NCBI GenBank assembly: GCA_016871495.1
Contig: VHDF01000023.1
Location: 1 to 62,298, forward strand
Direction: 5' to 3'
DNA: 62,298 nt
Source of the DNA: Verrucomicrobiota bacterium
GTDB lineage: Bacteria; Verrucomicrobiota; Verrucomicrobiia; Limisphaerales; VHDF01
In this document: in pieces, positions 1 through 62,298 of the stretch
Position numbering within the stretch: the first letter of the stretch is position 1
How the letters are laid out: each line of letters opens with the position of its first letter
The notes under the pieces: generated by a model
What the model was told of the DNA's origin: nothing
The model's input: the letters and a program-made list of their open reading frames with translations, nothing else
Database searches by the model: none
Position numbers and translations under genes: made by a program

Positions 1-147
1 GGCGGCCTTTTGTCGTGAAGCGGTCCGACTGTGAGAACACGAAGCTTCTGCCCCGCGGGAGGACACTTCCGCGAGCTTGGGTGGCCGACCTAGCGTTTCC
101 CTGGAGATTTCATGCAGTTTTCCTGACAGGAAAAATCAGAGATTTCC

Positions 148-2946
148 ATGCACCCAGGCTTACCCGTGGATTTGGGGAGGGGAACGTTGACGGGCACAGC
201 GCCCAATTACACGTATACGCCTTCCCTCAACACCAGTGGGGCGGATTCCTTCACCTTCAAAGTGACCAATGGCACCTTGGAATCCGATCCGGCCACCGTC
301 TCGCTGACGGTGACTCCGGTCAACGATGCCCCCACGGTTACCGCCATTGGGCCGCAATCCGTACGGGTCGGCCAGTCGACCGCGGAGATCGCTTTCACCA
401 TCGGGGATGTGGATGATGCGGTATCGTCCCTCGACGTTCAGGTGCAATCCAGCAACGAAACCATTATGCCGCTCACTCAGATCACGCTGGGGGGCTCTGG
501 AGCATCTCGTACCATTCGTCTGTCCGCCGCCGCGGCCAATCCCCTGGGGTCGGCCATCATCACCGTCCTTGCCGTCGACCCCCATCTGGCCGATTCCCCA
601 CAAACGTTCACCGTCACCGTGGTTCCCGATAATAACCCTCCCACCCTTTCGACCCCCGCGGCGCAAACGACTCCGGAGGATCAGGTGCTGGCAGTGCCGT
701 TCAGTGTTGGAGATTCCGAGACACCCGTTGAGGCACTGACCACGGTGGCGCATGCTTCGGATACAACCCTGGTGGCCAATTCGGATCTGACCATTTCGGG
801 AACCGGGGCAGATCGAACTCTGTCGATCAAGCCGCAACCGAACAAGAGCGGCACCCTCAGCATTACTTTGAGCGTGACTGACGGACAAGCCGCGACGGTC
901 AGCGCGACTTTCTTGCTGACGATTACCCCTCAAAACGACCCGCCCATCCTGTTCGATCCTGGCGCACAGGCGGTCTTTGAGGACACGACCCTCACGGTTC
1001 CCCTGACGCTGCTGGACATCGATTCCCCCGAATCCAGTTTGACGTTGTCCGCAACCAGCCCGGTCGATTTTGGAATTCCTTCATTGGAGGTTTCAGTCCA
1101 AGGCTCCGGCCCCTTCCGCACGCTACAGATTACCCCGGCTCCAAACCGATTCGGGCACAATACGGTGACGCTCAAGGCCTCGGATGGCGCTGCGACCACG
1201 ACGTTGATCATTCCGGTGCGGGTGGATGCGGTTTATGATCGCCCGGTCTTGCATCCGATTGGCGATCAACGCACACGTGAGAACACGCCGATCATTCTCC
1301 CGGTGAGCTTTTCCAGCTTGGACGCGCCCATCTCATCTTTGCGCATCGTTCCCACCACTTCGAACGAGGCATTGTTTCCCGCGGGCTCCATCACCGTTGC
1401 ACCCCGCCTCGACCAAGCGGTGTTCACTCCCGCCGCCGGTCTCTCGGGTTCGGCTCTTGTCGATTTCACGCTGATGGACGAGGTGGGTGCGGCTTCCTCG
1501 GTTCATTTTACCGTCACCGTCTCGCCGATTAACGAGCCCCCGACCCTCACCAGTTTCGCGCCGCTCACGATTGCCGAGGGACAAGCCTCCGCGCCGATCC
1601 CCTTCACGGTCGGCGATACCGATCATCCTTTGGAAGTTCTGTTTGTTTCAGCAGGGACTGATAATTCCGCGCTCTTTCCGCCCGGATCGGTCAGGGTCGA
1701 TGGTGCCGGGGCCAGTCGCAGCCTCACCTTGACGCCGGCGGTTCTGGGTGGAGGACGGGCTCGGGTGACCGTGGTGGTGGACGATGGTGTGGACCCGGTG
1801 AGTCAGTCTTTTGAGGTGGACGTGACCCGTGTCAATCAACCGCCTGAGGTATCTTCGCTGTCAGTCGGTCTGGTTCGTGTTTCTGGCCCGGCAGGGGGAG
1901 TGATCAGGCTCGACTCGACGTTCCTCATCTTCGACCGGGAGACTCCTTTGGATGACTTGTTCCTGCTTTCCTCCTCAGGCGACAGTTCGATTGTGAGCCA
2001 GGTGAGCGTTGCTCCCGGGCCGGATCCGTCTTCGCGCAAAATGGACCTGCGCTTGGGCAGTCGGAGCGGGCGGACCACGCTCTCGCTTCTGGTCCGCGAC
2101 GAAGGGGGATTGACCGCGCGATTTTCCTTCGATGTGGAAGTGATTTTGAGCGGTGGCACAACCCTGGCGAATCCAGGTCGCGATTTCCAAGGCGACGGGA
2201 GTGCCAGTTTTTTGCTGCAAAGCGACACCGGCGAGCTCGCGGCTTGGTTTTTCCGCGGAGCGGTCCTGGCCGGGGGCGATTTCTTCCAACCTTCCCCTCT
2301 GGTGGATCCATCATGGAAACTGCTCAGCGCTGCGGGTTTCGATGCAGATGGCAAGCCGGACCTCCTTTTTCAACATCCTACCGGCAGTGGCGCGGTTTGG
2401 CACATGGAGGGCATGACGCTGCGGGAGGGGGGCGCTTCCCTGTTAACCCCGGCCTCGCCGCTGGCCGCGGAGTTTCGAGTTTCGGCCACGGGCGACTTTA
2501 ATGGTGACGGTCACCCCGACTTGATCTTCCAGCATGCCGGGGATGGCTCGCTGCAAGTGGCTCACCTGAACGACACAACCTTGCTTTCCACCGCGGCGTT
2601 GGTGCCGGATCGCGCCGCCGAACCAGGCTGGTTGGTCAAGGGTGCGGCCGACTTTGATCGGGACGGAAAACCCGACTTGCTGCTCGCCCATCCTGACGGG
2701 CGGGCCGCGCTTTGGTACATGGACGGAAGGACGCTCGTGCGCGGTTCGTTGCTCTTTGCATCGCCGGGAACCTCACTCTTGCCGGTCGTCACGGATTATA
2801 ATGGTGACGGAAGTCCCGATCTGGTTGAACAAGATGCCCTCGGCCAGCTCGCCGTGCGCCTCATGAACGGCGAATCCCTCCTGACCCGGCTTCCGGTGGC
2901 GGTCATGCTGCCTGGACCGTCCTGGTCAATCGTGGGGCCGCGCTGA
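148..2946 (+). CDS. Cadherin/Ig-like repeat protein with C-terminal FG-GAP repeats, 5'-truncated
   Basis: A 932-residue reading frame built of about six tandem Ig/cadherin-like beta-sandwich repeats. Domain boundaries are marked by NDAPTV, NNPPTL, NDPPIL, NEPPTL and NQPPEV motifs roughly every 100 residues. From about residue 675 it continues as FG-GAP/VCBS-type repeats with Ca-binding DxDxDGxxD-like loops such as DFNGDGHPD and DYNGDGSPD. Such proteins are secreted adhesins or surface proteins. The frame opens in the middle of a repeat and there is no signal peptide. Stops lie just upstream in the same frame (16-18, 91-93 and one near 125). The gene has therefore lost its 5' end by deletion or rearrangement, or a frameshift lies at its start. 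It converges on mutS with only 7 bases between them. The domain call is confident; whether it is expressed is doubtful. Confidence 0.7.
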   Translation: MHPGLPVDLGRGTLTGTAPNYTYTPSLNTSGADSFTFKVTNGTLESDPATVSLTVTPVNDAPTVTAIGPQSVRVGQSTAEIAFTIGDVDDAVSSLDVQVQSSNETIMPLTQITLGGSGASRTIRLSAAAANPLGSAIITVLAVDPHLADSPQTFTVTVVPDNNPPTLSTPAAQTTPEDQVLAVPFSVGDSETPVEALTTVAHASDTTLVANSDLTISGTGADRTLSIKPQPNKSGTLSITLSVTDGQAATVSATFLLTITPQNDPPILFDPGAQAVFEDTTLTVPLTLLDIDSPESSLTLSATSPVDFGIPSLEVSVQGSGPFRTLQITPAPNRFGHNTVTLKASDGAATTTLIIPVRVDAVYDRPVLHPIGDQRTRENTPIILPVSFSSLDAPISSLRIVPTTSNEALFPAGSITVAPRLDQAVFTPAAGLSGSALVDFTLMDEVGAASSVHFTVTVSPINEPPTLTSFAPLTIAEGQASAPIPFTVGDTDHPLEVLFVSAGTDNSALFPPGSVRVDGAGASRSLTLTPAVLGGGRARVTVVVDDGVDPVSQSFEVDVTRVNQPPEVSSLSVGLVRVSGPAGGVIRLDSTFLIFDRETPLDDLFLLSSSGDSSIVSQVSVAPGPDPSSRKMDLRLGSRSGRTTLSLLVRDEGGLTARFSFDVEVILSGGTTLANPGRDFQGDGSASFLLQSDTGELAAWFFRGAVLAGGDFFQPSPLVDPSWKLLSAAGFDADGKPDLLFQHPTGSGAVWHMEGMTLREGGASLLTPASPLAAEFRVSATGDFNGDGHPDLIFQHAGDGSLQVAHLNDTTLLSTAALVPDRAAEPGWLVKGAADFDRDGKPDLLLAHPDGRAALWYMDGRTLVRGSLLFASPGTSLLPVVTDYNGDGSPDLVEQDALGQLAVRLMNGESLLTRLPVAVMLPGPSWSIVGPR

Positions 2947-2953
2947 GCGGCAA

Positions 2954-5536
2954 TCAAAGACCGAAAAGATCCAATTGCGGAGGCGGGCTTAAATCCCTGA
3001 GCTTCTGCCGTTCGGCTCGGTGCTTGGCGGATTGACGCACGTTGCCTTCGGGTGTGAGTTCCGAGGCTTCGAGATTGGCCAGAATCTCCTTGGCTCTCTC
3101 GATCACCGGTTTCGGCACGCCCGCCAGGCGCGCCACATGAATGCCATAGCTCTTGTCCGCCCCTCCTTCGATGATCTTGCGTAAAAACACGATCTGATCA
3201 TTCCATTCGCGCACCGCCACATTCAAGTTGCGGACCCTTGCCAGCTTTCCTGCCAATTCCGTGAGCTCGTGATAGTGCGTTGCGAACAAGCACTTCGCCC
3301 CCACTTGATTGTGAACGTGTTCGACAATCGACCAAGCCAGACTCAGTCCGTCGAAGGTGCTCGTTCCTCTCCCGATCTCGTCCAGGATGACCAGCGCGCT
3401 TGGAGATGCGCTGTTCAGGATCTGGGCGGTTTCGCTCATTTCCACCATGAACGTTGACTGACCTCGACCGAGGTCGTCGCTGGCACCGATGCGCGTGAAA
3501 ATACGGTCCACCAGATCGATTCGCGCGGAGTCGGCCGGGACAAAGGACCCGGTGTGCGCCATGATCGCCAGCAGCGCCACTTGGCGGATGTAGGTGCTCT
3601 TGCCGGCCATGTTTGGACCGGTGATCAGCGCGATCTGGCGTTGCGCGGGATCGAGATCCGTGTCGTTCGGCACAAAACGATCCGCCACCACGGATTGCTC
3701 CAGAACCGGATGCCGCCCTTCTGCGATCAACAAGATGCCCTCCTCGCCCACCTTCGGACGGCAATACCGATGAAGTCTGGCATTCTCGGCGAAGGTCGCG
3801 AGCACGTCCAACTGCGCCAGGGAGGACGCGGTTCCTTGAATCGCCGAGAGCATTCCGAGCACTCGTTCCCGAAGCTGAAGGAAAAGCTCGTACTCCAGCT
3901 TGGTGGATCGCTCTTGAGCTCCCAGGATCTTTCCCTCCATCTCTTTCAGTTCCGGTGTGAAATAGCGCTCGCCGTTCGCGATGGTCTGCTTGCGAATATA
4001 GTGCGGAGGCACCTTGTCCAAGTGAGTTTTCGTCACTTCGAGGAAGTAGCCAAAAACGGAATTGAAGCGAATCTTCAGGGACGGAATCCCGGTCTTCTCG
4101 ATTTCCTCCTGTTGCAAGCGGGCGATCCACTCCTTGCCGTCCCGTCCGGCCCGCCGCAATTCATCCAAATCGGAAGAGAAGCCATCCTTGATCATGCCGC
4201 CTTCTTTCACGGCCAGGGGGGGATCATCCACCAGGCCCCGGCGCAAGGCGTCCGCGAGTTCGGGCAAGTCGGCCACGCCTCCGGCGAGTTCCGCAAGAAG
4301 CGGTTCGAGCGGTTGGGGGGCGTCGGTGTCTTGGGGCGGGGGGAGGGGTAGCGCCAGGGCCCGGTTCGGGTCGGGCTGCGAGAGCAAGTCGCGGAGCAAG
4401 GCGGTCAACCGCGGCGCCTGCTCCAGCGCTCCCCGTAACGCCACCAGGTCGCGAGCGTTTCCGGTGCCCATGCTCAACCGATTGACCGTTCTTTCCAGAT
4501 CCCGCACTTCCTTCAACGTCAGACGAAAATCTTCCAGAATGCGTGGTTGATTCATCCATGCCTCAACGGCGTCCTGACGGCGTTCGATGGGGATGCGGGA
4601 TGACAACGGTTGCACGAGCCATTCCCGCAGTTTTCTGGCGCCCATCGGTGTCACGCACCGATTCATGGATTGAAACAACGAGGATCCGCGCGGGGAATCG
4701 GGATGGAGCGGATCGAGAATCTCCAGGTTCCGCAAGGAAACCGAATCCAGCACGAGGAAATCGCTGTTCACGTAAAACGTGAATCGCGTGAGATGCCGGA
4801 TGTCCCGCCGCAGATGGTGGGTGAGGTAATGGAGCACCCCACCGGCGGCGCCGACGGCCGAAGGGCTGCTCCTCAAGCCAAAACCATCCAGGCTGCCCAC
4901 TTTAAAATGATCCAGCATCGTGAACGATGCGTTCTCGGGGGCAAAAACCCAGTCGTCGTACGGCGTCAGACAGCGATACTCCGCCCGCAAGGTGTCGGCG
5001 AGTGAAGCGGCGGTCGATGGAACCACGATCTCCGAGGGTTTCAGCCTCTCCAGTTCCCCGAGCAAGGCTGGCGTGTCCGGGACGACCGTGGCGCGAAAAT
5101 CGCCCGTGGTCAGATCCACCACCGCGAGGCCGATGCCTCCGCGCCCGGGGGAGACGGAGGCGAGAAAGTTGTTGCGCTCCGGTTGGAGCATTCTTTCGTC
5201 AAAATGAGTTCCCGGGCTCAGGATTTGAGTCACCTCACGCTTGACCAACTGGCCGGGCTTCGCCTCTTCCACTTGATCGCAGATCGCCACTTTGTGTCCC
5301 GCCTTGAGGATTTTGGCAATATAGCCTCCCGCGGCATGGTAGGGTATGCCGCACATGGGAGCGTCGCCCCGCTTGGTCAGGGCGACTCCCAAAATCGACG
5401 CGCCCAACACCGCGTCATCGAGGAACATCTCGTAAAAGTCTCCCAATCGAAAGAGCAGCAGGGCCTCTTTCGGCAGTTCCCCTTTGACCCGGCGGTACTG
5501 GGCCATCATGGGCGTGAGTTGAGGCTCGTCAGGCAT
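2954..5536 (-). CDS. mutS: DNA mismatch repair protein MutS
   Basis: An 860-residue protein of normal MutS length. It recognises mismatches and small loops and recruits MutL in an ATP-dependent way. Near the N-terminus is the mismatch-contacting DFYEMF motif, whose Phe stacks on the mispair. The C-terminal ATPase has a Walker A (GPNMAGKST) and a Walker B/D-loop region (DEIGRGTSTFDG). The last residues are QLDLFGL, a good match to the QL(S/D)LF beta-clamp-binding consensus, which suggests a direct tether to the replication clamp. It reads away from the Tat-exported propeller gene upstream, 114 bases away, and ends almost at the stop of the convergent adhesin. No partner mutL is in the window. 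Confidence 0.97.
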   Translation of the reverse strand: MPDEPQLTPMMAQYRRVKGELPKEALLLFRLGDFYEMFLDDAVLGASILGVALTKRGDAPMCGIPYHAAGGYIAKILKAGHKVAICDQVEEAKPGQLVKREVTQILSPGTHFDERMLQPERNNFLASVSPGRGGIGLAVVDLTTGDFRATVVPDTPALLGELERLKPSEIVVPSTAASLADTLRAEYRCLTPYDDWVFAPENASFTMLDHFKVGSLDGFGLRSSPSAVGAAGGVLHYLTHHLRRDIRHLTRFTFYVNSDFLVLDSVSLRNLEILDPLHPDSPRGSSLFQSMNRCVTPMGARKLREWLVQPLSSRIPIERRQDAVEAWMNQPRILEDFRLTLKEVRDLERTVNRLSMGTGNARDLVALRGALEQAPRLTALLRDLLSQPDPNRALALPLPPPQDTDAPQPLEPLLAELAGGVADLPELADALRRGLVDDPPLAVKEGGMIKDGFSSDLDELRRAGRDGKEWIARLQQEEIEKTGIPSLKIRFNSVFGYFLEVTKTHLDKVPPHYIRKQTIANGERYFTPELKEMEGKILGAQERSTKLEYELFLQLRERVLGMLSAIQGTASSLAQLDVLATFAENARLHRYCRPKVGEEGILLIAEGRHPVLEQSVVADRFVPNDTDLDPAQRQIALITGPNMAGKSTYIRQVALLAIMAHTGSFVPADSARIDLVDRIFTRIGASDDLGRGQSTFMVEMSETAQILNSASPSALVILDEIGRGTSTFDGLSLAWSIVEHVHNQVGAKCLFATHYHELTELAGKLARVRNLNVAVREWNDQIVFLRKIIEGGADKSYGIHVARLAGVPKPVIERAKEILANLEASELTPEGNVRQSAKHRAERQKLRDLSPPPQLDLFGL

Positions 5537-5650
5537 GACCCTCCTTGACCGAATGCGTTTCTTCTCCCGTTCCCGGCAGGCAACTTTTGCGAAAGCGTCA
5601 GGCCGGTGCGCGGCTCGGACTTGCGCCGGGGAGCGGTGCTGGTTCAGGCA

Positions 5651-6727
5651 TCAAGCCAGTTTCTTCAGCTTGGTCACCCGGCCCGTGGCCACCCACTCCA
5701 CCACGAAAATGTTTCCTTGCGAGTCAAAACAAGCGTCGTGCGGGTGAATGAATTTGCCTGGCTGCCAGCGTCCGGGCTCCGAGCGGATTTTGAAACCATC
5801 GAGAACTTGCTTGCGCCACTCCGGGTCTTCGCCTAGGTGGGCGATCACCTGATTGTCTCGGTCGAACAAGGTCACCCGTGCGTGGAGATCGGGACACAGC
5901 AAAACGTCGCCCTTCGTGTCCAGATGAGCCGGAAAAAGCAGACCCTCAACCAGGCTGACGAACGTCCCATCCGGCTGAAAATACTGGAGCCGCGCGTTCG
6001 CCCGGTCGCACACGCAAAGCAGATTCTTGCGATCGTCCCACCACAATCCGTGAGGAGTCTTGAACTCGCCAGGCTTGGTGCCGGTTCCGCCCCAAGTCTG
6101 GAGCCATTTTCCTTTCGCGTCGAAACGATGGATGTAGTTCGAACCATAACCGTCACCGACGAAAAATCCACCATCCGGGGCGAATGCCACATTGGTGGGG
6201 ACAAAATTCTTTCCTTCTTTATAAACTCCCGGCTCTCCCGGCGTGGCGCATGCCCAAACGATGTCGCCTTTCAGGGTTGTCTTGGTGACGAGCCGTTGGC
6301 GCGTCGAACACAGGTAGAGGAATTCCTCCGATCCCTCCTTGCGCAGATCGATACCATGCCCCCCGCCATGGTATTCCTCCCCAAAACTGCGCACGTATTG
6401 TCCTTCGGGATCGAACACGACGATCGAATCTTGCACGCGTTTGGTCGGACCCGTGTTGTGTTTGATGTACACGAAACCCTGCGAATCAACGGCGACTCCG
6501 TGCGTTTCGCCCCAGGTGAGATGAGAGGGAAGTTTGCCCCAGCCATGATGGCATTCGTAGGTGTGGGAGCCCGCTCCAATGACGACCGGACGACTTCCGG
6601 ATTTGTCCGTGGCCCCGAAAAGGGAGGGGAACGTGATGGCGGCGCCCGCCGCACCGGCGGAAAGGCCAAGGAATCGGCGGCGAGACCACGAGGGCGAGGA
6701 TGGAGAAATCGAGGATGGATGTTTCAT
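5651..6727 (-). CDS. Tat-exported NHL-type beta-propeller protein
   Basis: About 358 residues. The N-terminus carries a twin-arginine signal (SRRRFLG followed by an Ala/Gly-rich hydrophobic stretch), so the protein is probably exported folded. The rest repeats the pattern GVAVDSQGFVYI, NVAFAPDGGFFVGD, GLWWDD and HPHDACFDSQGNIFV. This is characteristic of NHL or six-bladed propellers such as those fused to peptidyl-glycine lyase-like enzymes. The substrate cannot be told from sequence. The ATG at 6727 is preferred over an upstream TTG at 6754 because it places the twin arginine correctly. Upstream lies a truncated copy of the 128-bp repeat. Confidence 0.8.
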   Translation of the reverse strand: MKHPSSISPSSPSWSRRRFLGLSAGAAGAAITFPSLFGATDKSGSRPVVIGAGSHTYECHHGWGKLPSHLTWGETHGVAVDSQGFVYIKHNTGPTKRVQDSIVVFDPEGQYVRSFGEEYHGGGHGIDLRKEGSEEFLYLCSTRQRLVTKTTLKGDIVWACATPGEPGVYKEGKNFVPTNVAFAPDGGFFVGDGYGSNYIHRFDAKGKWLQTWGGTGTKPGEFKTPHGLWWDDRKNLLCVCDRANARLQYFQPDGTFVSLVEGLLFPAHLDTKGDVLLCPDLHARVTLFDRDNQVIAHLGEDPEWRKQVLDGFKIRSEPGRWQPGKFIHPHDACFDSQGNIFVVEWVATGRVTKLKKLA

Positions 6728-6812
6728 ACGATTGACCGCGTAGGATGAGTGCAAATCTGGCAGAATCTCCGCTCGCCAGCCAACGAATTCTGAGGCGAAG
6801 GACCTTCACCCG

Positions 6813-6899
6813 TGTATCCCGATGTTGTTGGTAGGGCGGGCCTGTCCCAGCCCTCCGCCCACTGGATGCAAAACATCATGCTCCGGCGGCGCGCCGGGT
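6813..6899 (+). repeat. Truncated copy (A) of a 128-bp element with terminal inverted repeats
   Basis: About 87 bases match the copies at 16437 and 37585, beginning with the terminal TGTATCCCGATGTTG and running through the conserved core ATGCAAAACATCATG. Similarity stops at about 6899, so the right end is missing. It lies between the minus-strand propeller gene and fabD. Open frames here that seem to encode a shared peptide are only translations of the repeat. Confidence 0.85.
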
Positions 6900-6988
6900 C
6901 GGGAGACCCGGCCTGCCTGCGTTGGGAACTGTCATGGACACCGCGTGCCCTCACGCGGCGCAGATTGACGACGCGGTCGACGCCTTGA

Positions 6989-7834
6989 TCAGAGCTTGAT
7001 CTTCCGGACCAATCCGGTCAGCACCTTGCCTGGCCCCATTTCGACGAATTCATTCACCCCGAGCTCGATCAAATGGCGGATGGATTCCACCCAGCGCACG
7101 GAATGAGTGAGTTGGTTGGCGAGCAGTTCCGCCGTGCGGTCTTCGTTGTAGGGCAGGGCCTCGACGTTGGAAATGACCGGCAGGGAAGGAGCCGCGAATG
7201 TGAATCCCGCCAAGAATTCCCGGAACTGCTCGCGGGAAGGCTGCATGTAACGAGAATGAAAAGCACCGCTGACCTTCAAGGGAACAAACATGGAAGCCCC
7301 GGACGTTTCGAAGATCGTTTGAGCGCGCGTGATGTCCGCCTGCGGGCCTGAAATGACGATTTGGGTTGGAGCATTCAAGTTGGCGAGGTCGATGGTGGTC
7401 AGGCCATGATCCTGGAGCAGAACCTTCACGCGATCCTGGTCAAGCCCCACCACCGCCGCCATGCCGCCGCCCGTGGCCTGGGACATCAATTCCCCGCGTC
7501 GCTGAACCAGTTTGAGTCCTGTGGCGAAATCGAACACCCCCGCGGCCAGGAGGGCGTTGTATTCGCCGAGACTGTGGCCAATGAGGCAATCGGGGCTCTT
7601 TCCCTGGATTTGCCTGGCCTGGTAGAAACTCAACGCGTTCACGGTGAAGAGTGCCGGCTGCGTAAATTGAGTCTGCCCGAGCTTTTGAGCCGGATCATGG
7701 AGGCAAAGGTCTTGAATGGAGTATCTAAGGATGGCGTCGGCCTCCCGGGTGAGTTCAGGGAATAATTCAAAAAGTCCGGATCCCATGCCTGGCTTTTGGG
7801 AGCCTTGACCGGGGAACATCCATGCCGTTTTCAT
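6989..7834 (-). CDS. fabD: Malonyl-CoA:ACP acyltransferase (FabD / trans-acting AT type)
   Basis: A 281-residue acyltransferase that moves malonyl from CoA to acyl carrier protein, the entry step of fatty acid or polyketide elongation. It contains the GQGSQ oxyanion motif near residue 10, the nucleophile elbow GHSLGEY with Ser88, and the GAFHSRYM motif with catalytic His193. It is slightly shorter than E. coli FabD (309 aa). The LAAGVFDFATGLKLVQRRGELM-like segment after the elbow recalls stand-alone trans-AT enzymes of polyketide clusters. No other fab or PKS genes are in the window, so housekeeping FabD is the simplest reading. A pathway-specific role cannot be excluded. Confidence 0.9.
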   Translation of the reverse strand: MKTAWMFPGQGSQKPGMGSGLFELFPELTREADAILRYSIQDLCLHDPAQKLGQTQFTQPALFTVNALSFYQARQIQGKSPDCLIGHSLGEYNALLAAGVFDFATGLKLVQRRGELMSQATGGGMAAVVGLDQDRVKVLLQDHGLTTIDLANLNAPTQIVISGPQADITRAQTIFETSGASMFVPLKVSGAFHSRYMQPSREQFREFLAGFTFAAPSLPVISNVEALPYNEDRTAELLANQLTHSVRWVESIRHLIELGVNEFVEMGPGKVLTGLVRKIKL

Positions 7835-8088
7835 GGAAACTATTCTTCAACAACCACCCCGCCTTGGCGATCAGGAATTCGCCCGGCGAAGGGACAATCT
7901 GGCACTGCTTGCGACTGGGTGACACTCGAGGTGGGAGGGTGAAGGGTTAGGTTCGCTGGATTTCCGGGCAATCCTCGAGTTGCGCAACGGTCCGGTTCAT
8001 GGCATCTCTTAAGCTCATCGGGTATAGACTCCGGCTTGAGCCGGGGTTGAAATTGACAGCATTGGCAGACTCAAGTTCCAATACGACT

Positions 8089-8793
8089 ATGACACTTGGC
8101 TTCTTATCCTTGGAATTCTGGTGGGTGATCATCCCCGGTGTGTTGCTGGGCATGTACGCTCAATTCAAGCTGATGCGTGTTTACGGTCGATACACCCAGG
8201 TAGGAAACGAGATGGGGTTGACCGGGGCCGAAGCCGCTCGCGAGATTCTCGATCGAGCGGGGATGAGGAGCATGCCTGTCCATGAGGTGGCGGGTCATTT
8301 GAGCGATCATTACGATCCGATGAAAAAGGCCCTGTTTCTGTCGTCGGAAAATTACCATGGACGCTCGCTTGCGGCCGTCGGGGTCGCCGCTCATGAAGCG
8401 GGGCACGCGTTGCAACACCAAGCGTCCTACTCCTTCTTGAATCTGCGCATGGCGATGGTTCCCATCACCAACTTCGCGTCGATGGCCTGGATGGGGATCA
8501 CCGTGCTCGGATTGATTTTGGGCGGGGCGATGTTCCACAAGATGATTGGGATCGCCATCGGCATTTTCCTCGTGATCACGTTTTTTCAACTGATCACGCT
8601 TCCGGTGGAGTTCGATGCGAGCCGCCGGGCCAAAGAACAATTGATCCGGCTTGGGTTGATCTCGAATCGGGAGACCGCCGGAGTCAGCAAGGTGTTGAAT
8701 GCGGCGGCCCTTACGTACGTTGCAGCTCTTGTCAGTTCCCTGCTTCAATTGCTGCAATTGGTCATGATTTCGCGGCGCAGTTCGGACCATTAA
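8089..8793 (+). CDS. Membrane zinc metallopeptidase, YugP family (PF04298)
   Basis: A 234-residue membrane protein with the zinc-binding motif HEAGH at residues 102-106. It has an N-terminal membrane segment (WWVIIPGVLLGMY) and two or three further hydrophobic helices after the active site, and ends with a hydrophilic tail. This matches the YugP-like peptidase family in length and layout; its substrates are not known. The ATG at 8089 is chosen because the first membrane helix follows it. The longer frame from 7999 would add about 30 charged residues not expected in the family. A good terminator follows at 8817-8849, so it is probably monocistronic. Confidence 0.88.
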   Translation: MTLGFLSLEFWWVIIPGVLLGMYAQFKLMRVYGRYTQVGNEMGLTGAEAAREILDRAGMRSMPVHEVAGHLSDHYDPMKKALFLSSENYHGRSLAAVGVAAHEAGHALQHQASYSFLNLRMAMVPITNFASMAWMGITVLGLILGGAMFHKMIGIAIGIFLVITFFQLITLPVEFDASRRAKEQLIRLGLISNRETAGVSKVLNAAALTYVAALVSSLLQLLQLVMISRRSSDH

Positions 8794-8816
8794 TTTTTCT
8801 CGGCTGGCGGGATGGC

Positions 8817-8849
8817 AAGCGCCGGGGCATGATTGCCCCGGCGCTTTTC
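8817..8849 (+). terminator. Rho-independent terminator after the YugP-like gene
   Basis: A perfect 13-bp GC-rich stem (AAGCGCCGGGGCA / TGCCCCGGCGCTT) with a 4-base loop, followed by T residues. It separates the peptidase gene from the binding-protein gene and argues against any start before about 8850 for the latter. Confidence 0.85.
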
Positions 8850-8919
8850 TCTTGGCACCGGTTTGGCCCAGCCTGCGGCCTGGCCCTGGAAGAATCCACG
8901 GTCTCAAGCGAGCGCGATC

Positions 8920-10386
8920 ATGATCCGCTTCTCTCCCTTGCCATCTTCGAATCTGACTCCGGATCGGATGCGCCGGGTGTGGATCCTTCTCGGGCTGGAA
9001 ATCTTGGGGGTTTTCTTGGGATGCCTGAGCAGCACGGCGGCAACGGGGGATCGCGTCTCGTTGCGTGTGCTTTCCCCCCATAATGAGGCGATTCGATGGG
9101 AATTCGGGCATGGGTTCGCACGTTGGCATGAGCAGCGGTTCGGATATGCGGTGGAGGTGGAATGGCGGGTCATGGGGGGATCCTCGGATTCCTTGCGTTT
9201 TGTCCTGTCCGAATTTGAAGGCAAGCCAAACGGAATCGGGATGGATGTTCTTTTCGGGGGAGGTTCGGAACCTTATCTCATTCTGGCCACCAGAGGGTTG
9301 TTGGAATCCGTGCGTCTGCCGGAGGCTGTGATGGCGGGGATTCCAAGGACGGCTCCTGGGCTCGAAGTGTATGATGCGGGTTTTCGGTGGTATGGGGCGG
9401 CGCTTTCGAGCTTTGGCATTCTGCAGAATCTGGAAGTGCAGCGATGGGCTAAACTCCCACCGGCCAGCCGCTGGCAGGACCTTGCCCACCCTCGATTGGA
9501 GGGTTGGGTGGCCGCGGGCGACCCTCGGAACAGTGGCACCATGAATAATATGTACGAGGCCTTTTTGCAGGCGGAGGGCTGGGATCAAGGATGGCGGACG
9601 CTGGCTCGGATTGCAGGCAATGTTCGTCAATTTGACCGGATTTCGACGATGACCGCGAAGGAGGTGACTTTAGGCGAGGTGGCCTATGGATTCGCGATCG
9701 ACTTTTACGGGTTCACCCAGGTCGCGGCGGCGGGCAAAGACAAAGTCTCTTATGTTTTGCCGGCGGATTTTACGGCGGTCAGTCCTGACGGCATTGGGAT
9801 CTTGAAAGGGACGACTCGCCGGGAATTGGCAGGGCGATTTCTCGAGTACGTCCTTGGCGAGGAAGGTCAGAAATTGTGGTTTCTCCCCAGGGGCCATCCG
9901 GAAGGCGCCCGGCGGTTTTCCATCGATCGGATGGTGGTTCGGCCCGATTTTTATGATCGTTATCGAGGGATGAGTTTGATTGAACACTCGCCGTTCAAAT
10001 TAAAAGAGGGCTTCCGGTATGACACCCAGGTCGCCAAGGCAAGACGGGACGTCGTTGCCGCCTTGTTTGGATCAGTGTTTGTGGACGTGCACGACGAGTT
10101 GAAATCGGCCTGGCGCATCGTGATCCGAAAGGGGATGAAAGCGGAGGACCTTGAGGAATTTGGGCGGGTCCCGGTATCCGCATCGGAAGCCATGCGTTTG
10201 GCGCGGGAAGAATGGAAAGATGCGAGTTTGCGCAACCGATATCGCAATCAATGGCAGCGCTGGGCCTTGGACAAGTATCGCCGATTCACGGATCGAGGAG
10301 AAGGCCTGAAGCCGGGCGAAGTGGGCCGCCAGGGGCGGCAAGTCGGGCCGGATTCCCTCCCATCCACTCGTCCTGAGAACAAATGA
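8920..10386 (+). CDS. Extracellular solute-binding protein, iron/anion ABC type
   Basis: About 488 residues from the ATG at 8920; an ATG at 8968 is equally plausible and would put the hydrophobic leader (RVWILLGLEILGVFLG) at the very N-terminus. The body resembles family-1 periplasmic binding proteins of the Fe(III)/thiosulfate type. Visible signs are the MDVLFGGG segment, the interdomain PRNSGTMNNMYEAFL segment, and VSPDGIGILKGT with EEGQKLWF near the end. It is followed after 20 bases by a matching ATPase gene. A basic C-terminal tail of about 100 residues (370 onward) is longer than usual. No membrane permease gene adjoins the pair, so the transporter must borrow one or the operon is incomplete. 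The ligand is unknown. Confidence 0.75.
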   Translation: MIRFSPLPSSNLTPDRMRRVWILLGLEILGVFLGCLSSTAATGDRVSLRVLSPHNEAIRWEFGHGFARWHEQRFGYAVEVEWRVMGGSSDSLRFVLSEFEGKPNGIGMDVLFGGGSEPYLILATRGLLESVRLPEAVMAGIPRTAPGLEVYDAGFRWYGAALSSFGILQNLEVQRWAKLPPASRWQDLAHPRLEGWVAAGDPRNSGTMNNMYEAFLQAEGWDQGWRTLARIAGNVRQFDRISTMTAKEVTLGEVAYGFAIDFYGFTQVAAAGKDKVSYVLPADFTAVSPDGIGILKGTTRRELAGRFLEYVLGEEGQKLWFLPRGHPEGARRFSIDRMVVRPDFYDRYRGMSLIEHSPFKLKEGFRYDTQVAKARRDVVAALFGSVFVDVHDELKSAWRIVIRKGMKAEDLEEFGRVPVSASEAMRLAREEWKDASLRNRYRNQWQRWALDKYRRFTDRGEGLKPGEVGRQGRQVGPDSLPSTRPENK

Positions 10387-10405
10387 CCCAGGGGCTGCCA
10401 CGGAC

Positions 10406-11458
10406 ATGGACATCACACTCGAGCGCATCACCAAACGATTCGGCGAACAACCCGTGGTCAAAGAAGTCACGTTGCATGTTCCTGCTGGATCGCTCTTTTT
10501 CCTGCTGGGTCCGTCGGGATGCGGCAAAACCACGCTCTTGCGCATGCTGGCAGGATTCGTGGAAGCCGATGAGGGGACGATTCGGTTTGGGGACCGAGAG
10601 ATGTCGGGTGTTCCCGCGCATGAACGGAACACCGGCATGGTGTTTCAAAACTACGCCCTCTGGCCTCATCTCGACGTCCGAAGCAACGTGGGCTACGGGT
10701 TGGAGGTTCGAAAGGTTCCGCGCGAGGAGAAAGACCGCCGCGTTCAGGACGCGCTGAAACGGGTCCGGATGGAGGCGTACGGAGAGCGCCGGCCTACCCA
10801 ACTTTCAGGAGGCCAGCAGCAACGCGTGGCCTTGGCGAGGGCGCTGGTGATTCAGCCTTCGCTTCTCTTGCTGGATGAACCTTTGTCCAATCTCGACGCG
10901 CGTCTGAGAGTGGAATTGAGGGAGGAAATCCGTCGCATTCATGCTGAAACCGGAATCACGACCGTGTACGTAACGCATGATCAGAAGGAGGCGCTCTCCT
11001 TGGCGACTTCGTTGGCGGTCATGAACCGTGGTGAAGTCGTGCAGGTGGGGCATCCCAAATCGATTTATCGAAGTCCCGCGACTCGTTTTGTCGCAGATTT
11101 TGTCGGTGAGACGAATTGGCTCGAGGGGCAGGTGGTGAAAGTTGAGGAGAGTCAGTTATGGGTGGCGACATCCTTGGGGGATTGGAGGACTACAGGGAAA
11201 CGGCGGTGGGCGGTGGGGGAACGGGTTTGGCTTGGATTCAGGCCCGAGGCGGTTCGTTTTGGCCATGCGGAAGAGAATTGTTTCGAGGCGAAAGTTCAGC
11301 GCAGCTCGTATGGAGGCGAGATGGAGGAATACGTTCTCTTGGCAAAGGGAATGCTGAGTATCAGGGCCATTGAACAAAATCCAGACCACGCGCGTCAGAT
11401 AGGCACGGCCACAGTGACGCACGTCCCGGCAGTGGATACGTTCGTGTTACCTTGTTAA
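10406..11458 (+). CDS. ABC transporter ATPase, FbpC/PotA/CysA type with TOBE domain
   Basis: A 350-residue importer ATPase. It shows a Walker A (GPSGCGKTT), Q-loop (MVFQNYALWPHL), signature (LSGGQQQRVALARAL), Walker B (LLLLDEPLSNLD) and H-loop (VYVTHDQKEAL). A TOBE-like regulatory beta domain occupies roughly residues 235-350. It energises import through a permease using the binding protein encoded just upstream (20-bp gap, same operon). The permease itself is not encoded here. The next gene downstream is a sigma factor 45 bases on. Confidence 0.92.
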   Translation: MDITLERITKRFGEQPVVKEVTLHVPAGSLFFLLGPSGCGKTTLLRMLAGFVEADEGTIRFGDREMSGVPAHERNTGMVFQNYALWPHLDVRSNVGYGLEVRKVPREEKDRRVQDALKRVRMEAYGERRPTQLSGGQQQRVALARALVIQPSLLLLDEPLSNLDARLRVELREEIRRIHAETGITTVYVTHDQKEALSLATSLAVMNRGEVVQVGHPKSIYRSPATRFVADFVGETNWLEGQVVKVEESQLWVATSLGDWRTTGKRRWAVGERVWLGFRPEAVRFGHAEENCFEAKVQRSSYGGEMEEYVLLAKGMLSIRAIEQNPDHARQIGTATVTHVPAVDTFVLPC

Positions 11459-11503
11459 GCCGCTCCGCTAAAGGAGCAGCGAAGATCTGATCTCAAGAAT
11501 GAC

Positions 11504-12556
11504 TTGGGTGGGCTCGTCTCCACTCCTCGACGCAGGCTGACCCCTTGCGCTTCCCGCACGGTCCGGACACGGGTGCCGATCCCCAAGATCCGCGCCAATT
11601 CCACGCATCTCGAGGCGTCCGCAACGGAATTGACGGTCACCGCGATTGATCCTCGGGTAGCGCTGGCGGCGCCCGCTCAGCCTTGTCCAGCACCAACCGC
11701 CGAGGTCAGTGTCAGAACCGAAAGGCACCCCTACGATGGAGAAACTTCGATGCGGCTCTACCTTCAGGAAATCGGCAAAGTGCCTTTGCTGACGCCCGAG
11801 GAAGAAATCGCGCTGGCCGCCCGCATCAAAAAAGGGGACAAGCAAGCGCGCGAACACATGATCCGAGCCAACCTGCGCTTGGTGGTGAAGATTGCGCATG
11901 ACTACGAGGGGTTGGGCCTGCCGATGCTGAATCTCATCAATGAAGGCAACATCGGCTTGATGAAAGCCGTGGAGCGATTCGATCCCTCGAAGGGTGGCAA
12001 GCTTTCGACCTATGGCGCCTGGTGGATCAAGCAATCGATCAAGCGAGGCTTGGCCAATCAGTCGAAGACCATTCGTTTGCCCGTGCACTTGGTGGACAAG
12101 ATTTCGCGCATGCGGAAAACGGCGATGAAGCTGCAGGAACTGACGGGCCGGGAACCGACGGATCATGAACTGGCGGAAGAAATGGGCATGACCGCATCCC
12201 GCGTGGCGCATTTGCGGTCGGCGGCGATTCGGCCGGCCTCTTTGGACGCCCCGATCGGGGACGATGAACAGAACACGTTTTCGGAAGTGGTTCCGGACGA
12301 GAACGCGGATACGCCTTATGAATCACTGGAGGAGAAGACGGTCCAGTTGATGCTGGCGGAGACGATGAAGACCTTGGACGCCCGGGAGGCAACCATCATT
12401 CGTTATCGGTTCGGTCTGGACGGAGGCCCGGAGCGGACGCTCGAGGAAGTGGGCGAGCGTTTTGGGGTCACCCGGGAGCGGGTTCGCCAGATTCAGAACA
12501 TCGCGTTGCGGAAGATGCGCAAAGTGATTGAACGCGTCGAGGCGGTTCGAACATAG
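11504..12556 (+). CDS. RNA polymerase sigma-70 family factor (RpoD/SigA-like, short N-terminus)
   Basis: A 350-residue sigma factor. The conserved part begins near residue 82 (region 1.2, MRLYLQEIGKVPLLTPEEE). Region 2 follows (ANLRLVVKIAHDYEG, NEGNIGLMKAVERFDP, STYGAWWIKQSIKR), then region 3 and region 4 with a helix-turn-helix (TLEEVGERFGVTRERVRQI). It lacks the long region 1.1 and insert of large primary sigmas, so a group-2 alternative factor is possible. The first 80 residues are Pro/Ala-rich and poorly conserved. The TTG at 11504 is only the longest option and the true start is uncertain. apt follows 23 bases later on the same strand. Confidence 0.9.
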   Translation: MGGLVSTPRRRLTPCASRTVRTRVPIPKIRANSTHLEASATELTVTAIDPRVALAAPAQPCPAPTAEVSVRTERHPYDGETSMRLYLQEIGKVPLLTPEEEIALAARIKKGDKQAREHMIRANLRLVVKIAHDYEGLGLPMLNLINEGNIGLMKAVERFDPSKGGKLSTYGAWWIKQSIKRGLANQSKTIRLPVHLVDKISRMRKTAMKLQELTGREPTDHELAEEMGMTASRVAHLRSAAIRPASLDAPIGDDEQNTFSEVVPDENADTPYESLEEKTVQLMLAETMKTLDAREATIIRYRFGLDGGPERTLEEVGERFGVTRERVRQIQNIALRKMRKVIERVEAVRT

Positions 12557-12579
12557 TCGGCGGCATTCGACCGCCGACC

Positions 12580-13128
12580 ATGACCGCATCACCCGTTTCA
12601 ACCGACGATCTGCGCAGCGCGATTCGGAACGTGCCTGACTTTCCGAAGCCCGGCATTCAGTTCAAGGACATCACGCCCTTGCTCCAGGATGCCCGGTTGC
12701 TGGCGGGCGCTGTGGAGATGCTGGCCGGCAGTCATGCCCGTGGGGGGGTGGACTTCGTGGCCGGGATCGACGCCCGGGGATTCATTTTTGCCTCCGCGGT
12801 CGCCACCCGGCTGCGTGCGGGTTTCGTGCCCATTCGTAAGAAAGGCAAACTGCCCTGGCGGACGCATGAGCAGAGCTATGCCCTCGAATACGGCGAGAAT
12901 ACCATCGCCTTGCACGAGGACGCAGTGCGCGCCGGTTCCCGCGTCTTCCTGGTGGATGATTTGCTTGCCACGGGGGGGACGGCGGGGGCGGCGGTGCAAC
13001 TTCTGCAAAAGGTGGGCGCCTGCATCGTGGAGGTCGCATTCCTGATCGAGTTGGATTTTCTGGACGGACGCCAACGTCTTCCGGGAGTTCCTGTTCGTTC
13101 GATCCTTCACTACTCATCCCCGCACTGA
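12580..13128 (+). CDS. apt: Adenine phosphoribosyltransferase
   Basis: A 182-residue salvage enzyme that converts adenine and PRPP to AMP and pyrophosphate in the cytoplasm. The N-terminus has the typical IRNVPDFPKPGIQFKDITPL segment. The PRPP-binding loop VDDLLATGGTAGA sits at residues 125-137. Length and motif order match bacterial Apt throughout. It lies between a sigma factor and a glycosyltransferase on the same strand. Confidence 0.96.
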   Translation: MTASPVSTDDLRSAIRNVPDFPKPGIQFKDITPLLQDARLLAGAVEMLAGSHARGGVDFVAGIDARGFIFASAVATRLRAGFVPIRKKGKLPWRTHEQSYALEYGENTIALHEDAVRAGSRVFLVDDLLATGGTAGAAVQLLQKVGACIVEVAFLIELDFLDGRQRLPGVPVRSILHYSSPH

Positions 13129-13135
13129 GACCGGT

Positions 13136-14665
13136 GTGGATTCCTCGAAATCGGAACGTGAGCTAGGATATGGTCGGTGGGGCTACGCGTTGATTTGGGC
13201 AGTCTGTGTGGTGCGCTGGGTATATCTGGCGTCCGGGCGCATTGAGTTGAGTGAGGACGAGGCGTATCAATGGCTATGGTCCAAGCATTGGGCGCTTTCC
13301 TATTATAGCAAACCACCGTTGATCGCCTGGAGTCACGGGTTGGGAACCGCGCTTTGGGGAGACGTTGAATTCGGATTGCGATTCCTTTCCCCGTTGTTGA
13401 CGGCTTTGGGGCTGACGGTCTTGTTGTGCTTTCTCTCGCGGGAGGCCTGTCCCAGAGCCGGATTCTGGCTGGTCATGGCGGCCACGGTCACGCCCTTGCT
13501 GGGGGTGGGTGCGATCCTGATGACGGTCGATCCACTGAATGTGTTTTTTTGGACCCTCGCGATGGTGGCCGGTTATTATGCGCTGCAGAGGGACTGCTGG
13601 AAGTGGTGGGGATTGGCCGGATTGGCGATGGGTTTTGGTTTCCTGAGCAAGTATACGGCCTTGTTCCAATGGCTTTCGTTTGCGATTTGTTTGGTTTCCT
13701 CGGCGGAAGCGAAGCGAGCCTGGCGGCGGCCGGGTTTGTATCTGGCTTTGGGCATTCAAGCATTGTTCTTTTTGCCCGTGCTCTGGTGGAACCATCACCA
13801 TGGCTGGATCACCCTGACACATCTGCACGAGCGGGCGGGATTGGATCGCGCGTGGACGTTCACCACGCGTTTTCTGGTGGATTTCCTCGTGGTGGAGCCC
13901 CTGCTGCTCCATCCGCTCTTTTTTGCCGGCATGGTGGGCGCCGCCCTCTTCGTGATGCGCAAACCGCCGCGGAGAGCGCTCGAGACCTATCTCCTGATCA
14001 TGGGAGCTCCGATTTTCTTGTTTTACCTGGTCTATACGCTTCGAGCACGGGTGCAGCCGAATTGGATTGCTCCCTCGATTCTCCCCTTGCTGGCATTGAT
14101 GGCGGTTTATTGGGAGCGCCGGGATCGGGAAGGTGCGAAGTGGGTGGGCTTGGCGGGTAAGATTGGAGTAGCCGCGCTGATCCTTCCGCTCATGCTTGCC
14201 CACGATACGGACCTGATCGCAAAGTTCACGGGAATCGCATTGCCCGCGAAGGCGGATCCCTTGAGACGACTTCGTGGATGGTCGGAAATGGCGCGCCTGG
14301 TGGACACCGAGAAGCGCCGGCTTGAGGCGGACGGTGCTCCGTGGTTCGTCATCGGGGAACATTACGGTACGACGAGCCTGCTCTCATTCTACACGCCGGG
14401 AGCGCGCGGAAAAGAGTCATCGGAGCGCGGGATCTTTTTTCGGAGTTCGGATGTTCCACTGAACCAGTTCTATTTTTGGCCGGGCTATCGGGATCGGAAA
14501 GGCCAGAACGCCCTGTTTGTGCAGCAAGTCAAGGAACCGCATGAACCTCCGCCGAGTTTGGTGGCGGAATTTGAGGCCGTGACCGATCTAGGGGTGCGCG
14601 AGGTCTTGTATGGTGGAAGGGTTTTCCATCGGATCCAACTTTTTGCCTGCCGTCGGCTTCAGTAA
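13136..14665 (+). CDS. ArnT/PMT-like (GT39 family) membrane glycosyltransferase
   Basis: A 509-residue polytopic membrane protein. After a first membrane helix comes an acidic loop (SEDEAYQW) followed by YYSKPPLIAW. This is the signature arrangement of GT39/ArnT-type enzymes, which take sugars from polyprenyl phosphate and transfer them outside the membrane. About ten hydrophobic helices follow up to residue 350. The remaining 150 residues form a soluble extracytoplasmic domain. GTG at 13136, 7 bases after the apt stop, is the likely start. The acceptor (lipid A, protein or wall polymer) cannot be told. Confidence 0.82.
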   Translation: MDSSKSERELGYGRWGYALIWAVCVVRWVYLASGRIELSEDEAYQWLWSKHWALSYYSKPPLIAWSHGLGTALWGDVEFGLRFLSPLLTALGLTVLLCFLSREACPRAGFWLVMAATVTPLLGVGAILMTVDPLNVFFWTLAMVAGYYALQRDCWKWWGLAGLAMGFGFLSKYTALFQWLSFAICLVSSAEAKRAWRRPGLYLALGIQALFFLPVLWWNHHHGWITLTHLHERAGLDRAWTFTTRFLVDFLVVEPLLLHPLFFAGMVGAALFVMRKPPRRALETYLLIMGAPIFLFYLVYTLRARVQPNWIAPSILPLLALMAVYWERRDREGAKWVGLAGKIGVAALILPLMLAHDTDLIAKFTGIALPAKADPLRRLRGWSEMARLVDTEKRRLEADGAPWFVIGEHYGTTSLLSFYTPGARGKESSERGIFFRSSDVPLNQFYFWPGYRDRKGQNALFVQQVKEPHEPPPSLVAEFEAVTDLGVREVLYGGRVFHRIQLFACRRLQ

Positions 14666-14670
14666 GGAGG

Positions 14671-15558
14671 ATGACCATGCGGCTTTGCCACGCCATCGTG
14701 CCGGTCCAGGACTATGACTTGGACGCCACGTTGGATTCAGGCCAGGTCTTTGGATTTCGGGCCACGCCTTCGGGATGGGAAGGTTCCGTGAGCTCCTGCT
14801 GGATGCGATTATGCGGACGCGACCAATCCATCGAAATCGAATGGATGGGAAACTCCACCGGGGAGGCGGTGCCGGCTGAGATTCTGGATTTTCTGGGTGC
14901 CGGCGTGTCCTTGGGTCCGATTCTTTCGAGTTTTCCGCAAGATGCGGTCATGCGCCGGGCGGTGGCGGCCTGCCGGGGATTGCGCCTCCTCAAGCAAGAT
15001 CCATGGACGTGTTTGGCATCGTTCATCCTTTCCTCGACCAAGCAAATTACCCAGATCAAGCAGATCTACGCCGCCCTGTGCCTGCGCTTAGGAGACCGAT
15101 TGAGAGCGCCGCCAGACGCGGAAGTGCGGCACGCGTTTCCGTTGCCCGAAGCGGTGGTGAGGGCGGGTGAGAAAGTGGTGCGCGAGTGCAAAGCCGGTTT
15201 CCGGGCGGCTTATTTGGTGGAGGCGGCAAGGCGCGTTTTGACGGGTGAGTTCCGGTTGGGCGAATTGGCGAATCTGCCGATCGCCGAAGCGCGGGCGGAA
15301 TTGATGAACTTGCCTGGAGTGGGACCCAAAGTGGCGGACTGTGTCCTCCTGTTCACAGGAGCCCATGCGGAGGCCTTTCCGGTGGACGTTTGGATCGCCA
15401 GGGCGCTCCGAGAATTGTATTTCCAGGGAAAGCTCGTGTCCTTGGATCAACTGCGAGAATTTGCGGCCCGTCATTTCGGTCCGCACGGCGGTTATGCCCA
15501 GCAGTATCTGTTTCACTACGCCCGGGTGCATGGCATGCCGTGGGAGGCTCCGGCATGA
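14671..15558 (+). CDS. ogg: 8-oxoguanine DNA glycosylase/lyase, OGG1 type
   Basis: A 295-residue base-excision enzyme that removes 8-oxo-G opposite C and nicks the strand. It has the OGG N-terminal beta domain (FDLDxTLDSGQVFGFR-like start), the helix-hairpin-helix LPGVGPKVADC with catalytic Lys220, and the conserved PVDVWI with Asp239. OGG1-type enzymes are a eukaryote-like family scattered in bacteria, where MutM is more usual. It begins only 5 bases after the glycosyltransferase stop and shares an ATGA overlap with the ComB-like gene, so it is part of a co-transcribed block. Confidence 0.92.
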   Translation: MTMRLCHAIVPVQDYDLDATLDSGQVFGFRATPSGWEGSVSSCWMRLCGRDQSIEIEWMGNSTGEAVPAEILDFLGAGVSLGPILSSFPQDAVMRRAVAACRGLRLLKQDPWTCLASFILSSTKQITQIKQIYAALCLRLGDRLRAPPDAEVRHAFPLPEAVVRAGEKVVRECKAGFRAAYLVEAARRVLTGEFRLGELANLPIAEARAELMNLPGVGPKVADCVLLFTGAHAEAFPVDVWIARALRELYFQGKLVSLDQLREFAARHFGPHGGYAQQYLFHYARVHGMPWEAPA

Positions 15559-16337
15559 TGCCGGTGCCGCGTGAACCTATGAAATCGAAATGGGATGTTT
15601 TGTTCAGTCCGGCCGAGTTTCAGGCCCTTTCACCTGATGCTCTCGCAGGAGTTGTCTGCGTGGTGTTCGACGTGCTGAGGGCGACGTCGACGATGGTCAC
15701 CGCCCTGGCTAACGGAGCGATGGAGGTTGTTCCGGTGCGGTCGATCGAGGAGGCCGTGGGCTGGCGGTTGCATGATCCGGAAGTTTTGCTGGGTGGGGAG
15801 CGGGGCGGCGTCAGGATTTCCGCCGCTCTGTCGGGCGGCGTCGAATTCGATTTAGGTAACTCTCCGCGTGAGTACACGCGGGAAAAGGTCGCGGACCGAC
15901 GCGTCGTTATGACCACGACCAACGGGACCCGTGCGCTGCGTGCTTGCGCAGGCGCTCAGCGGACATTCGTAGGCGCCTTGCGGAACAGGGCGGCGCTGGC
16001 AGCGCGGTTGCGGGATCTGAAACCGGGTCGGCTCCTTCTGGTCTGCAGTGGGACGGGGGAGGAATCCGCAATGGAGGACGTTTTGAGTGCCGGGGCGTTG
16101 GCCGCGATGGTGGCCGACGTTGCGCGAGACGACGCCAGGTTGGGCGATGGCTGGCGGATGGCGCTGGCGTTGTACGAATCCGCGCGAAGCAACCTGGCGA
16201 AGGCTTTGGCGGAGACCAAGAACGGATTGCGTTTGGCGGCGATGGAGGAGTTGGCTCCGGATATCGAGGTGTGCGCGAGGCTGGACGACCTGGAGTTTGT
16301 GCCTTGGCTGGACGAAAGAGGACATGTTCGGATTTGA
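15555..16337 (+). CDS. comB: 2-phosphosulfolactate phosphatase (ComB family)
   Basis: A 260-residue ComB-like protein. In methanogens the family dephosphorylates 2-phosphosulfolactate in coenzyme M synthesis; in bacteria the substrate is usually untested. Features seen are the early VVCVVFDVLRATSTM motif, LLGGERGG, the FDLGNSPREY segment and MTTTNGTRAL. The ATG at 15555 overlaps the upstream TGA as ATGA, which fixes the start; the longer open frame from 15390 is spurious. Another ATG lies at 15579 (MKSKW). No other coenzyme M or sulfolactate genes are nearby. Confidence 0.9.
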   Translation: MMPVPREPMKSKWDVLFSPAEFQALSPDALAGVVCVVFDVLRATSTMVTALANGAMEVVPVRSIEEAVGWRLHDPEVLLGGERGGVRISAALSGGVEFDLGNSPREYTREKVADRRVVMTTTNGTRALRACAGAQRTFVGALRNRAALAARLRDLKPGRLLLVCSGTGEESAMEDVLSAGALAAMVADVARDDARLGDGWRMALALYESARSNLAKALAETKNGLRLAAMEELAPDIEVCARLDDLEFVPWLDERGHVRI

Positions 16338-16436
16338 CTGATCCGTGGGTGAGGGGAGGGATTTCGAGTATGCAGACTTGCTGCATGAAAGGGTTGGTTG
16401 GCGATTGAGCATGGGTGCGTGGTGGGCTTGCGGCCG

Positions 16437-16564
16437 TGCATCCCGATGTTGTTGGTAGGGCGGGCCTGTCCCAGCCCGCCGTCCACTGGATGCAAAACAT
16501 CATGCTCCGGCGGCGCGCCGAGACGGACGCGCCCTACCTGCATCACCGGCAACATCGGGATGCA
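16437..16564 (+). repeat. 128-bp element with terminal inverted repeats, copy B
   Basis: A complete copy bounded by perfect 15-bp inverted ends (TGCATCCCGATGTTG / CAACATCGGGATGCA). Inner inverted segments are present as well (GGTAGGGCG / CGCCCTACC, and GGCGGGC with GCCCGCC). It differs from the inverted copy at 37585-37712 at only three positions. It encodes nothing and sits between the ComB-like gene and tRNA-Pro. Confidence 0.92.
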
Positions 16565-16659
16565 TCGGGCTTGCGGGCGATTGTTGAAAAGGGGTTGAAA
16601 TCGGGAGTGGGGTCCTTAGAATGAGCATTCCGCAGCCGGTTTACCGGAGGCGCAATGGC

Positions 16660-16736
16660 CGGGACGTAGCGTAGCTTGGTAGCGCGTCTGAATGGGGTTC
16701 AGAAGGTCGTGAGTTCAAATCTCACCGTCCCGACCA
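16660..16736 (+). tRNA. tRNA-Pro (anticodon GGG)
   Basis: A full cloverleaf. The acceptor stem CGGGACG pairs with CGTCCCG. The anticodon stem TCTGA/TCAGA encloses the loop ATGGGGT, giving anticodon GGG. The T arm contains GTTCAAATC, and an encoded CCA follows the discriminator A. It reads codon CCC. Confidence 0.96.
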
Positions 16737-17906
16737 TTTTCTTGCCGGGGAGGGCAGAAAGCTCACAAGGTCTGAACACTCCTTAAAACGTCAGAATCCC
16801 CCGGAAACCAACGACTTGCCCGCCTAGAATCCTGGAATGGAGGTTTGGGACGCCAACCGTCCACCAACCCCCAAACGGGCAAAGGTTTGGTACGATTGAG
16901 CCAAATGGGCAGAACGCTCGGTCCGGTCGAGGACCCTGGGGACAGAGCCATCATGTTTTCCTCGCGGGTTCATGATCCCAACCTTCGAATCGAATGATGA
17001 GACAGGAATGGAATGGTATCTCACGGAGTCACGAAAGCACGGAGATGGGGGAACATGCTTGAACCGGTGGCGGCGTGAGTGAGACAGGTCTCAGATGCTT
17101 TCTCTCGGTGCCTTCGTGAGAGCCGTCCGACCTCACGGTGCGACCCAGTAGAGTTTAACTTCATTTACAGGCCGCTGGCTCAGCACGGGCATCACACCGT
17201 TTTCCCTCTCGCCCCGCGAGGCACGAGTGGGGAGAGAGCCGGAGAGAGGGGCATTCTCAGCCTGCCCCTCTCCTCGGTCCTCTGCCCGCTCATGCTTCGC
17301 AGGAAGAGGAAGTAGTTCTTTGGGGACTGAGATCTCGAATCCTATCCCGAGATCACGATGGTGCCCATGGCGCCGTGTTACGGGTTGGGTGAGAGGATCT
17401 TGCTTTTCCTCACGCAAAGGACGCAAAGAAAACGTCGAGGGGAAAGTCCGATGGTGACAGCGATCTCGGAGATGATCCCAATCTTGCCCCATCTCCCTCG
17501 TCGCTGTCTTCATGAACTTCGGTGATTCCGCCGATGGTTTGAACCCGGCATGAAGCCGTGACCTTCGGAGCGCGCCGTTCACGGCGCCACATCGTGGACA
17601 GCGTGACGGCGTGGTTGGGCCGAGGAGTCTGGAACAGGGGAGGCGCTGGGGACAGGGGGCGAAGATCTCGGGTTCGATTCTTCGTGGCGGGCGTGCTGGA
17701 CGGCGCGTCACTGTGTCGCGTCGTTCGGGCTAAACATTGATGAGCAACTCGCGCACCTCCGGCAGCTCGGTCGCGTGTTTCCTGGTCGAAACCGAGCGAG
17801 GGCGATTTCTTGATTCACATGGACGAAGCGGCGTGGCTGATGCCTTAGCGTTCGACGCGGTGTGGGCCACGAGCGCTGGGAAAGCGGTCTGAGAGGAGAT
17901 GGAAAA
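16737..17906. other. Gene-poor stretch between the two tRNA genes
   Basis: No convincing coding frame: frames here are short, have odd composition and lack recognisable motifs. It holds common dispersed fragments such as a G/A-rich GGAGAGAGCCGGAGAGAGG block near 17230, CACGCAAAGGACGCAAAG near 17410, and a short hairpin GCGCCGTTCACGGCGC near 17570. I interpret it as decayed intergenic repeat material. Confidence 0.5.
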
Positions 17907-17980
17907 TGGAGCGGGTGGTGGGAATCGAACCCACGTAGCCAGCTTGGAAGGCTGGAACTCTACCATTGAGCTACACCCGC
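17907..17980 (-). tRNA. tRNA-Gly (anticodon UCC)
   Basis: Reading on the minus strand, the acceptor GCGGGTG pairs with CACCCGC. The anticodon stem CCAGC/GCTGG encloses loop CTTCCAA, giving anticodon TCC (UCC). The T arm has GGTTCGATTCC, and an encoded CCA follows discriminator T. It is divergent from the dihydroorotase gene. Confidence 0.96.
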
Positions 17981-18051
17981 ACCGTTAAGGTTTCGGCATG
18001 ATACGTGCCGGACTTGAGTTGTCAATCAGGCTCCGTGTAGACTCGAGGCTC

Positions 18052-19479
18052 ATGAAGTCCTGCCTCTTGGTCCAAGGAAGGTTGATCGATCCGAGCCAGA
18101 GCTTGGACACCACCGCTTCAATCCTCATTGAGGAGGGCAAGATCGCCGCGTTGGGAGGCGAGGCCGACGCGAGGGCCGAGGCCGACACCACGCGTTTGAA
18201 CGCCGCCGGCTTGGTCATCACGCCGGGATTGATCGACTTGCACGTGCATTTGCGCGAGCCCGGCCAGAGTGCCAAGGAAACCATTGCCACAGGGACGGCT
18301 GCTGCGGCCCGGGGCGGGTTTACGACGGTCGTCTGCATGCCGAATACCAAGCCCGCGATTCACTCGGCTTCGGAAGTCGCGTTTGTTTTGGAACGTGCCG
18401 AGCGGCACGGCCATGTGCGAGTGCGGGTGGCCGGAGCGATCACCAAAGAAATCGCCGGGACGGAACTGGCGCCCATTGGATCTCTCAAGAGGGCCGGCGT
18501 CGTGGCGATCACCGACGATGGTCATTGTGTGCAGAACAACGAGCTGATGCGCCGGGCCTTGGAATACGCCGGCATGTTTGATCTGCCACTGATGGATCAC
18601 TGCCAGGATTATTCCCTGGTTTCTGAAGGCAAGATGCATGAGGGCTACTGGAGCAGTGTGTTGGGGCTCCAAGGCTGGCCCTCCAGCGGGGAGGAGTTGA
18701 TCGTGGCGCGGGACATCCTGCTGGCCGAGCTCACCGGCACACCCATTCACTGCCAGCATATCAGCGCCGCCGGCAGCGTTCGGCTGCTGCGCGAAGCCAA
18801 AGGCCGCGGGGTGCCGATTTCAGGTGAAGCTTGTCCGCATCATTTCGTGCTCACCGACGCGGCGGTTGCCGGAAGCGAGGCCTTTTGGAAAGCGGATGGC
18901 GATGGCGTCTGGGGAGCTGAGGCGATGCAACCCAAGCCTGCCTGGCCTGCCTACGACACGCGTTTCAAGATGAACCCCCCCCTTCGCTCCTCGGCGGATC
19001 GTCTCGCCATCCTGGAGGGACTGGTGGATGGCACTCTGGAAGTGCTGGCCAGCGACCACGCGCCGCACGTCGCCGACGAGAAGGACGTGGAATTCGATCA
19101 TGCTCCTTTCGGGATCACGGGCCTCGAGACCGAACTGGCTCTTTCTTTGATGCAACTTTATCACGCGGGGCGACTTCCACTCGCTCGAGTGATTGAGAAG
19201 TTTACCTCCGTCCCGGCGAAGGTGCTGCGCTTGAGGGACAAGGGGACGCTGGCGGTGGGAGTGGAGGCGGACCTGACGGTGATGGATCCTGAGGCTTACT
19301 GGAGTTTGGGCGAGAATGAGACACTCAGCAAAGCCATCAATTGTCCGTTCTTCGACTGGAAGTTGCGCGGAAGAGCGCTGGCCACCATGGTGGGCGGTCG
19401 CTTCGTGTGGAACGACTGGCCCGAGTTGACTCGCGCTGGCGTGGCTGCCGGCTTGGCCCCCTTAACCGTGAACCCATGA
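18052..19479 (+). CDS. pyrC: Dihydroorotase, type I
   Basis: A 475-residue amidohydrolase for the third step of pyrimidine synthesis, closing carbamoyl-aspartate to dihydroorotate. It has the metal-binding HVHLREPG at residues 64-71, then MPNTKP, a conserved His in MDHCQD, and the late DHAPH metal/catalytic motif. The ATG at 18052 is preferred because it gives the family N-terminus; the frame from 17998 adds only arginine-rich noise. No aspartate carbamoyltransferase gene adjoins. It overlaps the next gene as ATGA, so the small lipoprotein and TPR genes are probably co-translated with it. Confidence 0.95.
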   Translation: MKSCLLVQGRLIDPSQSLDTTASILIEEGKIAALGGEADARAEADTTRLNAAGLVITPGLIDLHVHLREPGQSAKETIATGTAAAARGGFTTVVCMPNTKPAIHSASEVAFVLERAERHGHVRVRVAGAITKEIAGTELAPIGSLKRAGVVAITDDGHCVQNNELMRRALEYAGMFDLPLMDHCQDYSLVSEGKMHEGYWSSVLGLQGWPSSGEELIVARDILLAELTGTPIHCQHISAAGSVRLLREAKGRGVPISGEACPHHFVLTDAAVAGSEAFWKADGDGVWGAEAMQPKPAWPAYDTRFKMNPPLRSSADRLAILEGLVDGTLEVLASDHAPHVADEKDVEFDHAPFGITGLETELALSLMQLYHAGRLPLARVIEKFTSVPAKVLRLRDKGTLAVGVEADLTVMDPEAYWSLGENETLSKAINCPFFDWKLRGRALATMVGGRFVWNDWPELTRAGVAAGLAPLTVNP

Positions 19480-19955
19480 GCCTCACCGGGTTTTCGCGAA
19501 TGGGCGGTTTACTCTGCGCGGCCTGGCTGGCGGGTTGTGCGATGGACCCCCCCTTGCCTTGGATGACGGTGTTGGAACTGGCCCAAGCCCGAGAAAAGGC
19601 GATCGCCGAAAATCGCCGCGTGCTCATGCTTTTCACCGGATCGGACTGGTGTCCACCCTGCCAGCTATTGCAGCGGCGGGTTTTGCAAACCCCGGAGTTC
19701 AGGCGGTACGCCCAATCGAACTTGGTCTTGGTGGAAGTGGACTTTCCGCGACGCAAGGTACTCGCGCCGGAGCTTTCCGCCACCAATCATGCTCTGGCGA
19801 GGAATTACCAGGTAGAGGTTTTCCCCACTCTCGTCTTGCTCGACCGAGAGGGGAAGGAACTGCGCAAAGCTCAAGGTTATCTCGGGGGTGGGTGGGAGCG
19901 CCATCTTGCCTGGATTGAACCCCGTCCGGAACCGCCGGTTTCCCTCTCCCCATGA
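19476..19955 (+). CDS. Thioredoxin-like lipoprotein with WCPPC motif
   Basis: A 159-residue exported protein. The N-terminus has a short hydrophobic segment ending in a lipobox-like LAGC (Cys21), so it is probably a lipoprotein facing the periplasm. The thioredoxin fold follows, with the redox motif WCPPC (Cys59, Cys62) and cis-Pro region EVFPTLVLLD. This matches Thioredoxin_7-type thiol-disulfide proteins, which may reduce or fold secreted proteins or help cytochrome maturation. The start ATG overlaps the dihydroorotase stop (ATGA), and its own stop overlaps the TPR gene in the same way. Confidence 0.85.
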   Translation: MSLTGFSRMGGLLCAAWLAGCAMDPPLPWMTVLELAQAREKAIAENRRVLMLFTGSDWCPPCQLLQRRVLQTPEFRRYAQSNLVLVEVDFPRRKVLAPELSATNHALARNYQVEVFPTLVLLDREGKELRKAQGYLGGGWERHLAWIEPRPEPPVSLSP

Positions 19956-20464
19956 GCGTGACACCCTTCGAGCCCCCTGACAGCCACCACTTCAACTCGG
20001 CCAGTGGCTGGCTGGATTTGGGACTTCCTGCAGATGCGCTGCACGATTTGGAACGGTTGAGTCCGACGTATCGGGAGCATCCCGAGGCCCTCGAGTTGCG
20101 ATGGTCGATTTATGCCAAGATGGAAAACTGGGACCTGGCTTTGCACGTCGCATTGGACCTGATGCGTATGGATCCCGGGCGGCCTTCGGGATATGTGCAT
20201 CGATCCTATGCTCTGCGCCGAAGTCACGGGGGTGGATTGCATGCCGCTTGGTCCGCCCTCTGTCCCGCACGGGAACTTTTCCCGAAGGAACCGATCATCC
20301 CCTACAATCTCGCCTGCTACGCGGCTCAAATGGGCCGCTTGGAAGAATCCTGGGATCTCCTCCACGCGGCCATGGAAGCGGCTGGCGACATCAAATTCAT
20401 CAAGGATCTCGCCCTCAAAGACCCGGATCTGGCGGCCTTGAAAGAGCGCGTGGCCGAACTTTGA
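19952..20464 (+). CDS. TPR-type small protein
   Basis: A 170-residue protein made of about three or four tetratricopeptide-like helical pairs, such as WLDLGLPADALHDLERL, WSIYAKMENWDLALHVA and YNLACYAAQMGRLEESWDLL. There is no signal peptide or membrane helix, so it is probably a cytoplasmic adaptor. It is coupled to the thioredoxin-like gene by an ATGA overlap and ends 30 bases before the convergent hydrolase gene. The partner is unknown. Confidence 0.75.
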   Translation: MSVTPFEPPDSHHFNSASGWLDLGLPADALHDLERLSPTYREHPEALELRWSIYAKMENWDLALHVALDLMRMDPGRPSGYVHRSYALRRSHGGGLHAAWSALCPARELFPKEPIIPYNLACYAAQMGRLEESWDLLHAAMEAAGDIKFIKDLALKDPDLAALKERVAEL

Positions 20465-20497
20465 CGGCTGGGATCCGGTACTGGTTCCGGCGCCGGG

Positions 20498-21508
20498 TCA
20501 GGGCAAGACAAAGGTTCCCACCACGGCCCGATGATCCGAAGGATATGGAGTGACCACGATATCCGCGAATTTGCGATCCTCGCCGACAACCTCACATCGC
20601 CGCACGACGATGCCGGTCCCTCGATAGAAAACAAAATCGATGCGGTCATGACGGTCTTTGGGGTCATTCGGGAGGGTCGTGGGCGTCCATGTCCATCCCG
20701 TTCGCGCGGCTTCATCGGGCCAAACCACGCGGTAAGCGTCGCGGAAACCGGCCTTCTCAACAGCCAGAGTCGAAGGGTAGGGGACGGGCAGGGGGCAGAG
20801 TCCCGCGCGGTTGGCGCGGTCGGTCCAGTCTCGATGCGACGGTTCGTTGAAGTCCCCCGTCAAGAAAACGGGCCATCCGAGGCTCGCGGCGGTTCGGATA
20901 TCCTCGAGTAATTCGCGGACTTGGTCTCCGCGCGACTTGATGGCTTCTTCCACCGCCTCGGCGCTCGTGCTGATGAATCGGCCATTCCCATAGGGAATTC
21001 TGAGGAGTTGATAAGGCTGATACGGGGCGGGTGCGAAATGCACGTTGAACATCCAGACTTCTTTGCCTGACGCGAGGCGGATTCGGGCGCCCCATTTTCG
21101 GGGTGAGCCTTCGACGATGGTATGGCGGGTGAGAAGGGCGCGGCCGTAGCCCTGTGCAAAATAATTCCATCCAAGCAGGGAAGCGATCTCACGTCCGCGG
21201 TCGGGCCGTTGCCCGCCGACTTCGGTGCCCAATGCCTCCTGAAGCCCTACGATGTCGGCCTTGGCTGCGGTGATCACTTTGGCGGATTGCGACAGCGGTT
21301 GCTTGCCGGATTCCCCTCCGACCCAAAGGTTGAAGGTCATGACTCGGAATTCCTCGGCCACGGTGGCGCAACCCCAGAAGGCCAGCGCGCACAGGCCAAA
21401 CCCGATGGCGCGAAGGAACGATCGAGGGCCGAGGATTGTTGGTACTGGGAAGCGATCCGAAGCTGAATTCAAAGATTCGGGCCGGGAGGAGGGGATGAAA
21501 GGCTTCAA
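20498..21508 (-). CDS. Endonuclease/exonuclease/phosphatase (EEP) family hydrolase, exported
   Basis: About 336 residues. After an N-terminal hydrophobic leader (RAIGFGLCALAFWGC, possibly lipoprotein-like) comes the EEP fold. It shows MTFNLWVGG, metal-binding Glu in IVGLQEA, His in NVHFAPA, TGDFNEP, DRIDFVFYR and the final SDHRAVVGTF. Family members cleave phosphodiesters or sphingomyelin; the exported form suggests an extracellular nuclease or phosphodiesterase. The TTG at 21508 overlaps the stop of the VOC gene as TTGA and is the likely start. The longer frame from 21571 runs inside the VOC gene. Confidence 0.85.
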   Translation of the reverse strand: MKPFIPSSRPESLNSASDRFPVPTILGPRSFLRAIGFGLCALAFWGCATVAEEFRVMTFNLWVGGESGKQPLSQSAKVITAAKADIVGLQEALGTEVGGQRPDRGREIASLLGWNYFAQGYGRALLTRHTIVEGSPRKWGARIRLASGKEVWMFNVHFAPAPYQPYQLLRIPYGNGRFISTSAEAVEEAIKSRGDQVRELLEDIRTAASLGWPVFLTGDFNEPSHRDWTDRANRAGLCPLPVPYPSTLAVEKAGFRDAYRVVWPDEAARTGWTWTPTTLPNDPKDRHDRIDFVFYRGTGIVVRRCEVVGEDRKFADIVVTPYPSDHRAVVGTFVLP

Positions 21509-21901
21509 GGCCGGACCTCCTCCATGAGTCCGAAGGGATGGCCATCCGGATCGCGGAAGAAAGCCATCCACAATTCGTGGTCGGGCATTTGGGCCACGAG
21601 ATGAGGAGGCTCCTCGAAGGTCGCACCGCGCTGGAGGAGTTCGGAATGGATTTTCTGCAACGGGGCCGCTTTGAAGTAAATCACCGTGGTTGACGGTGAG
21701 TTCGAACTTTGTTTTTCGCCCTCACTCAGCATGAGCCGGACCGAGTTGCAGCGAAAGAAGGCCAGCTTGGGTGGGGCTTCGAAGAGCAGAGGCAATCCAA
21801 GGCTGTCGCGATAAAAAGCAATCGAACGGGGCAGGCTCCGCACCACGAGAGCGATTTGGCCGATTTCTCCTGTGAGGAGGGGGGGGAGAGGGGGCGGGCA
21901 T
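21505..21901 (-). CDS. VOC-family (glyoxalase/bleomycin resistance) protein, 5' end disturbed by a poly-G tract
   Basis: A small VOC-superfamily protein of about 130 residues. The typical beta-alpha-beta start is IGQIALVVRSLPRSIAFYRD, and the end is the WMAFFRDPDGHPFGLMEE pattern. Such metal-dependent enzymes include glyoxalases and dioxygenases; the substrate cannot be told. The natural ATG appears to be at 21901, but it is one base out of frame with the body because of an 8-G run at 21879-21886. With seven G it would read straight through. In the frame as given, the ORF runs upstream to 22074 through repeat DNA, giving an implausible N-terminus. Its stop overlaps the EEP gene. Confidence 0.7.
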
Positions 21902-21997
21902 GGGAGGAGCCTAGGGTGGACGTTCTCCGAAGGCGATGGGATTTTTGTGTCCGGCGAGCGGAGCCGTGCATCCCGAAGTGGTCTGTCGTGTGGCGGA

Positions 21998-22114
21998 AGG
22001 CTGCCCAGCCTGCTGTATCGCCGAAGGCCCGTCGGTCCCGTGGGTGAAGAACGAGGCCCTTCCAGGCTCTCCACGCGCCGGGTTCCCTTCGTCGCCCCGC
22101 AGGCTGGGCAGCCT
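21998..22114. repeat. Inverted repeat, 16-bp perfect arms
   Basis: AGGCTGCCCAGCCTGC at 21998-22013 is repeated in inverse orientation at 22099-22114, about 85 bases apart. It sits in the divergent region between the VOC gene and the LysR gene, whose 343 bases hold no gene. It is probably a dispersed palindromic repeat rather than a regulator site. Confidence 0.6.
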
Positions 22115-22244
22115 GCGTTACAGCAGACAGGGCTGTCGGCGTGACCACGACAACCCGGTCACTGACCCTCTCTGGATGCACCGCGTGCGGAGCGCGGGGT
22201 TCGTGGCATTTGACTCGGGTTATGTTTTCGCATGTAATTCGTGG

Positions 22245-23120
22245 ATGCAAATCGAGAGTCTGAAAGTGTTCTGTGACCTGGCTGAAACCGAAAGTTTCAC
22301 GAAGGCGGCCCAGATTAACCAGATCACGCAGTCGGCTGTCAGCCAGCAGATCAGCTCGCTGGAGCGCCAGTTTAAGTCCTTGCTCATCGAGCGGAGCAAA
22401 AAGAAGTTCAGGCTGACGCGGGAGGGCCAGGTGCTTTACGAGTATAGCAAGCAGATTATTCAGACTTACGACTCCCTTCACAGCAAACTTCAGGAGATCA
22501 AAGACATCATCTCCGGCACCATTAGGGTGGCGACGATTTACAGCATTGGGTTGCATGATCTGCCGCCTTACATGAAGAAGTTTCTAAGGTCGTATCCGAC
22601 CGTGCACGTGCATGTCGAATACCGCCGTTCGAATCAGGTGTATGACGATGTCCTGAGCAACGTCGTGGATTTGGGTTTGGTGGCGTATCCGTCGCGGGAC
22701 AGCAAGTTGGAGGTGGTGCCCTTGCGGAAGGATTCCATGGTTTTGATCTGCCATCCTCATCATCCTCTGGCCAAGCTGAAGTCGATCAAGTTGACGGCGA
22801 TCGCGGGCCAGAAGTTCATCGGGTTCGAACCGGATATTCCGACGCGCAAAGCGATCGACAAGATCCTGAAGGATGCGAACGTGACGGTGAACCATGTCAT
22901 GGAATTTGACAATATCGAGACGGTGAAGCGAGCGGTGGAGATTGAGGCGGGGATTGCGATCGTGCCTCAGGCCACGATTGCCCAAGAGGTGGCCAAGCAA
23001 ACCCTGGCTCAGGTCCAATTCGAGGATGCCGAGTTCTTTCGCCCGCTGGCTGCAATTTACAAGAAAAACAAAGTGCTTTCCCCCGCGATGCGCCAGTTTC
23101 TCTCCATCATCAAAGAGTAA
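22245..23120 (+). CDS. LysR-family transcriptional regulator
   Basis: A 291-residue LysR regulator. The N-terminal winged helix-turn-helix covers residues 1-62 (LKVFCDLAETESFTKAAQ, then QSAVSQQISSLERQ). The remainder is the periplasmic-binding-like effector domain (GTIRVATIYSIGLHDLPPYM; VDLGLVAYPS; VPQATIAQEV). The ATG at 22245 starts exactly at the family N-terminus; the open frame from 21936 crosses repeat DNA. It may control the divergent VOC/EEP pair or the downstream genes; the ligand is unknown. Confidence 0.93.
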   Translation: MQIESLKVFCDLAETESFTKAAQINQITQSAVSQQISSLERQFKSLLIERSKKKFRLTREGQVLYEYSKQIIQTYDSLHSKLQEIKDIISGTIRVATIYSIGLHDLPPYMKKFLRSYPTVHVHVEYRRSNQVYDDVLSNVVDLGLVAYPSRDSKLEVVPLRKDSMVLICHPHHPLAKLKSIKLTAIAGQKFIGFEPDIPTRKAIDKILKDANVTVNHVMEFDNIETVKRAVEIEAGIAIVPQATIAQEVAKQTLAQVQFEDAEFFRPLAAIYKKNKVLSPAMRQFLSIIKE

Positions 23121-23246
23121 AGCGTGTTTTAACCTGCTCGGAGTCAAGGGTATGCGGAATGACCGGCGCACCGGGCGGGGGAAATTTCGGTTTGCAATGT
23201 GTTGCGGAAGGCGACAGGGTGCCGGGGCTCCGGTTCCTCGCCAGCC

Positions 23247-23960
23247 ATGGTCGAACTGATTTCCAAACTCCAGGAACGCCTTCAGTCGGAGATGAAGGCG
23301 CTTTCATTCACCACCTTGACCCGGGTCGTCGTTCTTTCCGCCATCTACTTTTTGGGGGGAATCATCGGACGAGAAGCCTCGTTTGATTTGCGGCGGTTTG
23401 CCCCGCGGGTGAACGAAGTTGCCCCTCCTTCCGTGGTGACGCCGGTCTTCGAGCTGTACGAGGCCATCCATCCCCTGGCGGGCAGCGCTGGTGTTTCGGG
23501 TTTCGTCAAACTCGCGCATCTCGCGAGCGCGATGGAAGCGCTGCTGAAAGAGTTGATGGAGGATCCCTCCAACGTCAATTCCTCCACGCTCCGCACGATT
23601 ACCGACGCGCTGAGTTTCATGATCCATCTCGTGCAGCAGGCCTCCGAATCGCCGCCTCTTCGCGAACTGCCTTCCCTGACCCTTGTGGTGGATGACGACG
23701 TGTTGTCGCTGCAAATGGTCACGTCGGCGCTGGAAACGGCCAATCTTCGTTCGGTCAATGTTTCAGAACCCGTCCTCGCATTGAAGATTGTGGAGCACAA
23801 TCATTTCGATCTTATTTTCGCGGACGTGAACATGCCGGAGATGGATGGATTCGCATTCGCCACCCAAGTGAGGGCTTCGGTCCAGCACCGTTACACCCCC
23901 ATTGTCATGGTGACGAGCCTCAAGTTGAGGGGTTGCTGGAGAAGCCTCCCAAGGGTGTGA
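23247..23960 (+). CDS. Hpt-like domain plus truncated response-regulator receiver
   Basis: A 237-residue signalling protein. Residues 20-42 are hydrophobic. Residues 60-135 resemble an Hpt domain, with candidate phospho-His75 in IHPLAGSAG. Residues 145-225 are a receiver domain with acidic pocket DDD (149-151), phospho-Asp193 (FADVNMPEMDGF) and the switch Thr/Ser in MVTS. The domain then breaks off: the last strand and its invariant Lys (KPF motif) are missing and replaced by a short basic tail ending RGCWRSLPRV. It overlaps nadC by GTGA, so the truncation may have arisen where the two genes were joined. Whether it still signals is unclear. Confidence 0.7.
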   Translation: MVELISKLQERLQSEMKALSFTTLTRVVVLSAIYFLGGIIGREASFDLRRFAPRVNEVAPPSVVTPVFELYEAIHPLAGSAGVSGFVKLAHLASAMEALLKELMEDPSNVNSSTLRTITDALSFMIHLVQQASESPPLRELPSLTLVVDDDVLSLQMVTSALETANLRSVNVSEPVLALKIVEHNHFDLIFADVNMPEMDGFAFATQVRASVQHRYTPIVMVTSLKLRGCWRSLPRV

Positions 23961-24865
23961 GCGTCTTGCCGGAACCTCCGTGGCCTGCCCAAGCTGGAAA
24001 CCAGATTGACCGCGTCGATGCCGAACTGATCCAGCGGGCGGTCCGGGAAGCGTTGCGAGAGGATGTGGGGCCGGGTGACGCCACGACCCTTGCCACCATT
24101 CCTTTCGATCGCATGGCCATCGGACGGATGGTTGCGCGGCAGGACTTGATCGTCTGCGGTTTGTTTTGGGCGTCGGAAGCATTTGGGCTCCTCGATCCCG
24201 ATTGCCGGGTTTCCTTTCAGTCCCGGGATGGGGACCGGATCCAGTCCGGCGGCTGTGCCCTTGAGGTTCGAGGCCGGGCGGGCCCGATGCTGACAGCTGA
24301 GAGAACCGCCCTGAATTTTGTGCAGCGGCTTTCCGGCATCGCCACCTTCACCTCACGTTATGTTGAGGCGATTGCCGGGACGTCCTCACGTATTCTGGAC
24401 ACGCGAAAAACGACTCCGGGCTGGCGGGTCTTCGAAAAATATGCCGTGCGATGCGGAGGGGGAACGAATCATCGCCTCGGACTCTTTGACCGGATCCTGA
24501 TCAAGGACAACCATCGGGTCGCGCTGGCGGATGAGGCGGGCGGATCGATTCGTGCGGCGGTGGAGCGAGCCCGGGCGGCCTATCCTCATCTGGAAATCGA
24601 GGTGGAAGCCGACACTCTTGCCGACGTTGAAGAAGCATTGTCGGCGGGAGCCCGGCTCATCCTGCTGGACAACATGTCTTTGGTCGACCTCCGTCGTGCG
24701 GTCGCGCTGTGCCGGGGGCGGGCGCGGACGGAAGCCAGCGGCGGCATCAACCTGCAAACCGTTCGTGAGGTGGCCTTGACTGGCGTCGATGAGATTTCGG
24801 TTGGGGCCTTGACCCATTCCGCTCCGGCGGCCGACTGGAGCCTGGATTTCGACGAACTGCGATGA
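23957..24865 (+). CDS. nadC: Nicotinate-nucleotide pyrophosphorylase (carboxylating)
   Basis: About 302 residues. It converts quinolinate and PRPP to nicotinate mononucleotide in de novo NAD synthesis. Motifs seen include REDVGPGDATT at the start, ALNFVQRLSGIAT, LDTRKTTPGWR, CGGGTNHRLGLFDRILIKDNH, EVEADTLADVEEAL and EASGGINLQTVREVALTGVDEISVGALTHS, in family order (each quoted in part). The likely start is GTG 23957 overlapping the receiver stop as GTGA; a TTG at 23933 in frame is an alternative. It overlaps birA as ATGA, linking NAD and biotin genes in one transcript. Confidence 0.94.
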   Translation: MSVLPEPPWPAQAGNQIDRVDAELIQRAVREALREDVGPGDATTLATIPFDRMAIGRMVARQDLIVCGLFWASEAFGLLDPDCRVSFQSRDGDRIQSGGCALEVRGRAGPMLTAERTALNFVQRLSGIATFTSRYVEAIAGTSSRILDTRKTTPGWRVFEKYAVRCGGGTNHRLGLFDRILIKDNHRVALADEAGGSIRAAVERARAAYPHLEIEVEADTLADVEEALSAGARLILLDNMSLVDLRRAVALCRGRARTEASGGINLQTVREVALTGVDEISVGALTHSAPAADWSLDFDELR

Positions 24866-25875
24866 AGCGTGTCGGGTCATTGCCTTCTCCTGCCTGGCCT
24901 ATGGATGCGCGGATTCTGGCTGCGCTCAGAAATTCCGCGGAGGCTCCGCTGTCCGGCATGGATCTGGCTCAACTGCTGGGCATCAGCCGCGCCGCCGTGT
25001 GGGCTCGGATCGAGTCTTTACGTCAATCGGGGTTCGGCATCGAGGCGAGCCCGCACACGGGCTACCGGTTGGTTCAAACACCGGAAGCGCTCCATGCCGA
25101 CGACTTGCGTTCGCGTCTCCCGGAATCCGCGGTGATCGGCGCCCGGATTCATGTGCTGGGCGAAACCTCCTCGACCAACGATATGCTTGAAGAACGGGCG
25201 CGCCAGGGCGCTCCCGAGGGAACCGTGGTATTCGCCGAGTCGCAGACGCGGGGTCGCGGAAGGCTCGGACGGGTTTGGCACAGCCCGCCGGGACAAGGCC
25301 TGTGGTTTTCGGTGTTGTTGCGCCCGAAGATTCAGCCCCAAGCGGTAACCCGCATCACCATCGCCACCGCCTCTGGCGCCGCCCGGGCGCTGACGCTCGA
25401 AGCCGGGATCCCAATCCGGATCAAGTGGCCCAACGATCTGATGATCGAGTCGCGCAAGGTCGGCGGCATCCTCACCGAATTGAGCGCCGAGACGGACGGG
25501 GTGAAGCATGTGATCGTGGGGATCGGCATCGATGTCAATCAATCCGCCGCGGACTTTCCCCCTGAGGTGCGAAAAATAGCGACTTCGCTGTCCTTGGCGA
25601 CGGGCCAGAAAATTGACCGAGCCAGGCTCGCGTCCGTCCTCCTGCGCGAATTGGACGCGGATTACGCCCGGTTGCGAGAGGGGCGGTTTTCTGAAGTGGC
25701 TGAGGAATGGGAGGAGCAGTGCTCGACATTGGGAAGGTTGGTTCGGATTGAAACGGGCGGCCGCCGGCTGATCGGCGTCGCGGAATCCATCGACGCCGAA
25801 GGCGCGCTGCTTGTGCGGACGGAGCACGGCCATCTCGAGCGGGTGATCGGCGGGGATGTCGCCTTGGAGAAGTAA
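24862..25875 (+). CDS. birA: Biotin protein ligase / biotin operon repressor
   Basis: A 337-residue bifunctional BirA. An N-terminal winged helix (about residues 15-70; LLGISRAAVWARIESLR) marks it as a DNA-binding repressor as well as an enzyme. The ligase core has the biotin/ATP loop GRGRLGR at residues 131-137, KWPNDL at 188-193 and the catalytic-region Lys199. A C-terminal SH3-like domain follows. It attaches biotin to acetyl-CoA carboxylase via biotinyl-AMP. Start ATGA-overlaps nadC, and coaX follows 16 bases later, the common birA-coaX arrangement. Confidence 0.95.
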   Translation: MKRVGSLPSPAWPMDARILAALRNSAEAPLSGMDLAQLLGISRAAVWARIESLRQSGFGIEASPHTGYRLVQTPEALHADDLRSRLPESAVIGARIHVLGETSSTNDMLEERARQGAPEGTVVFAESQTRGRGRLGRVWHSPPGQGLWFSVLLRPKIQPQAVTRITIATASGAARALTLEAGIPIRIKWPNDLMIESRKVGGILTELSAETDGVKHVIVGIGIDVNQSAADFPPEVRKIATSLSLATGQKIDRARLASVLLRELDADYARLREGRFSEVAEEWEEQCSTLGRLVRIETGGRRLIGVAESIDAEGALLVRTEHGHLERVIGGDVALEK

Positions 25876-25890
25876 GCCGGGATCTGGACC

Positions 25891-26685
25891 ATGCAGGCCT
25901 TGTTCGATATTGGCAACACTCACACCCACGTCGCGTTTGCGACGGGTGGACGGATTGGCAGGATGTTCGAGGTCCCGACGGCGGAATGGGAACTCGGGGG
26001 CGCGGCAGGACGGGTTTTGAAGCAAGCCGGAAGGCGGCGGGTCGAGTCTGCGGCGATCTGCAGCGTGGTGCCGATGGCGACCGGCAGTGTGGTCCGATTT
26101 CTCGAGGAAACATGGAAGGTGCGGCCCTTTCAACTCACGCATCGGGTGACGGGAGGCCTCAAGATCGATTATCCCCGGCCATCCTCGATTGGTCCTGACC
26201 GGCTTGCCAACGCCATCGCGGCGCTCTCCCTCCTGGCACCTCCGTTGGTGGTGGTGGACTTTGGAACGGCGGTGACCTTTGATGTGGTGGATCGCCGCGG
26301 GTGTTATGTCGGAGGCATCATCGCGCCTGGATTGGCCGCGATGACGGACTACTTGCATGAAAAGACTGCGTTGCTGCCGCGGATCCGCATTCGCCGGGAG
26401 CCTGCGGTGATTGGAAGGAGCACGCGGCAGGCCATGCGGATTGGTGCCATCCACGGCTACCGCGGTTTGGTGAGGGAATTGATTCGCGAGCTTGCTCGGG
26501 AGTTGGGCGTTCGCCGCCTGCCGGTGTTGGCGACGGGAGGGTATGCGTCGTTGATCGCGGATCAACTTTCAGAGATCGACCGGGTTGAGCCCAAGCTGAC
26601 TTTGGCGGGATTGTTGAGAGCTTCCCGCTGCGGAACCATGGGGGCGTGGAGCGGCGCCGATCCGGGCGCTGGGCGCGATCCGTAG
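25891..26685 (+). CDS. coaX: Type III pantothenate kinase
   Basis: A 264-residue kinase that phosphorylates pantothenate in the first step of CoA synthesis. It shows the phosphate-binding DIGNTHTH (Asp6), the GPDRLANAIAA motif and VVVDFGTAVTFDVVD, all diagnostic for the CoaX/Baf fold rather than CoaA. It is the third gene of the cofactor cluster nadC-birA-coaX. It ends about 170 bases before the HtrA start. Confidence 0.95.
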   Translation: MQALFDIGNTHTHVAFATGGRIGRMFEVPTAEWELGGAAGRVLKQAGRRRVESAAICSVVPMATGSVVRFLEETWKVRPFQLTHRVTGGLKIDYPRPSSIGPDRLANAIAALSLLAPPLVVVDFGTAVTFDVVDRRGCYVGGIIAPGLAAMTDYLHEKTALLPRIRIRREPAVIGRSTRQAMRIGAIHGYRGLVRELIRELARELGVRRLPVLATGGYASLIADQLSEIDRVEPKLTLAGLLRASRCGTMGAWSGADPGAGRDP

Positions 26686-26851
26686 TCCCAAGGTGAAGAA
26701 ATTAATTTTCTGTAATGATCGGGCAATTTACTGGCAATCGCTCTCGAGCTATTCTTGGGTCTATGAAACGGGGCGTTCTGGCTCAGATTCGCGCGCAGTG
26801 CCTGGGGAAGGCACCGCGTCGGAGGTCCGCGATCAAGTCGAAGGTTCCGGC

Positions 26852-28363
<1,512 letters not shown>

Positions 28364-28417
28364 CCCGTGACCCGCACCCGCCTGACCATGGGTCCGGAGA
28401 AACGGGTCGATCTCGCA

Positions 28418-28443
28418 CGAGCCCCGGCTTGGGCCGGGGCTCG
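28418..28443. terminator. Bidirectional hairpin terminator
   Basis: CGAGCCCCGGC and its complement form an 11-bp stem around a short loop, with a T-rich GTTGTTATT on the right. It lies between the converging HtrA gene and the 1150-aa secreted protein gene and could stop transcription from both. Confidence 0.75.
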
Positions 28444-28446
28444 TTG

Positions 28447-31400
28447 TTATTGCAGGATGGCCTCGGCAAGGTTGTATTTCAGGGTCAAGGTTTCCGCCGT
28501 CACCGTCGTGGACAGGATCTCCAGCCTGGCCTTGGGGCTGGAACCGCCGTAGCGCAGGCGGAAGAAGCGCCGCGAATCCCGTTTGGGAATGGAGATGGTC
28601 TGCGACGCGGTGTTCAACACGGCTGAAGCGTCCGCCGTAAAGGCCGCCCCCAACTCCGCCGCGCTTTCCAACACAACGGAAGGACTTGCCGCAACCTCCG
28701 TGTAAGCCTTGATCGCGCCCGGTCTGGAGTCGTTGATCAACACTCTTTCGCCGGAGGACGGATCGAGGGAGAACCACTCAACGTGGGCATTCCCGCCGCG
28801 TTCGTACCACACCATGCGGAACGGATAGAGCCCGGCCAACGGGACCACGATTTCGAACGTTTCGTTGGCCGGGCCGCCGTTGTGAAATTCCAAGGGCAAG
28901 GTCTGGCGGTCGGCGAAAGAGGAGCCGGAAACGATCTGATACCCATCGTCGCAGTGCGCCCCCATTCGGACGATGCCAGCGGGTAATTCCAGGTAAGTGA
29001 GAACCTCCATGGCGATGTCGTCGGTTCCATTCTCGTCGATGTTCACCCCAGGTATTGCTTGATCACCGGGGAAGGACCCGTCCGCGGTGTCCGGACCATT
29101 CTGGGAAAAGTTGATGGCAGGTGCCACGACGCTGGTGTCCAGGTGGGCGGCGATTTTGGAGCCCTGGACGAGTTGCTCCTCGGCTCGCAGCAGCGAATTC
29201 TCGAGCGAGGATCCTTGGGGCGCCTGAACGACGCGAACGCGGAATCCCGGATTCGAGCCACCGGACCGGACGTTCGCAGCACTCAGAGCGGCGTAGTGGA
29301 CGAAGAAGCTCCAATCGTTGGTTTGCTCCACGCCCTCGGAATCGGCGAAGACCATGCGCACGCGAACGCGGCTGCCCGGCGCAGGCAGCGAGGTGAGGGT
29401 GTGAACGACATCGATGCCGCCGGCAACAGCATTGATCCGCGCGGAAACCGCAACGTCGTGGACAAACAGTCTCACCGAGTTGGCGCGGACTTGAGTGTCA
29501 CGGTCTTTGAGGGACACCATGATCAAGGGCGCGGTGGTGTTGACCGTTGCACCGTCAGCCGGGCTGACTTGGGCGACCGCAGCGCGTTGCAGTCCGGCAT
29601 CCGCGACCGGAACGAAGAGAAGGTAATTCTGAAAGATGTCGCCATCGGCGGGTTCCGAAGTTAACTGTCGCAACCGGAGCGTCACCTCACCGCTCAGCCG
29701 CACCACGACTTTCGATTGACCCAGGGCGTCCGTGAGCGGAACGGTGCGATGCTTGGTGCCTGAAGAGGTTCCCAGGAAGGATCCGAGGATGGTCGTGGCG
29801 GGATTTTCTTGGGAAGCGGGGCCCTGCACCCTTTCGAGGACAGCCTCGGCCAGAGAGACGTTAAACAGCGATTCGCGCAGATAGACTTCGTAGGTCCCCG
29901 TGGGGAATCTGCGGGTGTATTGGAGAAACTCGCCCCGCTCGATTTGGCCGATGTCGTAGTCAAAGACACCCGCGTCTGCGCCCCCCGCCGCGGCGAACTT
30001 GGCGCGGATCGCATCGAGGGAGACCTTGGTTCCCACCGGTTCCCCCTGGCGATAAGGAAAATTCCCGCTGGAGCGGGTGTCGAAGAAATCGATGTTCGGA
30101 ACTCCGGTTGCGTCGCGGTAGCTGTTGGCCGCCCCGGGCACGACGCTGGGGTTGTCGTGATACTGGCCTCCGCCGAAGTTGTAATCCTCCACCTCGATCA
30201 CCAGGTTCTCGGGGCTGAAGGTGTCGAAGTCGAGCGCCACGCGCTGCAACGCGCCATCGACATCCGTGGCGGCAATCTCTCCCCGGTAAAGTTGTCCGGG
30301 GCTGAGGCCCGAGAATTCAACCGTCCGGCTCGTGGCGGATCCAGAAAGAGTGAGCCCGTTGCCGACGGTGTGGCGGACGCCGTTCAACACCAAGGCGAAT
30401 CCGCTTTCCGGCAGCGGCTTATCATCCGAAACACGGAAGCGGACTTTCCCTGCCGCCGAGACAAAGTTGGCAAACTCCTCGGGTTGAACGTCCGTGATGG
30501 TCGGCGGCGTGTTGCCCGAGGCGGGCGCGGTCCATGCCACGGCATTGTCGAACACCACGGAATAGGGATTGGGTCCGCCCGCAGCGAAGTCCGCGTATCC
30601 GATCAGGACAAAGCTGCCGGAGCCGAAGTAGGGTGCGGAAGGTGAATCCGTGCCGTTGGCGAAGACGTCCGCCGCCGGGGTGTCCGTGAAGGATTGCTCA
30701 AAAATCACCGCGTTGGCCGCGTCTTTGTCCAGAACGCGGGCGCGGAGATGGACGTTCTTGCCAGCGCCGATGAGGGAGAGTTCCAAGGTGACATTCTCGT
30801 TCTTCAGCGGCGGCAAAGGATTGACGTTGTAGAAGTATTTATTGAGACCCTTCACTACGAGGATGTCGGTTTCTGACTTCGCGAGGGAATAGCCCGCGAG
30901 GCTGGAAACGGGGTTCGCGGAGGGGATCCAGCTGAGCACCGCGAACGAATCCTTGCCGAGGCCGCTGACCATATCGACTTGAACCGTTAATCGTTCTCCG
31001 TCCACGACGTCGAAGGAGCGAGCGGTTTTGGTGCTGGCGGCGAAGAGCGGTTGCCCGATGGCCGGAACGTCGATGGTGAAACGGCCCTGGGCCTCGGTGA
31101 CCATGCCGGCCCCCGGTTGGAACGTGAAATCCTTCCAGTCCGATTTGCGATTGTCGTCGAAGTCATCGACCAGGACACGGTCGTTGACGAAGGCCTCGAG
31201 ATTGTCGAAGGTCACAGAATAGACGGAGGGGCCGCCGGCGGCATAATCGGCGTAGCCGATGAGCACCGCATGCCCTGTCCCGAGAAAGGGCGCGGCCGGC
31301 GAGTCTGTTCCGTTGGCGAAGACATCCGCAGCCGGTGTATCGATGAAGGACTTCTCAAAAATCACCGCTTCATTCCGATCCTTGTCGAGGACTCGGGCGG

Positions 31401-31899
31401 TGATGAGCACGTTGGCGCCCGCTCCGGTGAGCGTCAGCGACAACACCACGTTCTCGTTCTTCAGGGGCGGCGTGGGGTTGACGTTGTAGAAGTATTTGTT
31501 GAGTCCCTTGACGACCAGGATATCGGTTTCGGACTTGGCGATGGAGTATCCCGCGAGGCTGGAGACCGGATGGGTGTCCGGGATCCAGGACAGGACGGCA
31601 AAGGAGTCTTTGCCGTTGCCGGAGACCATGTCGGCCCGCAGCTCGATGGTGCGCGCGTCCTTGAGTTCCAGGGGGTTTTTCGTGAGCGTGCTGGCGGCAA
31701 ATAAGGGCTGGCCGATGGCCGGCACGTCAATGCGGAATTGGCCGCCGGTTTCCGTGATCGTTCCCGCACCGGGCTGAAAGGTGAAATCTTTCCAGGCGGT
31801 CTTGGTATTGTCGTTGAAATCATCGAGGATGCGGCTGTGGACCGGCAGCGCGGCAAGGATCGCGGCGGTGAGAAGGCTCCAGGTCTGGGATGTTTTCAT
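28447..31899 (-). CDS. Large secreted multidomain protein with duplicated N-terminal domain
   Basis: An 1150-residue exported protein of unknown role. A Sec signal peptide ends near residue 22 (AILAALPVHS). Residues about 23-230 and 232-455 are two near-identical copies of a beta-sandwich domain (each with WKDFTFQPGAG, IDVPAIGQPLFAAS, KYFYNVNP and TPAADVFANGTDSP). A CBM6-like segment follows (starting IEVEDYNFGGGQY). Near residues 940-1070 a PA14-like domain (MGAHCDDGYQI, PFRMVWYERGG) may bind carbohydrate. The tail contains FFRLR, as in other large proteins here. I infer an extracellular glycan-binding or surface protein; no catalytic motif is recognisable. Confidence 0.7.
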   Translation of the reverse strand: MKTSQTWSLLTAAILAALPVHSRILDDFNDNTKTAWKDFTFQPGAGTITETGGQFRIDVPAIGQPLFAASTLTKNPLELKDARTIELRADMVSGNGKDSFAVLSWIPDTHPVSSLAGYSIAKSETDILVVKGLNKYFYNVNPTPPLKNENVVLSLTLTGAGANVLITARVLDKDRNEAVIFEKSFIDTPAADVFANGTDSPAAPFLGTGHAVLIGYADYAAGGPSVYSVTFDNLEAFVNDRVLVDDFDDNRKSDWKDFTFQPGAGMVTEAQGRFTIDVPAIGQPLFAASTKTARSFDVVDGERLTVQVDMVSGLGKDSFAVLSWIPSANPVSSLAGYSLAKSETDILVVKGLNKYFYNVNPLPPLKNENVTLELSLIGAGKNVHLRARVLDKDAANAVIFEQSFTDTPAADVFANGTDSPSAPYFGSGSFVLIGYADFAAGGPNPYSVVFDNAVAWTAPASGNTPPTITDVQPEEFANFVSAAGKVRFRVSDDKPLPESGFALVLNGVRHTVGNGLTLSGSATSRTVEFSGLSPGQLYRGEIAATDVDGALQRVALDFDTFSPENLVIEVEDYNFGGGQYHDNPSVVPGAANSYRDATGVPNIDFFDTRSSGNFPYRQGEPVGTKVSLDAIRAKFAAAGGADAGVFDYDIGQIERGEFLQYTRRFPTGTYEVYLRESLFNVSLAEAVLERVQGPASQENPATTILGSFLGTSSGTKHRTVPLTDALGQSKVVVRLSGEVTLRLRQLTSEPADGDIFQNYLLFVPVADAGLQRAAVAQVSPADGATVNTTAPLIMVSLKDRDTQVRANSVRLFVHDVAVSARINAVAGGIDVVHTLTSLPAPGSRVRVRMVFADSEGVEQTNDWSFFVHYAALSAANVRSGGSNPGFRVRVVQAPQGSSLENSLLRAEEQLVQGSKIAAHLDTSVVAPAINFSQNGPDTADGSFPGDQAIPGVNIDENGTDDIAMEVLTYLELPAGIVRMGAHCDDGYQIVSGSSFADRQTLPLEFHNGGPANETFEIVVPLAGLYPFRMVWYERGGNAHVEWFSLDPSSGERVLINDSRPGAIKAYTEVAASPSVVLESAAELGAAFTADASAVLNTASQTISIPKRDSRRFFRLRYGGSSPKARLEILSTTVTAETLTLKYNLAEAILQ

Positions 31900-32006
31900 G
31901 CGGAATAAGGCGGTTGAAGCGGAGGAGCGTACTGCTGCATCCGCGGGTTGCTGGGCATCCCTTCTTGAACTGAAGCATCAAGGGAGGTCAACGGAAAAGC
32001 GCGTCA

Positions 32007-34658
32007 TCAGGGCACAAGAATCTTCATGCGGAAGAAGACGCCTGAATAACTTGCGGGTAATTCTACCTCGACTCGTTCCGCCACGGCTCCGACGAATGGA
32101 CGGTTGGCGGGATGCTCCACCGGGCGCCAGGTTTCCGGAGTGAGCGACGTGGAACTTTCGAGCACGAAACGCAGGCCGGGCAGCCGGTCGTAGCGGATGC
32201 GCACTCCGGCGGGTCCGGGGATGATCTCCATCCGCCACGACGAGTGGCCGTCGAAGGGATCGGTGCCCAATAGGAATTCGTGCTCGTTGATCCATCCATC
32301 TTGATCAAGGTCCCCGTCCCAATCCGTTTGGGGGGCGACGATCCCTCCAAATTGCTCTGTATGCCATGCGTCGTAGGAAGGGCGGGAGGGCAAGTCCTCG
32401 AGGATCCACTCCTCCAACAGCCGGATCGCCTCGCTGTTGAAGCGAAAGTGGCCAAGAGGTGGCATGTGGAATCCGTCCCATTCCGCGACCCGTCGATAGA
32501 GCACGGAGTGTTGCAGGCTGCCGGGAGCGACGATGCGGGTTTCTTCGGAGGCAATGCTTGCCACTGGAACGGCATTGATGAGGCCGGCGGTGGAGAGGGG
32601 GATATGAATGCGTGCGTCCCAACGGCTTCGACTCGGGGCACCAGGCTGGTGGCAGGAGGAGCAATTGGCGGCGAAATACGATCGCACGCGATGCTCCAAG
32701 CTCCAGGAGAGGTTGTTCGCGGCGGCCAGTTGCCACCAAGCATGCGGAGTGCCAGGATGAGCATCGAGATAACCGGATTCGGCCAGTTCGGTGATTTGGT
32801 TTTTCGCAACCCCATCGAAGGTTTGCCAAAGATTGAGTTGAGGAGTGTTGAAGCCAAGGGCGAATCCGCCCGCCCGGGTGTGGCATTGCTGGCATTCCAG
32901 CCGGGAGGGAAAGCGCCATCGCTCAAGGGCGCGGCGGGGCTGTCCTGGAGAGTAGAGGTTCTCCTCCAGACCTTCTTCAGCAACCAAGTAGGCTTCGCTA
33001 CCTTCCAGGTTCCAGCGATAACTCGCCCCAGCCACGCCCTCGGCTTGTCGGATCAAAACCCGGGTTTCGAGCCTTCGTGAACGATTGGCGGCTGCCCAGT
33101 CCAAAGGCAGATCGAAATGTTTGACCCAAAGCGTGCCCACGGGGAAACTCCAGGATCCCTCGGTGGAGAACCCGAATCTTGAGGCGAGGTTGGTCAAAGC
33201 AAACCATCGTTGCTTCAAAGCTCCATCGGACCAGAAAGGCACGTTGATCTCGTAAGGAACGATTCCGGGCTGCGGTTGAAGTTCCTTCAGATCCATGAAG
33301 ATCCCGGTCTCGGACAAGCGGGCAGGCAAGGGCGGACCCGATTCCACTTTGCGTTTGAGCACCATCAACTGGCCCTGCGTGCCGTCGAGCGCGAGGATTT
33401 CCCCGGTCGCTGGGTGACGCGCCAAGGAGAAGATTAATCCCGAGTGGAGAGCGATCCAGCGGATGTCAGGAGAGTTGGGATCGGCAACGCCCACGGCCCC
33501 ATTGAGATCGCTGAACAGGATTCGGCCTTCGAATTCGGGGTAAGCGCCATCCCATAATTTCAATCCACCCGTGATCGCCATGCGACCGTTCTGATGCGTG
33601 TATTCGAGCAGGGGATCCATCATGCCATGCTCAGGGACGTTCCAAGGCCAATCCAACGTGCCTTCACGAAACGGCCAGCCGTAAAATCCGCCCGGCACGA
33701 TGCGATTGAACTCCTCCCGGTCGTTTTCCCCCACGTCCAGACAGAACAGCGAACCGCTTCGCGAGTCGAAATGCATGCGCCAGGGATTCCTCAAACCGAC
33801 CGCGAAAAACTCGGTTCGAAGTTTCTCGGGGTCCATCTGATCACGCAACACCAGGCCTCCGATTTCCAGTCGCGAGAGGCCGACGAACGGATTGTCTTTG
33901 GGAATGGAATAGGAGCCAGGATGAATCGCCGGGTGCGGCGAGGGATCCAAGTTGCCGGGACGGCGGTCCACGTCGATTCGGAGAATGCCACTAAAGAAAT
34001 CGCCGTCGAGGACGGCGGCATTGCGAAAGGAATCGCGCGCACCGCCTTCGTCTCCCAAGGCCACGTACAGATAGCCGTCCGGGCCGAAGGCCAGATCTCC
34101 GCCATTGTGATTGGGATCTTCGTCGAATTGGGAAATCAGAATGAATTCGGATTCCGGAAGCGCCCGGCGGGGATTCCCCGGGTCCAATTGAAATCGCGAG
34201 AGCCGGTCATAGATTCCCGGTCCCTCGGAGCCATCCGCGAAAGTCGTGTAAAACACAAAGAACCAACCGTTCGTTCTGAAATCGGGATGGAAGGCCAGCC
34301 CGAGCAGTCCGCTTTCTTGGTGATGGTAAGTCTTGGCCGAGAGATCGAGGAATACCTCATGCCTGGGTTGGGTAAGGTTGGTTACGGAGAGGATCCATCC
34401 CGCCTGGTTGAGAAAGAACATCCGCTCGGTCTCCCCGGGAATGGAAGTGGCGGCAACACACCATAAGGGTGGCAGTCCCACCACGGGCTCGAAGACGTAA
34501 TTCGTCGCTGCAAATCGAGAAGGGAAGTGGAGGGCCGAGGTTTCCTGGCGCGGACCTGACCCGATTCGGGCGGGGCTCGAAAATGCGATCAGGAAATAGC
34601 CAAACAGTGTGGTCCATCGAATGGCCGCATGTACAAGCCGATCATTCCGGTGTGCCAC
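32007..34658 (-). CDS. Glucose/sorbosone dehydrogenase-like propeller fused to diheme cytochrome c
   Basis: An 883-residue exported redox protein. Residues about 60-440 form a GSDH-type six-bladed propeller (SGLLGLAFHPDF, NHNGGDLAFGPDGYLYVALGD, GLRNPWRM, DVGENDREE) of the kind that binds PQQ in soluble aldose dehydrogenases. Residues 450-780 are a c-type cytochrome region with two heme sites, CQQCH (589-593) and CSSCH (666-670), resembling the SO_2930-type diheme family. A Ca-binding DGDLDQDGWINEHE loop and a terminal FFRMK tail follow. The enzyme could oxidise a sugar and pass electrons to its own hemes. GTG 34658 gives a plausible signal peptide, but the N-terminus is weakly fixed. Confidence 0.8.
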   Translation of the reverse strand: MAHRNDRLVHAAIRWTTLFGYFLIAFSSPARIGSGPRQETSALHFPSRFAATNYVFEPVVGLPPLWCVAATSIPGETERMFFLNQAGWILSVTNLTQPRHEVFLDLSAKTYHHQESGLLGLAFHPDFRTNGWFFVFYTTFADGSEGPGIYDRLSRFQLDPGNPRRALPESEFILISQFDEDPNHNGGDLAFGPDGYLYVALGDEGGARDSFRNAAVLDGDFFSGILRIDVDRRPGNLDPSPHPAIHPGSYSIPKDNPFVGLSRLEIGGLVLRDQMDPEKLRTEFFAVGLRNPWRMHFDSRSGSLFCLDVGENDREEFNRIVPGGFYGWPFREGTLDWPWNVPEHGMMDPLLEYTHQNGRMAITGGLKLWDGAYPEFEGRILFSDLNGAVGVADPNSPDIRWIALHSGLIFSLARHPATGEILALDGTQGQLMVLKRKVESGPPLPARLSETGIFMDLKELQPQPGIVPYEINVPFWSDGALKQRWFALTNLASRFGFSTEGSWSFPVGTLWVKHFDLPLDWAAANRSRRLETRVLIRQAEGVAGASYRWNLEGSEAYLVAEEGLEENLYSPGQPRRALERWRFPSRLECQQCHTRAGGFALGFNTPQLNLWQTFDGVAKNQITELAESGYLDAHPGTPHAWWQLAAANNLSWSLEHRVRSYFAANCSSCHQPGAPSRSRWDARIHIPLSTAGLINAVPVASIASEETRIVAPGSLQHSVLYRRVAEWDGFHMPPLGHFRFNSEAIRLLEEWILEDLPSRPSYDAWHTEQFGGIVAPQTDWDGDLDQDGWINEHEFLLGTDPFDGHSSWRMEIIPGPAGVRIRYDRLPGLRFVLESSTSLTPETWRPVEHPANRPFVGAVAERVEVELPASYSGVFFRMKILVP

Positions 34659-34791
34659 GAGCGAAGGGTCAGCAAGTTTGCTGCCGAATCCACGCGCGAT
34701 GCCTCGGGAGTGAGTGGAGGGTCGGTTCCTTACACTTCGCCCTCGATTGTCCGAGATTGCGAGATCTCAACGCAACGGATTCAGCCTTGGC

Positions 34792-36090
34792 TCAAGGCTT
34801 CGAGGGACGGGCGTCCGCGTCGCCGCGTGGAATCCACCAAGCAAGTGAGATTCCCGCCAAATAGATCACGCTGGTCGCCGCCCCCATTTTCCCGACGTCT
34901 CCTTCGAACCAGGCGGCCAGAAAGGCCGAGGTGAACAAAACGATCGCTGAAAAGATGCGGCCTGAGTTGTAACAGACACCCATCCCGGTGGCGCGAATCG
35001 AAGTGGGGAACAGTCCCGGCAGGAAATAGGGCAGCCATCCGTAGAAACTCGTGGCCACGAAACCCAGACAAAAAACCGAAGGCAGAAATCCGCTCTGGCC
35101 GGGAGTGGCGTGGAAGAAAATCCACATGCTCAGCAAGAACGAACCTAAACTGATGAAAAAGTAACATCGACGGGGGCCAAGTTTCGCCGCCAGCCAGCCT
35201 CCGCTCAAGGAGCCGAGCACCGCGCCCATGGCTTGCACGATTTGGGTTTGGGCTTTGAGATCGGGGAGATTCATGGCTTCGCCCATTTGTGCCGCCCAAG
35301 GAATGAGGCGCTGGCCGGACGCCCAGCCTCCCAGGAGCGGAACAGTTCCAAGTCCGATGCCCAGAAGCGTTCGTTTCAGCCAGGGCGGCCCCAGAACGAC
35401 TTTGACCGGGACGGTTTCCTGGCTGGTTTGGGCGCGACGCAATTCGAACCATTCCGGGGACTCCGGCACCCATCGCCACGCGATCCAGGCCAGGGGAAGC
35501 GCGGCGGCTCCCAGGGCGAGCACCCATCTCCACGAGGTGGCGGTGGCGGGGTATTTCAACATGATCAAACCCAGGAGCAGGAATCCCACATTGGCCGCGG
35601 ATCCCATGATGCCGGACACGAAGCTTCGGCTGGACTGGGGCCAGTGCTCCGACAGCAAGGCCACACCGCACGGCCACATCCCCCCGACGCCGAGACAAGC
35701 AACAAAGCGAAGTGCCAGAAGGGCCATGGGTGTCGGTGCCCAGTAACTCAACGCCGTGACCAGGGAATAGCAGGCGATGCTGGCCGCCATGGCGGGGCCC
35801 CGTCCCCAACGGTCCGCCATCCATCCGAACAACCAACCGCCCGCCGCGGCGCCGAGCAGGAAGGCCGCCATCAAGTAGGAAAACCATTGATCCGTAAGAA
35901 TATTCCGGATTTCCAGTTCTGTTGAGCCCGGGGCGACTGGGATGGGGATGGCGCCGGAATCGAGGAAGTCCTGAATGGCTGGACGGGCGGTGGGCACCAT
36001 CAAGGCCATCACCACTCCGGCTCCCATCCAGCCCAGCGCCACCACCGTCAGGGTCACGCGACGGCGTGAGATGGAGGAGGTCCGATTCAA
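34792..36090 (-). CDS. MFS transporter
   Basis: A 432-residue major facilitator protein with about twelve hydrophobic helices. The signature loop between helices 2 and 3 is GWLFGWMADRWGRGPAM. Another typical segment is RFVACLGVGGMWPCGVAL. It probably exports or imports a sugar or aromatic acid. The TTG at 36090 overlaps the stop of the PfpI-like gene as TTGA and gives a suitable short cytoplasmic N-terminus; the longer frame from 36183 runs into that gene. It is last in a three-gene coupled operon with a TIM-barrel isomerase, so the substrate is probably a sugar or sugar acid. Confidence 0.85.
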   Translation of the reverse strand: MNRTSSISRRRVTLTVVALGWMGAGVVMALMVPTARPAIQDFLDSGAIPIPVAPGSTELEIRNILTDQWFSYLMAAFLLGAAAGGWLFGWMADRWGRGPAMAASIACYSLVTALSYWAPTPMALLALRFVACLGVGGMWPCGVALLSEHWPQSSRSFVSGIMGSAANVGFLLLGLIMLKYPATATSWRWVLALGAAALPLAWIAWRWVPESPEWFELRRAQTSQETVPVKVVLGPPWLKRTLLGIGLGTVPLLGGWASGQRLIPWAAQMGEAMNLPDLKAQTQIVQAMGAVLGSLSGGWLAAKLGPRRCYFFISLGSFLLSMWIFFHATPGQSGFLPSVFCLGFVATSFYGWLPYFLPGLFPTSIRATGMGVCYNSGRIFSAIVLFTSAFLAAWFEGDVGKMGAATSVIYLAGISLAWWIPRGDADARPSKP

Positions 36091-36671
36091 CGTTCGGGTG
36101 TTTCTCCAGCTTGCTTCAGGAGCAACAGAAAACGTTTGAGAAGTTCGGTGTTGTCTTGATAACCGCGGGCGGTGACGAGCCATCCGTCCGACACCACGGG
36201 CTCATCCACGTAGCGGCCTCCCCCTTGTTTCACATCGAGCGCGCATTTGGGGACGGTCGTCGCGCGTTTGCCGCGCAGGCAGCCCGCCGCCGACAAGATT
36301 TCGATGCCATGGCACAAGCAGGCCACCGGTTTGCCGGCTTCCGCGATGCCCTGGACCAGACGAAGCAGATCCCCGTCGTACCGCAAGTATTCGGGCGCGC
36401 GTCCGCCGGAGATGAACATGCCCGCGAAGTCGGCGGCGTTCAGATCACGAAATGCCGCCGTGGCCCGCAGATGATAGCCCGGACGTTCTTGCGTGATGTC
36501 CCAGGGCACTTCGGGGTTGGGTGGCACTTCGTGCAAAACCGTGTGGTAAAGGCGGCATTCCTTCCCCGCCACCACCACCTCGTATCCATCTTCCGGCAAT
36601 CGGTAGTAGGCGTAATAAGTGTCGAGGGTTTCCGAGGCATCCCCAACCGGCATGAAGATCTTTCCGCTCAT
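36087..36671 (-). CDS. DJ-1/PfpI family protein
   Basis: A 194-residue DJ-1/PfpI-type protein. The nucleophile elbow is ACLCHGIE with Cys120-His121, and the conserved acidic residue sits in the early LPEDGYEVVVAG strand. Members are proteases, glyoxalase-like deglycases or hydratases, so the activity is open. It shares 4-base overlaps with both neighbours (ATGA with the isomerase upstream, TTGA with the MFS gene downstream). All three proteins are probably made together, for example to detoxify or remodel an imported carbonyl compound. Confidence 0.88.
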   Translation of the reverse strand: MSGKIFMPVGDASETLDTYYAYYRLPEDGYEVVVAGKECRLYHTVLHEVPPNPEVPWDITQERPGYHLRATAAFRDLNAADFAGMFISGGRAPEYLRYDGDLLRLVQGIAEAGKPVACLCHGIEILSAAGCLRGKRATTVPKCALDVKQGGGRYVDEPVVSDGWLVTARGYQDNTELLKRFLLLLKQAGETPER

Positions 36672-37513
36672 TTCCAATGCACTCCGCTTTCTTCTCCCAG
36701 CCGGCGCAAAAAGCTCGCCGTTCGTTGCGCCGTTTTCGCGGGGGCCGTCCAGGCCTCTCCGGCTTGATGAACCGTGACGGGTCCGTGGTAACCTGCGTGA
36801 ACCAGAGCCCGAAACACCCTTGCGAAGTCGATGCCTCGCGGGTCGTCCATCGGAATGAGATCGAAGCGGACCGGGCCGCGCGTCCAGGTGTTCAACGTGA
36901 TGGCGCCTTTGTCATGGATGAACTGATTTTGGAAGTAGACGTTAAAGATCCACGGGGCAAGGCGCCTGAGCGTGGTTTCGCCGTAATCCTGTCCGCAGAG
37001 TTCGAGATTGGCGGGCTCGTAGATCAATCCGAAATTGGGACGGTCAATGGCGCGCAAGGTTTGTTCAATGCCTGCCACGGTCTCGAAGAGGCTCTCGGTA
37101 TGGCATTGATGAGCCAGACGGATGTCGCGTTTCGCCGCTTCATCCGCGGCTTTGCGCGCCCATTCAATATCGTCCTGATGTTTGAGCGCGACGCGGATCA
37201 AGCTGCTGTCGAGGGCCTCGGCCAGATCCAGGTAGGGCTGGATCCTGCGAAGACAGCCGGGCGCGTCGGCGTTGTTGTAGACGATGGCGAAGTCTCCGGT
37301 CACCATGGTGGTCTCAAGCTGGCGGGCTTCCGTCAGGATACGGGCCAGTTCGACTTCGAGCTTGGAGGAGTGAGCGCCCACTTGCGAGGCGCGCATGCAA
37401 AGGCCGCGGTAACCGGCCTCCACGGCGAGATCCGCCAACTCGCGCAGGGGGATGCAAGCGCGTTCCTTGGAGGCGAATTCCTCGGCGATACGAACGGACA
37501 GAGAAAGCTTCAT
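36668..37513 (-). CDS. Xylose-isomerase-like TIM-barrel (sugar phosphate isomerase/epimerase family)
   Basis: A 281-residue AP_endonuc_2/xylose-isomerase-like barrel. It has the alternating strand-helix pattern with metal-ligand candidates in LAHQCHTES, GLIYEPANLEL and a final GPVTVHQAGE. Relatives epimerise or isomerise sugars such as tagatose or myo-inosose; the exact reaction is not clear. It is the first gene of the coupled isomerase, PfpI-like, MFS unit. A copy of the 128-bp element lies about 70 bases upstream of its start, where it could influence the promoter. Confidence 0.85.
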   Translation of the reverse strand: MKLSLSVRIAEEFASKERACIPLRELADLAVEAGYRGLCMRASQVGAHSSKLEVELARILTEARQLETTMVTGDFAIVYNNADAPGCLRRIQPYLDLAEALDSSLIRVALKHQDDIEWARKAADEAAKRDIRLAHQCHTESLFETVAGIEQTLRAIDRPNFGLIYEPANLELCGQDYGETTLRRLAPWIFNVYFQNQFIHDKGAITLNTWTRGPVRFDLIPMDDPRGIDFARVFRALVHAGYHGPVTVHQAGEAWTAPAKTAQRTASFLRRLGEESGVHWK

Positions 37514-37584
37514 GGGAACGCACGATTCAACCGCCGCGGACTTCCGGGTGTCAATGGGGGATCCCGAGCCTCAATCCGCGCCGG

Positions 37585-37712
37585 TGCATCCCGATGTTGC
37601 CGGTGATGCAGGTAGGGCGCGTCCGTCCCGGCGCGCCGCCGGAGCATGATGTTTTGCATCCAGTGGGCGGCGGGCTGGGACAGGCCCGCCCTACCAACAA
37701 CATCGGGATACA
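37585..37712 (-). repeat. 128-bp element with terminal inverted repeats, copy C (inverted)
   Basis: The reverse complement matches copy B at 16437-16564 with three differences. The ends TGCATCCCGATGTTG and CAACATCGGGATACA are inverted repeats of each other. It lies directly upstream of the isomerase operon. Confidence 0.92.
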
Positions 37713-38288
37713 CGGAATCCGCGCCTCAGAATTCCGACGGGCTCGCGAAAGGGGGCTGGCGCGGCTGAAGGAAGCGCGGATTTAGAACGGCCCGCTGTCG
37801 CGGGCGTGATCGATGGAATGTCGGTGGTGCGAACTTGTTCAGCGCACCTCCAGGTGTCGTGAAAACAGGCGTTGCTGCGTGTTACCCGTGGATCGGGGAG
37901 TCGTCTGCCCACGAATCACACGAATCACTCGGATCACTCGGATCACTCGGATCACTCGGATCACTCGGATCAAAACAAGCCCTCGGTCGGTTCAATCAGA
38001 ATCAGGGTGATCGACAGTCTGTATGGAACATCAGGACAGAGAGGCATTCTCCATCCATCCGTGTGATCCGTGGTTGCCCCAGAAAAGGCTCAGCCGTTAG
38101 CCGTGGAACAATGTAGGCCCCAAATCCACGGATCGGGGAGTGATTTGCCCATTCAATCCCCTCGGGATTCATGGCGGGGCGAGTTTGAGTGGCGTGACGT
38201 CGGTTGCGGCCGAGGTGGCTCGCTCGACCGGACCCTGCTGACGCTCTGACCTCTTGGGCAAACCAAGGGCACCCTCAAAGCACAATCA
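37713..38288. other. Intergenic stretch with a direct repeat and a 9-bp tandem array
   Basis: No gene is supported. A 22-base segment GGATCGGGGAGTCGTCTGCC at 37890 recurs with changes (GGATCGGGGAGTGATTTGCC) near 38129. The tandem array is listed separately. The rest shows no recognisable feature. Confidence 0.5.
37924..37972 (+). repeat. Tandem array of a 9-bp unit ATCACTCGG
   Basis: Five perfect ATCACTCGG units (37924-37968) followed by a partial ATCA and preceded by degenerate copies (ACGAATCACACGA). The 9-base period keeps all three plus-strand frames open, which explains the spurious Ser-Leu-Gly and Ile-Thr-Arg frames here. Confidence 0.9.
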
Positions 38289-39896
38289 TCAAGGGCTTTC
38301 TTCCACGATGTTCAGTTGGCCAAGGCGGGGGGCGGTGAGGATTTGTTTTTTCCCGCCGGGCCATAGGATCTCCGCGGAATCCAGCTTGGATTCCCTGCCA
38401 AGGCCGAAGGTGAGGATGGTCTCGGATTGGGACAAGTAACCCCGGGTGGGCATGACTTGTTGGGAGAGCGTTTCCGTGCCGCGCTTGAGCGTGACCCACG
38501 CGCCGATGGCGCTTCGGGTGGACGACTTGCCCACCAGTTTGAATTTGACCCAGGACTGGCCGAGGCTCTGGTCGTTGCGCAGGAGCAGGGGAGGCCCGCT
38601 AACCTGGGTCAAAACCACGTCAGGGTCGCCGTCGCCATCGATATCGGCATAGGCGACACCGCGTCCGACGATGGGACGGAACAAATCGGAACCCACTTTG
38701 GAAGGGGGGACCGATTGGAAGCCGACGCCCGAATTCCAGAATAACTGGGCGGGCTGGCGGTATTGCTGGCTTTGTTGGACCTTGTTGATTTCTTCCTCGA
38801 GATGTCCATTGGCGGTGAGCAAATCGAGCCGTCCGTCGAGGTCATAGTCGAGGAAGACGAGGCCGAATTTGAGGAGCAGTCGGCTGGCGGGTCCGACGCC
38901 TTCCGGAATGGCTTCATCGGCGAAGGTCATGGGCATTTTTTGAGAGACGTAGAGCGCCGTCATTTCGTTGGCAAAGTTGCCGATGCCGATGCCGAGCGTG
39001 TCGTCGTTGCGGTGGCGGGCGGCGTCGATGCCCATGGCCCCGCGCGTCATGCCGTAGGCGTCGAACGCGATGCCGCACAACGCTCCGATCTCTTTGAAAG
39101 TCCCGTTCTTTTGATTGTGGAACACGAAGTTCTGCACGGTGTCATTGGCAATGACGAGATCGATCCATCCGTCGGAATCGAGGTCGATGGGAGCCACGCC
39201 GAGGGATTTGGCGGTGGGGACGCCGGTGGCGGGGTTCTTGATTTGCACTCCGGCCGAGGCGGAGACATCGGTGAATTTTCCGCCCCCCTCGTTGCGGAAG
39301 AGGGAGGGGAAAGTGCCGCCAAAATTCATGGGCGGGCCGTAAGCACGCCCCACCCCGACAAGCTTGTAGCCCACTTTGAAATCGATGTCTCTGGACCACT
39401 TCACGTAGTGGCAAACGAACAAGTCCAAGTCCCCGTCGTTGTCGAAGTCCAGGAAGGAGGTGCTGGAGGACCAATCGTCGCTTGATCCGGCGACCCCGGC
39501 GGACGCGGTCATGTCGGCGAAGCGGCCCTGGCCGAGATTGCGGAAGAGGCGGTTGCCGCCGACACCGCAGAAGAAGATATCGGTCCAGCCGTCATTATCA
39601 TAATCGCCGACGGCGAGTCCGGTTCCGTAGAAGCTGGTGTTCAGTCCGGAGGTGGCGGTCACGTCATGGAAGCGGCCCTTGCCATCGTTGCGATAGAGCG
39701 CGGGGGTGGCGGTTTGGGATGGGGCGGCAGGATTCCAGGGCCAGGAGGTGCCGTTGGCGAAGAGCAGATCGGGGGCGTGGTCGTTGTCGAAGTCGAGGAA
39801 GGCCACGCCGGCGCCCATGGTTTCGGGGAGGAGTTTCTCGCCGGTGGCGCCACTCTGGTGAACGAAATGGATGCCGGCTTCACGGGTGATGTCCAC
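38289..39896 (-). CDS. CRTAC1 family protein (FG-GAP repeats plus ASPIC/UnbV), N-terminus uncertain
   Basis: At least 535 residues. It contains seven or so FG-GAP/VCBS blades (GTGLAVGDYDNDGWTDIF, TSFLDFDNDGDLDLFVC, DYDLDGRLDLLTANG) and ends with an ASPIC/UnbV domain (LRRGTET-like segment, then SAEILWPGGKKQ). These are exported or membrane-tethered proteins often paired with multiheme cytochromes. The GTG at 39896 is only a minimal start. The same frame runs upstream without stops and encodes a clear membrane anchor (SLIALIVIGLIAAGTWFLL at about 40010-40060) back to a 16-base C run at 40115-40130. Beyond that no start exists in this frame. With one C fewer, the frame would join an ATG at 40317. 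Confidence 0.85.
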   Translation of the reverse strand: MDITREAGIHFVHQSGATGEKLLPETMGAGVAFLDFDNDHAPDLLFANGTSWPWNPAAPSQTATPALYRNDGKGRFHDVTATSGLNTSFYGTGLAVGDYDNDGWTDIFFCGVGGNRLFRNLGQGRFADMTASAGVAGSSDDWSSSTSFLDFDNDGDLDLFVCHYVKWSRDIDFKVGYKLVGVGRAYGPPMNFGGTFPSLFRNEGGGKFTDVSASAGVQIKNPATGVPTAKSLGVAPIDLDSDGWIDLVIANDTVQNFVFHNQKNGTFKEIGALCGIAFDAYGMTRGAMGIDAARHRNDDTLGIGIGNFANEMTALYVSQKMPMTFADEAIPEGVGPASRLLLKFGLVFLDYDLDGRLDLLTANGHLEEEINKVQQSQQYRQPAQLFWNSGVGFQSVPPSKVGSDLFRPIVGRGVAYADIDGDGDPDVVLTQVSGPPLLLRNDQSLGQSWVKFKLVGKSSTRSAIGAWVTLKRGTETLSQQVMPTRGYLSQSETILTFGLGRESKLDSAEILWPGGKKQILTAPRLGQLNIVEESP

Positions 39897-40114
39897 AAAG
39901 CGCGCCTCGGGTATTTCCGGAGTTGAGGCGGGCGCAGCGGAAGGCGCGGAGAGGGGGGTGATTTGGACGATCGGGGCGGCTTTCTTGGGGGTGAGGAGGA
40001 ACCAAGTGCCGGCGGCAATCAGCCCGATGACGATCAGAGCGATCAGGGACTTTTTGGTGGCGCGACCGATGACCGCGTCGTCTTGCTGGACCAGATCTTC
40101 CTGGTGGTCGGGTT

Positions 40115-40130
40115 GGGGGGGGGGGGGGGG
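40115..40130. repeat. 16-base poly-G/C homopolymer at the CRTAC1 5' end
   Basis: Sixteen consecutive G on the plus strand (C on the coding strand). It separates the anchor-encoding frame of the CRTAC1 gene from any usable start codon. It may be a phase-variable tract or a base-count error. Confidence 0.9.
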
Positions 40131-40165
40131 TGAAGAACTCCTCGACAGGAGGGGACGAGGAACGG

Positions 40166-43024
40166 CTAGCGGGTGGATGCGTTTTGCGGAGAAGCGGGGG
40201 CGAGTTCGAAGGCGCCGGGACGCTGGAGGTCGTAAATGACGATGGCTTGTGCGGCGTGGTCGGCGGCTGGATCGCGTCGGCGGGCGTTTGCCACGGCTTT
40301 ATCACGCGCGTTGTCATCGACACGGTAGCGTTCGTGGAGTCGGCGGTGTTCGGTGGCTTTGGCTTCCTGGTTCAACTGGCTATGGATGAGGGCGAGGTTG
40401 TAATGGGCGGTGACGTTTTCGGAATCGAGGGCGAGCGTTTTATCGAATTGATCGCGGGCGGCCTCGAGGAATTCCTTCTGCCGGGCGGGATTGGCACGTT
40501 CCGTTTTGGCGCGCTCGACCAAAGTCTGGCCGAGTTCGTTGATGACTTCGTAATCGCGGCTGAAGTCGAATCCGCGCTTGTCGAGTTCGGGATAGCGATC
40601 CTGGAGGATGCTCTTGAATTCCGCGATGGCTTTGTCGAGGAAACCGTTTTGTTTGTTCACGAGGCCGTTGAGCCAGGCAATGGTCCAGCGGGGGCCGGGA
40701 GGATTGAAGCGGTTGGTGTCATGGGCGCGCTGGAGTGCCAGCACGGCGTCGTCGAGGCGGCCTTCCTTGAAGAAGACGCGGGCGAGGTTGAGGGGGCCGT
40801 CGGCGCGTCCGAGCTTTTCGACTTCGGCGAAGGCCTGGGCGGCTTGAACGAGCTCGCCTTTCTCGCTTCCCTTGTCCCCTTGCAGGAGGAGTCCGATGCC
40901 GTAATCGTTCCATCGCTGCCAGAGCGGCGCGGCCGAGGGGGCGTTGGTGACGGAGGGACCCCCTTCGACGGCGAAGGTGATGTGATCCTCGCCGAGAACG
41001 GAGATGGGGAGATCGTTGGTTTTCTGGAAGGGTTGGCCATTGGTGTAGCCACTCCCAAAGACGTAATTGTAATAGATGGTGTCGAATTTTCGGTAAACGA
41101 GTTTGGCTGAGATGGTGAGCGGGCCGGTGGCGTTCTCGGGGACGGTAAAAGCGAAGTGGCCGACTTGGGCGGCGCCGGGAGGGATTTGGTGGTTGTAGAG
41201 CGGGGTGAAAATGTCTTGAGCGTTGCGCCGGTCGATGCGGTTGCCCTCGCGGTCGAGCATGTACACGTTGACGAAATGGGACCACGGATCGACTTCGAGA
41301 TGGGGGCCGAGTCCGCCGCTGCGTCCGACGATGCGGTTGCCGCTTTCGATTTTGACGTCGGCCCAGAGTTCATTCGAATCGACGGTGCCTTGGGTGAGCG
41401 GGTGGCCGAGCTTGAGCGTGCGAAGCACCACTTCGAGCAGGTAGCGTTTGCCTGGTTTGAGGACGGGGACGGACGGGCGGAGTGGGGCGACGAGGGGGCC
41501 GTCGATGGCGCCGCCTTCTTTCAGGCCGAACAGATCGACGCGAACGGTCTCTTTGAGAAACGCTTGATGGGCTTTGACGATTTCCGGTTCGCCCCGAATA
41601 TGCGCGATGCCGGTGTTGGCGGCGGGGAAGAGATGGTTATGGATGCTGAGCACGTTCGTGCCGTTGAAGTATTGGGCGCCGAAATCGGAGGAGGGCTGGA
41701 GAGGCATGTGGCAGTCGGCGCAGTTCGACCGTGCCTTTTCGGGATAGTAGAAGCTGCGGGCGTTGATGCCGGAGACGCCGCTGAGCAGGTAGGAGTCGTA
41801 GTGATTCTGGCCGCGCAGGAATTCCTTGTAGTTGTTAACCTCCTTGGGCAGGCCGACCTTGTGACAGACCGAGCAATACTCGGCCGTCTTCATGAAGGGT
41901 TTGAGGAACGTTTTCTTGTGGAATTCGGGTTTGGCTTTGACGAGTTGCTGATTGACGTATTGGAGGACGGCGTTGGAGCTGTAGGCAAAGGGGTAATGGA
42001 TGGGTTCCTCGATCGTGTAATCGCCATTGCCACGGGTGCTGTTCACGTGGGTCATGGCGTGACAGGCGGTGCAGGTGATCCCGGCCTGGGAGGTGGGGTG
42101 TTTTTCCAGGTCGAAATGGGGGTCATCAAAAGCTCCGCTCAGGAAGGGAACAGGATCGTGACAACCCGCGCACCAACGGGAGGCTTTGACGTTGCCATCA
42201 CGCTGGAGCGCGACAGCGCGGGTCTCGCGAATGCTGAACAGATAGGGTTTGTTGTTGAAGGAGCTGAAATGATGGGCGCTATGGAACCAACCGTGGTAGG
42301 CGTCCTCGTGGCATTTCATGCAATACTGGTCCATCATCAACGTTTCCGGTGGAATGAAGTGACCCGAGGCCGTGCGGGCCTGCGAGGGTTCGAAATACTT
42401 TTTGCCCTCGGCAGAGCCGATTTCGCTCCGTTTGGGATGTGTGCCATGCATCGCCACCATGCCGATCACGACGGCCGCGGTGGCTCCTCCAATGCGGATG
42501 CCAGTTTGCCAGCGGATCTTGGGTCCGGCCAGGCGGTGCAGAATGTAAAGCCAGACGGCGGCGAGGGGGAGCAGCACGTGGGCCCAGTAAGCCGCGGAGC
42601 GCGCGGCGGGGTCTTTCAGTCCAAGGTTCTTGAACTGGAAGACGTCCACCCGCATGAGGAGCACGCCGGAGATGATGACGGCGAGGCCGACTCCGAAAAG
42701 GGTATAGCCGACCATGACGGCGCGGCGGTTGGGCCGGTTCCAGGCATTCTTGATGTGGAGGGCCGAGAAGATCAGAAAGGGAATCACCAGGATCAGGCCA
42801 AGGATCAAATGACCCAGGAACATGATCTGATAGAAATAATTCTGGTAGGTGACGCCCTCGGCCCGGTGCAGCCACTCCATGAAGGTGATGGCGGAGAGGT
42901 AGAGCGAGTTGGCGGTGAGGATGGCGCAGAGGCCGAAGACGCTGAGCAGGACCCAGCGAAGGCGCGGGCCGACCGAGCGGACGTAACGCTTCTTCGGGGG
43001 TTCGGGTGGATTGGGTTGGCTCAT
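40166..43024 (-). CDS. Membrane pentaheme cytochrome c with C-terminal TPR repeats
   Basis: A 952-residue redox protein. Residues 22-193 contain about five membrane helices with several His (72, 90, 149, 163) that could bind b-type heme. Then come five c-type heme sites: CMKCH 235, CAGCH 285, CTACH 318, CSVCH 384 and CADCH 435, in a cytochrome c554-like arrangement. Residues about 480-700 form a beta-rich domain. The last 250 residues are TPR-like helices (NLARVFFKEGRLDDAVLALQ; AHYNLALIHSQLNQEA). It likely moves electrons between the quinone pool and periplasmic partners, with the TPRs holding another protein, perhaps the CRTAC1 product encoded next on the same strand. Confidence 0.88.
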   Translation of the reverse strand: MSQPNPPEPPKKRYVRSVGPRLRWVLLSVFGLCAILTANSLYLSAITFMEWLHRAEGVTYQNYFYQIMFLGHLILGLILVIPFLIFSALHIKNAWNRPNRRAVMVGYTLFGVGLAVIISGVLLMRVDVFQFKNLGLKDPAARSAAYWAHVLLPLAAVWLYILHRLAGPKIRWQTGIRIGGATAAVVIGMVAMHGTHPKRSEIGSAEGKKYFEPSQARTASGHFIPPETLMMDQYCMKCHEDAYHGWFHSAHHFSSFNNKPYLFSIRETRAVALQRDGNVKASRWCAGCHDPVPFLSGAFDDPHFDLEKHPTSQAGITCTACHAMTHVNSTRGNGDYTIEEPIHYPFAYSSNAVLQYVNQQLVKAKPEFHKKTFLKPFMKTAEYCSVCHKVGLPKEVNNYKEFLRGQNHYDSYLLSGVSGINARSFYYPEKARSNCADCHMPLQPSSDFGAQYFNGTNVLSIHNHLFPAANTGIAHIRGEPEIVKAHQAFLKETVRVDLFGLKEGGAIDGPLVAPLRPSVPVLKPGKRYLLEVVLRTLKLGHPLTQGTVDSNELWADVKIESGNRIVGRSGGLGPHLEVDPWSHFVNVYMLDREGNRIDRRNAQDIFTPLYNHQIPPGAAQVGHFAFTVPENATGPLTISAKLVYRKFDTIYYNYVFGSGYTNGQPFQKTNDLPISVLGEDHITFAVEGGPSVTNAPSAAPLWQRWNDYGIGLLLQGDKGSEKGELVQAAQAFAEVEKLGRADGPLNLARVFFKEGRLDDAVLALQRAHDTNRFNPPGPRWTIAWLNGLVNKQNGFLDKAIAEFKSILQDRYPELDKRGFDFSRDYEVINELGQTLVERAKTERANPARQKEFLEAARDQFDKTLALDSENVTAHYNLALIHSQLNQEAKATEHRRLHERYRVDDNARDKAVANARRRDPAADHAAQAIVIYDLQRPGAFELAPASPQNASTR

Positions 43025-43175
43025 GAACAGGCGCGACTGGGTCTGGCTCTAACCGATGGCGACGGACCGGGCAAGCCGAGGCGCCGATTTTTTGCGGGTT
43101 TGCCTGGGGTGGGAATGGAATTGACGCGAGCCGCTGGATGCGAGGGGTGAAATGTAGCCTGGATCGATCTGGTCA

Positions 43176-43205
43176 TTGCGGATGCGGGGCGATGGGTGGT
43201 ATATT
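43176..43205 (+). promoter_or_regulatory. Probable sigma-70 promoter for the small membrane protein/cytochrome operon
   Basis: A TATATT box at 43200-43205 with a weak TTGCGG at 43176-43181, spacer 18. It lies in the divergent gap between the pentaheme gene (minus) and the plus-strand operon starting at 43266. The -10 is good and the -35 is poor, so this is a tentative call. Confidence 0.45.
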
Positions 43206-43265
43206 GGAACGGGCTTGCAACCCTCGATTCGATCGAACCATGGTTGCGTTGTTCCTTTCCGAGGC

Positions 43266-43433
43266 ATGTTTTGGACGAAACGCAACAAAGAAGAAAACAG
43301 GTATTATCTGCTCCCGGGCATGGCCCGGAGTAATCGGAAACATCATTATCAGACTTTGAGATGGGCCTTCTTGATTGGTTTGGTCTGCTCGGGGTTGATC
43401 GCTTGGTTTATTTATGCATCCAGTCGTCTGTAA
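43266..43433 (+). CDS. Small single-span membrane protein, unknown
   Basis: A 55-residue protein: a charged N-terminal half (MFWTKRNKEENRYYLLPG) followed by one membrane helix (RWAFLIGLVCSGLIAWFIY) and a short outside tail. The ATG at 43266 has a GAGG Shine-Dalgarno three bases upstream. It overlaps the start of the PSD1-like cytochrome gene by 20 bases, so it is probably translated with it. I do not recognise the family. Good codon use and its position suggest it is real, possibly an accessory subunit. Confidence 0.6.
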   Translation: MFWTKRNKEENRYYLLPGMARSNRKHHYQTLRWAFLIGLVCSGLIAWFIYASSRL

Positions 43434-45807
43434 CCGCACGGGCCGACGCTTGAGTCCCCGCCGAGTGTGGGGCGGGGCGATCCGTTCGGCCGGGTGGGGA
43501 GTTTTCATTGCCGCCTGGACCGTTCTGGGAGCCGCCCCGAAGCCTGCCAAACCGGGTTCGTTGGACGCCGCGAGTGTGCAAACGCAGGCCTTCCTGAAAG
43601 ATTACTGCTTTGCGTGCCACGGCAACGGAAAGAAAAAAGGAGGATTGAATCTGGATGACCTGGGGATGGCCCAAATCCCCGCCTCCGACCATCCGGTCTG
43701 GGAGAAAGTCCTTCGCCAGCTTCGTTCCCGGGAGATGCCGCCCGAGGATGAAAAGCAGCCTGGCTTGGAGGCCCGGGAGCAAGCCATTCATTGGATTCAA
43801 GCCCAGGTTTTTCAGGCAGACTGTGATCGTCCGGATCCCGGACGGGTGACGATCCGGCGATTGAACCGGACCGAGTACAACCACACGATTCGCGACTTGG
43901 TGGGCGTTGATTTTCGTCCCGCCGATGACTTTCCCTCCGACGACGTCGGCTATGGCTTTGACAACATCGGGGACGTTTTGTCGGTGCCGCCGATCTTGCT
44001 CGAGAAATACATGACGGCAGCGGAGAAGGTTTTGGACGCCGCGATCGTGACCGAGGATTGGACGGTCAAGAAGACGGTGCGCGTCGAGCCGCAGGATTTG
44101 GAATCGAGCGGGGGAGGGAATTTCACGGGTTCGGGTGGATTTCGACAGGGACGCGAGGGAGACGCGTTTGTGCGCCACCGTTTTCCGGCGGAGGGTGAAT
44201 TTGTGATCAGGGTGCGAGCCTACGGGGAACAAGCGGGACCCGAGGTGGTGCGCATGGCGATCAAAGTGGGCGGGGAGGAAGTCCAGAGATTTGAAGTCGC
44301 GGCGGTGATGGCGAATCCCGAAACTTTCGAAGTCCGCGTCAAACGGCCGCCCGGGGACGCAAAGGTGGCGGCGGCGTATTTGAACAATTATGTCAACGAA
44401 CGCGCCACGGATCCGAAGCAGAGGGACCGGAACCTGGTGGTGGAGTACGTTGAAATCGAAGGTCCTTATCATGCCAAGCCGGTGCCGCTGCCCGACTCAC
44501 ACCGGAGAATTTTCTTCAAACAACCCGGCAAGAAGAATCACGCGGGGGTGGCAAGGGAGATTGTGGGCTCGTTCGCCAAGCGGGCCTTTCGGCGGCCTGT
44601 GGCCAAGGCGGAGCTGGACCGGTTGATGAAGCTTTACGATCTGGGGCGTGCGCAAGGCGAGAACTTCGAGGCGGCCGTGCGGTTGAGCCTGCATGCCGTG
44701 CTTGTTTCTCCGCAGTTTCTGTTCCGAGGCGAAATGCAGCCCGAGCCGGACAATCCGGACCGCACCGCGCCGATCGACGAATTTGCGCTGGCTTCGCGGC
44801 TTTCTTATTTCCTGTGGGGAACCATGCCGGATGACGAACTCTCGGCGCTGGCCGAGCGCCGCAAATTGAGGAAGAACCTCCCCGCGCAGGTGGCCCGACT
44901 GCTGGCTTCGCCGCGATCGAGGGCGTTGGTCGATGGGTTTGCCACCCAGTGGTTGCAGATTCGCAATCTCAAAGTGGCAAGCCCGGATCCCGATCTTTTT
45001 TCCGAGTACGACGAGACGCTGGCGGAAGACATGCGCCGGGAAACGGAGCTCTTCTTCGAGCACGTGATGCGGGAGAACCGAAGCGTCCTGGAGTTTTTGG
45101 ACGCGAATTACACCTTCGTCACTCCGCGGCTGGCGCGGCACTACGGATTACCGCCGGTGCCGGGCGAGGCATTTCAGAAAGTCTCGTTGGAAGGAACAGG
45201 GCGGGGCGGTTTGATGACGCAGGGCTCCATTCTGACCATCACTTCGAATCCGACGCGCACTTCGCCCGTGAAGCGCGGGAAGTGGATTCTGGAGAATTTG
45301 CTTGGAACCCCGCCGCCCCCACCGCCACCGAATGTGCCTGAGCTCAGTGAAGCGAACGAGAAAGTGCTGTCGGGGACCCTGCGGCAGCGGATGGAACAGC
45401 ATCGGGAGGATCCGAACTGCGCGACGTGCCACGCCCGGATGGATCCCATTGGGTTTGGCTTTGAAAACTTTGACGCGATTGGCGCGTTCCGCCGGAAGGA
45501 CGGCGCGTTCGCCATCGAAGCGGGTGGGAGATTGGTGACGGGCGAAGCGTTTGAAGGTCCCGCCGAACTTCGTAAAATTTTGCTCAGCACCAAGCGGGAT
45601 GATTTTCTGCGCTGCCTGGCAGAGCGCATGCTGACCTTCGCCTTGGGCCGGGGGATGGAACACTACGATCGATGCGCCATCGATGAAATTGTCCGCAAAT
45701 TGAACGGTCAGGAGTACAGGTTCAACGTCTTGGTCACCGCCATCGTGGAAAGTGTGCCTTTTCAGATGCGGCGAGGCGAGGCCAAGCGGCTGGCGAGTCA
45801 ACCTTGA
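43414..45807 (+). CDS. PSD1-like cytochrome (DUF1587/1592/1588/1585 domains)
   Basis: A 797-residue exported protein typical of Planctomycetes and Verrucomicrobia. A single c-type heme site CFACHG lies at residues 65-70, followed by DUF1587 (RRLNRTEYNHTIRDLVGVD, FPSDDVGYGFDNIGDVLS), a carbohydrate-binding-like beta segment, and the DUF1595/1592/1588/1585 series (AFRRPVAKAELDRL; SRLSYFLWGTMPDDEL; GVLMTQGSILT-like; CATCHARMDPIGFGFENFD). The second CATCH near the end could bind another heme. The function is unknown; polysaccharide breakdown is often proposed. ATG 43414 or GTG 43465 may be the start. Its stop overlaps the next gene as TTGA. Confidence 0.9.
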   Translation: MHPVVCNRTGRRLSPRRVWGGAIRSAGWGVFIAAWTVLGAAPKPAKPGSLDAASVQTQAFLKDYCFACHGNGKKKGGLNLDDLGMAQIPASDHPVWEKVLRQLRSREMPPEDEKQPGLEAREQAIHWIQAQVFQADCDRPDPGRVTIRRLNRTEYNHTIRDLVGVDFRPADDFPSDDVGYGFDNIGDVLSVPPILLEKYMTAAEKVLDAAIVTEDWTVKKTVRVEPQDLESSGGGNFTGSGGFRQGREGDAFVRHRFPAEGEFVIRVRAYGEQAGPEVVRMAIKVGGEEVQRFEVAAVMANPETFEVRVKRPPGDAKVAAAYLNNYVNERATDPKQRDRNLVVEYVEIEGPYHAKPVPLPDSHRRIFFKQPGKKNHAGVAREIVGSFAKRAFRRPVAKAELDRLMKLYDLGRAQGENFEAAVRLSLHAVLVSPQFLFRGEMQPEPDNPDRTAPIDEFALASRLSYFLWGTMPDDELSALAERRKLRKNLPAQVARLLASPRSRALVDGFATQWLQIRNLKVASPDPDLFSEYDETLAEDMRRETELFFEHVMRENRSVLEFLDANYTFVTPRLARHYGLPPVPGEAFQKVSLEGTGRGGLMTQGSILTITSNPTRTSPVKRGKWILENLLGTPPPPPPPNVPELSEANEKVLSGTLRQRMEQHREDPNCATCHARMDPIGFGFENFDAIGAFRRKDGAFAIEAGGRLVTGEAFEGPAELRKILLSTKRDDFLRCLAERMLTFALGRGMEHYDRCAIDEIVRKLNGQEYRFNVLVTAIVESVPFQMRRGEAKRLASQP

Positions 45808-46994
45808 AACACCTCCGCCATCTTTTTCTGCGGATTGGGGAGTGCTTTGCCAGCATGGTCCTCGTGGCGATGGGAGCGGACCTGCAAGCCGCGCCATCGA
45901 AACCGGAGCTTGAATTGCGCGTGCCCGCCGGCGGCATTCAGCCGCAAGCAGTGGGCGATGCCTCGGGAGCGATCCACCTTCTCTACTTTACAGGCGATCC
46001 TCGAGGAGGCGACCTGCGTTACACCTTCAGGCGGTCCGACGACAGCGAATGGCGACCGTCGATCCGGGTGAACTCCGTGGAGGGATCCGCCATGGCAGTC
46101 GGGACGATCCGGGGCGGCCAGATCGCCATGGGCCGCGGGGGGCGGGTGCATGTGGCCTGGATGGGAAGCGGGAAAGCGGTGCCAGCCCAGGTGGGTGGCA
46201 AGCCGGAAAGTCCAATGCTTTACTCTCGTTTGAACTCGGATCGCACCGCCTTCGAACCCGAACGGAACCTGCTGAAAATCTCGGGTGTTCTCGATGGAGG
46301 AGGCTCGGTGGCGGCCGATGATCAGGGCCGCGTTTGGGTCGCGTGGCATGGGCAACGTCCGGGCGAGGCGCATCGCGAACAAGCTCGGGAACTGTTTGCA
46401 ACGTTCTCACGGGACGACGGGACGAACTTTGAGGAGGAACAGTCCATCGGGCCGAAAGGAGCGGGGAGTTGCGCCTGCTGCGGGATGAAGGCTCTGGCGC
46501 TGCCGGATGGATCGTTGTTGGCGGCTTACCGGACCGCGAGGAACTCCATGGACCGCGACATGACGCTTGTCTGGCATGGAGGAAAGGAGCGGCCGTGGGG
46601 AACGCGTGATCTGGCGCCATGGCGCATCCCGGCCTGCCCAATGAGCTCTGCTTCATTGCAAACCAGTGCGAGCCATGTGTGGGCCGCTTGGGAGCAGGAC
46701 GGTCGCATTCAAGCTCGAGGTTGGTGGATTCGATCGGGTCAAGCCACGCCACTCCTTGAGCCTGCTCGAGGAGATGGCAAGATGCGGCATCCGTCACTCG
46801 CGGTCGCGGAAGATGGTCAAATCTTGTTGGCGTGGACGGAAGGCACCGGGTGGAACAAAGGCGGACGCGCGGTATGGCAACGGTTTTCAAAAGAAGGAAA
46901 AGCGATTGGCCACCCATGGCATCGCGACGGTGTGCCGGCCTGGGGAACCGTGGCCGCGGGGGCCGCTCCGGGAGGGTTTTGGATCATCTACTGA
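45804..46994 (+). CDS. Exported BNR/sialidase-like beta-propeller protein
   Basis: A 396-residue exported protein with a signal peptide-like N-terminus ending near ADLQAA. Repeating strands with Asp-box-like elements (DASGAIHLLYF, RGGRVHVAWMG, DDQGRVWVAWHG, EDGQILLAWTEG) suggest a sialidase/BNR propeller. Around residue 225 is a cysteine cluster GSCACCGMKAL that may bind a metal. No full sialidase active site is evident. TTG 45804 overlaps the PSD1-like stop as TTGA and is the start. The pairing suggests joint work outside the cell. Confidence 0.72.
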   Translation: MKHLRHLFLRIGECFASMVLVAMGADLQAAPSKPELELRVPAGGIQPQAVGDASGAIHLLYFTGDPRGGDLRYTFRRSDDSEWRPSIRVNSVEGSAMAVGTIRGGQIAMGRGGRVHVAWMGSGKAVPAQVGGKPESPMLYSRLNSDRTAFEPERNLLKISGVLDGGGSVAADDQGRVWVAWHGQRPGEAHREQARELFATFSRDDGTNFEEEQSIGPKGAGSCACCGMKALALPDGSLLAAYRTARNSMDRDMTLVWHGGKERPWGTRDLAPWRIPACPMSSASLQTSASHVWAAWEQDGRIQARGWWIRSGQATPLLEPARGDGKMRHPSLAVAEDGQILLAWTEGTGWNKGGRAVWQRFSKEGKAIGHPWHRDGVPAWGTVAAGAAPGGFWIIY

Positions 46995-46995
46995 A

Positions 46996-47025
46996 CGCAG
47001 CGCGGCGCAGCGTGGCGCAGCGTGG
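46996..47025 (+). repeat. Three tandem copies of a 10-bp unit CGCAGCGTGG
   Basis: CGCAGCGCGG then CGCAGCGTGG twice, directly after the BNR-like stop and before the clostripain-family gene. A small GC-rich tandem repeat with no clear role. Confidence 0.8.
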
Positions 47026-47074
47026 CGATTCTTCGATGGACCCTGATTGTGGAATCTGTTGGGCTATCCCGCGC

Positions 47075-49372
47075 ATGAATAAAAGTAACTGGACGGGGTG
47101 GCGTCACTTGGCCTATTTCCTGGTCGTTTTCGCCCTGGGATTGGATATCCATCGAGCGGCTGCTCAGCCCATTATTCTGGTCGAGCCACGAGACGTGAAG
47201 GTCACCGTGCGCGGAGGCGAGCCGCCTCCCGCCACCGGTTGGACGATCCTGGTGTACGGGCATGGGGATCATAATCTTTCCCAGTCTTTGATCGAAGACA
47301 TCCAGGAGATGGAAGAGGCGGGGAGTGGTCCGGGATTCGAAATCATTGTGCAAGCGGACTTCGACGCCGTGGCGCCGAATCGAGGATTGCCGCCCAATCT
47401 GGCTGGCGGCGTGACCCGGTTTCGTGTGACCGCCGACACCGATCCGGGGCTGATTACGTCGCAAGTCTTGGAGCGGATGCCGGAATCGAAGAACATGGAC
47501 GACCCGCAGGTTTTGGCTGAATTTCTGGCCTGGGGATTCGCGAAATATCCCGCGCAACGCTACGGCTTGGTGATGTGGAATCACGGCGGGCAGTGGATCG
47601 GCTTCGGTGGTGATTCACAGGACAGCACCCTGCAACAAAAGAGCATCCTTCGAACGGGGCAGATTCGAGATGCGGTGTCTCAAGCGATGGCCGCCGCGGG
47701 CGTCAAGAAGCTCGATTTCGTGGCCTTCGACACCTGCCTGATGGGCGGCATCGAAGTGCTTCCAGACATGGTTCCTTTGACGGACGTTTACATCGCCTGT
47801 CCAGAAATTGACTATGGCGACGGCTGGAACTACGGGCCGACGCTGAAGTATTTGAAGCAAAATCCGGCCGTTTCGGCGCTCGATTTCGCCCGGCGCGAGG
47901 TCGAATTGTGGCGGGAACAACACATGCAGCCGGGAAAAGCTTCGGATCTTGCCTTGGCGGCGCATGCCGTCTACGACCTGACTCAATACCCGAACCTGGC
48001 TCAGAAATTTCAAAGTTTTGGTTCCGCTTTGAGGTCCTCAGCGACCCTTGACAACACCTGGCTTCCCCGGCTGCGGTTGCAAGCGACCGAGTACAGCGTG
48101 GCGGATGTGAGAGAGATTGGCCGGCCGACGGATTTCGTGGATTTGGGAGAACTGGCGCGGTTGATCGAAACGGCGCCGACCGCTCCGGCGGCCTTGAAGG
48201 TGGCGGCGCGCGAACTGGCCGAAGCCGTGGACCGGACGGTGGTGGCGAAGATCATGGGCACTTCGAAGGAACGTGCCAGCGCCTTGTCCGTTTACTATCC
48301 GGTCGCAGGATCGAGTGTAGGGAGCCCTTACTTCGACATTTCGAGCTCGAAGTCGGATGGTGCCAGCTGGCCTGGTTTGCTGGATGACATCGCCAAGAAC
48401 AAGCAACGGGACGCCACGGCACCCTCGGTTTCGTTGCTGGATTCGAATTCCGGTCAGCCTGTGCCGGACGTGATGGAGACCACGTTGACCGCATCAGCCA
48501 ATTCCCCGGCTCACATTCGTTTTGCCATTACGCAAGGAACCGACGCCACCGAATTTACAGCTGCCCTGGTGGCGAGAGGGACTGGAGCGAATCAGGATGT
48601 GTTCATTCATTTTGGGGAAGTCGCGAGCCAGAGCATTGCCGGGGCGGGCACGTACGAGTTCTGGTGGGATACCCGGATTCCGCAATTGTCGGATGCGTCG
48701 GGGCGCAGAGCTCCGCTCGGAGCCTTTTTCGCCGATACGGGTGCGACCCTCCTGGTGAGCTTTGCGCTGTATTCGCCCAATGGAGATCCGAACGCGTCTC
48801 AATTCGTTGTGTTGCTCACGGAACGCGCAGCGGCGGGAAGTCTTCAGATCGTGGATGTTCTGGATGGGGAATCCGGTTCCTTGGCCCCGATCGGGATCGA
48901 GGTGGCCCCGGGCGGAACCTTGCAACCGGTTTACTACGTCGAGAAACGGGCGGGGGCTGACCCAAGCCAATGGCTGGCGGATTATCTCCCCTCGGGGGAG
49001 TCCATCACGATTCCTGCTTCGGGGTTGGCCGGGTTGAAGGCGCAGATGGATCCGGTCGATCCGGGCGAATTCGATATCGAAGTGCAAGTGGAAGACGCCT
49101 ATCAGAATGAGAGCCGGGTGCTTACCTTCAATGTGCGGGTGGAAGGCGCGGGTGGAACCCCGGCCTTGACCCTCACCTCCGCGGACGGCCAGGTGACTTT
49201 GCATTGGTCTGAATCGGCCGGTGAAACTTGGGCATTGGAATCCACCAACGCTCTGGGCAGTGGAGCCTGGGAAAATGTGAATCTGAATGCCGCGATCCGG
49301 GAAGGGACCCAAGTGCGTTTCACCCAGCCAAGGGGTGTGGGCGCGCGCTTCTTCCGGTTGAGAAAGCAATGA
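47075..49372 (+). CDS. Clostripain-family (C11) cysteine peptidase, secreted
   Basis: A 765-residue exported peptidase. After a signal peptide (YFLVVFALGLDIHRAAA) comes the C11 domain: WTILVYGHGDHNLS, catalytic His170 in LVMWNHGGQW and catalytic Cys221 in FDTCLMGG. C11 enzymes cut after Arg or Lys and often self-activate. The second half has Ig-like beta domains, and the protein ends with ARFFRLRKQ, a tail shared with other secreted proteins here. ATG 47075 fits the signal peptide; the frame upstream to 46832 overlaps the BNR gene and is not credible. A hairpin follows the stop at once. Confidence 0.9.
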   Translation: MNKSNWTGWRHLAYFLVVFALGLDIHRAAAQPIILVEPRDVKVTVRGGEPPPATGWTILVYGHGDHNLSQSLIEDIQEMEEAGSGPGFEIIVQADFDAVAPNRGLPPNLAGGVTRFRVTADTDPGLITSQVLERMPESKNMDDPQVLAEFLAWGFAKYPAQRYGLVMWNHGGQWIGFGGDSQDSTLQQKSILRTGQIRDAVSQAMAAAGVKKLDFVAFDTCLMGGIEVLPDMVPLTDVYIACPEIDYGDGWNYGPTLKYLKQNPAVSALDFARREVELWREQHMQPGKASDLALAAHAVYDLTQYPNLAQKFQSFGSALRSSATLDNTWLPRLRLQATEYSVADVREIGRPTDFVDLGELARLIETAPTAPAALKVAARELAEAVDRTVVAKIMGTSKERASALSVYYPVAGSSVGSPYFDISSSKSDGASWPGLLDDIAKNKQRDATAPSVSLLDSNSGQPVPDVMETTLTASANSPAHIRFAITQGTDATEFTAALVARGTGANQDVFIHFGEVASQSIAGAGTYEFWWDTRIPQLSDASGRRAPLGAFFADTGATLLVSFALYSPNGDPNASQFVVLLTERAAAGSLQIVDVLDGESGSLAPIGIEVAPGGTLQPVYYVEKRAGADPSQWLADYLPSGESITIPASGLAGLKAQMDPVDPGEFDIEVQVEDAYQNESRVLTFNVRVEGAGGTPALTLTSADGQVTLHWSESAGETWALESTNALGSGAWENVNLNAAIREGTQVRFTQPRGVGARFFRLRKQ

Positions 49373-49373
49373 A

Positions 49374-49410
49374 CCTCCCGACTGACTTAAGCATCAAGTT
49401 AGTCGGGAGG
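49374..49410 (+). terminator. Strong hairpin directly after the clostripain-family gene
   Basis: CCTCCCGACTGACTT pairs with AAGTTAGTCGGGAGG across a 7-base loop (one G-T pair). There is no T run, so it may be an RNA-stabilising or mobile palindrome rather than an intrinsic terminator. The left half recurs at 50009-50026, which favours a dispersed repeat. Confidence 0.6.
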
Positions 49411-49670
49411 GTCAAGCACCTAGCCTCAGACATCCTGACCCCAAGCAGGAGATGCGGGACGGATGAAGAAGGGATGTGAGACCAGAGTGACGTGAAGCGG
49501 CTCGGTCGCAAGCCGGAGGCTTGCCAGCCTTTGGCCGGTGGTGGAGGAGCCCAGCGACGATACCACCGGTCCACCGGGTCGCCCGAGCATGTTCATCCTG
49601 GAGGGATGGCAGCGCCGCTGGTGTCAATACCCGGAAAATACTCAAGGACAGACATATTGAGCACCTCAAG
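49411..49670. other. Repeat-rich non-coding sequence after the peptidase gene
   Basis: No gene is seen. It includes AAGCCGGAGGCTTGCCAGC-like short palindromes and, at 49645-49659, AGGACAGACATATTG. The latter is a near match to the AGGGACAGACATATTG motif beside the RAYT gene at the end of the window. Confidence 0.6.
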
Positions 49671-49897
49671 AATCCCAACGGGATTCCGTCCCGAAGCCCA
49701 AGGTTGCGAGGAACGAGCTACCTGGGGTCACAGTTCGCAAATGGAAAACAACCCCAACGGGGTTGTGACGAAATCGTATTTCCATTTTCAGGGGCAAAGC
49801 CACAACCGCGTTGCGGTTGAATTCATTTCCCATCGGCGACCCAAGGTAGCTCGTTCCTCGCAACCTTGGGCTGGAGGACACAATCCCTTTGGGATTG
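49671..49897. repeat. 227-bp nested palindrome (large inverted-repeat element)
   Basis: Two 34-bp arms with one mismatch (49696-49729, containing AAGGTTGCGAGGAACGAGCT, and 49838-49871) face each other. Four short palindromes sit at 49671-49685 (AATCCCAACGGGATT), 49749-49765 (CAACCCCAACGGGGTTG), 49803-49819 (CAACCGCGTTGCGGTTG) and 49881-49897 (CAATCCCTTTGGGATTG). Arms and palindromes are all symmetric about position 49784. A transcript would fold into one long branched hairpin. It encodes no protein. Confidence 0.88.
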
Positions 49898-50177
49898 AAG
49901 GCCGGATTCCGTCGCCGTAGGCATCGCCGATTCCGTGGCGGATTCGCCCTGGAAACAATTATGACGGGAGAGCCATTTAGATGAAGAAGGCGGTGGCCAA
50001 AGGATTGAACCTCCCGACTGACTTGATGCTCAAGCTACTCACCATTGCGCACCCCGGCCCGGCGGAGTTTTTGGCTTACAATGGCAATTGCCGTTTTAAG
50101 CGTAAAACACCGTTCCGCCTCGTGGCGGAAATTCCGGGCTCGGGAACAGGCCGGAAGTTTTCGAGCTGGCGCCGCCT
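49898..50177. other. Non-coding stretch with a half copy of the CCTCCCGACT hairpin
   Basis: GAACCTCCCGACTGACTT at 50007-50024 repeats the left arm of the hairpin at 49374. Both copies carry a following TCAAG. No gene is supported here. Confidence 0.55.
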
Positions 50178-50843
50178 TCAACGTTCAACCGCCGCCGGTT
50201 GACGAGGGCGGGCTTTGATCGTGATGCGTCCGTCTTTCACCTCGATGCTTTGAAACTTTCGGATTTGCTCGACGTTGCGGGGATCTTTGTAGGCGTCTTT
50301 GGCCAGATTCTCCTTCTTCAGTTTCTCCATGAATTCGGCGGGAATGTTCATCCCTTTGACTTCCGCGGCCGTGAGCGTGGCGGAAAGGACACCATCTACG
50401 AGTGAGAGATTGATGCCGGCCGAACCATTGAAGTAACGGCCTTTGAGTCCGAGTTCATCGAGGGGCATGCTGAGCCGGGCTTTGATCTCGCTGCCGTCCA
50501 GATTGACGAAGACGCGGTCTTTGAGGAAGGCGAGTCCGTTTTCACGAGCGATGAGCGAGTTGATTTCCAGCGGGGTGAGCACGAGATCTTCACCGCCTGA
50601 GCCAGACTCCAGCGCCTGGTTGAATTGGGCCAGGCGCTGTTGGAGCGAGGTCCAATCCGTCTCGCTGATGGTGGCTTTGGGGATGCTGGCCGGGTGATCG
50701 TCGGTGAAACGGTTGACGAGGGATTTGACGGCATAACGGACTCCGAAGTAAGCACCGAGGCTTCCGAGCACGGCCAGGATGAGGAGCGTGAGGCAACCGT
50801 AGAAGACACATCCGCGGCCGGATTTCTGAGGGGCTTGGCTCAT
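50178..50843 (-). CDS. Single-span membrane protein of unknown function
   Basis: A 221-residue protein with a short cytoplasmic start, one membrane helix (VFYGCLTLLILAVLGSLGAYFGV) and a soluble outside domain. The domain has LTPLEINSLIARENG, LDGSEIKARLSMPLDELGLKGRYFNGS (quoted in parts) and a C-terminal DGRITIKARP. I do not recognise a named family. The alternating strand pattern resembles lipid- or polymer-binding domains, but that is speculation. It stands alone on the minus strand between the palindromic region and the promoter/RNA unit, with no visible operon partner. Confidence 0.7.
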   Translation of the reverse strand: MSQAPQKSGRGCVFYGCLTLLILAVLGSLGAYFGVRYAVKSLVNRFTDDHPASIPKATISETDWTSLQQRLAQFNQALESGSGGEDLVLTPLEINSLIARENGLAFLKDRVFVNLDGSEIKARLSMPLDELGLKGRYFNGSAGINLSLVDGVLSATLTAAEVKGMNIPAEFMEKLKKENLAKDAYKDPRNVEQIRKFQSIEVKDGRITIKARPRQPAAVER

Positions 50844-51143
50844 GATGATGAGGCGATGCTTCCCCAGATCCGCGCAGAAAGTGAAGTGGAAACTGGGAGG
50901 GTTCGATTGGAAGGAGGGACGTTGGCGGCGTTATTCGCTTGCGGGGGCAACGCGGGCACTTGGACGGCCATCCCGCAGGAATAGTCGGCGTCGATTTCGG
51001 TGTTCAGAACCAATTCGCCTGCGTTCGTGGAGTGTTCGCCCCGGGCGGGGATTCGTTCATGGTTGACGAGTTCGATCGGAGGTGAGGGAGACCAACCCTC
51101 CACTGAGGATTCCACGGAGATTTTTCAAACATGCAAATTTCGC

Positions 51144-51171
51144 TTGATTCGATATGAGAGTGGCCTATAAC
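51144..51171 (+). promoter_or_regulatory. Sigma-70-type promoter
   Basis: TTGATT (51144-51149) and TATAAC (51166-51171) with a 16-base spacer. It predicts transcription from about 51178 towards the terminator at 51358-51408. Confidence 0.6.
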
Positions 51172-51177
51172 CGATGC

Positions 51178-51408
51178 CGTCCCGCAAATCTAGTTTCGAT
51201 GGCCCGAGGTGTGTCTTTGCACGCCGAGGGTACTGGAGCAAGGATTGGCGCGCATTTTGGGAAACTTGGCATAGAACCTGTTCCTGAAAATGCGGCTGGC
51301 CGAATGGCTGGCGATGTTGGTCTGCCGGTGGGTGCCGGTGTGGACCTCCTTTAGAGCAAGGCCCTGGTCGCTTAAACCGTGTGTGCGACCGGGGCCTTCT
51401 CATTTTTT
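51178..51408 (+). ncRNA. Candidate small RNA or short mRNA between promoter and terminator
   Basis: A unit of about 230 bases bounded by a fair promoter and a strong intrinsic terminator. It may be a small RNA, a leader that attenuates the large secreted-protein gene downstream (start 51508), or the mRNA of a 51-residue frame at 51199-51354 (MARGVSLHAEGTGAR start), which lacks a Shine-Dalgarno. I cannot match it to tmRNA, SRP RNA, RNase P or a known riboswitch by eye. Confidence 0.45.
51358..51408 (+). terminator. Rho-independent terminator
   Basis: AAGGCCCTGGTCGC pairs with GCGACCGGGGCCTT (one G-T pair), followed by CTCATTTTTT. It is upstream of the 1093-aa protein gene and so either ends a separate small transcript or acts as an attenuator. 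Confidence 0.88.
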
Positions 51409-51507
51409 GAAGCTTGCCAAACGATCGATTCAAGGTTGTAGTCCAAGCACTCACCAGTTCTTCGGAGTTCCAGCTTTGTTGTGGAGACATGACTTGGGTC
51501 TCAGGGG

Positions 51508-54500
51508 ATGAGTGTGTTCACAAACCATCAATCAACTATGAAGTGTTATCTGCAATCGCTGATGGCGGCTCGGGGTCTGGCGGCGCGCCGCCGAGTGCTG
51601 GGTGCTGCCGGAATCCTGGGCGTATGCCTGGCTCAAACCGCGACGGCGCAATTGATCTATCAGGAAGGTTTCAACGACGACGGGGAGAAAGCGACCCCCC
51701 CACGTTACACCATGACGGGCAGGGCCGTGTATGACGTGGACCGCATTCAATCCGAACTGAATAATTTCGATCAGAAGGGGCCCCTTTTTTGGGATCACAA
51801 TTTCAACACCACCTTCGTGGGTAATCCCGATATTCCCGCGCGGCGCATGATTCTGTCGTGGCGCGGCAACGATGCCAGCGCGGTCACGGAAGAATTTTTG
51901 AAGGTGCTGGATTCGAGCGTGAACTGGCTGCTCAAGGGAAAGAAAGGCGCGCGGGTGTTGATTTTTCCGGCGGCGTCCAACGCTCAAGGATTGGCGGATC
52001 GTTTGACCGCGCTGGGTCACACGGTGGTCGATGACGACCTCGCCTCGACTCCGGACGAGCGTGATGTGGTGGGTGATTTGTTCATCCATGCGCAGGCCGC
52101 CGGCAATCCCAGCCGGTTTGTGCTGAGTCCCAAGCCGGTCATTGTGATCAACGCCCCTGACTTCGATGACATGCTCGTGGGGAGCATTGGATCGAGTGTC
52201 GCTTTCACTCCCGGCAAAGTGACCATTGGCGCGGCGGGGCATCCGGCGGCGGGTGGCAAGACCGGGTCCTTCGATGGTTTCACGGGCGAGCATACCTTTG
52301 AGCTCACCGGCTCATTTCTGCCTCCCGGTGTGACCAAGTTGGCCACCGTTTCCCGCACCGTTCCTCCCGCCATCAATCGTCTCTCGGACGTCGATAGTGT
52401 CATTGCGGGGACGAAGCAAAACGAGAAGACCGCGGGCAGTGTCGCGCAGATCGATTTCAGTGATGGCAGCGCCGGCAATTGGACTTGGGATAATCCGGTT
52501 CCGGGCGGATACGCCGGCAACTGGGGTTTGCAAATCACGGGCAAGATTAATGTGACTCGCGCGGGAACTTACCGCTTCGCCGTGGGGTCCGATGACGGTG
52601 CTCGATTCTATGTCGACAAGGACAAGAACGGTATCACGATTGCGGATCAGGTGTTGGAAGACACCGGGCCGCATGGCCATCAAATTGTTTACGCGGATGT
52701 GAACTTCAGCGCCACCGGTGTTTATGACATCGAATTGCGCTCCTATAACTCCAGTGGCGGCGGGGACGTGGAACTTTCGGTGGCCAACGTCGTGACCCCG
52801 GTTCCAGACGATGCGTTGGATTCTGGTTTCTGGGAAGTGTTGGGCGATCCTGCGGGCACCTCGCCGGTGAAACTCCAAGGTTCGGCTTCCGTAAATGCCT
52901 TCAAGGCGGCCGGTCCGAATGTGGAAGTGCAGGAACCACTTATCACGCTGCTGAACGGACCTGATGACACGCCGCGCGGGGAGTTCTACGACGGTGGCGC
53001 GTTCACCGGTTTCGAAGGCCGCGGCTTCATTGGCGCATCGGGCTTGAACAAGTGGCCTTATCCCGATGGCCAGGCCTATCGCTCGCTTCAACTCAAGCCC
53101 GTGAATGTGGCGGGCAAGTCGAATGTGAAAGTAACCGTCGCATTGGCGGCCACGCAAGTGGACTTCGAGACGAGCGATTTCATCCAGGTGTACGCCTATC
53201 CCAACGGGGCCAACAGCACGGCGGTGCAACTCGGAAATTTCCGGGGAGTTGCCAACGCGGTCCAGCCTTGGCTGGCCGATGAAAAGGAGAAATTCTCGCG
53301 AAAACTGACGAAACAGTTTGCGGATTTCACCTTTGACGTTCCGGCCGGGGCCACCGATCTGATTGTCGAAGTGCGGGCGGCCACCACGTGGTGGACCGAA
53401 ATCGCGGCCGTGGACAACATCCGCATCCACAGCGGACCGTTGATTCCCGCCAGTTCCACGGAGTATGGCATCGGGTTGAACTTTGGCGCTGAAGAAGCCA
53501 ACGGAAACAACAAAGGCACCCTCGCGGCGGCTGACGTCGCGGGCGTCGCCAGCGTGGCTCAAGCCAACTGGAATAACCTGAAGACCGCCACCGGCAGCGC
53601 CACCACCGGCATTGTCGCGGATGTCAAGGGAACTGCCCAACCCACCTCCGTCACCGTCACCTGGAGGTCCGGAAACACTTGGGCCTCCACCGGACGTGGT
53701 GAGGAAAACAACAAGTTCACCGAGAACAACCTCAAGCTGACCACCGGTTACCTTGACACCGGCAATGCCACCACCACCACCGTCAGCATCGCCAGCATCC
53801 CGGCTAAGCTCACCGAAGGCGGCTACGATGTCTATGTCTACGCCCTGGGCGGCGTCGGCGGTCGCGGCGGCGCTTACCGCGTCATGGACACTGAAAGCGG
53901 CAAAGCCCTGACCGGGTGGATCCGCGCTCAATCCCCCACCAACAGCTCCGACTTCGTCGAAGCCACGTTGATCGGCGGGACAGATCCCAATGGCGCCGCC
54001 CGCCACGCTGCGGGCAACTACATCGTGTTCAAAGGGCTCACCTCGGCCAACATCACCGTGCTCGGACGCACCGCTGGCTTCGGCTTCAGCGGGACACCGC
54101 GCGCCCCCATCAACGCGATCCAACTCGTGTCGCCTGGCGGTCTGCAAGAAGTCACCCTGCCCGGAGACAAGATCGAAAGCAGCCACGCCGCGAACAAATC
54201 ACCTGGCGGCGAGCAAGTGGTCAACGCCATCGACAATGACTTCGGCACGAAGTACCTGAACTTCGGCGGTGACAACAGCACGGGGGCTCCGTTCGATCCG
54301 CCCGTGGGCCTGACGGTGACTCCGAGCGCCGGCCCCAGCATCGTCACGGCGCTGCGCCTGGTCTCGGCCAACGACGCGCCCGAGCGCGATCCGGCGGCCT
54401 ACAAACTGGAAGGTTCGAATGACGGCACCACGTTCAGCCTCATTTCGGAAGGCGACGTTCCGGCTTTTGCCGGACGTTTCACTCCGGTGACGATTAGCTT

Positions 54501-54789
54501 CCCGAACACGGTGAAATACGCAGCCTATCGGCTCACCATTCCAAAGGTGAAGAACAACACCGCCGCCAACAGCATGCAGATCGCGGAAGTGGATCTGCTG
54601 GGCAAGGTGTTCCCGCTGCCGAAACTCGGCGTCAGCGCCGCAGCGGGCAAGGTCACGGTCACGTTCAGCGGGGGCAACCTCGAGCAAGCGGTCAACGTCG
54701 AAGGCCCGTACACTCCGGTGCAAAACGCGAAAAGTCCGTACGAAACCACCGCAGACGGACCTGCCAAGTTCTTCCGCTCCAAACAGTGA
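51508..54789 (+). CDS. Large secreted protein with PA14-like and discoidin-like regions
   Basis: A 1093-residue exported protein; ATG 51538 is an equally good start and gives a twin-basic leader before the hydrophobic GILGVCLAQTATAQ. Residues about 330-430 resemble a PA14 domain (WGLQITGKINVTRAGTYRF, GSDDGARFYVDKD). Several beta-sandwich segments follow. The region after about residue 890 resembles a discoidin/F5-8 type module (NAIDNDFGTKYLNFGG, ALRLVSANDAPERDP, YKLEGSNDGTTF). It ends AKFFRSKQ, related to the FFRLR tails of its neighbours. I infer extracellular carbohydrate or matrix binding; no catalytic residues are recognised. Confidence 0.75.
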   Translation: MSVFTNHQSTMKCYLQSLMAARGLAARRRVLGAAGILGVCLAQTATAQLIYQEGFNDDGEKATPPRYTMTGRAVYDVDRIQSELNNFDQKGPLFWDHNFNTTFVGNPDIPARRMILSWRGNDASAVTEEFLKVLDSSVNWLLKGKKGARVLIFPAASNAQGLADRLTALGHTVVDDDLASTPDERDVVGDLFIHAQAAGNPSRFVLSPKPVIVINAPDFDDMLVGSIGSSVAFTPGKVTIGAAGHPAAGGKTGSFDGFTGEHTFELTGSFLPPGVTKLATVSRTVPPAINRLSDVDSVIAGTKQNEKTAGSVAQIDFSDGSAGNWTWDNPVPGGYAGNWGLQITGKINVTRAGTYRFAVGSDDGARFYVDKDKNGITIADQVLEDTGPHGHQIVYADVNFSATGVYDIELRSYNSSGGGDVELSVANVVTPVPDDALDSGFWEVLGDPAGTSPVKLQGSASVNAFKAAGPNVEVQEPLITLLNGPDDTPRGEFYDGGAFTGFEGRGFIGASGLNKWPYPDGQAYRSLQLKPVNVAGKSNVKVTVALAATQVDFETSDFIQVYAYPNGANSTAVQLGNFRGVANAVQPWLADEKEKFSRKLTKQFADFTFDVPAGATDLIVEVRAATTWWTEIAAVDNIRIHSGPLIPASSTEYGIGLNFGAEEANGNNKGTLAAADVAGVASVAQANWNNLKTATGSATTGIVADVKGTAQPTSVTVTWRSGNTWASTGRGEENNKFTENNLKLTTGYLDTGNATTTTVSIASIPAKLTEGGYDVYVYALGGVGGRGGAYRVMDTESGKALTGWIRAQSPTNSSDFVEATLIGGTDPNGAARHAAGNYIVFKGLTSANITVLGRTAGFGFSGTPRAPINAIQLVSPGGLQEVTLPGDKIESSHAANKSPGGEQVVNAIDNDFGTKYLNFGGDNSTGAPFDPPVGLTVTPSAGPSIVTALRLVSANDAPERDPAAYKLEGSNDGTTFSLISEGDVPAFAGRFTPVTISFPNTVKYAAYRLTIPKVKNNTAANSMQIAEVDLLGKVFPLPKLGVSAAAGKVTVTFSGGNLEQAVNVEGPYTPVQNAKSPYETTADGPAKFFRSKQ

Positions 54790-54823
54790 TTTGAAGCGGA
54801 TCAGCTAGATTCCAATCATTCGA

Positions 54824-54857
54824 AGAAGCCGGGTCGCAAGGCCCGGCTTCTCTTTTT
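54824..54857. terminator. Bidirectional terminator
   Basis: AGAAGCCGGG / CCCGGCTTCT, a perfect 10-bp stem with an 8-base loop and CTTTTTA to the right. It lies between the converging 1093-aa protein gene and the TrhO-RluA fusion gene. Confidence 0.88.
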
Positions 54858-54858
54858 A

Positions 54859-56649
54859 TCACGGGTCCGCCCAGGCGGGGGTGGCCGCGGTGAATTCCAC
54901 GACTTGTCGGGTTAAAGGATGCGTGAAGGAGATCGAACGAGCATGCAGGCAAAGCGGAGCATCTGAAAGGCCAAGCACGGCGGTCATTACTCCCGCCCGC
55001 TGAGGTCCATATAACGTGTCGCCGCACACGGGTAGTCCGAGGTGCCAGAGATGAAGCCTGATTTGGTTCGTGCGGCCCGTCAGCGGGCTGGCTTCAAGCA
55101 GGGTGGTGCCGTCGGGAAATCCGCGAAGAACTCGGAATTGGGTGCGGGAGGGAAGGCCGTTGCTCCAGTCGATCGTGCGCGAACCTGCCTCCCCGGGTTC
55201 GGCGCTGATGGGCGCGTCGCATTCGAACCAGTCTTGCGCGGGGACGCCCCTCACTTTGACCAGATAAAGTTTCCTGACCTGGCCCTTGGCGAACTGCGGT
55301 TGCAGTCGCGCCGCGAAATGACGGGTGCGCGTAAGGAGCACCAGTCCGGTCGTGTTGGCGTCGAGTCGATGGGCGGGCCGGGGGCGTTCAGGATCGTAAG
55401 CGGCGTGGAGCAAATACTGGAGCGTGTTGCGGTTGAATCGTCCGCCCGGGTGCATCGGGAGGGGGGCCGGCTTGTTCACCACGATCAAGGCCTCGTCCTC
55501 ATGCAAGATCCGGATGTCGGCATTGACGGATGGTTCGGTGACTTTCGGAATGCGCCGGAAAAAGTATTCGCCGGCTCGCGGGGCGTGGTCCGCGGTAACC
55601 GGATCCTTGTCCGCGTTCAGGATGCGTCCGAGGTGGAACTCTGTCTTCCATTGCTCTCGCGAGAGGGAGCGAACGATGGCCGTGAACGTGTCGAGGAGTG
55701 GTTTGCCATCGGCCTCTTCCGGGATGGTCAGTGGAAGATCGTTGTCGTAGGGGATGCTGCCAGGCAGGGGGTTGGAAGCCTGGCGGATGCGCTCGTGCCT
55801 GCGGGCCAAAGTCTCCGCGAGTTGTTGGGCCGGAGTGCGGAAGCAATGCGGACAGGAATGACCCGGCCGATAGCGCGGATCCTGTTGTTCCTGCGCCGTG
55901 AGCGGGGTGAGACAGGTGAAGCACAGAGCGGAGTCGGTTTCACGCAGTTGGGGATCGACGCCGACGCGCTGATCGAAGACGAAGCATTCGCCTTCGTAAT
56001 GACGGGCGCCGCATTCCTCGAAATATTTGAGGATGCCACCTTCGAGTTGGTAGATTTGCTTAAAGCCCTGGCTTTCCATGAAAGGGCCGGCCTTCTCACA
56101 GCGGATGCCCCCGGTGCAAAACATGACGATGGGTTGTTCCTTCAATGGGGGCGGTAGTTCGCGGACGGCCTTTGGAAAATCGCGAAAATGCTGAAGATTG
56201 AGCGTGAGCGCGTTGCGGAACGTTCCAAGTTTCACCTCATAATCGTTGCGAGTGTCGAGAAGCACCACAGGCTTGCCCTCGTCCAGCCACTCAAGGAGTT
56301 TGTGCGGCGGCAGCTTGGGAGAGGTATGCCTTCCCGGAGCGATCCCCTCAATGCCGAAGGCGATGATCTCCTTTTTGATTCGAACCAGCATGCGATGGAA
56401 TGGATGGTCATCGCTTTCGCTGAATTTGGGATCGAGACTCTCCAGGCCGGGCCACGAACGGAGTTCCGCGAGAAAGGTATCAATGGCGGGGCGCTCTCCC
56501 GCGACGAAAAGATTGATGCCTTCAGAGCTGAGAAGAATGGTGCCGCGCAGTTTGAGGTTTCGACATAGTTCAAGTAGCCGCCCTCGTTTTGGGCCGAGAT
56601 CCCGCAGCGGGGTGAATCGGTAGGCGGCGATATTGGTAAAACGGACCAC
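54859..56649 (-). CDS. tRNA U34 hydroxylase (TrhO/YceA) fused to an RluA-type pseudouridine synthase
   Basis: A 596-residue fusion. Residues 1-100 are the acylphosphatase-like TrhO N-domain. Residues about 110-215 are the rhodanese domain with catalytic Cys178 (FCTGGIRCEKAG). A CxxC...CxxC zinc-like knuckle follows (243-269). Residues 330-370 look S4-like. Residues 375-590 are an RluA-family synthase with catalytic Asp430 in PAHRLDANTTGLVLL and the late GRTNQIRLHLWHLG motif. TrhO makes 5-hydroxyuridine at tRNA position 34; RluA enzymes isomerise U in tRNA or rRNA. GTG 56649 starts the conserved MVRFTNIAAY segment. Its neighbour on the same strand is tgt, which also acts on tRNA position 34. 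Confidence 0.9.
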   Translation of the reverse strand: MVRFTNIAAYRFTPLRDLGPKRGRLLELCRNLKLRGTILLSSEGINLFVAGERPAIDTFLAELRSWPGLESLDPKFSESDDHPFHRMLVRIKKEIIAFGIEGIAPGRHTSPKLPPHKLLEWLDEGKPVVLLDTRNDYEVKLGTFRNALTLNLQHFRDFPKAVRELPPPLKEQPIVMFCTGGIRCEKAGPFMESQGFKQIYQLEGGILKYFEECGARHYEGECFVFDQRVGVDPQLRETDSALCFTCLTPLTAQEQQDPRYRPGHSCPHCFRTPAQQLAETLARRHERIRQASNPLPGSIPYDNDLPLTIPEEADGKPLLDTFTAIVRSLSREQWKTEFHLGRILNADKDPVTADHAPRAGEYFFRRIPKVTEPSVNADIRILHEDEALIVVNKPAPLPMHPGGRFNRNTLQYLLHAAYDPERPRPAHRLDANTTGLVLLTRTRHFAARLQPQFAKGQVRKLYLVKVRGVPAQDWFECDAPISAEPGEAGSRTIDWSNGLPSRTQFRVLRGFPDGTTLLEASPLTGRTNQIRLHLWHLGLPVCGDTLYGPQRAGVMTAVLGLSDAPLCLHARSISFTHPLTRQVVEFTAATPAWADP

Positions 56650-57133
56650 GGAGAAGAACGTTAAGGGTCCAAGTGAATACTGCCAGGCGATTTCGCAGCC
56701 ATTCTTATTTTGGGGAGTGCGGCTGTGTCGGAGACCCGCCGCAGCGCGCGGACAGATCGGAAAAGCGCCAGAGGACTGGCGCACTCCAAGACCTGGCGGA
56801 GCCTCCACCCGCCTCGCCGTCGCGAAGCGTCTTGGACTGCGGTAGCCCTCTACCGCTTTGGACCACGCACGTGAACAACCTGCGCGCGATGCATCGCCCG
56901 TCGCCTAAACCTCCTCAAGGACGGGAGCGCCCGGAGCGCGACCAGCGACCGGGAGCAGAAAGAAACGGTGAACGACATAAAAGTACCGCCGCCGCCGGAG
57001 GGAGAGGCGAGGTTCTATCCCTCGTCCCTACTCCTATCGGCACTGCCGCGCGTATCACCGGCAACCTGTGGATGCGCTGTTCCTTCCGGACTTCACCCCC
57101 TTGGGCTCGCCCCAACCCAGCGCTTCCGCGAAC
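56650..57133. other. Intergenic stretch with dispersed short palindromes
   Basis: No gene is supported. It contains the hairpins GCGCCAGAGGACTGGCGC (56765-56782) and GCGGTAGCCCTCTACCGC (56839-56856) around GCGAAGCGTCTTGG. I recall similar sequence dispersed in genomes of this group; this is memory, not a search. The remainder up to tgt shows nothing clear. Confidence 0.55.
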
Positions 57134-58279
57134 CTACTCCTCTGACACCGGCTCGCCGCGGGCGGCAAGGACCTTCCGGGTGGGCACGTATTGAGCCGCG
57201 AATTCGGCCCTGAATTCCTGGAACGTGCCGGCTTGGAGGTGGAGGCGGATTTCCTCCATGACCTGGAGGAAGAAGTGACTGTTATGGACGCTGAGCATGC
57301 GCAGTCCAAGGATCTCCTCGACGTTGAGCAAATGGCGCAGATAAGCGCGGGTGAAGTGGCGGCAGGCAAAGCATGGGCAGCCTTCCTGGATAGGACCGAA
57401 ATCCGCTTTGTTGAATCCCCCTTTGATACTGACGCTGCCCCGGCGTGTGAACGCGGTCCCATTCCGCGCCACTCTCGTCGGAAGCACGCAATCAAACATG
57501 TCCACACCGCGTGCGACGAGTTCGATTAGTTGGGCGGGAGTTCCCAACCCCATGGCGTAGCGGGGTTTGTTCTCAGGCAGATGCGGCTCGGTGATTTCGA
57601 CCGCGCGGTAAATTTCGGGTTCGGGTTCACCCACACTGACGCCGCCAATCGCGTATCCATTGAAATCCATGGCCACCAGCTCTCGCGCGCAATGGGCTCG
57701 CATTTCCGGACGTCCCAGGCCCTGGACGATGCCGAATACCAACTGCCCGGGAGCGCGTGGCTGCTCAGCGCATTCCTTCGCCCAACGCAGGGTTCGATCC
57801 ACGGCCGCTTGAACTTCGCGAGGCGTGGCGGTATGGGGCGGACACTCGTCGAATACCATCGCGATGTCAGAGCCCAATTGCCGTTGAATCTCCATGGATT
57901 CTTTGGGGCCAAGGAACAGCGGCGAGCCGTCCAGATGCGATCGAAACTCGACACCATGCGGCTGAATCTTGCGGATCTTGGCCAAGCTGAAGACCTGGAA
58001 GCCGCCACTGTCGGTCAGGATCGGCTTGGTCCAATTCATGAAGCGATGGAGGCCGCCGGCTTGCTGGATGATGTCCATGCCGGGACGAATGGAGAGGTGG
58101 TAAGTGTTGCCCAGGATGATCTGCGTGCCCATCTCCTCCAATTCGCGGGGGTCGAGCGCCTTGACACTGGCTTGAGTGCCGACCGGCATGAACACCGGCG
58201 TTTCGATGACGCCCCGGGAGGTGGTGAGACGTCCGAGGCGGGCGCGTGAGGACGCGTCCCTTTTCAGCAATTCAAACAT
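57134..58279 (-). CDS. tgt: Queuine/preQ1 tRNA-ribosyltransferase
   Basis: A 381-residue enzyme that exchanges guanine 34 for preQ1 in tRNAs with GUN anticodons. Catalytic Asp90 lies in LTDSGGFQVFSL and the nucleophile Asp263 in FDCVLPTR. The zinc site is Cys301, Cys303, Cys306 with His332. Length and motif order match bacterial Tgt. No queA, queC-F or preQ1 riboswitch is visible nearby. It lies between the TrhO-RluA fusion and a DEAD-box helicase on the same strand, 11 bases from the latter. Confidence 0.97.
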   Translation of the reverse strand: MFELLKRDASSRARLGRLTTSRGVIETPVFMPVGTQASVKALDPRELEEMGTQIILGNTYHLSIRPGMDIIQQAGGLHRFMNWTKPILTDSGGFQVFSLAKIRKIQPHGVEFRSHLDGSPLFLGPKESMEIQRQLGSDIAMVFDECPPHTATPREVQAAVDRTLRWAKECAEQPRAPGQLVFGIVQGLGRPEMRAHCARELVAMDFNGYAIGGVSVGEPEPEIYRAVEITEPHLPENKPRYAMGLGTPAQLIELVARGVDMFDCVLPTRVARNGTAFTRRGSVSIKGGFNKADFGPIQEGCPCFACRHFTRAYLRHLLNVEEILGLRMLSVHNSHFFLQVMEEIRLHLQAGTFQEFRAEFAAQYVPTRKVLAARGEPVSEE

Positions 58280-58290
58280 CGGGCGAGGAA

Positions 58291-59526
58291 TCAGCGCCGA
58301 CGGCGGGTGGGGCCGAAGAAATAGCCGCCTTTGATGCGCACGCCGCGCACGGGACGGGAAGCCAGGGGTTGCGCGCCGGGCTTTTCTTCCTCGAACAACG
58401 CCGTGTATTTATAGTCGAAACCCTCGAGCCGCATGCGTTCGATTTTTTGGCTGATGAAGCGTTCGATGGCGATCACGTGCTTGCTGTCCTCCGCGACCAT
58501 CAGCGTAAAGGCGTCACCCTCGTTCTCAGCGCGACCCGTGCGCCCGATACGATGCACGTAATCCTCCGGATGCTGGGGCACGTCATAGTTGATGACGTGG
58601 CTGACACTGACGATATCGAGTCCGCGCGCCGCGAGGTCAGTGGCGACCAGGACTTCGAATTTTCCGTCCCGGAAACCTCGCAATGCTTGTTCCCGCTCGG
58701 ATTGAGTTCGATTGGAGTGCAATACCGCCACGGCATGCTGATGGCGGCGCAGCATGTGGGACACGCGGTCGGCTCTGTCCTTGGTGCGGCAGAACACGAT
58801 GACCGAGTGGTAGTTGACCTTGGCGAGAATGGCCAGCAAGAGCTCTGATTTCTGTGTGTCGGACACGGGATAAACGACGTGGCGGACGGTCTCGGCCGGG
58901 GAACGTCGCGCGCCGATCTCAATCGTCTCCGGCGACCGCATGGCCCATTGGATCAAGGTCTCGATCGCCGGCGGAACGGTGGCCGAGAAAAGCATGGTCT
59001 GCCGGTTGCGGGGGCATTTCTGCACAATGCGCTTCACATCGGGCAGGAATCCCATGTCCAGCATCCGGTCCGCCTCGTCGAGCACCAGGAATTGCACGTG
59101 ATCCAGGCGGCAGGTGCCCTGTTGCATGTGGTCCAGCAACCGGCCGGGTGTGGCGACCAGGATATCCACCCCTTCCTTCAGTTGTTCACGCTGGCGTCCA
59201 TAACCGACGCCTCCGAACACGACGGCGACTTTGAGATCGGTGAAGCGGGCGTAGTCGCGGATCGCCGTTTCGACTTGGGCGGCGAGTTCCCGGGTGGGTT
59301 CGAGGATCAGCACCCTGATTTGTTGGCGCGCTTCTCCCAGCAGCGTCAGCAAGGGAAGGCCGAAGGCCGCGGTCTTTCCCGTCCCCGTTTGGGCGCTGCC
59401 GATGAGGTCTTTTCCCTCGAGCAGCATGGGGATGGCGCGCAATTGAATGGGGGTGGGATCGGTGTATCCCATCGCCTTGACGCCATCGAGGACGGGTTTG
59501 GAAAGTCCGAGGTTCGTGAACGACAT
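58291..59526 (-). CDS. DEAD-box RNA helicase (RhlE-like)
   Basis: A 411-residue ATP-dependent RNA helicase. It has the Q motif (GYTDPTPIQLRAIP), motif I AQTGTGKT, Ia PTRELAAQ, DEAD in LVLDEADRMLDMGF, SAT (LFSATVP) and motif VI HRIGRTGRAENEG. The C-terminus is short and basic (RRRR), as in RhlE-type helicases that help ribosome assembly or RNA decay. Start ATG 59526 fits the MSFTNLGLS opening. It is part of the minus-strand run with tgt and lysS. Confidence 0.95.
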   Translation of the reverse strand: MSFTNLGLSKPVLDGVKAMGYTDPTPIQLRAIPMLLEGKDLIGSAQTGTGKTAAFGLPLLTLLGEARQQIRVLILEPTRELAAQVETAIRDYARFTDLKVAVVFGGVGYGRQREQLKEGVDILVATPGRLLDHMQQGTCRLDHVQFLVLDEADRMLDMGFLPDVKRIVQKCPRNRQTMLFSATVPPAIETLIQWAMRSPETIEIGARRSPAETVRHVVYPVSDTQKSELLLAILAKVNYHSVIVFCRTKDRADRVSHMLRRHQHAVAVLHSNRTQSEREQALRGFRDGKFEVLVATDLAARGLDIVSVSHVINYDVPQHPEDYVHRIGRTGRAENEGDAFTLMVAEDSKHVIAIERFISQKIERMRLEGFDYKYTALFEEEKPGAQPLASRPVRGVRIKGGYFFGPTRRRR

Positions 59527-59574
59527 GCGGCAGTCTACCTGAGAGTCGGCGCAGGGGGCAAGGCTCCCGGCAGA

Positions 59575-61455
59575 TCATTTCTGATGCATCAAAGTGGGCG
59601 GGGAGACGGCGAGTTCGAGACCCGGGAATCGCTTGCGCAAAGGGCTTGTCCACTCGCGTTCGATCGTTTCCTCGGCCCACTTTTGAACCTCCGCGTCCGT
59701 CGTCGGAGCTTCCCAGATCTGGCTGGGGCCGGTGACTCGAGTCACACTCGCCGGCAGGAGTCCCTCGATGTCGGCGTGGATCGAAACCCGGGGTCCTTTG
59801 CCGCCGGGCCGATTCCAGACGCGCAAGTGGGGCTTGAGGGCGAGATGGCGGGCATGGGGTTTCAGCAACCCTTCCTCGCAGAGTGCGCGAAAATCGTCGG
59901 CGCCAAGGGCCATGTCCTCCACCGGGGCCAGGGTGTTCTCCTGAACCCCGTAAATGGAGGCGTTGAGCGGCGAAATCGAGGGGCGCATCATGGGGAAAAA
60001 GAGCACGTCGTCGATGTTCTCCTGTCCCGTGAAGATCATGATCATGCGTTCGATGCCTGGCCCGATGCCGGTCGTGGGAGGCATGCCGTACTCGAGCGCT
60101 TCGATGAAGTCGAAATCGAGCGTGTGGAACTTGCCGGCGTCGCGTTCCTCGACTCGATAGGATTTCCGCCAAGTTTCCAGGAGGTGAACCGGGTCGTTTT
60201 GTTCGGACCAATTGTCGCCGCATTCCATGCCGGCGATGAAAATCTCGAATCGTTCGACGAATCGCGGATCCGAGGCCATGGGCTTGGCGAGGGGTGAAAT
60301 CTCGATCGGATGTCCGTAAACCAAGGTGGGTTGAATCAGGTTTTTTTCGACGGTGACTTCAAAGGCTTTCACCAAAGCCTCACCGATGCTGGGCTGTGGC
60401 TCTTGAATACCGAGCGAAGCCAGCCTGGTGTTGGCTTCTTCCGGCGAGGTGCATTGCCGAAAATCGATGCCGGTGGCCTCGACGACCGCGTCCGGCATGC
60501 TGACCCGGCGCCAGGGCTGTCCGAAGTCGATGGGATGTCCGCGAATCTCGAACTGGGTCTTGCCGAAGACGGTGGTCGCGACGTGGCGGAACATGCCCTC
60601 GATGAGGTTCATGTTGTATTCGTAATTCTCGTAGGCCGTCATCGTCTCGACCATCGAGAATTCCGGATGATGGCTTCGGTCGATGCCTTCGTTGCGAAAG
60701 TATCGACCGACGGTAAAGACCTTGTCGTAGCCCGCGACGATGAGCCGCTTGAGGTAGAGTTCATGGGAGATGGCCAGGTACATGTCGCAGCCCAGGGCAT
60801 TGACATGCGTTTTGAAAGGCTTGGCTGTGCCGCCGCCGTACTGCGGCTGGATGACCGGAGTTTGGAATTCCATGAACCCTTGGCCGGTCAGAAAGGAACG
60901 AATCGCCGCCACGATCCTTGAAGCCGCTCCAAATCGATCGAAGGAGGCCGGCTCCAGAATCGTGTCCAGATAGCGCTTGCGCAGCACTTGTTCCCGGTCC
61001 TTGAGGCCAAACCATTGGTCCGGCAGGGGCCGCAACGACTTGGTCAGAAGTCGCAGGGATTCCACCAGAACGGAGATTTCACCCCGTTCCGTTCGGATGA
61101 CCTTGCCGGTGGCCTCGATGATGTCGCCGAGATCGAGAAGGTTTGACTCGGCGTAGCCAAGCCGCCCTTCGGCGGCGTCGGTGGGCAGGACAAGGTTGCG
61201 GCGAAGAAAGAGTTGCAGTTTGCCGGTTTGATCCTGGACGTGAGCGAAGGCGAGGGCGCCCTGTTTGCGCCAGGACATCAGCCGTCCCGCCACGGTGACG
61301 GTGGTGTCGTGAAGTGACTCAAATTGGTCAAGGACGGTCCGCGTGAGGTGAGTGCGGCGGCTGCGGGACGGGTAGGGCTGGAGGCCAAGGGCGCGAAGGG
61401 CGTCCGCCTTGGCGAGGCGGCCGTTGCGAATTTCGATCAAGGGGTTGGAGGCCAC
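59575..61455 (-). CDS. lysS: Lysyl-tRNA synthetase, class II, with long C-terminal extension
   Basis: A 626-residue synthetase charging tRNA-Lys. The OB anticodon-binding domain covers about residues 50-140. The class II core has motif 1 (FMEFQTPVIQPQYGG), motif 2 (FTVGRYFRNEGIDRSHHPEFSMVE) and motif 3 (GIGPGIERMIMIFTG), ending at residue about 497. Normal LysS stops there at roughly 500 residues. Here 130 further residues follow (IYGVQENTLAPVEDM onward to TLMHQK). They look like a folded alpha/beta region with no motif I recognise. GTG 61455 is the probable start. Confidence 0.92.
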   Translation of the reverse strand: MASNPLIEIRNGRLAKADALRALGLQPYPSRSRRTHLTRTVLDQFESLHDTTVTVAGRLMSWRKQGALAFAHVQDQTGKLQLFLRRNLVLPTDAAEGRLGYAESNLLDLGDIIEATGKVIRTERGEISVLVESLRLLTKSLRPLPDQWFGLKDREQVLRKRYLDTILEPASFDRFGAASRIVAAIRSFLTGQGFMEFQTPVIQPQYGGGTAKPFKTHVNALGCDMYLAISHELYLKRLIVAGYDKVFTVGRYFRNEGIDRSHHPEFSMVETMTAYENYEYNMNLIEGMFRHVATTVFGKTQFEIRGHPIDFGQPWRRVSMPDAVVEATGIDFRQCTSPEEANTRLASLGIQEPQPSIGEALVKAFEVTVEKNLIQPTLVYGHPIEISPLAKPMASDPRFVERFEIFIAGMECGDNWSEQNDPVHLLETWRKSYRVEERDAGKFHTLDFDFIEALEYGMPPTTGIGPGIERMIMIFTGQENIDDVLFFPMMRPSISPLNASIYGVQENTLAPVEDMALGADDFRALCEEGLLKPHARHLALKPHLRVWNRPGGKGPRVSIHADIEGLLPASVTRVTGPSQIWEAPTTDAEVQKWAEETIEREWTSPLRKRFPGLELAVSPPTLMHQK

Positions 61456-61607
61456 GGTGCGATAGTTTCAAATAGTTTTTTGGCAAAGTCGCCCGGCATC
61501 GGAGTCCTCGGGCGGCGCGCAGCCTAGCGAGGTCTGGCCTCGTTTGTCACGCGAAGGCGAGGGTGGATTTCTAAGCCCGGGTTTACCCGTCCATACTCAT
61601 CAAATTT

Positions 61608-62068
61608 AGGGACAGACATTTTGAAAGTAAAAGGGACAGACATTTTGAAAGTATGTGGGAGGAAAGACTCCTGGCGGCAGTGGGCAGCCATTCCGGTGGG
61701 GCCGAAGTTCCGCCTGAGGCGGGTCGCCCAGGCAGGCAGTTACCAGATCTGAAGAAGATCCTGAATTCCGGGACAAAGCTAAGCCGCAACGATTCAGTTG
61801 GAATTGGTTTCTTTAATGCGTTTTTGGCTGGATGGAACGATGCTGATGCGGCCACGGACTCAACTGCATTCCAGTTGGGAGGAGCCATCAGTTTGGCCAA
61901 TATTTCCAGCCACCACGCCCTTTGATCGGGCCTTCGGATCGCCAGTTTGAGGGTCGGTTTGCCCTGAGCCCGGCTCCACACTGCGGCCTTGGTGAACAGC
62001 CGCCACCGCAGCGTCTGCAGTTGGCAGTGTTGCTCCTGCCCGCATCAAACTTAGGGACAGACATATTG
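61608..62068. repeat. RAYT-associated AGGGACAGACAT motif copies around non-coding DNA
   Basis: Two identical 22-bp copies (AGGGACAGACATTTTGAAAG at 61608 and 61632) and a third, AGGGACAGACATATTG (62053-62068), flank about 400 bases without a supported gene. The third lies 45 bases before the RAYT start. Frames in between are short and unremarkable, and may be decayed. Confidence 0.75.
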
Positions 62069-62113
62069 CCGGAAAAGCTTGATTTCAATTTGTTGACTCA
62101 GTATGGATTGCCC

Positions 62114-62298
62114 ATGAGACAGGCGAGGATGAAGGTTCCGGCGGATCGGGAAGCCGGGTATTACCATTGTGTGTCCCGAGTGGTGGATCGACAGTGGAAG
62201 TTCCAGGAGGCCGAAAAGGATAAGTTCGTGACCATCCTGCGCGAATATGAAGCGTTCTGCGGGGTTAGAGTCCTGACTTACTGTGTGATGTCCAACCA
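62114..62298 (+). CDS. REP-associated tyrosine transposase (RAYT, IS200-like Y1), 5' part
   Basis: The first 61 residues of a Y1-type transposase, cut by the window end. It starts MRQARMKVPADREAGYYHC, then VSRVVDRQWKFQEAEKDKF, and reaches the strand before the HUH motif (LTYCVMSN, expected to be followed by HFH). This is the typical RAYT N-terminus. Such proteins are single-copy genes that move or maintain small palindromic repeats. The AGGGACAGACAT motifs upstream are its likely recognition sequences. The catalytic Tyr lies beyond the window. Confidence 0.88.
   Translation, partial: MRQARMKVPADREAGYYHCVSRVVDRQWKFQEAEKDKFVTILREYEAFCGVRVLTYCVMSN

Follow-up and report, generated by a model that had tools for sequence, protein, structure and literature searches.

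In Escherichia coli, the REP-associated transposase TnpA-REP binds REP sequences in single-stranded form, depends on the GTAG tetranucleotide as well as on an unpaired position within the stem, and cuts at CT (PMC8266576). According to the accessible part of one report, REPs tagged with GTAG are also known from Verrucomicrobia (O. terrae) and Planctomycetes (PMC3733652); in the literature covered, which was thin on subscription papers, no other source joined REPtrons with Verrucomicrobia. Among the TnpA_Y1 transposases, a survey published in 2018 defines a subclass 1.2 by the motifs DH[IV]H, WQ and Y---Q--HH and a length of about 148 aa (PMC6006769). This subclass, found mainly in Cyanobacteria and Bacteroidetes, is entered in the table of that survey with 'no' for REPs, and is reported to be without IS properties (PMC6006769).

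The window analyzed here, a stretch of 62,298 nucleotides of DNA from a Verrucomicrobiota bacterium (contig VHDF01000023.1), contains a 227-bp palindrome at positions 49671-49897. This element is very probably a REP doublet of the BIME/REPIN type, that is, two inverted three-hairpin REP units that form a non-autonomous derivative of a REPtron without its transposase gene. The palindrome, first reported in the initial annotation, is borne out by folding both as RNA (-136.3 kcal/mol, z -12.0) and as DNA (-82.3, z -12.3), with none of 200 shuffles as good in either case. Its outer arms (49671-49743 and 49824-49896, 73 nt) are 84% complementary and its inner arms (49744-49767 and 49801-49824, 24 nt) 83%; both blocks fold into a single long hairpin, and the symmetry, which had been called perfect, is imperfect. 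The four small palindromes are indeed symmetric about 49784, but they belong to two types instead of one: a P1 pair lies outside (AATCCC..GGGATT) and a P3 pair inside (AACCCC..GGGGTT and AACCGC..GCGGTT). Similarly, the sequences described as 34-bp arms are mirror-placed, but each is in fact one more hairpin, P2 (CCCAAGGT..ACCTTGGG). The palindrome is thus confirmed as a real structure and not a one-off, composed of an inverted pair of units of about 98 nt. A frame of 142 codons stays open through all of it (49492-49920), and repeats of this sort may be a source of spurious protein predictions.

Unit 1 lies on the forward strand at 49669-49767 (covariance model R1, 93.3 bits, E 2.8e-16) and unit 2 on the reverse strand at 49801-49898 (102.2 bits, E 3.7e-18); R1 has 98 positions and was built from 72 diverse units, and its E-values are approximate, as the calibration was shortened. 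From 5' to 3', a unit consists of P1, about 6 nt, an nnAG foot, P2, about 20 nt and P3, with a 7-bp stem and a 3-nt loop in both P1 and P3, and its length ranges from about 85 to 105 nt. In unit 1, P1 (49670-49686, GAATCCC-AAC-GGGATTC) shows compensatory changes in five of its seven pairs over the 72 units. It is followed, on the same strand, by the foot GAAG (49693-49696), directly 5' of P2 (49697-49727, CCCAAGGT-T-GC..GC-T-ACCTgGGG, with one substitution), and by P3 (49749-49765, CAACCCC-AAC-GGGGTTG); beyond the sequence itself, P2 is supported by alignment and covariation and P3 by covariation. A spacer of 33 nt (49768-49800), whose place is taken by the transposase gene in REPtrons, separates this unit from unit 2. 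There, all on the reverse strand and read from the sequence, come P3 (49803-49819, CAACCGC-AAC-GCGGTTG in unit orientation), P2 (49840-49870), the foot CCAG (49871-49874, CTGG on the forward strand, also supported by the unit alignment) and P1 (49881-49897, CAATCCC-AAA-GGGATTG in unit orientation). In the subfamily of the window, P2 reads CCCAAGGT-T-GC...GC-T-ACCTTGGG, with a conserved T.T mismatch.

The foot occupies the position equivalent to that of GTAG in classical REPs. AG stands just before P2 in all 72 aligned units and in 65 of 69 units that flank RAYT genes; the first base is mostly not G, so that the foot departs from that of the GTAG superfamily (GTAG, GYAG, GTRG or GYRG), and exact GTAG occurs in just 8 of the 69. 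The three stems are well supported by covariation. Over the 72 units, 97.3% of pair cells are standard, double-changed cells number 128 against 35.5 +/- 4.2 after shuffling, with slid controls all far lower, and 12 of 24 pairs have changed on both sides. For the units around RAYTs, the alignment of which was fitted to the covariance model, the corresponding values are 98.8% paired, 365 double-changed cells against 93.5 shuffled, and double changes in 18 of 20 pairs.

A DNA search of the host genome (5.06 Mb in 201 contigs) returned 13 near-complete copies with 90-95% identity and many partial ones, and the search with R1 gave about 68 unit matches. Most of these units are paired in inverted orientation around a 33-nt spacer, and single units and fragments also occur outside dimers. 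A second subfamily has units of 104-105 nt, and a third is represented by a diverged pair on contig C176. Outside the host, DNA matches were obtained in 30 of 58 genomes of the order (one genome per family), and a pattern scan of named genomes located the unit, among other records, in Verrucomicrobia, Planctomycetes and Blastocatellia. A strict P2 pattern, too strict to measure distribution, matched 4 of 240 genomes of the phylum. Rfam gave no match at the element, either at the gathering threshold or at E<1, and the phage records searched gave none to it. In one contig labelled Treponema denticola (DYPP01000135.1), a window-type transposase is accompanied by a unit; this contig is probably misbinned, or else the product of horizontal transfer.

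In relatives of the host, which were sampled unevenly, the units are associated with genes for Y1/HUH transposases of about 150 aa, and coordinates from the element search coincide at several loci with those of a Pfam Y1_Tnp search of the order genomes. A unit was present within 200 nt at 47 of 62 such loci, some of which had been chosen for their adjacency to a unit, and at 21 of the 27 for which the Pfam score had been the sole basis of choice. An upstream unit in gene orientation was found at 36 of the 62, a downstream inverted unit at 30 and both at 22, while 15 had no unit at the threshold used. With model and threshold unchanged, units were found at none of 24 control loci (56 kb) of other Y1 transposases, mostly of about 320 aa, and this longer class was rejected as the partner. 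The initial annotation was therefore right in kind when it proposed a mobile, RAYT-related origin, since units of relatives lie on both sides of RAYT-like genes, but it looked to the wrong gene. The RAYT at the end of the window (62114-62296) is a partial Y1 gene ending in LTYCVMSN, like the longer class; judging from these loci, the cognate genes are of the different, 150-aa class.

The motif AGGACAGACATATTG at 49645-49659, 11 bases to the left of 49671, had been taken as a further link to RAYT genes, but it stands beside only some copies and is absent from the 24 longer-class Y1 loci of the host and its relatives. As AGGGACAGACA, it occurs in the window at 61608, 61632, 62053 and 49645 and is over-represented in the genome, with 16 places against one for the reversed control; it is found upstream of the partial Y1 gene at 62114 and also beside several three-hairpin copies. 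As a RAYT mark it was rejected, since in relatives the loci of the longer Y1 class did not have it nearby. A second neighbor is a repeat of about 185 bp that ends in CATCAAGTTAGTCGGGAGGTT, present in the window at 50005-50092 and at 52 places in the genome, which often adjoins three-hairpin pairs and the end of which also forms an inverted 38-bp hairpin at 49370-49410. It was considered as part of one larger element; since it is also present where the palindrome is absent, and can lie to the left or to the right of the palindrome, it is treated as a separate repeat.

Units beside different transposases have different stems and a constant layout. In the tree, the transposases accompanied by window-type units fall into a single group (1 change against 14.6 when shuffled, 0/500); its branch support is modest (65/79), and one change is what 61% of bootstrap trees require. 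Similarity among proteins is correlated with similarity among units, both for P2 (Mantel rho 0.23) and for the rest of the unit (0.25), with 0/2000 permutations in each case. On this comparison, units and transposases co-diverge. The transposase profile matches Pfam Y1_Tnp and, in the PDB, the ISHp608 transposase and solved IS608-type structures. Y---Q--HH is found in 65 of 72 of these transposases, and DHVH and WQ in 61 each; by motifs and length, they would thus be assigned to TnpA_Y1 subclass 1.2. On a plasmid of Persicobacter (Bacteroidota), a gene resembling subclass 1.2 is preceded by a unit at a distance of 34 nt and followed by an inverted one, and more unit pairs are present besides those that bracket the gene. 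For a similar gene on a Bernardetia plasmid the model found no unit. Short CAGCTnCGTAGCTGC-type palindromes unmatched by the model lie on both sides of that tnpA (1060-1200 and 1614-1800), and may represent another type of repeat.

The host genome itself has a single intact gene of the 150-aa class (C176:2418-2813), which falls elsewhere in the tree and stands beside the diverged unit pair. A stretch of the window at 49513-49581 resembles a fragment of the third subfamily, to which this pair belongs (P2 CCGGTGGT..ACCACCGG; 77% over about 70 bp). On another contig (C95:13733-13810), a truncated window-type transposase gene retains its initial 25 codons (72% identity to intact ones) and lies 87 nt past a window-type unit; over 265 bp, this locus can be aligned to an intact REPtron from another genome (71.7%, E 1e-37). 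The locus is, to judge by this alignment, a decayed REPtron, from which we infer that the host once carried a cognate transposase gene. As the assembly is 97% complete, an intact copy may be missing from it; as none is in the assembly, the host copies are probably no longer mobile, unless they are served by another Y1 enzyme.

The doublet could alternatively be an RNA or DNA element that serves the host, such as a terminator, an mRNA 3' stabilizer or a gyrase or IHF site, whose mobility is secondary. Such roles have been reported for classical REPs (PMC6006769), the RNA fold is very stable, and 25 of 26 host copies are intergenic on the analysis's own gene calls, with 9 convergent, 12 tandem and 2 divergent pairs of neighbors. 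However, a host function would leave the flanking of tnpA by units unexplained, and it fits poorly with the patchy occurrence in order and phylum, with the co-divergence with a transposase and with the lack of an Rfam match; we consider it unlikely. Still less probable is a MITE whose ends are recognized as terminal inverted repeats by a DDE transposase that mobilizes it. The long inverted repeat and the many dispersed copies would be expected of such an element, but single units and fragments exist outside dimers, the structure under constraint lies within the individual unit, and the gene bracketed by units encodes a Y1/HUH transposase.

Selection on the long symmetry as such had also been suggested. 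In 12 dimers, pairing reaches 97.9% inside units against 87.7% arm-to-arm, and among the 41 pairs whose bases are not the same in the two partners, 29 are Watson-Crick in each of the units. What covariation maintains is the small hairpins: the constrained structure is the three hairpins within each unit and not the long palindrome, which, given the poorer arm-to-arm pairing, is a consequence of inverted dimerization. A chance or one-off structure, or a palindrome selected as such, would account for nothing beyond the single copy and, in view of these pairings, of the dozens of copies in the host and of the matches in many other genomes of the order, has a negligible probability.

For the REP doublet, a mechanism can be proposed by analogy with E. 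coli. The parent REPtron would have the layout [P1-P2-P3]-tnpA-[P3'-P2'-P1']. When a unit becomes single-stranded, for example on the lagging-strand template, its hairpins would fold, and the HUH/Y1 enzyme would recognize P2 and the nnAG foot, probably helped by the T.T mismatch and by P1 and P3. The site of nicking would be a dinucleotide that the foot determines, predicted to be CT from E. coli TnpA-REP, and the segment would be moved without target duplication. Cleavage at CT agrees with AG as the last two of the four foot bases, and this AG is what is conserved here; it is by such a mechanism that we infer the units to be cut and moved.

More generally, subclass 1.2 may represent an ancient REP system in which the mobile unit is a fixed cluster of three hairpins (P1, foot with P2, and P3) that the enzyme reads as one; neither for REPs nor for the ends of IS200/IS605 elements has a recognition architecture of this kind been described. 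This system would be present in Verrucomicrobiota and Bacteroidota, and probably in Planctomycetota and Acidobacteriota; we regard this wider proposal as evenly balanced. The units described here, for their part, provide a transposase subclass recorded as REP-less with a putative substrate and a probable biological role, and extend the REP-RAYT partnership to a three-hairpin form across phyla. In addition, the naturally diverged pairs of enzyme and repeat offer material for testing recognition rules, and an intergenic repeat common in Verrucomicrobiota genomes, with no match in Rfam or in the phage records searched, is accounted for.

Compared with the REP, BIME and REPIN sequences of Escherichia coli and Pseudomonas and their TnpA-REP (RAYT), the present system shares dispersed, mostly intergenic hairpin repeats with compensatory changes, inverted doublets, AG in the 5' tetranucleotide and a stem mismatch (in P2). 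It also shares the arrangement of a Y1/HUH gene between a repeat and its inverse, which is found in relatives, whereas the host has only the gene stub beside a window-type unit. It differs in having three hairpins over about 85-105 nt, where those REPs have one of 20-40 nt, in its nnAG foot, of which exact GTAG is a rare form, and in an enzyme that is not of class 2. With the GTAG-tagged REP superfamily it has in common a foot followed by a hairpin and the existence of heterodimers, but the accessible part of that report describes single hairpins of 20-40 bp and no flanking P1 or P3 (PMC3733652).

TnpA_Y1 class 3 and subclass 2.6, noted for 'atypical secondary structures' (PMC6006769), also have non-canonical repeats around a Y1 gene and a high copy number in some genomes, but their Y motifs differ, and the foot of class 3 is CnGA as opposed to nnAG. 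IS200/IS605 elements such as IS608 share terminal hairpins and, as the profile matches to solved structures indicate, the Y1/HUH transposase. In these, tnpA and ends form one high-copy element, whereas the host has one intact gene for 68 unit matches; each end here carries several separate hairpins, and dimers without RAYT far outnumber gene-bearing copies. With TnpA_Y1 subclass 1.2 (PMC6006769), the transposases share DHVH, WQ, Y---Q--HH and a length of about 150 aa; what sets the present system apart is the presence of three-hairpin units resembling REPs, observed in Verrucomicrobiota and on a single plasmid from Bacteroidota.
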